This document shows, piece by piece, positions 1 to 38,237 of a DNA stretch of 38,237 nt. The notes under the pieces were generated by a model. It did no database searches. It saw nothing but the letters and a program-made list of their open reading frames with translations, and was not told the origin of the DNA. How positions within the stretch are numbered: the stretch's first letter is position 1; each line of letters begins with the position of its first letter. Origin of the DNA: a virus; IMG/VR virus record IMGVR_UViG_3300036819_000347, positions 1-38,237 of that record. One strand, written 5' to 3'. The position numbers and the translations under genes were made by a program.

Positions 1-1095
1 ATGACGGACATCGTCGTGTTGCGGCTGAAGCAGCCCGGCACGTACTACGACGAAACGACTCCCGCATTCGGCCTTCGTGTCGGAAAGAATCGTAAGACGT
101 GGTTCGTTATTCGCGGGCGCGAGCGCTTGCGAACGACCATCGGCCAGTATCCGGCTCTCGGTTTGGCCGACGCGCGTAAGGAAGCCCGCAAGCTTCTCAC
201 TGAAGAGCCCGAGAAAGGCGACCGCATCACGTTCACTGCGGCATACGACCTTTTCCAAGAAGCCATCAAGACAAAGAAGCCACGGACACAGCGAGACTAC
301 AAACGCGCGCTTGGGAAGCACCTAAAGCCAAAGCTCGGTCCGAAGAAGCTTTCCGATATCGGCTACGACGGTGTAACGGCTATCACCGACGCGTTGTCGA
401 AAGGTGAGAGGCGAAACACGCTTGCAGTGGCGCGAACGTTCTTCCGATGGTGCGTCCGGCCGCCTCGCCGGTACATCAAGCACTCACCACTCGAAGGCTT
501 GGAGCTGCCGAAAGCAGGGAAGCGCAAGCGCATTCTCTCCGACAATGAATTGCGCCAAGTGTGGAGCGCTGCAATAAAGCAGAGTTTCCCCCATGGCACG
601 ATTTGTCAGCTCCTCATGCTCACCGGGCAGAGGCGCAGCGAGATAGCGAACTTGCGGCGCCCGTGGATAAACGAGAAGGAGCAAACGATAACGCTCCCGG
701 AATGGCTCACGAAGAACTCCAAGGAGCATACGTTTCCGTACGGCCAGCTCGTCGCGGATGTGTTGGAGACGGTGCCCCGGCGCAATGACACCGACTTGCT
801 TTTCCCATCGGCCGTCTCGACCGAGCGGCCGATATCCGGATGGAGCAAGTACAAGACGGAACTTGCCGATGGTGTGCCTGGGTGGACGCTCCATGACCTG
901 CGCCGGACGTACCGGAGCACTCACGGGCAGATCGGGACCCCGGCAGAAGTCGCAGAGAGGCTCATAAACCACGCTGCGGCCGTCCAAACGGACGTAGAGG
1001 CAATCTACGACCGCTGGACGTACTTGCCTCAAATGCGAGCCGCCGTAGAGGCTTTTGAAGCCCATTTCCAAGCACTTTTGGCCCGCGCCGCATAA
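1..1095 (+). CDS. int: Tyrosine-type site-specific integrase (P4-like family)
   Basis: This enzyme catalyses integration and excision of the element, very likely at the tRNA-Arg at the other end. The 364-residue protein has an N-terminal arm-binding domain (residues 1-66), a core-binding SAM-like domain (about 77-155) and a C-terminal catalytic domain. Visible catalytic residues are Arg211 in TGQRRSE, His298 and Arg301 in HDLRR, His324 in LINHA, and a tyrosine at 336 or 341 near the C-terminus. The window begins exactly at an ATG, so a slightly more upstream start cannot be excluded, but the N-terminus aligns well with the family's usual start. A hairpin overlaps its stop codon and probably terminates the transcript. 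Confidence 0.93.
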   Translation: MTDIVVLRLKQPGTYYDETTPAFGLRVGKNRKTWFVIRGRERLRTTIGQYPALGLADARKEARKLLTEEPEKGDRITFTAAYDLFQEAIKTKKPRTQRDYKRALGKHLKPKLGPKKLSDIGYDGVTAITDALSKGERRNTLAVARTFFRWCVRPPRRYIKHSPLEGLELPKAGKRKRILSDNELRQVWSAAIKQSFPHGTICQLLMLTGQRRSEIANLRRPWINEKEQTITLPEWLTKNSKEHTFPYGQLVADVLETVPRRNDTDLLFPSAVSTERPISGWSKYKTELADGVPGWTLHDLRRTYRSTHGQIGTPAEVAERLINHAAAVQTDVEAIYDRWTYLPQMRAAVEAFEAHFQALLARAA

Positions 1096-1111
1096 GCGCG
1101 GGCTTCTCTTT
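1081..1111 (+). terminator. Hairpin terminator overlapping the int stop codon
   Basis: A 7-bp stem (GCCCGCG / CGCGGGC) encloses a 9-nt loop that contains the integrase stop codon. It is followed by the T-rich stretch TTCTCTTT. The layout fits an intrinsic terminator for the integrase transcript. Confidence 0.6.
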
Positions 1112-1207
1112 GGTGCACCATGGAGACCCATGCGCATCTTGCCGTTGCAACGCACCCACGCTTAGAATTGTGACGCTGCTAGTGGCTAACCCCACAGGAG
1201 CATCGCG

Positions 1208-1480
1208 ATGTCTCCCAACAGGAGACGTTCGATGCTTACGAAGGTGAAGCTGCCTCTGTACCTTTCGTGGCGACAGTTGAAGGACGTTGTTGGATGGCCT
1301 TACAGCAGGACGCAAACAGGTCGGCTCATGTTCGACCCCGCGTACGCGCATGATGCTTTCCCGGCTTGCCGGAAGCTCAGCTCGCACCGGAATAGTCATC
1401 CGATTTGGTACACGCCTGCGGTCCTCGACTACTTCAAGCGGCACGGACTGCCGACTCCGGAGAATATCGAGTTCTCTTGA
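1208..1480 (+). CDS. AlpA/excisionase-like small DNA-binding protein
   Basis: This 90-residue protein has the layout of AlpA/MerR-like recombination directionality factors. A helix-turn-helix segment (about residues 19-35, LSWRQLKDVVGW) is followed by a wing-like part ending in a WYTPAVLDYFKRHG helix. It follows int directly, the usual place for an excisionase. Two starts are possible: ATG 1208, preceded by AGGAG, and ATG 1232, preceded by a second AGGAG inside the reading frame. The longer form is given. Function is inferred from size, position and fold; it might instead be a transcription regulator of the next genes. Confidence 0.6.
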   Translation: MSPNRRRSMLTKVKLPLYLSWRQLKDVVGWPYSRTQTGRLMFDPAYAHDAFPACRKLSSHRNSHPIWYTPAVLDYFKRHGLPTPENIEFS

Positions 1481-1492
1481 CGGAAGACCAAC

Positions 1493-1522
1493 GAGGACGC
1501 CAGGTGGCCACCTGGCGTCCTC
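1493..1522. promoter_or_regulatory. Perfect 30-bp palindrome between the excisionase-like gene and the next gene
   Basis: Two perfectly complementary 15-base arms (GAGGACGCCAGGTGG and its reverse complement) abut with no spacer. It lies 12 nt after a stop codon and 10 nt before the next start. There is no T-run, so it is either a factor-dependent terminator/processing site or an operator for a dimeric protein. Confidence 0.55.
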
Positions 1523-1532
1523 ACTCCTATGT

Positions 1533-2687
1533 ATGATTTCGTTTGTTGCTGTTTTCTTATTTTTGACTACGCAGACCGCTCATTCATATGCCTCGATTTG
1601 GTGCAGTTCAGAACCTCCCATCAATTGCCGAGCCACTTTCAAAACTGATTCACTGTCGCAAGCGATTGCAAACGGAAAAACAATCTGCACCGATGATTTA
1701 AATACCTACTGTCGTCTTGCTACAGCTATTTACGACGGGTGCGCATCGGTGGTCATTTCATCAAGTGGCCACCTATATATTGCACGCCGCTATACCCTAG
1801 CTGCCGCTTTTAATGATGCTATACGACAATGCGTCACAATCGACCACGCGTGCTCTCCGGTCCTGGCCACTTGTAGTGACAACAAAGGCTTTGGCTATTC
1901 GGATTCGGCAGCGCGAACATTCTCTAGCAATCCCCATCTTCTGCCCTTGCCTCCCGCCACCCTTTTCGAATACCTGAAAGTTAATGGCTACCTCGATCTT
2001 GCATCGTATTTTAATCCATCATCTTCAGTAAACGTGCCAACATTCTCTATAGGTAGGTTCGATATGCTCGGCAGCGGCATCTCGTTCGGAATTGGACTCA
2101 TCATCGTCTTGGTTCTTTTCGCGCAAAGAGCTAAACTCTTCAATTTCATCATCCACGGAAGCCTCCCCCACGAGCTGCCAGTCTATGGTGAAGCACCTCA
2201 AGTGCTTTTCAAACGCACTCAGCGCGTTAATTGGTATGGGCGCGTTGTGTTTGGGATAGTAGCCAATCTCTCGATGACAAAGGATGAGTTGGCCAAAATA
2301 CGGCGATATTGGCTCGGCCGCGTCATTGCGTTCGATAGCTTGCGACGACAACGCCAAAACGAGCTAGCGCGTATGCACTTGCAGCTCGCTGCTACCGCCA
2401 GCACAGAGGCAAAAGACAACAAGGCCCTTTCGCAGCTTTGGGCCTTTGTGAAGACCATTCTGCTTTCTGTTTTTTATCTTTTCCGAGCGTTATTCAGCTT
2501 TGTCTTCGGCTTCCTATTCATCCGAGTCACAATCGCAAGGCTCGTCCGCGGTGCCGTAATCGAGAGCAAGGACCTAACTCTCATTCTTCAAGCGAAGGAC
2601 GCGATAGAAGGAACGGCCAACTACCTGAAAGAATATATTGCGACCGCTGATACATTCGATGGCCGAGACGAGGTGCATAATGCCTGA
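1533..2687 (+). CDS. Secreted/membrane protein with cysteine-rich N-terminal domain, partner of VirD4-like ATPase
   Basis: I do not recognise the family. From ATG 1533 the protein is 384 residues, beginning with a typical signal peptide (hydrophobic residues 2-12, likely cleavage near SYA-S21). The exported part carries eight cysteines between residues 24 and 114, suggesting four disulfides. A transmembrane helix follows at about 178-197, and a second hydrophobic hairpin at about 311-341. Its last 8 bases overlap the start of the VirD4-like ATPase gene, so the two are translationally coupled. A membrane partner that anchors a soluble coupling ATPase is a reasonable inference. The reading frame is open further upstream, but the signal peptide fixes the start. 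The start has no SD sequence and a T-ATG context. Confidence 0.7.
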   Translation: MISFVAVFLFLTTQTAHSYASIWCSSEPPINCRATFKTDSLSQAIANGKTICTDDLNTYCRLATAIYDGCASVVISSSGHLYIARRYTLAAAFNDAIRQCVTIDHACSPVLATCSDNKGFGYSDSAARTFSSNPHLLPLPPATLFEYLKVNGYLDLASYFNPSSSVNVPTFSIGRFDMLGSGISFGIGLIIVLVLFAQRAKLFNFIIHGSLPHELPVYGEAPQVLFKRTQRVNWYGRVVFGIVANLSMTKDELAKIRRYWLGRVIAFDSLRRQRQNELARMHLQLAATASTEAKDNKALSQLWAFVKTILLSVFYLFRALFSFVFGFLFIRVTIARLVRGAVIESKDLTLILQAKDAIEGTANYLKEYIATADTFDGRDEVHNA

Positions 2688-4017
2688 CGTTTCGAGCCCT
2701 CTTTGGAACAGGCTGACCAGCAGGCCCACACGCACCACTGACGAACTAAAGCGTCTTTTGGAGCCGCCTGAATTCTGCATCCCAGAAGAAACCCGTTTTA
2801 GCGGGCATTGGATTATCGCTCCTCCGGGCCGCGGCAAGACGACGCTTCTGCATTCCATGGTCCTCAACGACCTCTCGAAAGATGCCGGTATCGTTCTCAT
2901 CGACAGCAAGGGAGACCTCATCGAACCTCTAAAACGTCTCCGGGCCATCAAAGACCGCGTGATACTTATCGAGCCCGACCCTGATTCTGCATTCTCGCTC
3001 AATCCACTTGACGTAACGGGTTCAAATGCGGCCCACGCCGTGAGCCTCATTGAGTACATCATGGCAGGATTGCTAGACGCGAAATTCACAGCGCTCCAGT
3101 CGACCCTTTTCCGAAATGTCGTTCCTGCAATCATCGAAGCATTCCCCTCACCGACGCTCGACACGTTCAAACAGGTGATGGTGAAGGGGCTGCCCGCCGA
3201 CGCGCTTTCAAAAGTAAATATTCACGCGCGGCAATTCTTCGAGAACAGAGATACGGGCTTCAATTCGAAGACCTATGAAAGCACGCGTAAGGAAGTCGTA
3301 TGGCGCCTCGACTTCCTTCTCAGCAATCCCGTTCTCCGCTCCATGTTCTCGGCGACACACACGAAGCTCGACATCGGGAAGGAAATGGATGCAGGAAAAG
3401 TAATTATCATCAATAATTCAAAAGCCGTGCTTGGCGACGAAGGAGCGGAATTCTTCGGCCGTTTCTTCGTGGCACTCATCGCACGGGCGGCACAGCAACG
3501 CGGAAGCAGGCCGTCCGAAGCCAAGAAGCCGTGCTTCGTCTATATCGACGAGTGCCAGTCCGTTATCGCGAAGGACGCGCGCATTCCCGTCTTATTGGAC
3601 GAGTGCCGCTCCCAGAAAATCGCGCTCATTCTCGCCCATCAACGGACTGCCCAGCTCACGGCTCCGGTCTTAGATGCCGTAGCCAATTGCGCCATACGGA
3701 TGGCAAACAGCGACGATGAAGCCAAGTATCTCGCGCCCAAGCTGCGCATGGACGTTGAAACTCTCCAAGCCCTACCGCGAGGCACATTCGGGACGTTCGT
3801 CCGCGACCTCACTCCACGCGGCATCGAAGTTGCCGTTTCGAAGCTCGACCTCTCGACCTTCCCAGGAATGTCGGCAGACGAGTTGGTCGCGCTCCGCGAG
3901 CGTATGCGCTCTGACTTTGCCTCCGGCAATTCGCCGCCTCCACCTCCTTTGCAATCTCTCCCCAACAAGCCCGCGCCCTCACCCGCCGAAAGTCCCGACG
4001 CCGCTACGTCGTGGTAA
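2680..4017 (+). CDS. VirD4/TraG-like (HerA-FtsK superfamily) DNA-translocating ATPase
   Basis: This 445-residue protein is a soluble relative of type IV coupling proteins. Walker A is APPGRGKTT at residues 47-55, Walker B is FVYIDE at 286-291, and the Q-motif region is AHQR at 319-322. An IDSKGD motif at 74-79 and LNPLD at 107-111 are typical of the VirD4/TraG group. There is no N-terminal membrane segment; the preceding gene may supply it. The C-terminus is Pro/Ser-rich and probably disordered. The start at ATG 2680 is supported by GAGG 6-7 bases upstream. Known family members pump DNA in conjugation; others work with nucleases in defence. No relaxase is seen in the element, so its role is open. 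Confidence 0.85.
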   Translation: MPDVSSPLWNRLTSRPTRTTDELKRLLEPPEFCIPEETRFSGHWIIAPPGRGKTTLLHSMVLNDLSKDAGIVLIDSKGDLIEPLKRLRAIKDRVILIEPDPDSAFSLNPLDVTGSNAAHAVSLIEYIMAGLLDAKFTALQSTLFRNVVPAIIEAFPSPTLDTFKQVMVKGLPADALSKVNIHARQFFENRDTGFNSKTYESTRKEVVWRLDFLLSNPVLRSMFSATHTKLDIGKEMDAGKVIIINNSKAVLGDEGAEFFGRFFVALIARAAQQRGSRPSEAKKPCFVYIDECQSVIAKDARIPVLLDECRSQKIALILAHQRTAQLTAPVLDAVANCAIRMANSDDEAKYLAPKLRMDVETLQALPRGTFGTFVRDLTPRGIEVAVSKLDLSTFPGMSADELVALRERMRSDFASGNSPPPPPLQSLPNKPAPSPAESPDAATSW

Positions 4018-4094
4018 AATTCATTCGTAGTTCGCCGTGGCGCTTCACTGCGCCCTGTGACAGTGGATTTTTTTATCTGTAATTGAAAGGATGC

Positions 4095-5024
4095 ATGGAT
4101 GCAGCGAAGAACCGCGACCGTTTCTCCACCGCGCCGAGGCTGAATAAGCGCGGGCAGCCCATCGCTGCCCTCATGGTGGACCGACAGCCGCACGTTCTCC
4201 GCACGCTTGCCGAACACGGCACCCTGAATGTCTACGACATCCACACCATCGTCGGCGGCAATCTGCGCTCACTGCGCGCCACGATAGACATCCTCAAAAG
4301 CAAACCGAACGAATACATCCGCATTATTCCGGAGCAGCTCCGGACGCGTAATTTGCGGGAAAATCTGTACTACCAGCTCGCCCCGCGCGGCGTCGAATGG
4401 CTCAATGCCAATGGCCAGCGCGCGCAGCAGCCGCGCCGCGTCTACAACCTGGGCCACACCGGCCTTGTCTCCCACATCATGGCGTCGCTTAGCGCCGGCA
4501 TCGCGCAGCACGACGGTAGCCGCTTCGTTTCTTGGGACGAGATGCAGACGCATCCGAAATTCCCGAAGAAGACGCTCGAAGCGAAGGACAAGACCGCCAT
4601 CCCGCATCCGAAGGGGAGTATCCGGCCGGACACGCACCCATTCGGTATCGAGCTTTTGAAGGATGGCAAGAAGGTCTACCGCTTCTTCGTCGTCGAAGCC
4701 GACAACGGCACCGAAACAATTAAGCCAAGCCGTCCTGACGAATACACGGGCAACTCAATCTACGCGAAGTTCGAGGCGTATCTCGACTTCGTCGAGCATA
4801 AGGGCTTCCACACGTATTACGGCTTGCCCAACTATTTCGTCCTCTTCGTTTTCTCCAACACCGCACGGCTCGAACACGCCAAAGAACTGCTTGCGTCAAT
4901 GACGCGTGCGGGATCTCGCTACGTCCTCTTCCAGCTCGCCAATCACGAAAACCCACCCGGCTACATTTTCACGACGCCCTGTGAGCGCGTCGGGCATCCG
5001 TCTCTTCGCCTTAATCAACCATAG
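4095..5024 (+). CDS. Replication-relaxation family protein (winged helix plus nuclease-like domain)
   Basis: The 309-residue protein resembles the replication-relaxation family often found beside TraG/VirD4-like genes on plasmids and integrative elements. Residues 28-100 form a winged-helix DNA-binding domain. Residues 170-280 resemble a PD-(D/E)xK-type fold, with Asp179 (RPD), Glu201 and Asp203 (VEADNG) and Lys225 as possible active-site residues. ATG 4095 is preceded by GAAAGG; an upstream TTG at 4083 is less likely. It follows the VirD4-like ATPase by 77 bases. A pairing of a DNA-pumping ATPase with a nuclease-like DNA-binding protein could serve DNA transfer, replication or defence. The family call is good, the function uncertain. 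Confidence 0.72.
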   Translation: MDAAKNRDRFSTAPRLNKRGQPIAALMVDRQPHVLRTLAEHGTLNVYDIHTIVGGNLRSLRATIDILKSKPNEYIRIIPEQLRTRNLRENLYYQLAPRGVEWLNANGQRAQQPRRVYNLGHTGLVSHIMASLSAGIAQHDGSRFVSWDEMQTHPKFPKKTLEAKDKTAIPHPKGSIRPDTHPFGIELLKDGKKVYRFFVVEADNGTETIKPSRPDEYTGNSIYAKFEAYLDFVEHKGFHTYYGLPNYFVLFVFSNTARLEHAKELLASMTRAGSRYVLFQLANHENPPGYIFTTPCERVGHPSLRLNQP

Positions 5025-5041
5025 GAAGGGAGGTGAGACTA

Positions 5042-5221
5042 TTGGGTATCTTCGGCACGAAGACCTACTTTTGCACACGCTGCGGCGTGACCTGGGAAGA
5101 AAGCAACGGGCTTTTCGGCAATCAATCCCGCTGCCGGTACTGCAAGCGCCTCTACAATGCATTAGGCAAGCGAGGCAGGGATATCGTCGCTCCCAAAGAA
5201 GACGACAGCCCGAAGGATTAA
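5042..5221 (+). CDS. Small zinc-ribbon protein
   Basis: This 59-residue protein contains two CxxC pairs (CTRC and CRYC, about 20 residues apart), a zinc-ribbon arrangement, followed by a basic and then acidic tail. TTG 5042 is preferred because a perfect GGAGGTGA ribosome binding site lies 8 bases before it; GTG 5033 is an alternative that would bury that site in the coding region. It is probably co-transcribed with the replication-relaxation gene and is followed by a strong terminator. The specific function is unknown; DNA or protein binding is likely. Confidence 0.65.
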   Translation: MGIFGTKTYFCTRCGVTWEESNGLFGNQSRCRYCKRLYNALGKRGRDIVAPKEDDSPKD

Positions 5222-5226
5222 AAAAG

Positions 5227-5254
5227 AGGAGCGCCGTGAATGGCGCTCCTTTCG
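5227..5254. terminator. Bidirectional intrinsic terminator
   Basis: A perfect 9-bp stem (AGGAGCGCC / GGCGCTCCT) with a 6-nt loop has an A-run before it and TTTC after it. It can serve both the plus-strand zinc-ribbon gene and the converging minus-strand gene. Confidence 0.75.
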
Positions 5255-5266
5255 TATTTCTCCTCG

Positions 5267-5503
5267 CTATTCCTGCGGGACCGGTTCTTCCCCGCTCGGC
5301 AACGGGGGCATCAATACAAACCGCCCGTCCCACGCCAATGGCGTAGTGGTGAGTTGGATTGATAGACCTTCTTCGCCTGAGCGGAAATTCCACGCCGCGC
5401 CGACCGTGACCCAGCCGTTTCCGACTTTCGCACGAGCGATGTAACGGGGTTTCGGACGTGTCCGTCCGTTCGCTGCCGGGGCAGCATTTGTTGAGGTGCT
5501 CAT
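5267..5503 (-). CDS. Conserved small protein of unknown function
   Basis: The 78-residue protein has a disordered, Ser/Ala/Asn-rich start followed by a compact beta-rich part (ARAKVGNGWVTVGAAW ... LDGR-like WDGRFVLMPPL). This pattern of short beta strands around a VGAAW core recurs in small phage and plasmid proteins of alphaproteobacteria. The chosen ATG at 5503 has a purine-rich AGAGAG about 8 bases upstream; an upstream extension is unlikely to be coding. It converges on the preceding operon and diverges from the primase-like gene. No function can be given. Confidence 0.65.
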   Translation of the reverse strand: MSTSTNAAPAANGRTRPKPRYIARAKVGNGWVTVGAAWNFRSGEEGLSIQLTTTPLAWDGRFVLMPPLPSGEEPVPQE

Positions 5504-5811
5504 ACGCAACTCTCTTTCTCTCGCTTTCAAGTGCGAGTGGGGCGAGGCGACCGCTTTTATGCGGTTACGGTCGCGAGCGTTTGTTCTCACCAGTGTTGAC
5601 GCACCGTCGCATTACTCCCCCCACTCGCATTCGAAAACGGTTCAAGCGCGATGTGGCGGCGACAAGAGTTGAACTTGTTTATCGATGGTTATGGGCCATC
5701 GAAGATACCGACCTCCCCGCCGCAACACCGCGCTCGAATGCCTATCCCCAATCGTACCGCACCAAGTCGCACCACCGTGCTTCAATTGTGGATAGGAAAG
5801 AGAGGTGCGCT
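5504..5811. promoter_or_regulatory. 308-bp divergent intergenic region with a long imperfect hairpin
   Basis: No gene is seen. Bases 5532-5542 (TGCGAGTGGGG) pair perfectly with 5619-5629. The stem extends outward, with one G-T wobble and one mismatch, to about 5525 and 5636, giving roughly 17 pairs. Inside are GCGACCG (5547-5553) / CGGTCGC (5568-5574) and the tight hairpin CCGC-TTTTAT-GCGG. A 6-bp CGATGG/CCATCG hairpin lies near 5684. The region must hold the promoters for the divergent genes. The large stem may be a replication origin, oriT-like site or structured leader. Confidence 0.5.
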
Positions 5812-6585
5812 ATGAGCGACACCAAGTTCGTTGATTTCCAATTAGTGAAGGAAAAAGTGAGCTTCGAACAGGTCATGCAAATGCTTGGCCTGAAGATGCA
5901 GCAGAGCGGCGGCCAATTCCGCAGTTCATGTCCCGTCCACGGCGGCGGCGAGCGAACACTCGTCGTTACACCCACGAAGGGCTTTTACTGCTTCGCGGAC
6001 AAGAAGGGCGGCGACCAAATTGCGCTCGTCGCGCACGTGCGCCAGTGCGGCAATAAAGAAGCCGCCCAGGCGATCGCCAGCCATTACTCACTTGGACAAG
6101 CTGCGGTCAAAGCCGCAGCGGGTCCCAAAGAGCCCCCAGCCCCGACCGCCAAGGGTCTACAGCCGCTCGGCTACCTCGAAGCCGACAACCAAGCTGTACA
6201 GGCCCTTGGCGTGTCGGCGGAGACCGCAAAGCTCTTTGAGAGTGGGTACGCTGCCAAAGGTGTTCTTCGGGGCCGCTATGCCGTGCCTATCAAGCAAAAG
6301 GACGGCTCGTTGGTCGCCTACGTCGGAGTTGCGGTGTCGGACGAGCAATCGCCCAGACTGCAATTCCACAACTTCGACCCGTCGGCGGTGCTGTTCAATC
6401 AAGACGCTGCCGGCGCCAGCCATCTCACCGTCTGTCGCGACCCACTCTCGCTCATCCTGGCCGTTGAGAACGGTGTGCCGCGCGAGGAGCTTGTATCGTT
6501 CCTTGCGCCTATCACCGCCCTGTCCTTGCAAGTCCTTGCAGCCTTTATGGACGAGAACGCGGTCGAGACGGTCGACCTGTACTGA
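5812..6585 (+). CDS. CHC2 zinc-finger primase-like protein with degenerate Toprim domain
   Basis: The 257-residue protein begins with a DnaG-type zinc-binding domain: CPVH (Cys40, His43), then KGFYCF (Cys60), with Asp63 where a fourth cysteine is often found. After a Pro/Ala-rich linker, residues 117-257 resemble a primase core ending in a shortened Toprim-like segment. There the expected catalytic glutamate motif is replaced by VCRDPLSL (about 207-214). It may therefore bind DNA or load a partner rather than make primers itself. The start at ATG 5812 is supported by AGAGGTG just upstream. The frame is open far upstream, but the family start matches this ATG. Confidence 0.8.
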   Translation: MSDTKFVDFQLVKEKVSFEQVMQMLGLKMQQSGGQFRSSCPVHGGGERTLVVTPTKGFYCFADKKGGDQIALVAHVRQCGNKEAAQAIASHYSLGQAAVKAAAGPKEPPAPTAKGLQPLGYLEADNQAVQALGVSAETAKLFESGYAAKGVLRGRYAVPIKQKDGSLVAYVGVAVSDEQSPRLQFHNFDPSAVLFNQDAAGASHLTVCRDPLSLILAVENGVPREELVSFLAPITALSLQVLAAFMDENAVETVDLY

Positions 6586-6675
6586 CACTCGCCAGCCATC
6601 CGGACGCTAAGACGCGGGCTACATTGGAGCCAACCTGTGGTGCGTATCTTGCCGAGGCTCCTACCAGCGCGAGTT

Positions 6676-6714
6676 GCCGCCCTGCCACTACGGAATGGAG
6701 GGCGGCTTTTTCTT
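6676..6714 (+). terminator. Strong intrinsic terminator
   Basis: An 8-bp stem (GCCGCCCT / AGGGCGGC) with a 15-nt loop is followed by TTTTTCTT. It ends the primase-like transcript. The rest of 6586-6809 holds only an imperfect GTGCGC/GCGCAC repeat near 6733-6755. Confidence 0.8.
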
Positions 6715-6809
6715 GAAACATAATTTGATGAATGTGCGCGGCGCTCCATAGCGCACCATTGCGCCCTGCCCGACTTCTCAATGAAAAGCGCTCTTGCTAC
6801 GCGCGAGGA

Positions 6810-7091
6810 ATGACGCGCGACGAGCAAATCCAAGCAAACGACCAGCTCCGCCAATTCATGCGAGGTGGACGCGTTGAAGTCTGCCATGGGCCTTACGAGC
6901 TGGACGACCGGCTCATCGGCCGCGTCCTCGTTCGCCTCGGCCTCTACAACACGTTCGACGACAAGAGCCTACACGACCACGGCGTCTTCATCTTTTCTGG
7001 CTTCAGCTTCGAATGGCGAATTGAGACCGTCGATGCTGAGCGCGTCTTACGCGTGTGGGTAAATCGAGATGTGCTCGCGCACGCGGGTTAA
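6810..7091 (+). CDS. DUF3768-like protein
   Basis: This 93-residue protein matches the DUF3768 pattern common in alphaproteobacterial plasmids and prophages. An N-terminal helix with ANDQLRQ is followed by GGRVEVCHG, then a HDHGVFIFSGFSFEWRIE beta core and a final RVLRVWVN strand. The family has no established function. ATG 6810 has GAGGA immediately upstream (short spacing). The longer frame that begins near 6732 is not supported, because the family starts with the MTRDEQI helix. A small GC hairpin follows the gene. Confidence 0.72.
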   Translation: MTRDEQIQANDQLRQFMRGGRVEVCHGPYELDDRLIGRVLVRLGLYNTFDDKSLHDHGVFIFSGFSFEWRIETVDAERVLRVWVNRDVLAHAG

Positions 7092-7161
7092 AATTCACTA
7101 CGGCCTTGTGCCCACTAAATCATCAATCCGCTGCTGTCAGTAATCCAGCCGCACCCAAACT

Positions 7162-7190
7162 GCCCCGCCAACGTGGGGCTTTCTTTTTGT
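7162..7190 (+). terminator. Intrinsic terminator
   Basis: A 5-bp GC stem (GCCCC / GGGGC) with an 8-nt loop is followed by TTTCTTTTTG. It lies 70 bases after the DUF3768-like gene. Confidence 0.6.
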
Positions 7191-7228
7191 GCGTTACAAT
7201 TGGCGCAGAGAAGTCGCAGGAGGACTTC

Positions 7229-7423
7229 ATGCGCAAATGGATTGAAATCGACGGGCGCCGATATCGCTGGCGCGATATTCTCCGCGTCCGACGCGAGCAA
7301 GACAAAGAAGAGAGACAGCACAGGCAACCGGCGCTCTTCGACCTTCACGACGATAAGCGGCCCGCGTCGCAAGCTACCGTCGATGGGCGATACCAGGAGC
7401 CCACGCTCTTCAAAGTCGATTAA
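7229..7423 (+). CDS. Small conserved protein with QPALFDL / EPTLF motifs
   Basis: The 64-residue, strongly charged protein begins RKWIEIDGRRYRWRDI. It carries a central QPALFDLHDD and a C-terminal EPTLFKVD, a repeated P-x-LF pattern that looks like a peptide-binding motif. I recall similar small proteins in Hyphomicrobiales mobile elements, but no function is known. The start is certain: AGGAGG lies 5 bases before ATG 7229. A TACAAT sequence at about 7195 may be its promoter -10. A GC hairpin terminator follows. Confidence 0.68.
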   Translation: MRKWIEIDGRRYRWRDILRVRREQDKEERQHRQPALFDLHDDKRPASQATVDGRYQEPTLFKVD

Positions 7424-7431
7424 GACCTAAC

Positions 7432-7456
7432 CCCGGCGTTTACGCCGGGCTTTTCC
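7432..7456 (+). terminator. Intrinsic terminator
   Basis: A perfect 7-bp stem (CCCGGCG / CGCCGGG) with the tetraloop TTTA is followed by CTTTTCC. It lies 8 bases after the preceding gene. Confidence 0.8.
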
Positions 7457-7470
7457 TACTACATCTCATG

Positions 7471-7499
7471 CTTGACACTGCTCTTTTACACAATCTAAA
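7471..7499 (+). promoter_or_regulatory. Likely sigma-70 promoter of the following membrane protein gene
   Basis: CTTGAC, the alphaproteobacterial -35 form, at 7471-7476 is followed after 17 bases by TCTAAA. It lies just after a terminator and 33 bases before a gene with a strong ribosome binding site. Confidence 0.45.
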
Positions 7500-7531
7500 G
7501 TTGGCACGTAAATAAATTATGGGGGGCCGTC

Positions 7532-7849
7532 ATGGCAAAAGGCTTCGGAATAGCTGCACTCGTGTTCGCCATTCTCGCGATCTTCATTCCGCTCGGCATT
7601 GTTCTTTCGGTAGTCGCAATAGTTCTCGCGATTGTCGCCGCCCTCGCTGGTGACAAGATATTTTCGATAGCGACTGCCCTGATCGCACTCGTGAACACAT
7701 TCGTTCTTAGTCCGTCGACATGGATACTCTTGGCCGGGAGCGACGCGAACGCGAGCAGCGTGCTCAAAGTCTTTTTCTTCGTCATTTGTATGCTGCCGAT
7801 TGGAGCCGTCGCTTTGCGTTCAGCCGGAAAGCTATCCATCCCTACGTGA
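7532..7849 (+). CDS. Small integral membrane protein, four predicted helices
   Basis: The 105-residue protein is almost entirely hydrophobic. Helices are predicted at about 5-25, 27-40, 45-66 and 78-96, joined by short polar loops (AGDK, GSDANASS). It starts at ATG 7532 behind a GGGGGG run. It sits alone with its own promoter and is flanked by terminators, like a cargo gene. It could be a superinfection-exclusion protein or a holin-like protein, but the lysis genes lie 16 kb away and nothing specific supports either. Confidence 0.6.
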   Translation: MAKGFGIAALVFAILAIFIPLGIVLSVVAIVLAIVAALAGDKIFSIATALIALVNTFVLSPSTWILLAGSDANASSVLKVFFFVICMLPIGAVALRSAGKLSIPT

Positions 7850-7933
7850 TATACTCTACTTAGTTCCCCTCATGACGCCCGATGAAAACCATCGGACACG
7901 AGCAACACCGCCTGACGCTTTGCGTCGGGCGTC

Positions 7934-8119
7934 ATGGCGAGAACAAAAGAAAAGCCGAAGCTCTACGTCATCCGAAAGTACGTGATGGCGTGTTCGGTCG
8001 TCGAAGCCGCGCGCAGAGAGAAGGTAGCGCCGGTCCATGAAATTTTCATAGACGAGAAGTGGCAGGAGAAACATTTAGCGGACGCCATTGGCTTCGCCGC
8101 CAGTCCAAAGGATGTATGA
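7934..8119 (+). CDS. Small conserved phage protein
   Basis: The 61-residue protein has a short beta-helix layout: KLYVIRKYVMA strand, VEAARREKVAPV helix, then IFIDEKWQEKHLADAIGF. Proteins of this pattern occur in early or packaging regions of alphaproteobacterial phages; no function is known. It is preceded directly by a GC hairpin (GCCTGACG, then CGTCGGGC with one wobble pair) and has no SD sequence. An extended -10-like TGATATACT at 7847-7855 may be the promoter. Its stop codon overlaps the next start (ATGA). Confidence 0.6.
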   Translation: MARTKEKPKLYVIRKYVMACSVVEAARREKVAPVHEIFIDEKWQEKHLADAIGFAASPKDV

Positions 8120-8571
8120 AACGCGGTGGATTCCTAAAGCGCAACACGCCGCTTGCTAAGAAAGGCAAGTCCGACACCACGCTCCTCAAAGATGCAATTC
8201 AAGACGAGCTGCATCGTATCGTAAAAGCGCGAGACGACGGATGCATACTTCGCGGGAGCTTCGACGTTCCCTCGTGCGGCGGCTATGCCAAAGACGGCCA
8301 CCTCATACTTCAAGCAGACCATCTGCTCACCCGTGCAAACAGTGCCACCTTCGCCGATCCACGCCTCGTAGTCTGCGTCTGCAAGGCTCATCACGGATGG
8401 AAATCATTGGGTGGCAATCGAAACAAAGCACAATACGATGCGGCAGTCCGCGCCGTTCTTCCTCCAGACCGCGTATCTCTGTGGGATGCCGCAGAAAAAG
8501 ATAGCTGGCGTCCGCACCGCACTTCATCAACGGACTGGGCAAAGGAACTGGCATATCTGCGCATGATATGA
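8116..8571 (+). CDS. HNH-type/NinG-like nuclease
   Basis: The 151-residue protein has a basic N-terminus and a helical region. Its compact metal-binding fold includes Cys43 and Cys54, the ADHLLTRAN motif with Asp68-His69, and VVCVCKAHHGWK with Cys87, Cys89, His92 and His93. This layout fits HNH/NinG-like phage endonucleases, which process DNA during recombination or packaging. It lies directly before the terminase genes, where HNH nucleases often assist packaging cleavage. It starts with ATG 8116, overlapping the previous stop, with AAAGGA nearby. Confidence 0.7.
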   Translation: MKRGGFLKRNTPLAKKGKSDTTLLKDAIQDELHRIVKARDDGCILRGSFDVPSCGGYAKDGHLILQADHLLTRANSATFADPRLVVCVCKAHHGWKSLGGNRNKAQYDAAVRAVLPPDRVSLWDAAEKDSWRPHRTSSTDWAKELAYLRMI

Positions 8572-8635
8572 ACGACGAAGACCGCTACTGACCGAACAGG
8601 CTTTGATACCAACACACGTGCTACACTGAAGCGAT

Positions 8636-9025
8636 ATGGGCCGTCCCACCGATTACGACAAAGACGTTGTCCCCTCAGTCCGCGACTACATTGATGCGCG
8701 CAAAACTGACGGACGTGTCCCTAGCATTGAAGGCTTGGCCGTATTCCTCGACGTGAATCGCTCAACACTTTACGAGTGGGCGAAACATCACCCTGCGTTT
8801 TCCGACATCTTAGATGCGCTTCAGTCAAATCAGGCTGAAATGCTCATCGACAACGGCCTCAGTGGCAAATTCAACGCGCCCATCACCAAGATGATGCTCA
8901 CGAAGCATGGCTATAAAGACGCAAGCGACATTACTAGCGGCGACCAGCCATTAAGCGCCCTCACGGCTTCTGACAAAGCAGCAATCGACAAGCTTCACGA
9001 CGTTCTCAAGCAATCTAGCGCTTAG
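8636..9025 (+). CDS. terS: Terminase small subunit (DNA packaging)
   Basis: The 129-residue protein begins with the GRPTDYD motif typical of DNA-packaging small subunits. A helix-turn-helix region follows (about residues 30-50, SIEGLAVFLDVNRSTLYEWAKHHPAF), and then a helical oligomerization segment (IDNGLSGKFNAPITKMMLTKHGY). It recognises phage DNA and starts packaging with the large subunit downstream. TACACT at 8622-8627 lies only 8 bases before the ATG, so the mRNA could be nearly leaderless. No SD sequence is present. The stop codon lies inside the region where the large-subunit frame is already open. Confidence 0.88.
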   Translation: MGRPTDYDKDVVPSVRDYIDARKTDGRVPSIEGLAVFLDVNRSTLYEWAKHHPAFSDILDALQSNQAEMLIDNGLSGKFNAPITKMMLTKHGYKDASDITSGDQPLSALTASDKAAIDKLHDVLKQSSA

Positions 9026-9164
9026 CGATGCCCTCGCGATTGCAGAGAGCCTAACTCCCGACGGCAGACGAGAGCTGTTCAAGGACGAGCGGTATTTTCC
9101 CGTCTTCTTCGCCTATTACTTCCCGCAGTACATCAAATATCCGTTCGCCGACTTCCACTTTGGG

Positions 9165-10529
9165 ATGTTCGGCGACCTCTTGCGCTTGCTCTCCGGCGCA
9201 ATCCGAGAATTGGCGTGGATTATGTTCCGCGAGAGCGCCAAGACCTCGATAGCCAAAGCGCTCGTCGTCTATCTCATCGTCGAAAAGAAACGGCGCTACA
9301 TCAACGTAGACAGTTACGAGAAAGCGAACGCTGAAAACGTCCTCTTCGATGTCGCCGATGCGCTAATGAACAACGCGGCAATCGTGCGCGACTTCGGCCA
9401 GCTCTTCACGAAGAAGCATACGGACGAGCTAACGATGCGTCGGCTCTCCAAGTTCATCACCCGCAACAAGGTGATGGTCGAAGCACACTCGACACAAGAG
9501 AGCTTGCGAGGCCGCCTCTTTCAGGACCAACGCCCCGACTTCGTTCTTCTCGACGACTTCGAGACGAACAAGACCAAGGACAGCAAGGCGTACATCGAAC
9601 AGGTGCAGAAGCACATCGACGAACTGGCAACCGGTCTCAGCTCTGATGCTGCCGTTCTTTATCTCGGCAACTACATCACCGAGTTCGGCGTTGTGAAGAA
9701 GATTATGGACCGCGCAAAAGAGGATGCGCGGCTCATCATCCACAACGTGCCGGTCATTGAGAACGGCGTGCCGACGTGGCCCGCGAAGTATGCACTCACC
9801 GATGACGAAGCCACTCGCACCGGGAAAGTCAGCCTGGAGGACAAGAAGCGCCAGGTCGGCTCAGTCGTGTTCTCAGCCGAGATGCTGAACCAGCCGATCG
9901 ACAGAGAGACGGCGATATTTCACCGCGAGATGTTCCGATACAAGCCGTTGGAAGAGCTGCAATCCAAGAAGACCCGCCGCTTCCTCACCATCGACACCAA
10001 AGGTACGGACGCGAAGTTCGATGGCACCGACTACATCGGCCTCACACTCAATTACGTCGACATCGATAACAATTGGCACTTCATGTCCTACCGCATGAAG
10101 CTGTCGACGGCCGAGCTAGTCGACCTCATGTACAACTGGTGGAATACGCACGGCCTTGAAAGTATCGGCTACGAGCGCACCGCGTTCACCGAAGGCATGA
10201 AGGCCTATCTCGATAGCGAAGCCCGACGCCGCAATAAATTTCTGCCGCTTATGGAGTTGTCCCACCGGCAGACCAACAAGCAGATACGCATTCAGCAATC
10301 GCTAGAGCCGCGCTACGGCCGCAAAGCGATATTCCACTTAACGGTTGCCGCCGTTAATCAATGCAAGGATTTAGAAGACGAGCTTCTAAGCTTCCCTAAG
10401 TCGCCGAATGACGACACAAGTGATAGTGCGGCCTATCAAAGTGAGATGGCGCAACCGCCTGCGGGAGGCAGGGAAGACGTTCAAGTTGCCGAAACTCGGC
10501 GGCGGTTGACCGCAAACCAATCGCGCTAG
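9165..10529 (+). CDS. terL: Terminase large subunit (ATPase plus nuclease); true start upstream
   Basis: The protein is the packaging motor. From ATG 9165 it shows a deviant Walker A (RESAKTS, residues 22-28), Walker B (FVLLDDFE, about 126-133), and an RNase H-like nuclease with TIDTKGTD (Asp277), YERTAF (Glu337) and an acidic C-terminal stretch near 433. The frame stays open and terminase-like upstream to 8955: the residues before Met9165 read YFPVFFAYYFPQYIKYPFADFHFG, here broken as YFPVFFAYYF and PQYIKYPFADFHFG, matching the expected N-terminus of the family. That upstream part has no ATG, GTG or TTG. The real start may be a rare codon or result from frameshifting out of the small subunit; 9165 is only the first standard start. 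Confidence 0.88.
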   Translation: MFGDLLRLLSGAIRELAWIMFRESAKTSIAKALVVYLIVEKKRRYINVDSYEKANAENVLFDVADALMNNAAIVRDFGQLFTKKHTDELTMRRLSKFITRNKVMVEAHSTQESLRGRLFQDQRPDFVLLDDFETNKTKDSKAYIEQVQKHIDELATGLSSDAAVLYLGNYITEFGVVKKIMDRAKEDARLIIHNVPVIENGVPTWPAKYALTDDEATRTGKVSLEDKKRQVGSVVFSAEMLNQPIDRETAIFHREMFRYKPLEELQSKKTRRFLTIDTKGTDAKFDGTDYIGLTLNYVDIDNNWHFMSYRMKLSTAELVDLMYNWWNTHGLESIGYERTAFTEGMKAYLDSEARRRNKFLPLMELSHRQTNKQIRIQQSLEPRYGRKAIFHLTVAAVNQCKDLEDELLSFPKSPNDDTSDSAAYQSEMAQPPAGGREDVQVAETRRRLTANQSR

Positions 10530-10547
10530 GAATGATATTATTTGCCT

Positions 10548-10832
10548 ATGCATCTACTTCGCCGCTTCATCTGCTTCTTCTTCGGCCATCGTGCGACGTT
10601 GCGGCAGCGCGACACCACTCTCGCCTCGCTATGCGCACGCTGCGGAAAAGAAGCGTACGAGGTACCCAATTTCTTCAAATACACAATGCGAGCAAACGTG
10701 ACACGCGGCGACATTGAGCGCCGAATGGCTGAAAACCCGCCCAAGGGCTATTCATTCGTCGATTGCAACTGGAAGAAGCGGAAAGCGAAGTTCGTGAGCC
10801 CTAACGGCGTTGCGAAGCACGTTGGCATCTAG
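10548..10832 (+). CDS. Small zinc-binding-like protein of unknown function
   Basis: The 94-residue, basic protein has an aromatic-rich N-terminus (LLRRFICFFFGH), a CARC motif, and a further cysteine late in the chain (VDCNW), so a metal site is possible. It starts in a T-ATG context without an SD sequence, and an extended -10-like TGATATTAT lies 6 bases before the ATG. Position between terminase and portal suggests an accessory head or packaging role, but nothing proves it. Confidence 0.55.
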   Translation: MHLLRRFICFFFGHRATLRQRDTTLASLCARCGKEAYEVPNFFKYTMRANVTRGDIERRMAENPPKGYSFVDCNWKKRKAKFVSPNGVAKHVGI

Positions 10833-10838
10833 CCGGCA

Positions 10839-11033
10839 TCATGGTCCATCATATCTTCCGCGGCATCGACCGCAGAAATTTGTGTCCCAACTATTGATCG
10901 TGCCGTCGCTCGAACACTCCCACTTCTTGGTCTCACTTCCGTACTTCTTGCTGCAACTGCCGCAATTGCCTTGATGCTGCCAACTATTAACGTTGCCGCA
11001 ATTGTTGCAAACCCACACTGGCCTATCCGCCAT
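10839..11033 (-). CDS. Small protein with two RanBP2-like zinc fingers
   Basis: This 64-residue protein lies on the strand opposite to the surrounding late genes. It starts at ATG 11033 behind GGGGGAG. Its first finger reads W-x-C-x2-C-x3-N-x7-C-x2-C (WVCNNCGNVNSW ... CGSC). The second repeats the same outline with one cysteine replaced (WECSSDGTINSW ... CGRC). The pattern is close to RanBP2-type fingers, known from eukaryotic RNA- and ubiquitin-binding proteins and from some bacterial short zinc-ribbon proteins. It looks like an independently expressed cargo gene. Function unknown. Confidence 0.65.
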   Translation of the reverse strand: MADRPVWVCNNCGNVNSWQHQGNCGSCSKKYGSETKKWECSSDGTINSWDTNFCGRCRGRYDGP

Positions 11034-11057
11034 GACACTCTCCCCCACTGGTTCTGC

Positions 11058-11082
11058 TTGACAGATAAGAAGATGTTATAAT
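11058..11082 (+). promoter_or_regulatory. Possible late promoter before the portal gene
   Basis: TATAAT at 11077-11082 is a perfect -10 box, 24 bases before the portal start. TTGACA at 11058-11063 is a perfect -35, but the spacing is only 13 bases, too short for normal sigma-70 use. It may need an activator, or only the -10 may matter. Confidence 0.4.
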
Positions 11083-11106
11083 TGCAACGCGTCAACCGCT
11101 AGCTAT

Positions 11107-12936
11107 ATGTCCTCAATCTTCGACTTCGTCAAAGACCAGCGCACTCAGTATCGCGCCTACACCATCGAGATCGCCGACGGCTACGACTACTCGCAATATC
11201 AGACGCTTCGCACCATTGAGCTGTACCACAACAGCAAATTCGAGACCGGCAATAAAGACAGTCTCGGCCGCGAAAAGCCGTTCTACAACATCTGCAAATT
11301 CCGCGTGAACGTCGCCACCCGAGCGACCGACATCGACACCAAAGACGTAAAGGTATCGAGCCAGGCCTCCAACGGCTACACCCAGTCCTTCATACTCTCG
11401 CTCAAGAACCGAAACTGGATGAAGCAATCGCACTTTGCTTCGTTCCTCAACCGTATGGGCGCCACGCGCGCAAAGTACGGCGGAGTGTTGGTCAAAAAGA
11501 CGGAGCAGAAGGGCGAGTTGTGCCTGCACGTGATGCAGTGGCGCAACATGATAACGGACCAAGTCGATATCCGAAGCGGCGTCAAAATCGAGCGCCACTA
11601 CTACACGCCGGCCGAGTTACAAGGCATGGCAAGTGCCGGATGGAGAAATATCAACGACGCCATAGCGACTGCCCAGAAGAAGCAAGAAGCGACGGCGGGA
11701 AAGAGCCCGTCTCGCGAAAACCGCACGCCGGGCGACTACATCGAGGTCTTCGAAGTCCACGGCGTTCTGCCCAATAGCTTCCTCACGCCAAAGGAAGGGC
11801 AGCAGGCCGCAAGCGCCGACAGCTATTCGCGTCAAATGCATATCGTCATCTTGGATGAAACCGACAAAGAAAAGACGACCGGCGTTTCGCTCTTTGACGG
11901 CCCCGAAGACGAAGACCCGTACAAATATCTGCCGTATGAAGAAGTGGACGGCCGCGGACTTGGCGTCGGCGTCGTTGAGGATTTGTTCGAAGCTCAGGTA
12001 TGGACGAACTACAGCGTCAAAGCGAAGAAGGACCTCCTCGACCTTGCGGGCAAAATCATTTTCCAGACAAGCGATTCAAGCATCGCCGCCAAGAACGTAC
12101 TTACCGACATCGAGAACGGCACCATTCTTCAGACCGCACCAAACTCTCCCATCACTCAAGTCAGCAACGTGCCCGCATCTTTGGGCGGTATCGCGCAGCT
12201 CATGGACGACTGGGACACGCAAGCGCAGAACGTTACTTCTACTTATCCCGCCATCCTCGGCCAGACCCCGCCACACGGGACCGCGTTCCGCCTCATGGCC
12301 GCACTGAGCCAAGAAGCGTCCGCGCTGTTCGAGTATCGACGCCAAGAGGCAGGAATTTTCGTCCAGGAGATGTACGATGACTGGATATTGCCGTTTCAGG
12401 TGAAACAGACTCAAACGGACAAAGAATTGGTTGCCGACCTTGACCCTGACGAGCTGCAAATGCTCTCCGATGCTCTCGCCAATACAGAGGCAGTCAAGTT
12501 CGCGAAGAAGCGAATTTTAAGCGGCAACGTGGTTACACAGACCGACCTCGAAACGGTCAAGCAATCTGTTCGCTCCGCAAGCATGAAGCTACGTCGCCGT
12601 GGTTTCACGAACTTCGCGGACCTTTTTGAAGACTGGGCTGGCTTCGTCGAAGTCGACATCACGGGCGAGCAGCAAGACAAGCAAGCGCTCCTGTCAACGC
12701 TCTTTCAGCTCTTCGGCGCCATCGCGCAGAACCCGACACTGTTGCAAAACCCGACGCTCGCCAAGATTTTCAATCAGATCGTCGAGACGGCGGGCGTATC
12801 GCCCCTCTTCATGCAGACGAACGCGCAGAATTCCGGCCAAATCGCGCCGCCTCCGCAATCCGATATTCCAAATCCGCCCGCACCACCCGCGCCACCGCAA
12901 CCTTCGCCAATAACCGCTAACGCTCCTGCTTTGTGA
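11107..12936 (+). CDS. Portal protein
   Basis: The 609-residue protein is the size of podovirus-type portal proteins, which form the dodecameric DNA channel at one capsid vertex. The N-terminal half is mixed alpha/beta. The central part carries the DLFEAQVWTNYSVKAKKDLL helix region, the tunnel-loop region and the QEASALFEYRRQEA stem helix. The C-terminus is Pro-rich and probably flexible. It follows terminase and precedes the scaffold-like and capsid genes. It starts with T-ATG and has no SD sequence. Its TGA overlaps the GTG of the next gene. Confidence 0.85.
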   Translation: MSSIFDFVKDQRTQYRAYTIEIADGYDYSQYQTLRTIELYHNSKFETGNKDSLGREKPFYNICKFRVNVATRATDIDTKDVKVSSQASNGYTQSFILSLKNRNWMKQSHFASFLNRMGATRAKYGGVLVKKTEQKGELCLHVMQWRNMITDQVDIRSGVKIERHYYTPAELQGMASAGWRNINDAIATAQKKQEATAGKSPSRENRTPGDYIEVFEVHGVLPNSFLTPKEGQQAASADSYSRQMHIVILDETDKEKTTGVSLFDGPEDEDPYKYLPYEEVDGRGLGVGVVEDLFEAQVWTNYSVKAKKDLLDLAGKIIFQTSDSSIAAKNVLTDIENGTILQTAPNSPITQVSNVPASLGGIAQLMDDWDTQAQNVTSTYPAILGQTPPHGTAFRLMAALSQEASALFEYRRQEAGIFVQEMYDDWILPFQVKQTQTDKELVADLDPDELQMLSDALANTEAVKFAKKRILSGNVVTQTDLETVKQSVRSASMKLRRRGFTNFADLFEDWAGFVEVDITGEQQDKQALLSTLFQLFGAIAQNPTLLQNPTLAKIFNQIVETAGVSPLFMQTNAQNSGQIAPPPQSDIPNPPAPPAPPQPSPITANAPAL

Positions 12937-13208
12937 AACAGGAAGACCAGAAGCTAATTGCCGCTTTCGTGCAGAACACGCCGATGTTCGAAGCCGTACG
13001 GGGCATCCTTTTGAGCGGCATGATTGGCGAAGACTTCGCCGCAAAGAATTGGATATTCGCCATCGACAAGAATCAGAGCGACAGCGCTTACGGCAAGCGC
13101 GTGAAAATCACTGCCGAAGCACTCCGCTGGCTAGAAAGCGGCTTCAATGACCTCAAACGCATGGGCGGCGGTAATCCACAGCCCTCCAAGCTGAACGAGG
13201 CGAGGTAG
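12933..13208 (+). CDS. Small phage protein of unknown function
   Basis: The 91-residue, largely helical protein starts with GTG 12933, sharing bases with the portal stop codon (GTGA), so translation is coupled. Two helices flank a LLSGMIGEDFAAKNW segment. Its place between portal and scaffold suggests a head-assembly role. I do not recognise the family. Confidence 0.6.
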   Translation: MKQEDQKLIAAFVQNTPMFEAVRGILLSGMIGEDFAAKNWIFAIDKNQSDSAYGKRVKITAEALRWLESGFNDLKRMGGGNPQPSKLNEAR

Positions 13209-13265
13209 GTGTTATTATTCATTTTATAAGCGGTCATCGGCCCGCTTCATCAAAGCCCCTTATTC

Positions 13266-13856
13266 ATGGCAAAAGAAGATGAGCAGCAGTCGGCTTCACA
13301 GACTGACGGAGAGGATACTGGCAACGACTCCGACAACAACGGCCAGCAGCAGGACGAAACTACCGAAGACCTAGAGAAAGTCCGAAAGGACGCGAAGGCC
13401 TACGGTGACACGAAAATCCGAGCTGAAAACGCCGAGACTGCCCGCGACTCGTACAAGCAACGCTTGATTGACGCAGGCTTCGACCCGGATACGGGGAAAG
13501 CCAAGGAGCAGACTCAAAGTTCTTCGACAGGCGACCAGAAGCGTCTCGACCGGATCGAACTTAATTCTCTCGGTATCAAAGACCGCGAGGAGCAAGACCT
13601 CATCCTGGGCGCGGCGCAACGCCTCGGTGTCAGTTTGAGCGAAGCAGCAAGCGACGATGTCGTTTCGGCCAAGCTCGAAAAGATGCGCGAGGCTCGCAAG
13701 ACGAAAGACGCCACGCCGGCACCGTCCCGCACCGGTCAATCGACCGCGAACGTGACGCGCTTGGCGGAAAAGGCACTCTCGACTGGCGAACTACCGTCCG
13801 ACCCGAAGCTTCGAACTGAGGTACGGGCCGAAATGAAACGTCTGACGAAGAAATAG
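13266..13856 (+). CDS. Scaffolding-like protein
   Basis: The 196-residue protein is highly charged and low in hydrophobic residues. It has an acidic, Gln/Asp-rich start (about 1-40), a predicted coiled coil (about 38-70), a middle acidic helical region and a basic C-terminal helix (LRTEVRAEMKRLTKK). This composition and its place directly before the capsid gene are typical of phage scaffolding proteins. There is no protease motif. It starts at ATG 13266 without an SD sequence. Confidence 0.7.
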   Translation: MAKEDEQQSASQTDGEDTGNDSDNNGQQQDETTEDLEKVRKDAKAYGDTKIRAENAETARDSYKQRLIDAGFDPDTGKAKEQTQSSSTGDQKRLDRIELNSLGIKDREEQDLILGAAQRLGVSLSEAASDDVVSAKLEKMREARKTKDATPAPSRTGQSTANVTRLAEKALSTGELPSDPKLRTEVRAEMKRLTKK

Positions 13857-13866
13857 AAAGTTGCGG

Positions 13867-13903
13867 TGCTAGTTGCGGTTTAGCATTTCTTCACTAGCAC
13901 TTT
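13867..13903 (+). promoter_or_regulatory. Stem-loop just before the major capsid gene
   Basis: GTGCTAGT and ACTAGCAC form an 8-bp stem with a loop of about 19 nt, ending a few bases before the capsid ATG. With no SD sequence present, it may protect the mRNA or position the start. Confidence 0.4.
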
Positions 13904-15136
13904 ATGTCCAATACCATTGCAGATGGCGCACTGCGCCAACTGTGGATGCAGGGCGTTCAGGAAGACCTCGATAAGAAGCTGGTTGCCAAAGGCATCGGCA
14001 CTATCGACTCTCGCGCCTCTCGAATCTTCCACAATCCATTCAACAGCACTCCGGTCGGTACGAACGGGACCAAGCAGTCCACGTACACGACGGAGAACAT
14101 GACCTCGACGGATGACACGCTCACCGTCGCGCAGCGTGCCGCAATTGCCGAGCAAATCGACAATTACGAGCAGATCATGGCCGACTACGACTTGATGTCG
14201 CAACAGGAGCGCCGCCAAGCGTACCGCCTTGCGGACTACATCGACCAATACGTCCTCAATATGCCCGTGTCGAAATCCGGTGTCCGGCAAATCGACAACG
14301 GCATCATCGGCGGCGGCGCGAGCGATAGCGCTGGCTATGTGCTGTCATCTTCGAACGCGAACACGGCCGCCAACACACTCGCTGAATATCTCGCGCTCGG
14401 CAACGCCGCGCTTGAAAACGGCCTCTTCTGGGTCGTGTCCCCTTACGACATGACGAAGATTACCGGCTACGCGCAGTCTCACGGCTTCAACCTGCAAGAC
14501 TCCGCCATCAGCCAAGGTTATCTCGGCTCGGCCGGCAAGGTGTTCAGCGGCATGGACCTGTTCGTGTCGAACAACCTGACCCACACGGTCAACTTGGAAA
14601 TCGCGACCAAGCCCACCGCCAACGACACCGTTTCGCTCACGGTCAACGGCCGCACCGTCACCTTCAAGTTCGTTGCTACCGCGACGAACGCGGGCGAAGT
14701 GACCATCGGCGCTGCCGTTGCGAACTCGCAGGCTAACCTCATCGCCGCCATCAACAACGCGGGGGGCGGCAACTATGTTGACTTGTCAGCGAGCGACCGC
14801 CAGGCGCTCACGATGGCCTCGCCGCAGTCGGCACCGGGGACTTACGCGATGGCTGCCGCGTTCGCCACGAACGTGTCTGCCATCACCGTCTACGGCTCTC
14901 TCGCAGTGAGTTCGTCACTTGCGGCAGGAGACCCGGACGGCTTCAGCACTGTCATCCGTCACTCGATCGCGGGCGTGAAGGGTTCGCTCTTCCTCGCGCT
15001 TCCCGGCGACGGCATGGCGTTCAAGTCAATCGACGTTTCCGGCAAGCACGGCAAGGAAATCTCGACCTCGCAAATCTACGACGCGACTATCTGGAACAAC
15101 CAGAAAATCGAAGTCCTCAACGTGCTCTTGTCCTAA
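13904..15136 (+). CDS. Major capsid protein (HK97-like) with inserted domain
   Basis: The 410-residue protein occupies the capsid position after portal and scaffold. Residues 1-225 include a long N-terminal helical arm and the start of the core (GLFWVVSPYDMTKITGYAQ). Residues about 225-345 look like an inserted beta domain (NDTVSLTVNGRTVTFKFV ... TIGAAVANSQANLIAAINNAG), a pattern seen in several phage structural proteins. The core resumes around GVKGSLFLALPGDGMAFKS and ends with IEVLNVLLS. No N-terminal protease signal is evident. T-ATG start, no SD sequence. Confidence 0.85.
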   Translation: MSNTIADGALRQLWMQGVQEDLDKKLVAKGIGTIDSRASRIFHNPFNSTPVGTNGTKQSTYTTENMTSTDDTLTVAQRAAIAEQIDNYEQIMADYDLMSQQERRQAYRLADYIDQYVLNMPVSKSGVRQIDNGIIGGGASDSAGYVLSSSNANTAANTLAEYLALGNAALENGLFWVVSPYDMTKITGYAQSHGFNLQDSAISQGYLGSAGKVFSGMDLFVSNNLTHTVNLEIATKPTANDTVSLTVNGRTVTFKFVATATNAGEVTIGAAVANSQANLIAAINNAGGGNYVDLSASDRQALTMASPQSAPGTYAMAAAFATNVSAITVYGSLAVSSSLAAGDPDGFSTVIRHSIAGVKGSLFLALPGDGMAFKSIDVSGKHGKEISTSQIYDATIWNNQKIEVLNVLLS

Positions 15137-15142
15137 CGGACA

Positions 15143-15165
15143 ACACCAGCCTTGCGGGCTGGTGT
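15143..15165 (+). terminator. Stem-loop after the capsid gene
   Basis: A perfect 9-bp stem (ACACCAGCC / GGCTGGTGT) with a 5-nt loop lies just after the capsid stop. Without a U-tract it may act as an mRNA-stability element or partial terminator, keeping capsid mRNA abundant. Confidence 0.45.
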
Positions 15166-15236
15166 GGCGGGGTCGTCCGGGTTGCACCGCAACGCCTGAG
15201 GCCGCCCTGCCGCACGAGCCCGCAGAAGCTCGCACC

Positions 15237-15980
15237 ATGCAATTCAACGACACAACAAATAAAAGCGGTTTGCTGCAAGACGCTGAATTCTGGTGCGGCC
15301 TTGCCGACGGCGCTATTAGTGGCAATTCGACGCTCAAAGCAGTCTTCACGCGCCTTATCAACCTGCGCTACGCCAAGACGCTCGCGAAGGTGCAGCTCCT
15401 ATCCGGCAAAGACGGCGCGGAAGATACCAACTATTCCGGCCAGCAATTCTCGCTCTTCTCCATTATCGCCGGACAGAACGACTACCAATTCCTCACGGAC
15501 CAAGACGACAACACCATCACCGACATAACGGGCGTTCTCATCCAGCCTCCCGGCCAGTCCGACTTCGTGATACTGAAAAGACTGCCTCTTTCAAACGCCG
15601 ACGCGCAGCTCATCATGTCGCCGAATGCGTCGAACACCGGCACGCCTAAGGGATACATTGAAAAGAACAACACTGTCTTTTTTGACATCACTCCGAATTT
15701 CGGCGGCACCGACATCGGTAAACTTTTCTACCGTCTTGTGCCCTCGTATTTCACATCCACCGACACCGATAAGGCCCCTGGCTTCGTCGAGGACTACAAT
15801 CGCATCCTTTCCGTTGGAGCCTCTTACGATTGGCTTTGCGTCAATAAGCCCGAAGCGACGTTGCTAGTCGAGCGTTGCAACGCCGAGCTAAGCGAAATGA
15901 CTTCGGACCTCGCCGACTACATTCGGCAAAAGAACCCGACGCAGATACGGGTGACGGGCGCTTACCATTCTTCACGCTGA
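15237..15980 (+). CDS. Head-tail connector / neck protein
   Basis: The 247-residue protein has a helical N-terminus (SGLLQDAEFWCG ... LKAVFTRLINLRY), a beta-rich middle and a helical C-terminus. This layout resembles adaptor or neck proteins that seal the portal in short-tailed phages. It lies directly after the capsid gene, the usual place. ATG 15237 is the likely start; the in-frame extension to 15162 reads through the stem-loop and has unlike composition. Confidence 0.65.
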   Translation: MQFNDTTNKSGLLQDAEFWCGLADGAISGNSTLKAVFTRLINLRYAKTLAKVQLLSGKDGAEDTNYSGQQFSLFSIIAGQNDYQFLTDQDDNTITDITGVLIQPPGQSDFVILKRLPLSNADAQLIMSPNASNTGTPKGYIEKNNTVFFDITPNFGGTDIGKLFYRLVPSYFTSTDTDKAPGFVEDYNRILSVGASYDWLCVNKPEATLLVERCNAELSEMTSDLADYIRQKNPTQIRVTGAYHSSR

Positions 15981-15981
15981 T

Positions 15982-16158
15982 ATGGCCGACCTCACCAACA
16001 TCGAAAAGCACGACGCAAGCCTCACGAAATTCGTGAAGCCGCACGTTGGACAAGTCTTCTATGGCTGGCTCTTCTGGTTCACGCGCCCTGTTTTTGCGCT
16101 TCACCTCACCAACGTCCTCAAGCATGACGGCGCATTAACAGCGATTCCTAAACACTAA
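15982..16158 (+). CDS. Small structural-region protein
   Basis: The 58-residue protein has an aromatic central hydrophobic stretch (VFYGWLFWFTRPVFALHL) between polar ends. It starts T-ATG immediately after the connector stop and ends 3 bases before the next start, so it is a coupled part of the late operon. It may be a small membrane-active protein or a virion component. The family is not recognised. Confidence 0.6.
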   Translation: MADLTNIEKHDASLTKFVKPHVGQVFYGWLFWFTRPVFALHLTNVLKHDGALTAIPKH

Positions 16159-16161
16159 TGT

Positions 16162-17226
16162 ATGTCAGACAATTTCACGTTCGACCAAGGCTCAGACAAA
16201 ACCGGAGCAGCGAAAGATGTCGGCGGCGTTCTCTATCCTCAGACTATCGCTACCGAAAGTGATGGGAGCGATACCGGCCTTGCGGCCAAGCTCGGCGGCA
16301 TAACCGAGACAGCGCCCGCCTCAGACAACGCCTCGTCCGGCTTGAACGGGCGCTTGCAACGCATCGCGCAACGTCTCACAACGCTCATAGGCAGCACCAT
16401 CGCCGTCAGCGGGACATTTTGGCAGTCCGTCCAGCCTGTTTCTGGCACCTTCTGGCAGACGACGCAGCCTGTCTCAGCGGCCTCCTTGCCGCTACCGACC
16501 GGCGCGGCCCAAGAGACCGGCGGCAATCTCGCGACCATCGCAGGAGCTATTTCATCCTCGAAAATGGCGGTCAAAGCCGCGAGCGGAGACTTTGCCGATG
16601 GCGCGCTGGCCACTATCGGTGCCAAGGCCGACGCCAAGAGTACCGCGACCGACACGACCGCTATCTCGGCCATGTCGGTTTGGAAGCAGATAAGCGCTTC
16701 CGTTCAAGCCATCGCTACGTCGATCGCCGGCACGCTCACGGTCGCGACCCACGCCGTAACGCAATCGGGAACGTGGAATGTCACGGTGAACGCCGCCATC
16801 GCGGCCGGTACCAACATCATCGGCAAATTCGGCATCGACCAGACGACGCCCGGCACCACGAACGGCGTAACTCTGGTCCCTGCGACCTCTGGCGGACCAA
16901 CGGTCCAGCGCGTCAAAGCGGCTGCAAGCACCAACGCAACGAGTGTGAAAACTTCGGCAGGGCAAGTCTATGGCTGGGCGCTCTTCAACAACACCGCTTC
17001 CGCGAAGTTTTTCAAAATCTACAACAAGGCGTCATCGCCGACGGTCGGTACTGACACGCCTGCATTCACGATAATTATCCCTGCAAGCGGCGGCACGAAC
17101 GTCGCGTGGCCGCAGGGCGTTCCACTCGGCACGGGCATCGCCTTCGCGATTACTGGAGCCGTGGGCGATAGCGATACTACTTCGACCGCAGCAGACGACG
17201 TGCACGGAGTGCTTCTCTACAAGTGA
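16162..17226 (+). CDS. Virion structural protein with SGTFWQ repeats
   Basis: The 354-residue, Ala/Thr/Ser-rich protein contains short repeats (VSGTFWQSVQP, VSGTFWQTTQP, then VTQSGTWNVTV). Such repeats are typical of phage tail, fibre or capsid-decoration proteins. An AAASTNATSVKTSAGQVYGW-type beta domain follows, ending in a VHGVLLYK strand. The composition suggests an elongated, beta-structured appendage. Coupled start and stop with neighbours, T-ATG start. Confidence 0.7.
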   Translation: MSDNFTFDQGSDKTGAAKDVGGVLYPQTIATESDGSDTGLAAKLGGITETAPASDNASSGLNGRLQRIAQRLTTLIGSTIAVSGTFWQSVQPVSGTFWQTTQPVSAASLPLPTGAAQETGGNLATIAGAISSSKMAVKAASGDFADGALATIGAKADAKSTATDTTAISAMSVWKQISASVQAIATSIAGTLTVATHAVTQSGTWNVTVNAAIAAGTNIIGKFGIDQTTPGTTNGVTLVPATSGGPTVQRVKAAASTNATSVKTSAGQVYGWALFNNTASAKFFKIYNKASSPTVGTDTPAFTIIIPASGGTNVAWPQGVPLGTGIAFAITGAVGDSDTTSTAADDVHGVLLYK

Positions 17227-17227
17227 T

Positions 17228-17863
17228 ATGGCTGTTGCATTTGACAATGCATCCGGCGGTTCGTTCACCAACAGCCTCTCACATACCGTTATCGGATCAA
17301 CGAACACCTATACGGTCGCTGCCATCATCGGCGACCTCTCGGACACGCTCACCGGTATCACTGCTAACGGAAGCGCCATGACGTTCATCACCAAGAAACA
17401 ATATCCGAGTGATCGCTGGCTGTATCTCTACGGCATCACTGGATTGACAGGCACATTCAATATTGTTCCTTCGGGCAACACGTACAGCGATTTGTACGCT
17501 GTCTCATATACCGGCGTCTCACAAACCGGCCCCATCGACAGCACCAATACCGGTGCCACATCCTCGACGACGGTCTCTACCTCAACCACCGTCGTTGCGT
17601 TAAACTGCTGGCTTGTCGCCTTCGCTTATGGTGGCGGTAATATCACCGGTATGACAGGAGGCGCGTCCTTACGTGGAGTAGACTCCGGCGCCGACTCTGC
17701 GCGAATGGCCGACTCGAACGGTACTGTTCCAACAGGGGCCCAGAGCATCTCCTACAGTTTTTCAAACAGCAGTACACACGCATGGATGGTCACATCGCTC
17801 GTGCCATTCGTAGCAGCCGGCACGACCACCCATTCGCTCGGCACCCTCGGAGTCGGCTCCTGA
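17228..17863 (+). CDS. Beta-rich virion/appendage protein
   Basis: The 211-residue protein is Gly/Ser/Thr-rich with alternating hydrophobic residues, typical of a jelly-roll-like beta domain. It begins VAFDNASGGSF and has a core near SYTGVSQTGPIDS, a pattern common in phage decoration and tail proteins. It is coupled to the preceding gene (TGATATG) and has no SD sequence. A host-attachment or capsid-decoration role is inferred. Confidence 0.6.
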   Translation: MAVAFDNASGGSFTNSLSHTVIGSTNTYTVAAIIGDLSDTLTGITANGSAMTFITKKQYPSDRWLYLYGITGLTGTFNIVPSGNTYSDLYAVSYTGVSQTGPIDSTNTGATSSTTVSTSTTVVALNCWLVAFAYGGGNITGMTGGASLRGVDSGADSARMADSNGTVPTGAQSISYSFSNSSTHAWMVTSLVPFVAAGTTTHSLGTLGVGS

Positions 17864-17866
17864 TGT

Positions 17867-19327
17867 ATGCAAAAAATCTTCGAAATCGGCACGAAGGAGT
17901 TCATGACCGGCATCGCGCCGTCTTCTCAGCTCCAAACCGGAGGACTTTGGCACCACGCTACGGGCATCAGTGTCGCAAGCGACTTCACGGTCGGCAGTGA
18001 CGACATCGGCATCTTGCAGGCTGCGCCAACACCCGACGATATCACTGGTTCAGTCATCGCCGACGTGGTCATCGCGGGAGCGCTCGATGCAGGCGCGACC
18101 GATGGAGTCTATTACCTGTGGGATAAGAGCGGAATTCTGTACAGCATAGATTTAGTCGGCGATAATAATCCAGTTAAGATCACCGTAGGTTCAGCCGCGG
18201 GCGCGAGTGCCAACGGCCTTTTCATCATCAGCCACACGACAGGCGTGAAGAGGGTCTATTACTTCCGCGAAGGCGACTTCGGTTACTACGGCGACCTGAA
18301 CGGCACTCCCAGCTTCCATACCGCCCAATACTCCACCGGGGTCGTCAGCACTCCGCACCACCCTACTCACCGCCTCTTCGACCGCGTCTATTTCGGCAAC
18401 GGCCGCTACATCGGTCAGGTCCAGGATGATGGTTCAGGTGATATTGATTACGACTCACAAGCCCTCGACTTCGAGAACGATTACATCACTACCTGTTTGA
18501 GCGATGACGGCACGTATCTCGTCGCTGGCATCACACGAACCGCAGGAAGTACGGCAAGCCTGTACGGCTCATCGAAGGTCATCTTTTGGGACACCAGCAG
18601 TGACTCGTGGCAGCGCGAATGGGATCTCCCAGGCGAGACAATCCTCAGCGTACGCCGCGTCAACCAGACGATGCTCGCAATCACGGCGCGCGGCATTTAC
18701 ACCTTTACGTTCAACACGCCTCCGCAACCTCTCGACTATCCGCTTCCAAGCGCAGCCATCCCGCCCTACACCTTCCCCACCCACGGCGCGACGACCGTCC
18801 TCAACGAAGCGCTCCTGGTGGGTGGAACCGACCTCATCTCATCCTTCGGTAAGCTCATCCCCGCGATGCCCAACGCGTTCATGCAGCCGTTCTCTTCGTT
18901 CAATGGCAGTTCCATAATTCTCATTGATTCCGTGCGCCAGGGCAGACTCTTCGTGAGTACCGCCGATGGCAAACTCTACCGCGTCACATTCGGCGCGACA
19001 CCTCTCACAGGCGTTTCAGCCGAGACAATCTTTGTTGACCTAAAGGCATGGTGGCAGGTCCGCAAAGTCGTACTTGAATTCGACGGCGCCCTCACGACGA
19101 GCGATGAAATGAGCATTCAGGTCCAGACGGACCCTGAAGCATCGGCGCAAGACTGGGGCGACGCCACATTCACCGACAATGGCGCGATCCGAACAAAAGA
19201 CATTTTCAATTCGATTGATGCCCGCAAGCTCAAAGTCATCATCAACTTCGATGCCGGAGCCGTAAAGCTCCGCAGCTTTCAGGTCTGGGGCGACCCAATC
19301 GAAGCCCCAGCCAATCCGCGCGTATGA
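17867..19327 (+). CDS. Podovirus-like tail protein, beta-propeller type
   Basis: The 486-residue protein has repeated beta segments of the form GVYYLWDKSGILYSI, VKRVYYFREGDFGYYG, RLFDRVYFGNGRYIG, STADGKLYRVTF, consistent with a propeller fold. A C-terminal beta domain follows (FQVWGDPIE). Such proteins form tail hubs or closure complexes in short-tailed phages. It belongs to the run of coupled structural genes, and its TGA overlaps the next ATG (ATGAG). The assignment rests on fold-like repeats and position. Confidence 0.65.
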   Translation: MQKIFEIGTKEFMTGIAPSSQLQTGGLWHHATGISVASDFTVGSDDIGILQAAPTPDDITGSVIADVVIAGALDAGATDGVYYLWDKSGILYSIDLVGDNNPVKITVGSAAGASANGLFIISHTTGVKRVYYFREGDFGYYGDLNGTPSFHTAQYSTGVVSTPHHPTHRLFDRVYFGNGRYIGQVQDDGSGDIDYDSQALDFENDYITTCLSDDGTYLVAGITRTAGSTASLYGSSKVIFWDTSSDSWQREWDLPGETILSVRRVNQTMLAITARGIYTFTFNTPPQPLDYPLPSAAIPPYTFPTHGATTVLNEALLVGGTDLISSFGKLIPAMPNAFMQPFSSFNGSSIILIDSVRQGRLFVSTADGKLYRVTFGATPLTGVSAETIFVDLKAWWQVRKVVLEFDGALTTSDEMSIQVQTDPEASAQDWGDATFTDNGAIRTKDIFNSIDARKLKVIINFDAGAVKLRSFQVWGDPIEAPANPRV

Positions 19328-19707
19328 GTGATAAACCTAGTGTTACAATTGCCTATAGCGAACCGCAAATGCCGCAATTTCACGTTCGCTCGCTCGATGA
19401 CTTGCGCAACGGCCTCATGTGGCTTGGCGTAATCCCTCGCATCTATTCCGGCCAAGTACATTCGGGAGGCACGGCGGGTTCGCCGTTTCCGTCCGGCTGG
19501 TCTGTTTCTGGGTCGGGCGGCTCTTATACGGTCACGCACAACTTGGGTACGACTAATTACGTAGTGGTAGCGAACTCCGTCACTTCGGGAGGCAACGTTC
19601 TTATGATCGTGGATTCCAAGAACGCAGATGACTTTACGGTCTTAGCCAAGAATGCCGGGAATCCGGCCAACACAGATTGGAATTTTATACTTCATGTAAT
19701 CCCGTAA
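19324..19707 (+). CDS. Small tail/appendage protein
   Basis: The 127-residue protein has a helical N-terminus (LDDLRNGLMWLGVIP) and a beta domain with SYTVTHNLGTTNYVVVAN. That signature is common in phage receptor-binding or lectin-like domains (VTHNLG). The C-terminus reads DWNFILHVIP. It starts in the overlapping CGTATGAG context. A tail-tip role is inferred. Confidence 0.6.
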   Translation: MSDKPSVTIAYSEPQMPQFHVRSLDDLRNGLMWLGVIPRIYSGQVHSGGTAGSPFPSGWSVSGSGGSYTVTHNLGTTNYVVVANSVTSGGNVLMIVDSKNADDFTVLAKNAGNPANTDWNFILHVIP

Positions 19708-19710
19708 CGT

Positions 19711-21501
19711 ATGGCCGATGTAACACTCACTCCCCAAGCCCAATCCGGTCTCGACTATTTGAAGACTGCAAATCCGTCGCTCGCCTCGAATATTCTGTCA
19801 TCAGGCTTCAATGAAGCAGCGCCGGTAGATGCGCAAACACTCACCCAAGGCTCCCAATTTAATCTGCCCACCTACACGCCGCCCGTAACATCGAACAATA
19901 CCGCGCCGCCGCCAGGATGGGACGCTACTACTTACGCGAATTTCAAGAGCGCGAACCCTACCCTAGAGCCTGACGCATACGACACAGGCGTGATGCAGGG
20001 CACCATAACGCCTCAGGGCAGCCAACCAATCGACTTCGGTGTCACAAAAGATCAGAACGCCGTCGATTCAACCCAAAGCGAACTGAAGACGGCCGAGGAC
20101 CAGCAAGGTCAAAAAAGCGCCGTGCAATCGCAATTGGAAGACCAGCAGGGCGTCCCCGGCATCAACAGCACGCTCCAAGAGCTATATGCCAAGGATGCGA
20201 ACTACGCCGCCGACCTCTCCAATCTCAACTCAAACGAACTGCAAACGGACCTAACAAGCGAGGACCGTTTTGCGCCCACATCCGCCATTAGTGGCGAGCA
20301 AGCGCAGGCCGCGCGCCAGAAGGCATTCCTCGCCCAGAACGTCAACATTCAACGCGCTACGAACTCCGCTGCCATCACCGCCGCGCAGGGCAGGCTTTCG
20401 CTCGCCAACGACTACATTACGAAGGCACTCGACGCCCAATTCACACCCATCGCGAGCCAAATCGATTATTTGAAGACCGTCCTTACCCAAAACCAAAGCA
20501 ACCTGTCAGACGCGGAAAAAGAGCAGCTCCAATATCAGATTACGCAACAGCAAAACGCACTCGACCAGCAAAAATCTGACAAGACCGACATCTACAATGT
20601 CTTGCTCGCCGCCGCGCAGAACGGCGCGGACGCAAACACGCTCCGTACCATTCAAAGCGCCACCACTCCCGAAGACGCGATTGCCGCCGCCGGCAATTCT
20701 TTGAACACGCCAAAAACACAGGTGGTCAATGCCAACGGACGCGCTCTCCTTGTGAACACGCAAACCGGTCAGACCATCGCCGACCTCGGCACCAATGACG
20801 CTGCGCTCAGCCTTTCTTCATCGACCAATGGCGTTTCTGTCCAGCTTAACGACGGCAGCACCACGACCATCCCGTCAAACCTTGCTCCTTACTTCGCTCA
20901 GTCAACAAGCGGTGTTCCCTATGTTGACCTCTCCGCGCTCTCTGCTGGAGAAAAAGGAAAACTCGCGCCATTGGCCGCTCAGCAAGGCTACGGTGTCATC
21001 GTGAATGCGAACGAGGCGGTGGACCTGAAGAACATTCAAAATGCGATAAATAATCTCGACACGATGCAATCGACGTTCGCTTCCATCACGTCGCCGAACA
21101 CCGTCAGCCGCCTCTTCAATAACATCGGCCTCAATCCCGTCGCGACGGCTCTGCAAACTAGCCCTCAAAAAGTCGCGGCAGGAACCCTTAACGACGCTGC
21201 GCAAGACATTCTTAAATCCATCTCCGGCGTACAGGGCGCACGTTTCTCCGCAGCCATGATCGACCAAGTGAAGGAAAACTTGCCGACTATTTATGACACG
21301 ACGGCCACAGCGAACACGAAAATCAATACTGTTCGCTCTCTCATCGCCAACCGCGAGGACGCGCTCCTCAACCAGCCTTCTACGGTGAACTCCGGCACTG
21401 ACTTGCGCACACAAGTGACGAACGCCGGCTACAATTACGACGCGATGAAAGACGCCGGGTACACCGATGCGCAGATAAAAGCGGCCCTCGGCCAAAACTG
21501 A
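19711..21501 (+). CDS. Large internal/ejection-type virion protein
   Basis: The 596-residue protein has a disordered N-terminus rich in Pro, Thr and Gln, a long helical coiled-coil region (about 115-320, rich in Gln, Asn and Asp), then an alpha/beta part and a final helical region with a DYDAM-KDAGYTDAQIKAAL segment. Low-cysteine, Gln-rich helical proteins in this position of podovirus-like genomes are usually ejected with the DNA. No lysozyme or other enzymatic motif is seen. Confidence 0.6.
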   Translation: MADVTLTPQAQSGLDYLKTANPSLASNILSSGFNEAAPVDAQTLTQGSQFNLPTYTPPVTSNNTAPPPGWDATTYANFKSANPTLEPDAYDTGVMQGTITPQGSQPIDFGVTKDQNAVDSTQSELKTAEDQQGQKSAVQSQLEDQQGVPGINSTLQELYAKDANYAADLSNLNSNELQTDLTSEDRFAPTSAISGEQAQAARQKAFLAQNVNIQRATNSAAITAAQGRLSLANDYITKALDAQFTPIASQIDYLKTVLTQNQSNLSDAEKEQLQYQITQQQNALDQQKSDKTDIYNVLLAAAQNGADANTLRTIQSATTPEDAIAAAGNSLNTPKTQVVNANGRALLVNTQTGQTIADLGTNDAALSLSSSTNGVSVQLNDGSTTTIPSNLAPYFAQSTSGVPYVDLSALSAGEKGKLAPLAAQQGYGVIVNANEAVDLKNIQNAINNLDTMQSTFASITSPNTVSRLFNNIGLNPVATALQTSPQKVAAGTLNDAAQDILKSISGVQGARFSAAMIDQVKENLPTIYDTTATANTKINTVRSLIANREDALLNQPSTVNSGTDLRTQVTNAGYNYDAMKDAGYTDAQIKAALGQN

Positions 21502-21502
21502 T

Positions 21503-22831
21503 ATGGCTCAACTCGACCTCTCTCAATTCAAATTACCGGCCTCCCAAGCACCGACGACTAAGCCGTCAACGCCGGATTTATCCAGCTTCACGCTAGCCAA
21601 ACAGCCAGCCGTGCCGACCGAAGCAGATGTGCTTGGGCATATCTCCAACGTCGTCTCTTCGATTTTTCCAGGAAAGGAAATCGGAAATGCGCTCGGAGAT
21701 AACCTCTACGGTATCTGGCAGCTCATCCACGGGAACGTCCAAGGTTTTCAGGATGCCGCCAATGATGTGGGCAAAATAGGTCCGCTTGCTCTCGGAGGCG
21801 ATGCAGCAGCAACCATCGCCACTCCGGCATCGATGCTCATCGGTGGACCGGAAACTGCTGGTCTAAAAGCCGTGACAGCGCGTGTCGCCACCAATGCTGC
21901 CGAAGGTGCAGCGCTCGGAGGCGCAAACGCCGCAGCCAATAAACAGGATATCCCGACAGGAGCCCTGGAAGGAGCTGGTATCAACGCTGCTGGCAGCGGC
22001 ATCGGTGAAACGGTCAGCGCCCTGCTCAGCAAACTGCCGCTTCGGCTTGTTAGGAGCGCCCTGCCCAAGCTGAAGCCTGGCAATGAGACGACCGTGCTTC
22101 AAAACACGAAGCTTGGGAGTGTCTCGTCAATGCTCGACAACTCCAACAACGCGGTCAGCAATCTTGGCGAGAGCGTTCAGCAAATCCTCGCATCTCCAAA
22201 ATACACAACGCACCTTGGCGACGGAAACGCCGCCATTGAGAACACGCTCGGAGCATTCCCAAATTCTGAATATGACGCCCCTGAAATCGTTCACACCGTC
22301 AAAAGCCTTGTCCCGGAGCAATCAAAGCTCGTTTCGAAAATTCAGCAGGGCACCGCTACGCTGGCTGAGAAGAACACCGTGCGCCAAGCGCTCGACAGCG
22401 TCACCAAGAAGCGTTTCACCGACCACCCACAGCTCACTTCTCAAAAAGAGATTGGCGCAACATTCGCGGACAGTCTCCGCCGCGAAGTACAAAGCAACGC
22501 GCCTGAGACACAGCCCATCTTCAAAACGCTTTCCAAGGAAATCGACGTGCGCAACGCGCTCACGGCAGCAGACAAGAAGCTTCAGAGCAAAAGCGCATTG
22601 AGCCTTTATGACATCGTCGCCGCGCTTGGAGGATTGACCACGGCCGGCCCACTCGGCGCCGCCGGCACGGTCGCATTGGAGAAGGCCATCAGAAGTCCCG
22701 CGGCGAATATCGGAGCCGCCAAAGCGCTTAATGCCGCAGGTAAAAGCCTTCCTGCGATTAACGCGGTCGGCAAAGCTGCCGCTCCCGCAATCATCAAATC
22801 AGTCGTTACCGCTCCAGCTTCTGGGCAGTGA
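21503..22831 (+). CDS. Second internal/ejection-type virion protein
   Basis: The 442-residue protein has a Pro/Ser/Thr-rich start with a repeated D-L-S-x-F motif (LDLSQFKL, DLSSFTL). A glycine- and alanine-rich region with possible membrane-active helices follows (about 75-170), then a helical domain with SVTKKRFTDHP and a hydrophobic C-terminal part (LYDIVAALGGLTTAGPLGAAGTVAL). The composition fits a pore-forming ejection protein. It is directly coupled to the preceding gene (TGATATG). Confidence 0.6.
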   Translation: MAQLDLSQFKLPASQAPTTKPSTPDLSSFTLAKQPAVPTEADVLGHISNVVSSIFPGKEIGNALGDNLYGIWQLIHGNVQGFQDAANDVGKIGPLALGGDAAATIATPASMLIGGPETAGLKAVTARVATNAAEGAALGGANAAANKQDIPTGALEGAGINAAGSGIGETVSALLSKLPLRLVRSALPKLKPGNETTVLQNTKLGSVSSMLDNSNNAVSNLGESVQQILASPKYTTHLGDGNAAIENTLGAFPNSEYDAPEIVHTVKSLVPEQSKLVSKIQQGTATLAEKNTVRQALDSVTKKRFTDHPQLTSQKEIGATFADSLRREVQSNAPETQPIFKTLSKEIDVRNALTAADKKLQSKSALSLYDIVAALGGLTTAGPLGAAGTVALEKAIRSPAANIGAAKALNAAGKSLPAINAVGKAAAPAIIKSVVTAPASGQ

Positions 22832-22917
22832 ACCCGACCACAACCCCTATGACCACGCACAAAATAAATTGCAACATTCGGCAAGCCTACACCCGATTAA
22901 AAATCACGCAATGATGT

Positions 22918-23193
22918 ATGCCCACCGAAGAACAAACATACAGGCAAGGCATCACTGAAAAGCTTGAAGAGATATCCACGTCTCTCGAAGAACAACGCAA
23001 GGTCTCCTACTCCACCGCCAACTCGCTCGCTCGCATCGAAATCAAGACGGAAGGTATCGAGACCCAAGCGAAATACACCAACGGCAAGGTCCGTAAAATC
23101 ATTATTGTCCTTGTGCTTCTCGCTGGCGTTGTCATCGGTCAGGCCTTCGGCAATTGGCATGATATAATTTCCGTACTCGTCAGCGCCGTATGA
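22918..23193 (+). CDS. XhlA-like small membrane protein (lysis-associated)
   Basis: The 91-residue protein has an N-terminal coiled coil (about 5-50) ending in the NGKVRK motif and a single transmembrane helix (about 60-80) near the C-terminus. This is the layout of XhlA/holin-accessory proteins. It overlaps the M23 peptidase gene, so it is the first gene of the lysis cassette. T-ATG start, no SD sequence. Confidence 0.65.
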   Translation: MPTEEQTYRQGITEKLEEISTSLEEQRKVSYSTANSLARIEIKTEGIETQAKYTNGKVRKIIIVLVLLAGVVIGQAFGNWHDIISVLVSAV

Positions 23194-23831
23194 AGCCTTC
23201 ACTCGCGTATCCAGTAAGTCCCATATCGATAAACCAGGCATTCGGTCAAAATCTCGCCTACTACGAAACCAACTTCGGCCAGAAGGGCCACCCTGGCATC
23301 GACTTCAAGGCGTCGCACGGGCAACCGGTCTACGCGGCGCATGACGGAGCCGCTATCTACATCAAAGACGCGCACGGCGGCGAAGGCATTTGGAATTATG
23401 CCGACGGCTTCATCACTATCTACTGGCACCTCATCGGGGATACCGACGTGAGCTTCTTGCCGCCAATCCCTTTCGCCTCGAATGGCGTTCGGACCCGTGT
23501 GAAAAGAGGCGACCTCATCGGCTACGCGGACAACACGGGCGCACCATTTGAGTCGACAGGCGACCACCTTCACTTCGGGCTTTTGCTCACCGATGCAAAC
23601 GGCATCATTTTGAACCAAGACAACGGCACACAGGGCTGCATAGACCCTGAGCCGTACTTCGACGGCACGTTCGCCAATTCTGCGCAAAATGAGCCTACAG
23701 CGGCAGATGTCGGCCAAGACCTCACCCAGGTCGAGGCTGCGCTTGAAAACGCGCCTACGCCTGAAATACAAGCCCTAGCAGCGAAGGCATTGGCCCTCAT
23801 TAAGCAAATGGTCCCGTTTCTCTTTTCCTAG
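23190..23831 (+). CDS. M23-family metallopeptidase endolysin
   Basis: The 213-residue protein cuts peptide cross-links of peptidoglycan. It shows the LytM/M23 zinc motif HPGIDF (His34, Asp38), WHL (His80) and DHLHFG (His126, His128). The catalytic domain covers residues 1-160, followed by an acidic linker and a C-terminal amphipathic/hydrophobic helix (LAAKALALIKQMVPFLFS) that may bind membrane. There is no signal peptide, so release probably depends on a holin. An internal TGATATAAT lies just upstream at about 23160. Confidence 0.85.
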   Translation: MKPSLAYPVSPISINQAFGQNLAYYETNFGQKGHPGIDFKASHGQPVYAAHDGAAIYIKDAHGGEGIWNYADGFITIYWHLIGDTDVSFLPPIPFASNGVRTRVKRGDLIGYADNTGAPFESTGDHLHFGLLLTDANGIILNQDNGTQGCIDPEPYFDGTFANSAQNEPTAADVGQDLTQVEAALENAPTPEIQALAAKALALIKQMVPFLFS

Positions 23832-23862
23832 CGGTCGATTTTATCAATCACCGAAAATTCCC

Positions 23863-24021
23863 ATGACGAACATCTTCAATAGCCCCATCGTGCACGGCCT
23901 CGTGGCCGCAGGCCTATTCGCCCTTGGATGGTTCCTGACTTCCGGCAACCCGATTCTCACACTTACGATCGGCGCAGTGCTCAAAATGCTCTATTCGTGG
24001 CTGGCTAATTACGCCGATTAG
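23863..24021 (+). CDS. Holin candidate, 52 residues
   Basis: The protein has two hydrophobic segments (VHGLVAAGLFALGWFL and LTLTIGAVLKMLYSWL) separated by a short TSGNP turn, with few charges. Size, topology and position after the endolysin fit a class II holin. It starts at ATG 23863 without an SD sequence. The call rests on topology and position. Confidence 0.55.
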   Translation: MTNIFNSPIVHGLVAAGLFALGWFLTSGNPILTLTIGAVLKMLYSWLANYAD

Positions 24022-24041
24022 AACGCGGTCGCGTTAATGCA

Positions 24042-24064
24042 AGGAGCCCCGAAAAGGGGCTCCT
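24042..24064. terminator. Hairpin between late operon and converging minus-strand gene
   Basis: A perfect 9-bp stem (AGGAGCCCC / GGGGCTCCT) closes a GAAAA loop. It separates the lysis cassette from the converging secreted-protein gene. No long U-run, but position and stability fit a bidirectional terminator. Confidence 0.65.
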
Positions 24065-24081
24065 CTATGTAGTTTGGCTCC

Positions 24082-24555
24082 TCAGAATCTACTGCTCGCC
24101 TCAAGCCTAATCACCATCGACAGCATTGAGCTACCCCGCGACACCTTACACGTACCAATTTTATTACCTATAAGCACTTCTCCTGTCCCGGTCTGCATGA
24201 GCTTCTGAGACGTCAAACATTGGTGCATCTTCTGATTATCAAAACCGAATTTCTCGAAGAAAGTAGTCACCATACCAACGAGGCGCTGTGTTTCAACTCC
24301 GTTTGTTGGCTCGGAAGTTAAATACGCCTGTATCCCGCCATCTCTAATATTCAAAATCAGCGTATGAACCATATTGTCGCCGGCCGTACGAGTGCTGTCG
24401 TACTTGCAATACGGCATATTCGGCGCTTCCCACTGGCACTCCGCGGAGGCTGGCAATGAAGCGCGCATCGCTTGCGCAATTGCAGGCCCGTCCTGTCCGA
24501 AAACGTTTCCCGTTCCGAGGAAAGTAAGCAAACACCCAATGAATAGATTTTTCAC
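24082..24555 (-). CDS. Secreted protein of unknown function
   Basis: From GTG 24555, preceded by GGGGGA, the protein is 157 residues with a clear signal peptide (VKNLFIGCLLTFLGTGNVFG, cleavage near GQ-D). The mature part has four cysteines (ECQWE, MPYCKY, MHQCL, GTCKV), so two disulfides are likely, and ends in a beta strand. I do not recognise the family. It lies opposite to the late genes and has its own ribosome binding site, like a lysogenic cargo gene acting in the periplasm. Confidence 0.68.
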   Translation of the reverse strand: MKNLFIGCLLTFLGTGNVFGQDGPAIAQAMRASLPASAECQWEAPNMPYCKYDSTRTAGDNMVHTLILNIRDGGIQAYLTSEPTNGVETQRLVGMVTTFFEKFGFDNQKMHQCLTSQKLMQTGTGEVLIGNKIGTCKVSRGSSMLSMVIRLEASSRF

Positions 24556-24747
24556 AACTATCCCCCAAATGCCGACTCTACCCCTGGTCCTCAAGACCGG
24601 GGCTACAATGATCCCTATGAACCACACAGCTTGCAAGGCCTAAGGCAAAGTCCCTGTAGCCAGTCCTCATCCCTGCTCCCTTGCAACGACACTGACCAGA
24701 CGGCAGGGGTGACAGTCGTCGTCATTTCCCCCTGCTTTCGCATCAAT

Positions 24748-24774
24748 GCCTTTGCAAAAGGCTTTTTATTTTTG
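24748..24774 (+). terminator. Strong intrinsic terminator
   Basis: A 6-bp stem (GCCTTT / AAAGGC) with a 3-nt loop is followed by TTTTTATTTTT. Confidence 0.75.
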
Positions 24775-24855
24775 GCGGTCTTATTTTCGGCGGCGAATGC
24801 CGCTTCGACGTTTTTACTCGATCCGTCGGCGCCGTGTGGAATGTACGAAATCACA

Positions 24856-24890
24856 AAGGCCCCGCGCTATTACGCGCGAGGCCTTTTGTG
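24856..24890. terminator. Bidirectional hairpin terminator
   Basis: AAAGGCC and GGCCTTT flank an inner GC-rich stem (CGCG type). A-rich and T-rich ends on the two sides allow termination in both directions. Confidence 0.65.
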
Positions 24891-25022
24891 AATGGACGCC
24901 TTTGAGGGCGCGAGAAATGCGGGTCGAACCGTGTTTCTCAAGTCGAATTGTACACTCAATTCGTCCATCCCCAAAGCTTACCATTGTGGACATTCATCAG
25001 TTCCACATGGAGGTGGGGATAA

Positions 25023-25211
25023 TCACTTCCTGATGTTTACCTTGTCAGAGCCCGAGTGGCCCTTGATGATATTCAGCGCTTCGGTTTCTGTGTTTGCGGT
25101 GCCCACTTCCTCGGTAGCCAGTCCGTTCTCGTTCGTGACCGTCTTGTGCCCGAAGCCGTCCCGGATTTTGTACACGTTCTTGCCGCTATCGACCTTTTTT
25201 GAGCTACCCAT
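25023..25211 (-). CDS. Small conserved protein of unknown function
   Basis: The 62-residue, lysine- and glycine-rich protein (KVDSGKNVYKIRDGFGHKTVT ... ALNIIKG) is likely a small beta-alpha fold. The start at ATG 25211 is certain, because GGAGGAAAAG lies directly before it; the upstream ATG at 25223 would place that site inside the gene. It is one of the minus-strand cargo genes. Function unknown. Confidence 0.65.
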   Translation of the reverse strand: MGSSKKVDSGKNVYKIRDGFGHKTVTNENGLATEEVGTANTETEALNIIKGHSGSDKVNIRK

Positions 25212-25388
25212 CTTTTCCTCCATTCAGATGAATTAAGGAGAACTTGGCCGCCCAATGGAAGGTTCGTTCACATTTCGGATACCTGCACACTTCACTGCAA
25301 ACGAACGCTCACACGTACAATCACTATGTTTGCAGGCACCAATTACAAATTCCATTCCGAAACACCGTACAAATAAGCCATTTCCGCC

Positions 25389-25661
25389 ACTGTGCCGTCG
25401 GGCATTTCAGCCCCGACCAATTCCAATCCTTGGCTGGTTACTTCTTCCACTCACGTGTCCCAACCCCGCTCCGCGATCCTCGGCCCTGAAGGGCCTGCGG
25501 GTTCCCGGCTCGCGCCGGCCGTTCACCCTCAAGGAACAGCCTTACGGGCTAATGGACAGCAGAGCCGTCCATTAGTCCGCGCCCGTCCTTGAGGGTGTCC
25601 GATTCCAGCACTGTATTGGAATTGGTCGGGGCCGACGCCCACGGACACAGGGCGGCACAGT
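25389..25661 (+). ncRNA. Candidate structured RNA / DNA element with nested helices
   Basis: An outer 9-bp pair (ACTGTGCCG 25389-25397 / CGGCACAGT 25653-25661) and a perfect 17-bp pair (CCCCGACCAATTCCAAT 25411-25427 / 25615-25631) enclose several arms. These include AACCCCGC/GCGGGTT capped by GGCCC-TGAA-GGGCC, the hairpin CCGGC-TCGC-GCCGG, and a 12-bp pair CACCCTCAAGGA (25524-25535) / 25586-25597. The last encloses a 13-bp stem 25545-25557 / 25567-25579. The innermost stem has one G-T wobble that pairs only in a plus-strand transcript. No known RNA class is recognised; a DNA role (origin or packaging) is also possible. Confidence 0.55.
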
Positions 25662-25691
25662 TGACAGTTCCGGCGATTTAACGCCGAGCAG

Positions 25692-25700
25692 TTATCCACC
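25692..25700 (+). promoter_or_regulatory. DnaA-box-like sequence
   Basis: TTATCCACC matches 8 of 9 bases of the DnaA box. It is a single copy, so it is only suggestive of an origin next to the structured element. Confidence 0.3.
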
Positions 25701-25756
25701 TGGACAGTTACTTGCTTGCAAGTACAATTACCTCATTAGCCATCATTCATTGACCT

Positions 25757-25924
25757 ATGGATACAACACGACAGTTGCGCGATGTGATTACGAACGTTCT
25801 TGTGAGTTGCAGCATCCACAGTTCGGACCTGAAATCGACCGACGACATTCTTGCCGTCCGCGACCATTTAGTAGCGACGCTCTCGCAGACGTTCGATTGG
25901 AAGTTTTCGGCTAAAACCGATTGA
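25757..25924 (+). CDS. Small early protein
   Basis: The 55-residue protein has helical segments (TRQLRDVITNVLVS and ILAVRDHLVATLSQTF) and no known motif. It opens the plus-strand early cluster in a T-ATG context, about 13 bases after the expected start of transcription from TACAAT at 25732. Its stop lies next to the next start (TGATATG). Confidence 0.5.
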   Translation: MDTTRQLRDVITNVLVSCSIHSSDLKSTDDILAVRDHLVATLSQTFDWKFSAKTD

Positions 25925-25925
25925 T

Positions 25926-26102
25926 ATGAAGCTCGACACCGAGACCTACGACAGCTTCCGCCGCATCGTCATTTACTTGTCTCCGGACGAAGGCAGGCAC
26001 TACGCTGAGAACTATTTCCCGAAGCGACACATCTTTCGCGACGTAATGAAGCTCGCCAAGTTTCTCGATGCGAACGCGCCTAAGTCGCACAAAGCTTTAT
26101 GA
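25926..26102 (+). CDS. Small early protein
   Basis: The 58-residue protein is mixed alpha/beta (YDSFRRIVIYL; then a helical part HIFRDVMKLAKFLDAN). Start and stop are coupled with both neighbours: TGATATG before, ATGA after. No family recognised. Confidence 0.5.
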   Translation: MKLDTETYDSFRRIVIYLSPDEGRHYAENYFPKRHIFRDVMKLAKFLDANAPKSHKAL

Positions 26103-26470
26103 GAGAAATCAAATTCAGGGCGTGGGATACGCAAGGTCGCAGAATGATTACTGACATTGAAGCCATTTACTCAAATGGGAGTGTCTATCACATCGAGGTA
26201 AACGCAGATACTGACGGTGAGCCAGAACAGCAACAGGCATTGTTACACCAAGACCATGCAGTTCTCATGCAATTCACCGGATTGAAAGACAAAAACAGGA
26301 AGGAGATTTATGAGGGGGATATTCTTCAGACACCAGAAGGCGTGTTCCCAGTCGAATGGATGCAGTACTACTTTGCCTTAAAAGGTCTGGCAGACGTCGG
26401 TCTTCTTGAGTCATCCCCTCTCGAAATCATCGGCAACATCTACGAGAACCCCGAATTGCTCAAAGCATGA
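26099..26470 (+). CDS. YopX family protein
   Basis: The 123-residue protein begins MREIKFRAWD, the signature of YopX proteins. It shows the conserved core QFTGLKDKNRKEIYEGDIL and the late IIGNIYENPEL motif. YopX proteins are common in phages; their biochemical role is unknown. It overlaps the preceding stop by ATGA and starts without an SD sequence. Confidence 0.88.
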   Translation: MREIKFRAWDTQGRRMITDIEAIYSNGSVYHIEVNADTDGEPEQQQALLHQDHAVLMQFTGLKDKNRKEIYEGDILQTPEGVFPVEWMQYYFALKGLADVGLLESSPLEIIGNIYENPELLKA

Positions 26471-26610
26471 ACCTCAAACAATTCCGCAGCGCGGGCGGCA
26501 AAGCACGCGCGAAGAAACTATCAAAGAAACGACGACAGGAGATCGCCCGAGCGGGCGGTTTGGCCAGGGCAGCCAAACGTACGGTCACTAAGGATGTGCC
26601 GCACGACTGA
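26467..26610 (+). CDS. Small basic GG-motif protein
   Basis: The 47-residue, strongly basic protein has a duplicated pattern: QFRSAGGKARAKKL and EIARAGGLARAAKR. It resembles small phage DNA-binding-like proteins and a second copy at 29527. It overlaps the YopX stop codon. Nucleic-acid binding is inferred from charge only. Confidence 0.58.
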   Translation: MNLKQFRSAGGKARAKKLSKKRRQEIARAGGLARAAKRTVTKDVPHD

Positions 26611-26615
26611 AGTGT

Positions 26616-26873
26616 ATGGATCGATTCAATTGTGTAGATTGCCTCCGCAACACTATCGACGAATACTACATGGTGCACGACGTAGTCTGGGAAGCTGCAA
26701 GGATGCAGCCCCACGGCGGAATGCTCTGCATTGGTTGCCTTGAAACTCGACTTGGCCGCACGCTCACGGCTGACGACTTCACGAATTATCCTATTAATCG
26801 CGACGCATTCTCTCACCGTTCAGCTCGGCTACGACACAGGCTCCGCACCCACAGAACACGGAAAGCTGCGTAG
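26616..26873 (+). CDS. Phage zinc-binding protein
   Basis: The 85-residue protein has two CxxC pairs (CVDC and CIGC) separated by the conserved DEYYMVHDVVWEAA segment. LETRLGRTLTADDF and a basic tail follow. This layout is recurrent in small phage proteins; I recognise the pattern but no function has been assigned. It starts in a T-ATG context and ends 35 bases before the converging minus-strand gene. Confidence 0.65.
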   Translation: MDRFNCVDCLRNTIDEYYMVHDVVWEAARMQPHGGMLCIGCLETRLGRTLTADDFTNYPINRDAFSHRSARLRHRLRTHRTRKAA

Positions 26874-26908
26874 CTCCACCGTTCCCTCCCAATTCCCCCA
26901 GCCCCGAC

Positions 26909-27631
26909 CTAGCTCATCGCTCGGCCGACGAACTCATTAAACCCGTTCGTTCCGGGCAAGAGCCTAGCATATTGGGCAAGCGCCTCGGCATCATCGGCCG
27001 TCGTGCCCGCTGCCACTTTGTCTTTTATCAAGAGGACGCTGTGGCGCAGCTTCGGCGACAGCTCGGAGAGGAAGTTGACGCCGGCAACGAGACGGCTTTC
27101 CCGCACGAGCGCCCCATGCGCCTCGCGGCCGTAAAAGCCGAAGTCCGGGACGACAAGCTGCCCTTTGAAATGCGCCATAAGCAGAAGGCCGAGGACGAGC
27201 GCGTCAAAGTCTCCCAGCTCCGCGCGGTCGAGTTTCGCCAGGATGATGGAGTTGGGATTGAACGAGAAGTTTGTCGGATTGCAGAGAACGCGTTTCAAGA
27301 CGGGCGAGACGAGCAAGTCGTCAAGCATCCCACTCACTTCCTCGTCGCCCTGGACCTCATCAAGCTGTTTTGCTTCGAGCAGTGCTTTCAGGAGTGCCCG
27401 CTTCCCATTCCGGACCGTCAGCGTGTTCTCACCTTGCGGAGATATCGTATAGAGCACGTCCGCCAGCTCACGCGCCTTTTTGTACGTGATGTCCTTGAGC
27501 GGATTGAAACAGTGCTTGTGCGGGTCGAATACCCTGGCGCGCGGGATCTCCGGCACCTTGTCGTCTATGAAAAGAAAGCCGCGTTCCGGCAGCTCAATCG
27601 TTTTTGTGAAGCCGACGTAGAGCCGGTTCAC
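26909..27631 (-). CDS. Walker-less VirD4/HerA-like pseudo-ATPase
   Basis: The 240-residue protein follows the outline of the VirD4-like ATPase at 2680: RARVFDP...CFNPLKD matches its IEPD...LNPLD; LVSPVLKRVL matches LSNPVLRSMF; and a C-terminal TADDAEALAQYARL matches SDDEAKYLAPKL. The Walker A region is missing entirely. The Walker B position reads LVVPDFGF instead of a DE pair, so ATP hydrolysis is unlikely. It starts at GTG 27631, overlapping the stop of the HNH gene. It may be a regulatory subunit or inhibitor of an active ATPase. The relationship is inferred by eye. Confidence 0.6.
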   Translation of the reverse strand: MNRLYVGFTKTIELPERGFLFIDDKVPEIPRARVFDPHKHCFNPLKDITYKKARELADVLYTISPQGENTLTVRNGKRALLKALLEAKQLDEVQGDEEVSGMLDDLLVSPVLKRVLCNPTNFSFNPNSIILAKLDRAELGDFDALVLGLLLMAHFKGQLVVPDFGFYGREAHGALVRESRLVAGVNFLSELSPKLRHSVLLIKDKVAAGTTADDAEALAQYARLLPGTNGFNEFVGRAMS

Positions 27632-28104
27632 ACGCGGTGTTTCTGTCGCTCGCTGTATTCACGCTCGTATCGCCGCTGACACATTCGGCACGCTCTCCGT
27701 TTCCCGCTGTGAATCAGATTTTTTCCCTTCATCGGGTGTCCTCTCTTGCAACGTGGTTGTATTGGGGCGCCCCCACGGAAATTCTTACTGTACCTAACAT
27801 TCTCCCCAATAGTACACACTTCAAGATGCAATGGATTGCAACACGACCTAATCTCACAAAGATGATTCACGACAAGGCCGTCCGGTATTGGCCCCTTAAA
27901 CATCTCATACGTCAGCCTGTGGAGCGAGAATATCTTGTACTCGCTGCGCCCCTTATCTCTATTCCACCCCTTATAGACCTGAATTATTCCGTAGCCCGTG
28001 TTTGCGATACTTCCTTTCCAAATCCAACAATCACCTTCGCCTTCGATAAAAATTTTCTCGGCTAGTTTCTCTATGCTCGGTCTCTCACCTTTCGCAAAAT
28101 ACAT
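27628..28104 (-). CDS. HNH homing-type endonuclease
   Basis: The 158-residue protein shows the HNH_3 pattern: CWIWKG, SLHRLTYEMFKG with His62, NHLCEIRSCCNPLHLEV with His81, Asn90 and His93, then GENVRYSKN. A C-terminal zinc knuckle follows (RCKRGHPM ... ACRMC). It cuts DNA, probably at a specific site. ATG 28104 is preferred over GTG 28122 because AGG precedes it at good spacing. It is joined to the pseudo-ATPase gene by a GTGTGA overlap. Confidence 0.82.
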   Translation of the reverse strand: MYFAKGERPSIEKLAEKIFIEGEGDCWIWKGSIANTGYGIIQVYKGWNRDKGRSEYKIFSLHRLTYEMFKGPIPDGLVVNHLCEIRSCCNPLHLEVCTIGENVRYSKNFRGGAPIQPRCKRGHPMKGKNLIHSGKRRACRMCQRRYEREYSERQKHRV

Positions 28105-28278
28105 ATACCTATATGATATCACGTCTTTCCTTCATGGGCGGGAGAACGCGACAAGTAGAGCCGCAAGCGCTGCAAACGGATGCTTGTGGAGTTTCCCGCC
28201 GCTAAAGAGAGCTGCCCGGCTTAATTTTATCCCATGGACGGCGCATCAAAGCCGCCGCCAGGCTCTACGTGTGCGCAG

Positions 28279-29094
28279 CTACTTTGCCCACTCGAATACG
28301 TCGATGGTGACTTTGGTTATGCGCAAAGCGAGCGCAAACGCGAGCAGGAAGGGCCAGATTACTCGTTCGCCAAAGTCGAAAACTACTTCCGACTCCTCAT
28401 CCGATTCTGACGGGCTGCTACGAGCGTTCGGCGCAAGCTCAGCATATTCCCGCCACCTATCCATTTCTACTGCGGGAAGAACTACCGGCAGTAATCTATT
28501 TTGGTCCTTGGCAAGTTCTGGCGGGAGAGACAATGCGTATGGGACCGTCACCTTTTGCAGGTATTCGTCAGAGATAGCCGCTATCTGCTTAGCAGAAAGG
28601 CCTGGGCGTATTTTCGCAGCTATACGTTTGATGCCGACACAAGCATCCTTTGCTGTTTTCAAGTCAACGCAAACGAACTTTGTCAGGCCGACAATTTGTT
28701 CTCTCACCGCGGCGAGAAGCGGCTGTTCGCCTGCTTCATACATCGTCTGACTCAGACGAACGATGGTCTCGCTACGTTGCGTTGAGTAACTAAAGGTCGC
28801 AAGAAACAACCCAATTGTAGCCGCGCCTAGATACCAGTAATCGATTTTTCGCACCCGACGTTGTGTCAGGTCCTTCTCCAGCGCGTATTTCCCGTGGAAG
28901 AGGCACAAGAAAAGCAGGAACGCGAGCCCTAAGAATGCCTCGAAACCTGCATCCAGCTTATAAGCCAAGCCCATCGCGGCAGCGCAGGTGACCCACCCGA
29001 AACCTCCGACCATTGCGACGATGCGACGGCCGCGTGGAAGTGAACGCCAGAACTCTTTGATTTCTTCAGACGTCTTCGGCTTCGCTTTCGACAT
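28279..29094 (-). CDS. Membrane protein of unknown function
   Basis: The 271-residue protein has three N-terminal transmembrane helices (about 26-46, 52-68 and 86-104). A soluble helical domain (about 105-235), two cysteines (CVDL, CVGI) and a Ser/Glu-rich linker follow, and a C-terminal helix (about 245-262) ends the protein. ATG 29094 is preferred, with GGGGA about 7 bases upstream; ATG 29100 is an alternative. It is unrelated to known families as far as I can tell. As a membrane cargo gene of a prophage, superinfection exclusion is one possibility. Confidence 0.6.
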   Translation of the reverse strand: MSKAKPKTSEEIKEFWRSLPRGRRIVAMVGGFGWVTCAAAMGLAYKLDAGFEAFLGLAFLLFLCLFHGKYALEKDLTQRRVRKIDYWYLGAATIGLFLATFSYSTQRSETIVRLSQTMYEAGEQPLLAAVREQIVGLTKFVCVDLKTAKDACVGIKRIAAKIRPGLSAKQIAAISDEYLQKVTVPYALSLPPELAKDQNRLLPVVLPAVEMDRWREYAELAPNARSSPSESDEESEVVFDFGERVIWPFLLAFALALRITKVTIDVFEWAK

Positions 29095-29138
29095 GAGCAT
29101 CCCCAGCGTGCTTGCGGGGTCATCCTATACTCGCTTGC

Positions 29139-29195
29139 ATGAACATCACAGAATTTGTCCGCGCTAGCGGCGCAAATGAAAACCCCCGCCGCTAG
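29139..29195 (+). pseudogene. Truncated GG-motif small ORF
   Basis: A short frame of 18 codons begins NITEFVRASG, like the starts of the GG-motif proteins at 26467 and 29527. It then ends in a hairpin (CCCCGCC / GGCGGGG). The upstream TATACT-N7-ATG context repeats that of the 29527 gene. It looks like a decayed duplicate. Confidence 0.35.
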
Positions 29196-29229
29196 AAAAT
29201 GGGCGGGGGCTCCAGACGGAGAGCCAAAC

Positions 29230-29448
29230 TTAGACAGCTCGCCAGTAGTCCGGCCTCTTTTTATCGTTCAGGTGCCGTACGCGCGCGACGTGCGGCGAAT
29301 GCCCGTTTGCCTTCGACCAGTCGATCGCTTCCTTCTGCGTGCTCGAAGTATGCAAAACGTGGTCTGCATGGTCTTCGACAACGTAATCATCAATGTGAGT
29401 GCCTTCCGGCCGCCCCTTCGGGCGCGCTTCCACGAATACAGTTGCCAT
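29230..29448 (-). CDS. DUF2188-like small protein
   Basis: The 72-residue protein has the conserved pattern VFVEARPKGRPEG ... YVVEDHADHVLHT...Q..AIDWSKANGHSPHVARVRHLNDK. It is widespread in alphaproteobacteria and related to the DUF2188 group. Function unknown. The start at ATG 29448 is supported by AAGGAG 6-7 bases upstream. Confidence 0.7.
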   Translation of the reverse strand: MATVFVEARPKGRPEGTHIDDYVVEDHADHVLHTSSTQKEAIDWSKANGHSPHVARVRHLNDKKRPDYWRAV

Positions 29449-29526
29449 AGCGTTTCTCCTTAGTGGTGAAGCAGCAGTTATACCCGATTCGCGGCGGAGT
29501 TGTGTCGGCATGATATACTCGTCTGC

Positions 29527-29661
29527 ATGACACTCACCGTTACTGAATTCGCGCGCATGGGCGGCGCTGCGCAGAAAGAGCGGTATTCCAAGAAGCAATT
29601 AAGCGAGTGGGGCAAAAAGGGCGGCAGGCCTCGCAAAAAGAAGCATCGCTTGACAAAGTAG
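29527..29661 (+). CDS. Small basic GG-motif protein, second copy
   Basis: The 44-residue protein (TEFARMGGAAQKERY ... WGKKGGRPRKKKH) is a paralogue of the protein at 26467. An extended -10-like TGATATACT at 29511-29519 lies 7 bases before the ATG, so a leaderless mRNA is plausible. A hairpin with T-run follows. Nucleic-acid binding is inferred from charge. Confidence 0.5.
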   Translation: MTLTVTEFARMGGAAQKERYSKKQLSEWGKKGGRPRKKKHRLTK

Positions 29662-29680
29662 CTATCCCCACGCGCAACGT

Positions 29681-29703
29681 TTGAAGCTGCTTGCAGCTTT
29701 TCT
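29681..29703 (+). terminator. Small intrinsic terminator
   Basis: AGCTG-CTTG-CAGCT, extended by A-T pairs and followed by TTTTCTG, lies 20 bases after the GG-motif gene. An outer imperfect CACGC/GCGTG stem can extend it and would compete with the closing helix of the RNA that follows. Confidence 0.5.
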
Positions 29704-30149
29704 GTTGCGTGAGAGAATGAGCGCAGAAGGTTCATTGATAACGTGGTGAGTTTGGAACGAGGGGCGTTCGATGAGACCTCGATAATCCGGCGTTGGCGAA
29801 CAGCAATGGCCCAATCGAGGCAATAAACGGAGAATGTAAATGCTCCGCCGCCTCTCGCTCCCAGCTCATCACCTCAAAGCGGATACGTGTTCACGGCTGG
29901 AAGCCTCGCAGAAAGGCAGCTAGCACGAGCGCCGCTCGCCTTATGTCCTAGCGTGCTAAATGGATGTCGGCAGAGCCTGCGGCAAGCTTCTGGCCGCGAG
30001 CACGTATCGCATTCAGAGAGGAAAGTTTGGAGCCTTGAAAATGTGGCAATGAACGCGGAGTAATTACCGCAAGTAATTCGTCCTACTCACTGGCCTCCGT
30101 TCTTGCAAGGACGCGCCAGTGCAAGGCTCCCAGCTTTTCTCTCACCAAC
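29704..30149 (+). ncRNA. Candidate large structured noncoding RNA (about 446 nt)
   Basis: No credible gene lies in 29662-30271. A 13-bp helix with one bulged base (29704-29717 / 30137-30149) closes the whole region. Inside are CCTCGAT 29777-29783 / 29814-29820; hairpins GAACG/CGTTC and CGGAG/CTCCG; GCGGATACGTG 29879-29889 / CACGTATCGC 30001-30010, enclosing TAGCACG/CGTGCTA and GCGGC/GCCGC; and GGAGCCTTG 30029-30037 / 30122-30130, enclosing GCGG/CCGC and CACTGGC/GCCAGTG. Wobble pairs favour the plus strand. It does not look like tmRNA, RNase P RNA or a group I/II intron. Class unknown. Confidence 0.6.
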
Positions 30150-30271
30150 TTATCAGCATTACTCTTACGCCTTCCGTGCCGCTCGCGGTGTTGAATCATC
30201 ATCACTCGTAAGGGGATGGTACAGCAATGCCTCACCACGAGCAGCACAGAGGGAATTAATTAAACGAAACT

Positions 30272-30475
30272 ATGGTCACACCACTCACGATCGAACCCAT
30301 CATCTATCGCCACGAACTCGAAACCTACAAAAAGAACTCCCGCCGCGCTCTCAATGAGAGCAAGCGCCGGAGAGGGAAATGGATAAACACCTTCCGCAAC
30401 ACCGTATCGCAGTACACCCCGCTTCTCGCGCTCATCGGCACCACACTACTCGTCTCACATTCAATCTATGGCTGA
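30272..30475 (+). CDS. Small protein with C-terminal membrane helix
   Basis: The 67-residue protein has a basic, helical middle (KKNSRRALNESKRRRGKW) and one predicted transmembrane helix at the C-terminus (YTPLLALIGTTLLVSHSIYG). It is the first gene after the candidate RNA and is coupled to the next gene (CTATGGCTGA). Function unknown. Confidence 0.55.
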   Translation: MVTPLTIEPIIYRHELETYKKNSRRALNESKRRRGKWINTFRNTVSQYTPLLALIGTTLLVSHSIYG

Positions 30476-30647
30476 AGAGCAGCAATACCGCGTCCGCATG
30501 ACAATCTACCGCATGGACGCAACGCCGGATGATGCCGAAGTTTGGACGGACGAGCCGCTATACAATGGCAACCCCGACGACGAAATGGCGATGCAGGCGC
30601 ATCGCACGCATCGCAAATTCCTTACTCACCTAGCGACCGAACAATAA
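30468..30647 (+). CDS. Small early protein
   Basis: The 59-residue, acidic-polar protein (YRVRMTIYRMD ... VWTDEPLYNGNPDDEMAMQAHRTH) begins inside the end of the previous gene. No family recognised. The T-ATG start and overlap support expression. Confidence 0.5.
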   Translation: MAEEQQYRVRMTIYRMDATPDDAEVWTDEPLYNGNPDDEMAMQAHRTHRKFLTHLATEQ

Positions 30648-30651
30648 GCCT

Positions 30652-30807
30652 ATGACATTACGAGCTTCACAATCAAAACCGCGCGAACAAAACGAACCGC
30701 CGACGAACAAAGACAAGTGGAATGCGCAACGCCGCGGCATCGACGCTGATTACATCCCAGGCTTCGACGACGGCGAACAGCCCGAAGAAAGGAAACGCGA
30801 CAACTAA
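30652..30807 (+). CDS. Small hydrophilic early protein
   Basis: The 51-residue protein is nearly all charged or polar and probably disordered (KPREQNEPPTNKDKWNAQRR ... FDDGEQPEERKRDN). It sits in line with the early genes, with a T-ATG start. No function can be proposed. Confidence 0.45.
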   Translation: MTLRASQSKPREQNEPPTNKDKWNAQRRGIDADYIPGFDDGEQPEERKRDN

Positions 30808-30840
30808 TAGCTAATCAATTAATCCAACAAAAATTCATTT

Positions 30841-31458
30841 ATGGCTCTCACCGCACCGAAAGGAAAATCATTCGACCCCGTACCGGCCGGCTCCCACATC
30901 GCCCGCCTCTACCAAATCATCCACATCGGCACCATCGCGACCGAATGGCAGGGCAAGAAATCGCAGACCGATAAGGTCCGTCTCACATTTGAGCTTTGCA
31001 ACGAACGCAAGGCGTTCAAGGAGGGCGACGAGCCGAAGCCCTACTCCATCTCCCGCGAATTCAGCTTCTACATGAGCCGGAAAGCGAACTTGCGGCAATT
31101 CGTGGAGGGCATGATCGGAACGGCCCTCGACGAGGAAGAAGCTGGCATCTTCAATTTCGAGGACTTGCTCGGCACTGAGTGCTTGCTCAACGTCATTCAC
31201 ACGGAGAGCAAGACGAACGGCAACACCTACGCCGACATCAAAAGCGCTTCGCCGTTGCCGAAGGGCATGAAGGCACCGGAAATCTTCAACGAGCCGAAGC
31301 TCATCGACGTGAACGAAGCTACGTCGGAGGAAATCGACGCGCTGCCGGAATTCATCAAAGACAAGATGAAGAGCAGCGAGGAATACGACAAGCGCTTTCG
31401 CCAGGCCGAGCGCGCTGGGACCAAGGAGCCTGTTAGCCCTGACGACATTCCCTTCTAG
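30841..31458 (+). CDS. Phage ssDNA-binding-like protein
   Basis: The 205-residue protein has a beta-rich OB-like core (SHIARLYQIIHIGTIATEW ... VRLTFELCNERK, then CLLNVIHTESKTNGNTYADI). It ends in an acidic tail with the exact tip DDIPF, the protein-recruiting tip of bacterial SSBs. It resembles a recurrent phage early protein in which the same segments occur. It probably coats ssDNA during phage replication and recruits partners through the tip. It precedes the NinB-like and HerA-like genes. T-ATG start. Confidence 0.72.
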   Translation: MALTAPKGKSFDPVPAGSHIARLYQIIHIGTIATEWQGKKSQTDKVRLTFELCNERKAFKEGDEPKPYSISREFSFYMSRKANLRQFVEGMIGTALDEEEAGIFNFEDLLGTECLLNVIHTESKTNGNTYADIKSASPLPKGMKAPEIFNEPKLIDVNEATSEEIDALPEFIKDKMKSSEEYDKRFRQAERAGTKEPVSPDDIPF

Positions 31459-31461
31459 CGT

Positions 31462-31626
31462 ATGAAAGGAGCAATCATCATCATTGTTCAGAAATGCAAT
31501 GACAAGCCTAAGCCGGCTCGCCCGAGCGGTTGGCACGCTTATCAGTATGGCAAGAACCCACCAGTCGAGAGTTTTGCAAAGACGCGCCAGGAGGCGGTGA
31601 CGCAGTTAGCCGACAAAATCGAGTAA
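31462..31626 (+). CDS. Small early protein
   Basis: The 54-residue protein begins with a hydrophobic strand (KGAIIIIVQKC) and continues with SGWHAYQYGKNPPVESFAKTRQEAVTQL, suggesting a small alpha/beta fold. It lies 3 bases after the SSB-like gene and 2 bases before the next. Unknown function. Confidence 0.5.
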   Translation: MKGAIIIIVQKCNDKPKPARPSGWHAYQYGKNPPVESFAKTRQEAVTQLADKIE

Positions 31627-31628
31627 CT

Positions 31629-32060
31629 ATGCCCTTCTCTGCCCGCGTTAAGGAAGGTCAAATCCAATTCCCGTCGCCCGGCGCTGCCATGCGCTTCCAA
31701 GAATGGAAGAGGGACCACGACGGCTCCCACATCACGATTGACGAGATAAAGCCGGAGAGAAGCACCTCGCAGTTACGGCTCTATCGGAGCTGGCTACGGG
31801 CACTGTGCGCTCAGACGGGCAATGACGAAGAAGCCTTGCATAACTGGCTTCTGAAACAGTGCGCGCCCCAAATCGTCGTGAAGATAAAGGGACCGAAAGG
31901 GGAATTGGAGGACGTTCAGAGCAAGCGCACGCACGGCGGGGACGAAACGACGATGACAAAAGATGAGTTTGCGGAGTACTTGGATAAGTGCAGCGCGCTT
32001 ACCAACTTCCCGCTGCCGACGCAGGAGGAATTAATAGCGATGGGATATTTGCCGCACTAA
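31629..32060 (+). CDS. NinB-like recombination protein
   Basis: The 143-residue protein has features of NinB-like phage recombination proteins: an early RLYRSWLRALCAQTGN helix, a middle IVVKIKGPKG strand region, and a C-terminal TTMTKDEFAEYLDKCSALTNF helix typical of the family end. NinB proteins bind ssDNA and act in recombination. Position between the SSB-like and HerA-like genes fits. ATG 31629 (T-ATG, coupled to the previous stop) is preferred over the longer frame. Confidence 0.55.
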   Translation: MPFSARVKEGQIQFPSPGAAMRFQEWKRDHDGSHITIDEIKPERSTSQLRLYRSWLRALCAQTGNDEEALHNWLLKQCAPQIVVKIKGPKGELEDVQSKRTHGGDETTMTKDEFAEYLDKCSALTNFPLPTQEELIAMGYLPH

Positions 32061-32063
32061 TGT

Positions 32064-33746
32064 ATGAAAATAAGACTAAACGACCAAATTGGAATAGACC
32101 TCTCCAAACTGATTGAAAGCAGACTTCTCGTCCAGGCCAACTCCGGTGGCGGGAAATCATGGGCGATCCGCCGTATCATCGAACAGGCGTTTGGGCACGT
32201 GCAGATTATCGTGCTCGACCCCGAAGGCGAATTCACGAACCTCCGCGAGAGATACGACTTTGTATTCGCCGGCAAGGGAGGCGATGCGCCCGCCGAGCCC
32301 CGCTCTGCCGCGTTGCTCGCACGCCGACTTCTCGAACTCAAAGCCTCCGCAATCATAGACCTCTATGAACTCAACCCGCAGGAGCGCAAGCATTTTGTGC
32401 GCCTCTTTTGCGAGGCGATGGTCAATGCCCCGAAAGAGCTTTGGCATGACTGCTTGGTCATCATTGACGAGGCACACGTATTCGCTCCGGAGAAAGGCGA
32501 AAGCGAGGCCATGGGTCCGGTCATCGACCTGGCTACGCGCGGCCGTAAGCGCGGGTACAGCATTGTCCTTGCCACCCAGCGCCTTCCGAAGCTCGCCAAA
32601 GACGCCGCCGCCGAATGCAACAACAAGCTCATCGGACGCGCCTCGCAAGACATCGACCGAAAACGCGCTGCCGAGGAGTTGGGCTTCACGAGCCGTGAGC
32701 AAATCCTTTCCTTGCGCGACCTCGAACCCGGCGAATTCTACGTGTTCGGCCCGGCCATTTCGCGCGATGTGGTCAAAACCAACATCGGCGATGTGCATGT
32801 GAAACCGCCCAAGCGCGGCGAACTTAAAAGCGTGCCACCCCCGCCTACTGACAAGGTCAAGAAAATCCTTTCGCAGCTCTCCGACCTTCCGAAAGAAGCG
32901 GTGGAGGAAGCGCGCACAGTCGCCGAACTCAAGGGAGAAAATACACGGCTGAAGCGCGAGCTGGCCGCAAAGCCCATACAGAAAGACGTTCAAACGAAAA
33001 TCGAGCGCATCGAGGTTCCTGCCGTTGGCAAGAAGGCCCTTGAGGGCATCAAGCTCGCCGAGATTTCCATGCGAAAGGTGCTGAAAGCCGCAAAGGAGAT
33101 GCTACCGGGCGTCGAATCCGCGCTGGACAAGCTCACTTCCGAAATCGCCCGCATCAACGATATTCAAGCCGCCGCCCGGCCGGTTGTCCGGTCGAACACG
33201 CTGCCGGCCGCTCGTCCTCGCAATGAGCCTCGAACCATCCCAGCGCCTGCAGTTACGAGCGATACCGATCTCACCGCACCCAAGCAGCGTATTCTCGACG
33301 CGCTAGTATGGCTTGAGAGCTTGAATGTCATGCAGGCAGAAAAGCCGCAGCTCGCCGTTCTTGCGGGCCAAAGCCCTCGAAGCAGCGGCTACACCAATAA
33401 CCTCGGATCGCTGCGCACTGCCGGGCTCATCACCTATCCGACAGGAGGATTCGTGGCCCTTACAGATCAGGGACGATCACTAGCCAACGCACCCACCGCG
33501 CCGCTTATGACTGATGACATTCACGACAGTGTGCGCCGCAAAGTCTCACGACCGCAGTGGACTATCCTCGAAGCGCTTATCTCGGCTTATCCAGACAATG
33601 TCTCGAAAGAGGAACTCGCGGAACGCGCGAAGCAGAGCGCCACATCGAGCGGTTACACCAACAATCTCGGCGCATTGCGTTCTCTCGGCTTTCTTGAATA
33701 TCCGACCCCGGGGCAGGTCCGCGCTCGCGACATTCTCTTCGTATGA
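32064..33746 (+). CDS. HerA-like ATPase with tandem winged-helix C-terminus
   Basis: The 560-residue protein has Walker A ANSGGGKS (25-32), an LDPEGEF motif (51-57), Walker B LVIIDEAH (131-138) and ATQR (170-173), all typical of HerA/DUF87 DNA translocases. A coiled-coil region follows (about 265-385). The C-terminus carries two related winged-helix units, marked by SSGYTNNLGSLR (450-461) and SSGYTNNLGALR (538-549). It probably moves along DNA in replication, recombination or packaging. No partner nuclease of the NurA type is adjacent. T-ATG start. Confidence 0.82.
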   Translation: MKIRLNDQIGIDLSKLIESRLLVQANSGGGKSWAIRRIIEQAFGHVQIIVLDPEGEFTNLRERYDFVFAGKGGDAPAEPRSAALLARRLLELKASAIIDLYELNPQERKHFVRLFCEAMVNAPKELWHDCLVIIDEAHVFAPEKGESEAMGPVIDLATRGRKRGYSIVLATQRLPKLAKDAAAECNNKLIGRASQDIDRKRAAEELGFTSREQILSLRDLEPGEFYVFGPAISRDVVKTNIGDVHVKPPKRGELKSVPPPPTDKVKKILSQLSDLPKEAVEEARTVAELKGENTRLKRELAAKPIQKDVQTKIERIEVPAVGKKALEGIKLAEISMRKVLKAAKEMLPGVESALDKLTSEIARINDIQAAARPVVRSNTLPAARPRNEPRTIPAPAVTSDTDLTAPKQRILDALVWLESLNVMQAEKPQLAVLAGQSPRSSGYTNNLGSLRTAGLITYPTGGFVALTDQGRSLANAPTAPLMTDDIHDSVRRKVSRPQWTILEALISAYPDNVSKEELAERAKQSATSSGYTNNLGALRSLGFLEYPTPGQVRARDILFV

Positions 33747-33961
33747 AATCTCAGCTCGATCGCATCATCGAAATCCTCGAACGCGACGGCCAAATCGACA
33801 ACTTCAACGCCATCCACAATCGCATTTCCCTACGTCTGGGCGCGAGGATATGGGACCTCAGACAACGAGGATGGGTGTTTCGGACCGAAGAGCGAGCCGA
33901 CAAGAACACGGTGTATCACGTCGTCAGTCAGCCAGCCGCAAAGCAGCTCGCGTTGGTATGA
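33743..33961 (+). CDS. Winged-helix/HTH DNA-binding protein
   Basis: The 72-residue protein fits a small winged helix: helix LDRIIEILERDG, recognition region NAIHNRISLRLGARIWDLRQRGW, then a beta wing (VFRTEER...VYHVVS). It overlaps the HerA-like gene by ATGA and the next gene in the same way. It may be a regulator or a DNA adaptor for HerA, and is one of few candidate regulators in the element. Confidence 0.65.
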   Translation: MKSQLDRIIEILERDGQIDNFNAIHNRISLRLGARIWDLRQRGWVFRTEERADKNTVYHVVSQPAAKQLALV

Positions 33962-34248
33962 CCATCGAACAAGCAATCAAAGACGCGGTGGAGAAGGGAG
34001 GGTATCATAAAGACCTTTTGAAAATCTTGATGACTGTCAAAGATGAAATATTGCGCGGAGCAGCGATTGACCACGCGCTCCTCGACCCCCACTTCTGGCA
34101 AGCGCTTGGTAAGGCGAGGGGATGGAAAGGAAGTGCGGGCTCGTTCTACGGGATGAACATGGAGTCATGGAAACTCCACTGGCACCGCTTCGTCGACCAT
34201 CTTGCAGAAGGGAAGGATGTGGAGAGCTTCTTTAGCAGCTTAACTTAA
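33958..34248 (+). CDS. Small helical early protein
   Basis: The 96-residue protein is mainly helical with aromatic-rich middle segments (LLDPHFWQALGKARGWKG; MESWKLHWHRFVDHL). It overlaps the previous gene (ATGA). No family is recognised. Confidence 0.58.
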   Translation: MTIEQAIKDAVEKGGYHKDLLKILMTVKDEILRGAAIDHALLDPHFWQALGKARGWKGSAGSFYGMNMESWKLHWHRFVDHLAEGKDVESFFSSLT

Positions 34249-34268
34249 TCGTACGACGGACAATCTAT

Positions 34269-34571
34269 ATGCCGATTGAATATCTAGCGGGGATAGTGGA
34301 CGGAGAAGGACACATCTATCGCCCTAAATGCAAAACTGGGCAGGGCTATCCGTTTTTCCAATCACGCATCATCGTTACCAATACGTCGAAGCCACTCATG
34401 GAGGCGATCAGGGCGAGCTTCGGCGGTTCCTACCGTGTCCGCACCCCGTGTAGAACAAACAATCTCGTTTGCTACAACTGGACACTCTCAGGCAAGGAGG
34501 CCGAAGCGTTAGCGCGAAGGTTGAGGCCACACTTAATAGTTAAAGCAGAACAAGTTTTGAGGATTGTCTAG
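34269..34571 (+). CDS. LAGLIDADG-type homing endonuclease
   Basis: The 100-residue protein begins with YLAGIVDGEGHIY, the LAGLIDADG motif with its acidic catalytic residue. A typical beta sheet (FFQSRIIVTNTS) and C-terminal helix follow. One motif means it works as a dimer. It is free-standing, not inside an intron I can see. ATATG start. Confidence 0.78.
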   Translation: MPIEYLAGIVDGEGHIYRPKCKTGQGYPFFQSRIIVTNTSKPLMEAIRASFGGSYRVRTPCRTNNLVCYNWTLSGKEAEALARRLRPHLIVKAEQVLRIV

Positions 34572-34607
34572 AGGACACCTCGAAACCTGTGTTGTGCGAA
34601 GTAAAAA

Positions 34608-34856
34608 ATGTCTATGAAAAAACTACTTAACGCTATCAGTCTGTGGGGCTACTCCTACCAGCGATCAGAGAAGGAGTTGGCGTATCTCGTAGTCGATATG
34701 GACTACGTCGGCACATTCAACGGATCATTGTCTCATTTCGAGGCATTCAAAACGAACGAGTTTGAAACTGAAGAAGCTGCTCGTAAGCACATTGAGGAGG
34801 ATGTCGCACTGTCTCATCGAAGATATATCCGCCTTTATAAACGCATCAGCGTATGA
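34608..34856 (+). CDS. Small early protein
   Basis: The 82-residue protein has an N-terminal helical part, a middle strand (LAYLVVDMDYVGTF) and a polar EEAARKHIEEDVALSHRR helix. ATG 34608 or ATG 34614 could be the start; neither has an SD sequence. No family recognised. Confidence 0.5.
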   Translation: MSMKKLLNAISLWGYSYQRSEKELAYLVVDMDYVGTFNGSLSHFEAFKTNEFETEEAARKHIEEDVALSHRRYIRLYKRISV

Positions 34857-35233
34857 GCACCGAGCACTGCGAGTTCTGTTTTGAGCGTATCGTTGATTGC
34901 GTCTGCGTTTGGACGCGATGCCACGAGTGCGGTAAGCGCATCCCTGAAAGCAATGCGAGCGAGTATCGAGGCCGGGTGTGGTGTGAGGATGCTCATGACT
35001 TTGAGGAGCAGATAGCGAAGCGCGACCACCAACGCCGAGAGGTCATGCGTGAAGTTGAGGCCTCAGTGCGCTCTCAGCGCGCCGGAGAGTTCGTCAACAA
35101 CCGAAACAAGTATCGCCCTGGCAATGTCGCCTCTGATGGCCTACCAATCGTGCGAGTCAAGGAACCGCAGAGACTGAAGGACTACGAGAGGCAGCCGACA
35201 CATCAGCCGAACAATGACTACTTACGGCCGTAA
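34853..35233 (+). CDS. Phage zinc-binding protein
   Basis: The 126-residue protein has a cysteine cluster at its start (CEFC, CVC, CHEC, then WCED), enough for one or two zinc sites, followed by a long charged helix (EEQIAKRDHQRREVMREVEASV) and a disordered basic tail. It overlaps the previous gene (ATGA). A minus-strand gene overlaps its last 12 bases. Confidence 0.58.
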   Translation: MSTEHCEFCFERIVDCVCVWTRCHECGKRIPESNASEYRGRVWCEDAHDFEEQIAKRDHQRREVMREVEASVRSQRAGEFVNNRNKYRPGNVASDGLPIVRVKEPQRLKDYERQPTHQPNNDYLRP

Positions 35234-35380
35234 ACCGAAACAAGCATTGACTAGAGCAGACCACTGGCCAAGCGCAAATGCCGCAAACAATCCAAAAGTT
35301 ACCAGAGCCATTATAAAGGCAGTTGATCGCGGACCCTCCCCACTGAGCGGTCCGATTGCGATCTTCTCCCGCTGTGCCAT
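35222..35380 (-). CDS. Small single-span membrane protein
   Basis: The 52-residue protein has a polar N-terminus (AQREKIAIGPLSGEGPRST) and one strong hydrophobic helix (AFIMALVTFGLFAAFALG), ending FGLRP. ATG 35380 is preceded by AAAGGAG, a perfect ribosome binding site. The opposing plus-strand frame lacks any such signal. It lies 107 bases downstream of the metallo-hydrolase/membrane gene pair on the same strand and may be a third member. Confidence 0.62.
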   Translation of the reverse strand: MAQREKIAIGPLSGEGPRSTAFIMALVTFGLFAAFALGQWSALVNACFGLRP

Positions 35381-35487
35381 GGGCAACTCCTTTTACGGGC
35401 CAAACTAATTAGGCCCGATTCGCTACCGAGACGCAACGACAGGAAGGCTTCCTAGGCTGGTAGCACTTCGCACAACGTATATTGTCG

Positions 35488-36111
35488 TTAGCTGAGCACG
35501 AGAAACTGGACGTACATCTCGCGCGCATAATAGCGGGCAAATCGGAACGCACGATACCCGTACACAACCGCGACCAAGATAAATGCGGCCGCAATTGTGC
35601 CCTTACCCTCGACAGTGCTGACCGCCGCCAGGACGAGCGTCGCCGCCGCGAGACCTCTGTTGAGCCCATAGTTGCCGTTGAATGTCTCGATGCGGTCCGG
35701 CTTCCCGTTCTTGGCAACGTCTGCATAGATTTGCCGTGAGATGGGGAACCACGCCTTGCGATCCATGCCAACAATATTCTCGATCTTGATTCCGAGACGC
35801 GCGGTTACTTTAGTTGCCAGTGCTTGGATCTGAGCGGATGAAAGCAGGGATGTTCCTTTCACCTTTATTACCCAGTCTGTGGGCATCCCGCCTGCGACTT
35901 TCCAGAGCGCCCATTCGAGCGCGTTGCCGACGGCCGCGAGAAGATGGCCTAACCCATAGGAGAGAAGCAAAAAGATTCCGAACTGTCCAAGCGTTACGCC
36001 GTCCTTCGCCAGGAGCAAGTTGAGCGCCGGGAAGTAGAACAACAGACCAACCAGAAGCACCGAACCGGGAATGACAATGCCGACCTGTTCGTAGAAGGTC
36101 ATCTTGTTCAC
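35488..36111 (-). CDS. Membrane protein partner of the metallo-hydrolase
   Basis: The 207-residue protein has two N-terminal membrane helices (about 11-34 and 43-64), a cytoplasmic-looking domain (about 70-145) with WFPISRQIYADVAK, and two C-terminal helices (about 151-166 and 171-186). GTG 36111 starts only 3 bases after the stop of the metallo-hydrolase gene, and GAGGAAGAG lies before it. The pair is a clear operon. The family has no role known to me; as an effector it could open or damage the membrane. Confidence 0.68.
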   Translation of the reverse strand: MNKMTFYEQVGIVIPGSVLLVGLLFYFPALNLLLAKDGVTLGQFGIFLLLSYGLGHLLAAVGNALEWALWKVAGGMPTDWVIKVKGTSLLSSAQIQALATKVTARLGIKIENIVGMDRKAWFPISRQIYADVAKNGKPDRIETFNGNYGLNRGLAAATLVLAAVSTVEGKGTIAAAFILVAVVYGYRAFRFARYYAREMYVQFLVLS

Positions 36112-36114
36112 GGC

Positions 36115-37176
36115 TCACTCTTCCTCTTGCTCGTCGGGATACGGGACGTTCTCTACCACCGTCCACGCCCTCGAACTGTTCCGTTGCAGGATGACGGGCG
36201 TGGCTTCTGTTGTGATGACGAAGCCGCCTCTATGCCGAAGTGCTCGCAGCACGACCTTTCGCGGATGCACCTTGTCTTCGGCTGCCGCGGAAATGGCTGC
36301 TTCAAACTTCTCCTGACCCTTTGGAATCTGCTGCGGGAGCTTCGGACCGAGCCAAAAGTCCAGAAGTTCGGAAGATAGATTGTGCCGACCTCCGTGATGC
36401 GGAGCTTGAAATTTATCAACGGGCACAGCAAATCCGTTGTTCACGGCATAATGCGCAGCTTCCGTTAGGCCATCGCGTCCTGCATCGCCGGTCAGCAGGA
36501 TTTTATCTCCGCAGAGATTCGCGTACTGCACCACGCTCATCTCGTTCTCGACGCTCGTCGGTTCGGGTGAGAATCGCTCACTGCCCCAACCCGCTTTGAT
36601 GAAGCGAACGATGGGAGCCGCAGCTTGCATGAGCCCGCCCAAAATGGTTTGTGGCGCGGGTTCGGGCGTCTTGTCCGACTGAATTATCAGCTGGCCGTAG
36701 CGCGCTGGTGACGGTGCAAGAACCGTGAACGCGCCGATCTTCGCGCCCTGAAAGGGCTCGTACATAAGGATGCCGCGCCGCACTGCGATCTTTTCCAGCT
36801 CGTAAATATACGAGTATTCGTCGCGCAGTCGCTTCACCAACGCCTCCACGGACTGATAGCTAGAGAAGTACGGTAGAAGCTGCGCTGCATAGTCCCACGG
36901 CCGCAGCATCCAAAGCGCGCCGACATCAAACTCTTCGAGGATCGGCGCGAGCCCCTCCGCATGATCGCGGTCGGGATGGGTTACGACGACGTGATCAATT
37001 TGGCCGGTGCCATAGGTGTCACGGACGAACTTTGAGATTTCGGGTGCAGTGGTGGCGTAGCCGCCATCAACCAGATGAACAGTCCAGGTTTGGCCGATTT
37101 GATACCGGATGCCGATTGCATCACCGCTCATGGTCCTGTGGACCTGGCGGAAATCGATCTCGTAGTAATCAACCAT
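36115..37176 (-). CDS. ComEC-type metallo-beta-lactamase-fold hydrolase
   Basis: The 353-residue protein shows the metallo-beta-lactamase motifs: VDGG (36-39), THPDRDHAEG (66-75, the HxDxDH pattern), LLTGDAG (227-233) and APHHGG (258-263). These resemble the soluble ComEC/Rec2-like branch, which acts on nucleic acids or nucleotides. It forms an operon with a membrane protein at the edge of the prophage, next to the attachment site, typical of cargo or defence genes. ATG 37176 has GAGGGG directly upstream. Substrate unknown. Confidence 0.8.
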   Translation of the reverse strand: MVDYYEIDFRQVHRTMSGDAIGIRYQIGQTWTVHLVDGGYATTAPEISKFVRDTYGTGQIDHVVVTHPDRDHAEGLAPILEEFDVGALWMLRPWDYAAQLLPYFSSYQSVEALVKRLRDEYSYIYELEKIAVRRGILMYEPFQGAKIGAFTVLAPSPARYGQLIIQSDKTPEPAPQTILGGLMQAAAPIVRFIKAGWGSERFSPEPTSVENEMSVVQYANLCGDKILLTGDAGRDGLTEAAHYAVNNGFAVPVDKFQAPHHGGRHNLSSELLDFWLGPKLPQQIPKGQEKFEAAISAAAEDKVHPRKVVLRALRHRGGFVITTEATPVILQRNSSRAWTVVENVPYPDEQEEE

Positions 37177-37301
37177 TTCCCCTCGCGCGAATGCTGGCAC
37201 GCAGCGTGTCGCCGGTATGGTATTGGGGAACTTTGTATGCAACTAAAGATTCACAAGAACATCAAATTCTACCAGCACGGCTATTGACCACACCTTTTTT
37301 T

Positions 37302-37316
37302 GTTCTCATTTTGTTC
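37302..37316. promoter_or_regulatory. LexA box (GTTC-N7-GTTC)
   Basis: GTTC at 37302-37305 and GTTC at 37313-37316 are separated by exactly 7 bases, matching the alphaproteobacterial SOS box. It lies 3 bases before the start of the following gene, where LexA would block expression. Confidence 0.7.
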
Positions 37317-37318
37317 TC

Positions 37319-37576
37319 ATGGCTGTCGAGACCATAGGCGAGGCTTATTCCCTAGGATGGCGCATCCATGTGCGCTGCCTCGATGACGGGCGAGAGGGGA
37401 TGAAGCACAAACGCGACTGCGGCTTCCGTGATGAATTGGATATGCAGACCTTGGTTTGCACGCGCGGACGTGATTTCCCCATCGCACGAATTGCGGAGCG
37501 TTTGCGATGCCCGCGGTGCGGATGCAGGCGAGTCGGCGTCATGTTCGGTCCGCCAGCCGTGTCGCGCACTGCATAG
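37319..37576 (+). CDS. Small zinc-ribbon-like protein under SOS control
   Basis: The 85-residue protein has cysteines at VRC, RDC and LVC and a closing CPRCGCRRVGV ribbon. I recall similar proteins (VETIGEAYSLGW...) in Hyphomicrobiales genomes. Function unknown. A LexA box lies directly before its ATG, so it is expected to be induced by DNA damage, the same signal that often induces prophages. It is the last gene before the attachment site. Confidence 0.68.
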   Translation: MAVETIGEAYSLGWRIHVRCLDDGREGMKHKRDCGFRDELDMQTLVCTRGRDFPIARIAERLRCPRCGCRRVGVMFGPPAVSRTA

Positions 37577-37577
37577 C

Positions 37578-37611
37578 GGAGCAAATTCGGAGCAAAAATT
37601 CTGGGAGCAAA
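37578..37611 (+). repeat. Three direct GGAGCAAA repeats near the attachment site
   Basis: GGAGCAAA occurs at 37578, 37589 and 37604, within 55 bases of the tRNA 3' end. Such short direct repeats beside an att core are typical arm-type integrase binding sites. Confidence 0.5.
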
Positions 37612-37630
37612 AACTAAGTATCTGATTTTC

Positions 37631-37707
37631 TGGCGGTCCCGAGAGGAGTCGAACCTCCGACCTTCGGTTTAGGAAACCGCTGCTCTATCCGGCTGAGCTA
37701 CGGGACC
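37631..37707 (-). tRNA. tRNA-Arg (CCT anticodon), right attachment site
   Basis: A full cloverleaf with encoded CCA: acceptor GGTCCCG/CGGGACC, D stem GCTC/GAGC, anticodon loop TTCCTAA (anticodon CCT, decoding AGG) and T loop TTCGACT. The anticodon stem has one G-A mismatch at its base. Its 3' end points into the element, as expected for an integration target whose 3' half is restored by the phage copy. Confidence 0.95.
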
Positions 37708-37802
37708 GCGTGATATAATTTTAGCACAGGCCTGTGCGCCGCGCACTCGTTGCTCATCTCCGCTGTTGACGGCGTCGCCACCAGGCTCCGACAATCCGCG
37801 CC

Positions 37803-38237
37803 ATGAGACGCCATTCGCACCGCGCGCCTGCATTGGCTTCGATCATCGCCGCTGCAATCGTCGCCATAGGCCCGGCGGCGGCGCAGCAGCATTGCGGCCA
37901 GACAAGCCTCGGCACGGCGACGGTCGCGTCCGTGCGCGACGGCCGTACGCTGCTGCTGTCGGACGGCCGCGAATTGCGGCTTGCCGGCATCGAGGCCGCC
38001 GACGAAGGCCGTGCCGCCCTGCAAAGTCTCACGGCGGGCGCGACGCTGCGACTGCGACGGCTCGGCCCCGAGCATGACCGCTATGGCCGGCTGGTCGCCT
38101 TTGCATATGCCGGCGCAAGCGAAACCTCGTTGCAGCAGGCCTTGCTGGCGGCGGGCGAGGCGCGGGTTTCGGCGCGGGTCGGCGACAAGGCCTGCGCCTC
38201 AGTCCTGTTGGAAGCCGAAAGCATTGCGCGCACCGGC
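37803..38237 (+). CDS. Secreted thermonuclease-like (SNase) protein, partial
   Basis: This is host DNA beyond the element. The gene runs off the window. A signal peptide (ALASIIAAAIVAIGPAAAQ) is followed by an SNase-like beta barrel with LRLAGIE and DRYGRLVAFAY. The usual VxDGDT is changed to VRDGRT, so a metal-binding aspartate appears lost. A TGATATAAT at about 37710 could be its promoter. Confidence 0.75.
   Translation, partial: MRRHSHRAPALASIIAAAIVAIGPAAAQQHCGQTSLGTATVASVRDGRTLLLSDGRELRLAGIEAADEGRAALQSLTAGATLRLRRLGPEHDRYGRLVAFAYAGASETSLQQALLAAGEARVSARVGDKACASVLLEAESIARTG

Follow-up and report, generated by a model that had tools for sequence, protein, structure and literature searches.

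A modular structured RNA at the probable start of an early transcript of a rhizobial-type phage

Structured RNAs have been described at several places in phage transcripts. The HK022 put RNA and the lambda nut/boxB site, which works with the N protein, are short RNAs of fixed structure, and the leader of T4 gene 32 carries an H-type pseudoknot. There are also much larger phage RNAs. GOLLD is a large structured RNA with a conserved 3′ region and a less conserved 5′ region, and phage tRNAs are sometimes found in its linker region (PMC12286853). ROOL, an RNA of phages and prophages whose function is unknown, contains pseudoknots and often lies near tRNA islands (PMC12286853).

The element described here is of this broad known kind, the large structured phage RNA, with GOLLD and ROOL as the nearest kind, and it is a new RNA family that is not in Rfam; no description of its modular build was found among open-licence papers. 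It lies in a 38,237-nucleotide stretch of viral DNA (IMG/VR record IMGVR_UViG_3300036819_000347, positions 1 to 38,237), the whole of which was analysed and is called the window below. Like GOLLD it is phage-borne and has a conserved 3′ part (the pseudoknot) and a variable 5′ part (the modules), but the resemblance is only architectural: the window element is a chain of separate stems that bear exchangeable cargo and stand upstream of an mRNA, and its conserved 3′ part is a short pseudoknot. With ROOL it shares a phage or prophage setting and a pseudoknot, but it is modular where ROOL is a fixed compact fold. As with put, or nut/boxB and N, a structured RNA heads a phage early operon and a small basic protein is encoded nearby; this leader, however, is about 500 nt long and modular, and in relatives it bears tRNA cargo. 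The H-type pseudoknot, together with an SSB-like protein encoded in the window's operon (30841-31458), recalls the T4 gene 32 leader. The genes that follow the pseudoknot differ in relatives, however, so autoregulation of SSB does not describe the class, and SSB-specific regulation was rejected. Finally, phage tRNA arrays come to mind because one relative (L133) carries a genuine tRNA-Leu(CAA) and others carry cargo derived from tRNA-Leu, but most modules are not tRNAs and the window's array has none. The features of the locus are as follows.

29527 to 29661, plus strand: small basic protein of 44 aa, MTLTVTEFARMGGAAQKERYSKKQLSEWGKKGGRPRKKKHRLTK; it has homologues in L147 (51%) and L132 (59%), likewise upstream of the array
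29691 to 29718, plus strand: promoter-like element of the leader, TTGCAG - 16 nt - TGA GAGAAT (extended -10)
29742 to 29875, plus strand: module A, an A-type stem with the motif GAGUUUGGA / UCCCAGCUC; covarying stem
29879 to 30010, plus strand: module C, with the motif GUUCACGG / CCGCGAGC; covarying stem
30016 to 30143, plus strand: module B, a second A-type stem with the AGUUUGGA/UCCCAGCU motif as in module A
30156 to 30247, plus strand: H-type pseudoknot; helix H1 30156-30169/30207-30230, helix H2 30176-30189/30234-30247, loop CCUUCC between them
30248 to 30254, plus strand: conserved AGAGGGA directly 3′ of the pseudoknot; a short A-rich linker leads from it to the start codon
30272 to 30475, plus strand: first ORF of the early operon, 67 aa, taken from the ORF list; not conserved among relatives

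An earlier note, made from the window's sequence, had marked 29704-30149 as a gene-free stretch folding into a large multidomain RNA of no recognised class. On the plus strand this stretch indeed holds no credible gene, the longest ORF that both starts and ends inside it being 58 aa. The RNA fold of that strand has a minimum free energy of -202.2 kcal/mol, compared with about -151 on average for shuffled sequences (z -9.3, with 0/100 shuffles reaching it; z -8.6 against 200 shuffles), most of its helices have a pairing probability >0.9, and the three modules are each significant by themselves (A, z -4.8; C, z -5.5 for 29876-30013; B, z -7.2). That so much nested pairing is unlikely to arise by chance was thus correctly judged. 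The multidomain reading also stands, with three modules in place of the two domains first proposed, and the stretch itself is real, with boundaries that move: the start lies about 20 nt later and the end about 105 nt further on, through the pseudoknot to about 30254. In sliding fold scans of the window, 29704-30149 is among the strongest outliers, alongside a second element at 24640-25760.

Comparison with catalogued RNAs bore out the unknown class. Rfam 15 at the gathering threshold found only a tRNA (37634-37707) in the whole window, and a search of 29400-30400 up to E 5 returned only chance-level SMAD5-AS1_2 and P10. ARAGORN and Rfam found no tRNA or tmRNA at 29704-30254, and no Rfam model for RNase P or for group I or group II introns matched; an identity as tmRNA, RNase P or intron, which the earlier note had already set aside, is rejected. 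Nor was there a covariance-model match to GOLLD or ROOL: the note's comparison with GOLLD fits the general style, in that a conserved 3′ part joins a variable 5′ part and some members have a tRNA, but it does not extend to membership.

The other strand of 29704-30149 folds as well (-178.5 kcal/mol, z -5.0), and the plus-strand energy minus the minus-strand energy is -23.7 kcal/mol (z -3.9, 200 shuffles). With DNA parameters this gap shrinks to about 4 kcal/mol, as expected if the G-U pairs of an RNA cause the bias, which points to a plus-strand RNA; G-U against A-C mismatches stand at 6 to 2, in the same direction and in numbers too small to decide. These energies bear on whether the element might instead act as DNA, as a single-strand origin, cruciform or recombination site folding as ssDNA. 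Such a role would suit the nearby replication genes, the long imperfect hairpins and the DNA fold, which is stable too, but it fits poorly with a strand bias that is large only with RNA parameters, with flanks formed by a promoter-like element and by a pseudoknot that ends at a start codon, and with the tRNA cargo of relatives, which is always on the same strand. We regard it as quite improbable.

Relatives of the element were difficult to reach by sequence similarity. BLASTN of the region against phages, plasmids, eight related phage records and four host-like genomes gave only short chance matches, as did BLASTN against 399 genomes of the host family, where no module copies were found. The first loci, collected through the SSB and HerA genes, had no counterpart upstream of SSB, and the structure is missing at the corresponding place in most phages linked to the window by the SSB gene only. 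The productive bait was an alignment of three versions of the gene at 26909-27631 (minus strand), common to two related phages and the window, which gave matches in 23 viral loci and 9 bacterial genomes. Several of these relatives have diverged copies of the element in the same slot, downstream of the divergent 26909-type gene (nhmmer E 8.6e-8 for L147 and 2e-6 for L148), and the anatomy was read from a side-by-side comparison of them, with help from the sliding fold scans. DNA patterns built from the putative 5′ end, the GTTTGGA/TCCCAGC motif and the C- and A-type cores revealed no new member. Models each built from one sequence, R1 for module B and R2 for module C, found nothing in the first relatives, and R1 nothing in 300 genomes; among closer relatives R2 matched the C module of L133 and R1 weakly matched an A-type module of L154. 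All arrays lie in phage or prophage sequence.

Several further features of these phages were observed along the way. The 26909-27631 protein is common to all relatives with arrays, belongs to no Pfam or PHROG family and is a good marker gene for the phage group. An integrase (1-1095) and a tRNA-Arg(CCT) (37631-37707) occupy opposite ends of the window, which suggests integration at that tRNA; judging from one flanking gene, the host in which the virus is integrated or from which it was taken appears to be Rhodoplanes/Pseudorhodoplanes-like. A near-palindromic long hairpin element of 272 nt (25382-25655, ending TTCCGCC...GGCGG) lies in a stretch, 25300-25760, with z about -7.8 on either strand. 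Diverged counterparts with conserved pairing occur in L122/L140 (24184-24452 of that record) and L124/L139, and partly in L132, L146, L147 and L148; this hairpin is more widespread in the phage group than the leader RNA array. A further stretch, 24640-25120, is strongly structured on the minus strand (z -6.5) around a 66-aa ORF (25023-25223, minus strand) and includes a terminator-like hairpin at about 24850-24885. In another related phage (L003, 366-2241), two ORFs lie upstream of the SSB gene, the first patatin-like phospholipase and the second nucleotidyltransferase-like; by eye, from the translations, the two resemble a CBASS defence pair.

Each module consists of a long stem with a conserved mismatch motif near its base and branched, variable tips, and the repeated stem motifs carry a conserved U-C or A-C mismatch. 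A-type stems occur twice in the window (A and B), in L135 and L147, and twice in L154; C-type stems occur once in the window and in L133, L135, L141 and L147. Although the alignments are small, both stems covary. In the C stem (n=5 sequences), 10/20 pairs have changes on both sides and 97% of cells are paired, a result reached in 0/500 shuffles, and pairing collapses to 40-57% when the stem is slid. In the A/B stem (n=6 sequences), both sides change in 9/20 pairs and 95.6% of cells are paired (0/500 shuffles), and here too the pairing is lost in slid versions. This covariation concerns the stems, the outer branches of the modules being too strongly diverged for such a test; a covariance model, R3, scores module C at 1.7e-21, by construction.

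Covariation among homologues was the check that the earlier note had proposed, and the collected relatives show compensatory changes in the C stem, in the A/B stem and in the pseudoknot. Its main claim, a large multidomain structured phage RNA of an uncatalogued family next to the early genes, is thereby upheld: 29704-30149 does form a structured RNA, which would begin an early transcript of a rhizobial-type phage. The same changes speak to the idea that the leader is simply a tolerant place in which MITE-like or tRNA-derived insertions pile up and decay without function. The number of modules does vary, from none in L140, which retains the promoter-like element and the pseudoknot, through one in L148 and two in L132 to three in the window, L135, L147, L154, L141 and L176 and apparently four in L133; the tips are unconserved, and the tRNA-derived cargo is degenerate. 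Decaying insertions would hardly keep their stems by compensatory change, however, or always lie in one orientation at one place between the promoter and the pseudoknot, or be without copies in the 399 genomes of the host family, and this explanation is unlikely.

One part of the earlier picture was not borne out. The whole stretch had been thought to be closed end to end by a 13-bp helix, and the helix is present in the window's sequence (duplex -18.7 kcal/mol), but six relatives reach only -4.8 to -10.9. Its 3′ strand doubles as the base of module B's own stem, and its 5′ strand overlaps the promoter-like element, which relatives conserve without any partner; a transcript from there would not contain the helix. 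A single closed molecule is therefore rejected, and the 13-bp pairing very probably arose by coincidence in this one sequence, which illustrates that a single-sequence fold can get local domains right yet long-range closure wrong. As for the promoter-like element, the form TTGCnn/TTGACn - N16 - TGAGA[CG]AAT is conserved in L132, L135, L140, L147, L148 and L162. A form with a variant -35 is found at a second place in L147 and also in L134, with no array there, which is behaviour that a promoter would show. A standard sigma-70 scan detected no promoter; from the consensus reading, transcription would start at about 29725. In L147 the array is on the minus strand, about 7.3 kb in from the beginning of that strand, and the second promoter-like copy lies near reverse-complement position 4823 and is followed by a single long hairpin (GCUUGGGCGUUUGAGUGUGCAGCCG..).

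At the other end of the leader, the pseudoknot begins within about 15 nt of module B, and the next start codon is at 30272. It is common to 11 loci: the window, L132, L133, L135, L140, L141, L146, L147, L148, L154 and L176. In nine of these, each locus's own strands pair best and strands taken across relatives do not (0/20000 permutations for both helices); L141 and L176 were added to the nine so tested. The strands were chosen by eye ahead of the permutation test, and automatic scans recovered six. With strict settings, automatic scanning of 1.33 Mb returned 7 hits, of which 6 are true pseudoknots, where 1.1 per shuffled set were expected; the window's own pseudoknot has bulges and was missed by the scan. 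An automatic MAFFT alignment of the pseudoknots was poor and was left out of the analysis. AGAGGGA, exact or one letter off, is present at most pseudoknot loci, with AAGGGGA in L133 and L176. The ORFs that follow are YopX-like in L133 and unrelated small ORFs in other relatives, and this variety speaks against control of one gene. Between the modules and the pseudoknot of L141 and L147 there is an ORF, so modules and pseudoknot may be separate devices.

Immediately before the array there is a basic ORF, with a net charge of +10 to +23, in the window, L132, L135, L147, L148, L154, L141 and L146, and one was read by eye from the translation in L176, making nine arrays in total. Its distance is about 25-110 nt from the promoter, or from the reference point used for L146 and L141; module-free L140 has no such ORF upstream. 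The window's protein matches no Pfam family and is the best candidate for an RNA-binding partner. The ORF itself appears to be part of a duplication (29118-29197 and 29508-29661), in which each copy has an upstream sequence containing TATACT and then a small ORF, these beginning MNITEFVRASGA / MTLTVTEFARMGGA; it is the second copy that encodes the basic protein preceding the RNA. Because of its position and this protein, read-through control of the early operon is a serious rival to the reading preferred below. Under such cis-acting antitermination or anti-Rho control, the basic protein would bind the stem motifs, as lambda N binds boxB, or the RNA would act on RNA polymerase, as HK022 put does; the early operon would be read through, and the pseudoknot would tune the translation start. 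The location between a promoter-like element and the early genes, the basic ORF adjoining nine arrays, the repeated stem motifs with their conserved mismatch and the indifference to the following gene are all consistent with this. Antitermination would not, however, need cargo with a real tRNA and tRNA-derived pieces, nor does it sit well with the strong divergence of the module tips or with the promoter and pseudoknot kept in module-free L140. It is a possible explanation, to which we give appreciably less weight than to the reading preferred below.

The cargo of relatives is informative here. L133 has at 5459-5543 a genuine tRNA-Leu(CAA) (ARAGORN; Rfam 6.8e-9) enclosed by an A-type outer stem, GUGGUGAG/CUCAUCAC. 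A tRNA-Leu-like D arm (GUGGCGGAAUAGGUAGACGC), whose sequence is close to that of bacterial tRNA-Leu, is present in the cargo of L147 and L176, an intact tRNA-Leu-like T arm (GCGAGGUUCAAAUCCUCGC) is present in that of L148, and the cargo of L141 is similar and more diverged. In L176, a prophage in a bacterial genome, the tRNA-Leu-derived cargo lies inside a stem, CAUCAUUGG/CCAAUGA, and the same stem holds C cargo in L135. These tRNA-derived cargoes have insertions and score far below the Rfam tRNA threshold. The leader is thus a set of exchangeable folded blocks between a conserved promoter-like element and a pseudoknot, with cargo swapped inside the same outer stem.

Given these observations, the element could be an early carrier leader for structured RNA cargo in temperate phages of Hyphomicrobiales, with products that act in trans, a proposal that we consider about equally likely to be right or wrong. 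The early transcript would start near 29725 and its leader would carry structured RNAs, each held by a long conserved stem; RNase III, or RNase P/Z for tRNA cargo, would release or trim the cargo, and the small basic protein would bind the leader RNA as a partner. The 3′ pseudoknot would separate cargo from the downstream mRNA, by blocking nucleases or by protecting the start region of the next gene. The released products may act in trans as phage tRNAs or as tRNA or hairpin mimics, and their most plausible role early in infection would be to bind host RNA-targeting proteins as ligands or to serve as decoys for them. The window's own modules have no tRNA likeness, so trans action rests on the relatives. 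Control of one gene explains less well than a carrier leader why cargo is swapped, why a genuine tRNA is present and why it does not matter which gene follows. More speculatively, and with rather little confidence, the whole could be an RNA counter-defence device: interchangeable mimics of tRNA-Leu and decoy hairpins, together with a small basic protein dedicated to RNA binding, would sequester or misdirect host immunity that targets RNA (for example, anticodon nucleases).

These phages thus provide an RNA family that is supported by covariation and whose layout is plain: a promoter, exchangeable cargo stems and a pseudoknot. The swapping of cargo, including a genuine tRNA, offers a testable route to what GOLLD and ROOL may do, whether carrying tRNAs, acting as decoys or regulating early genes.
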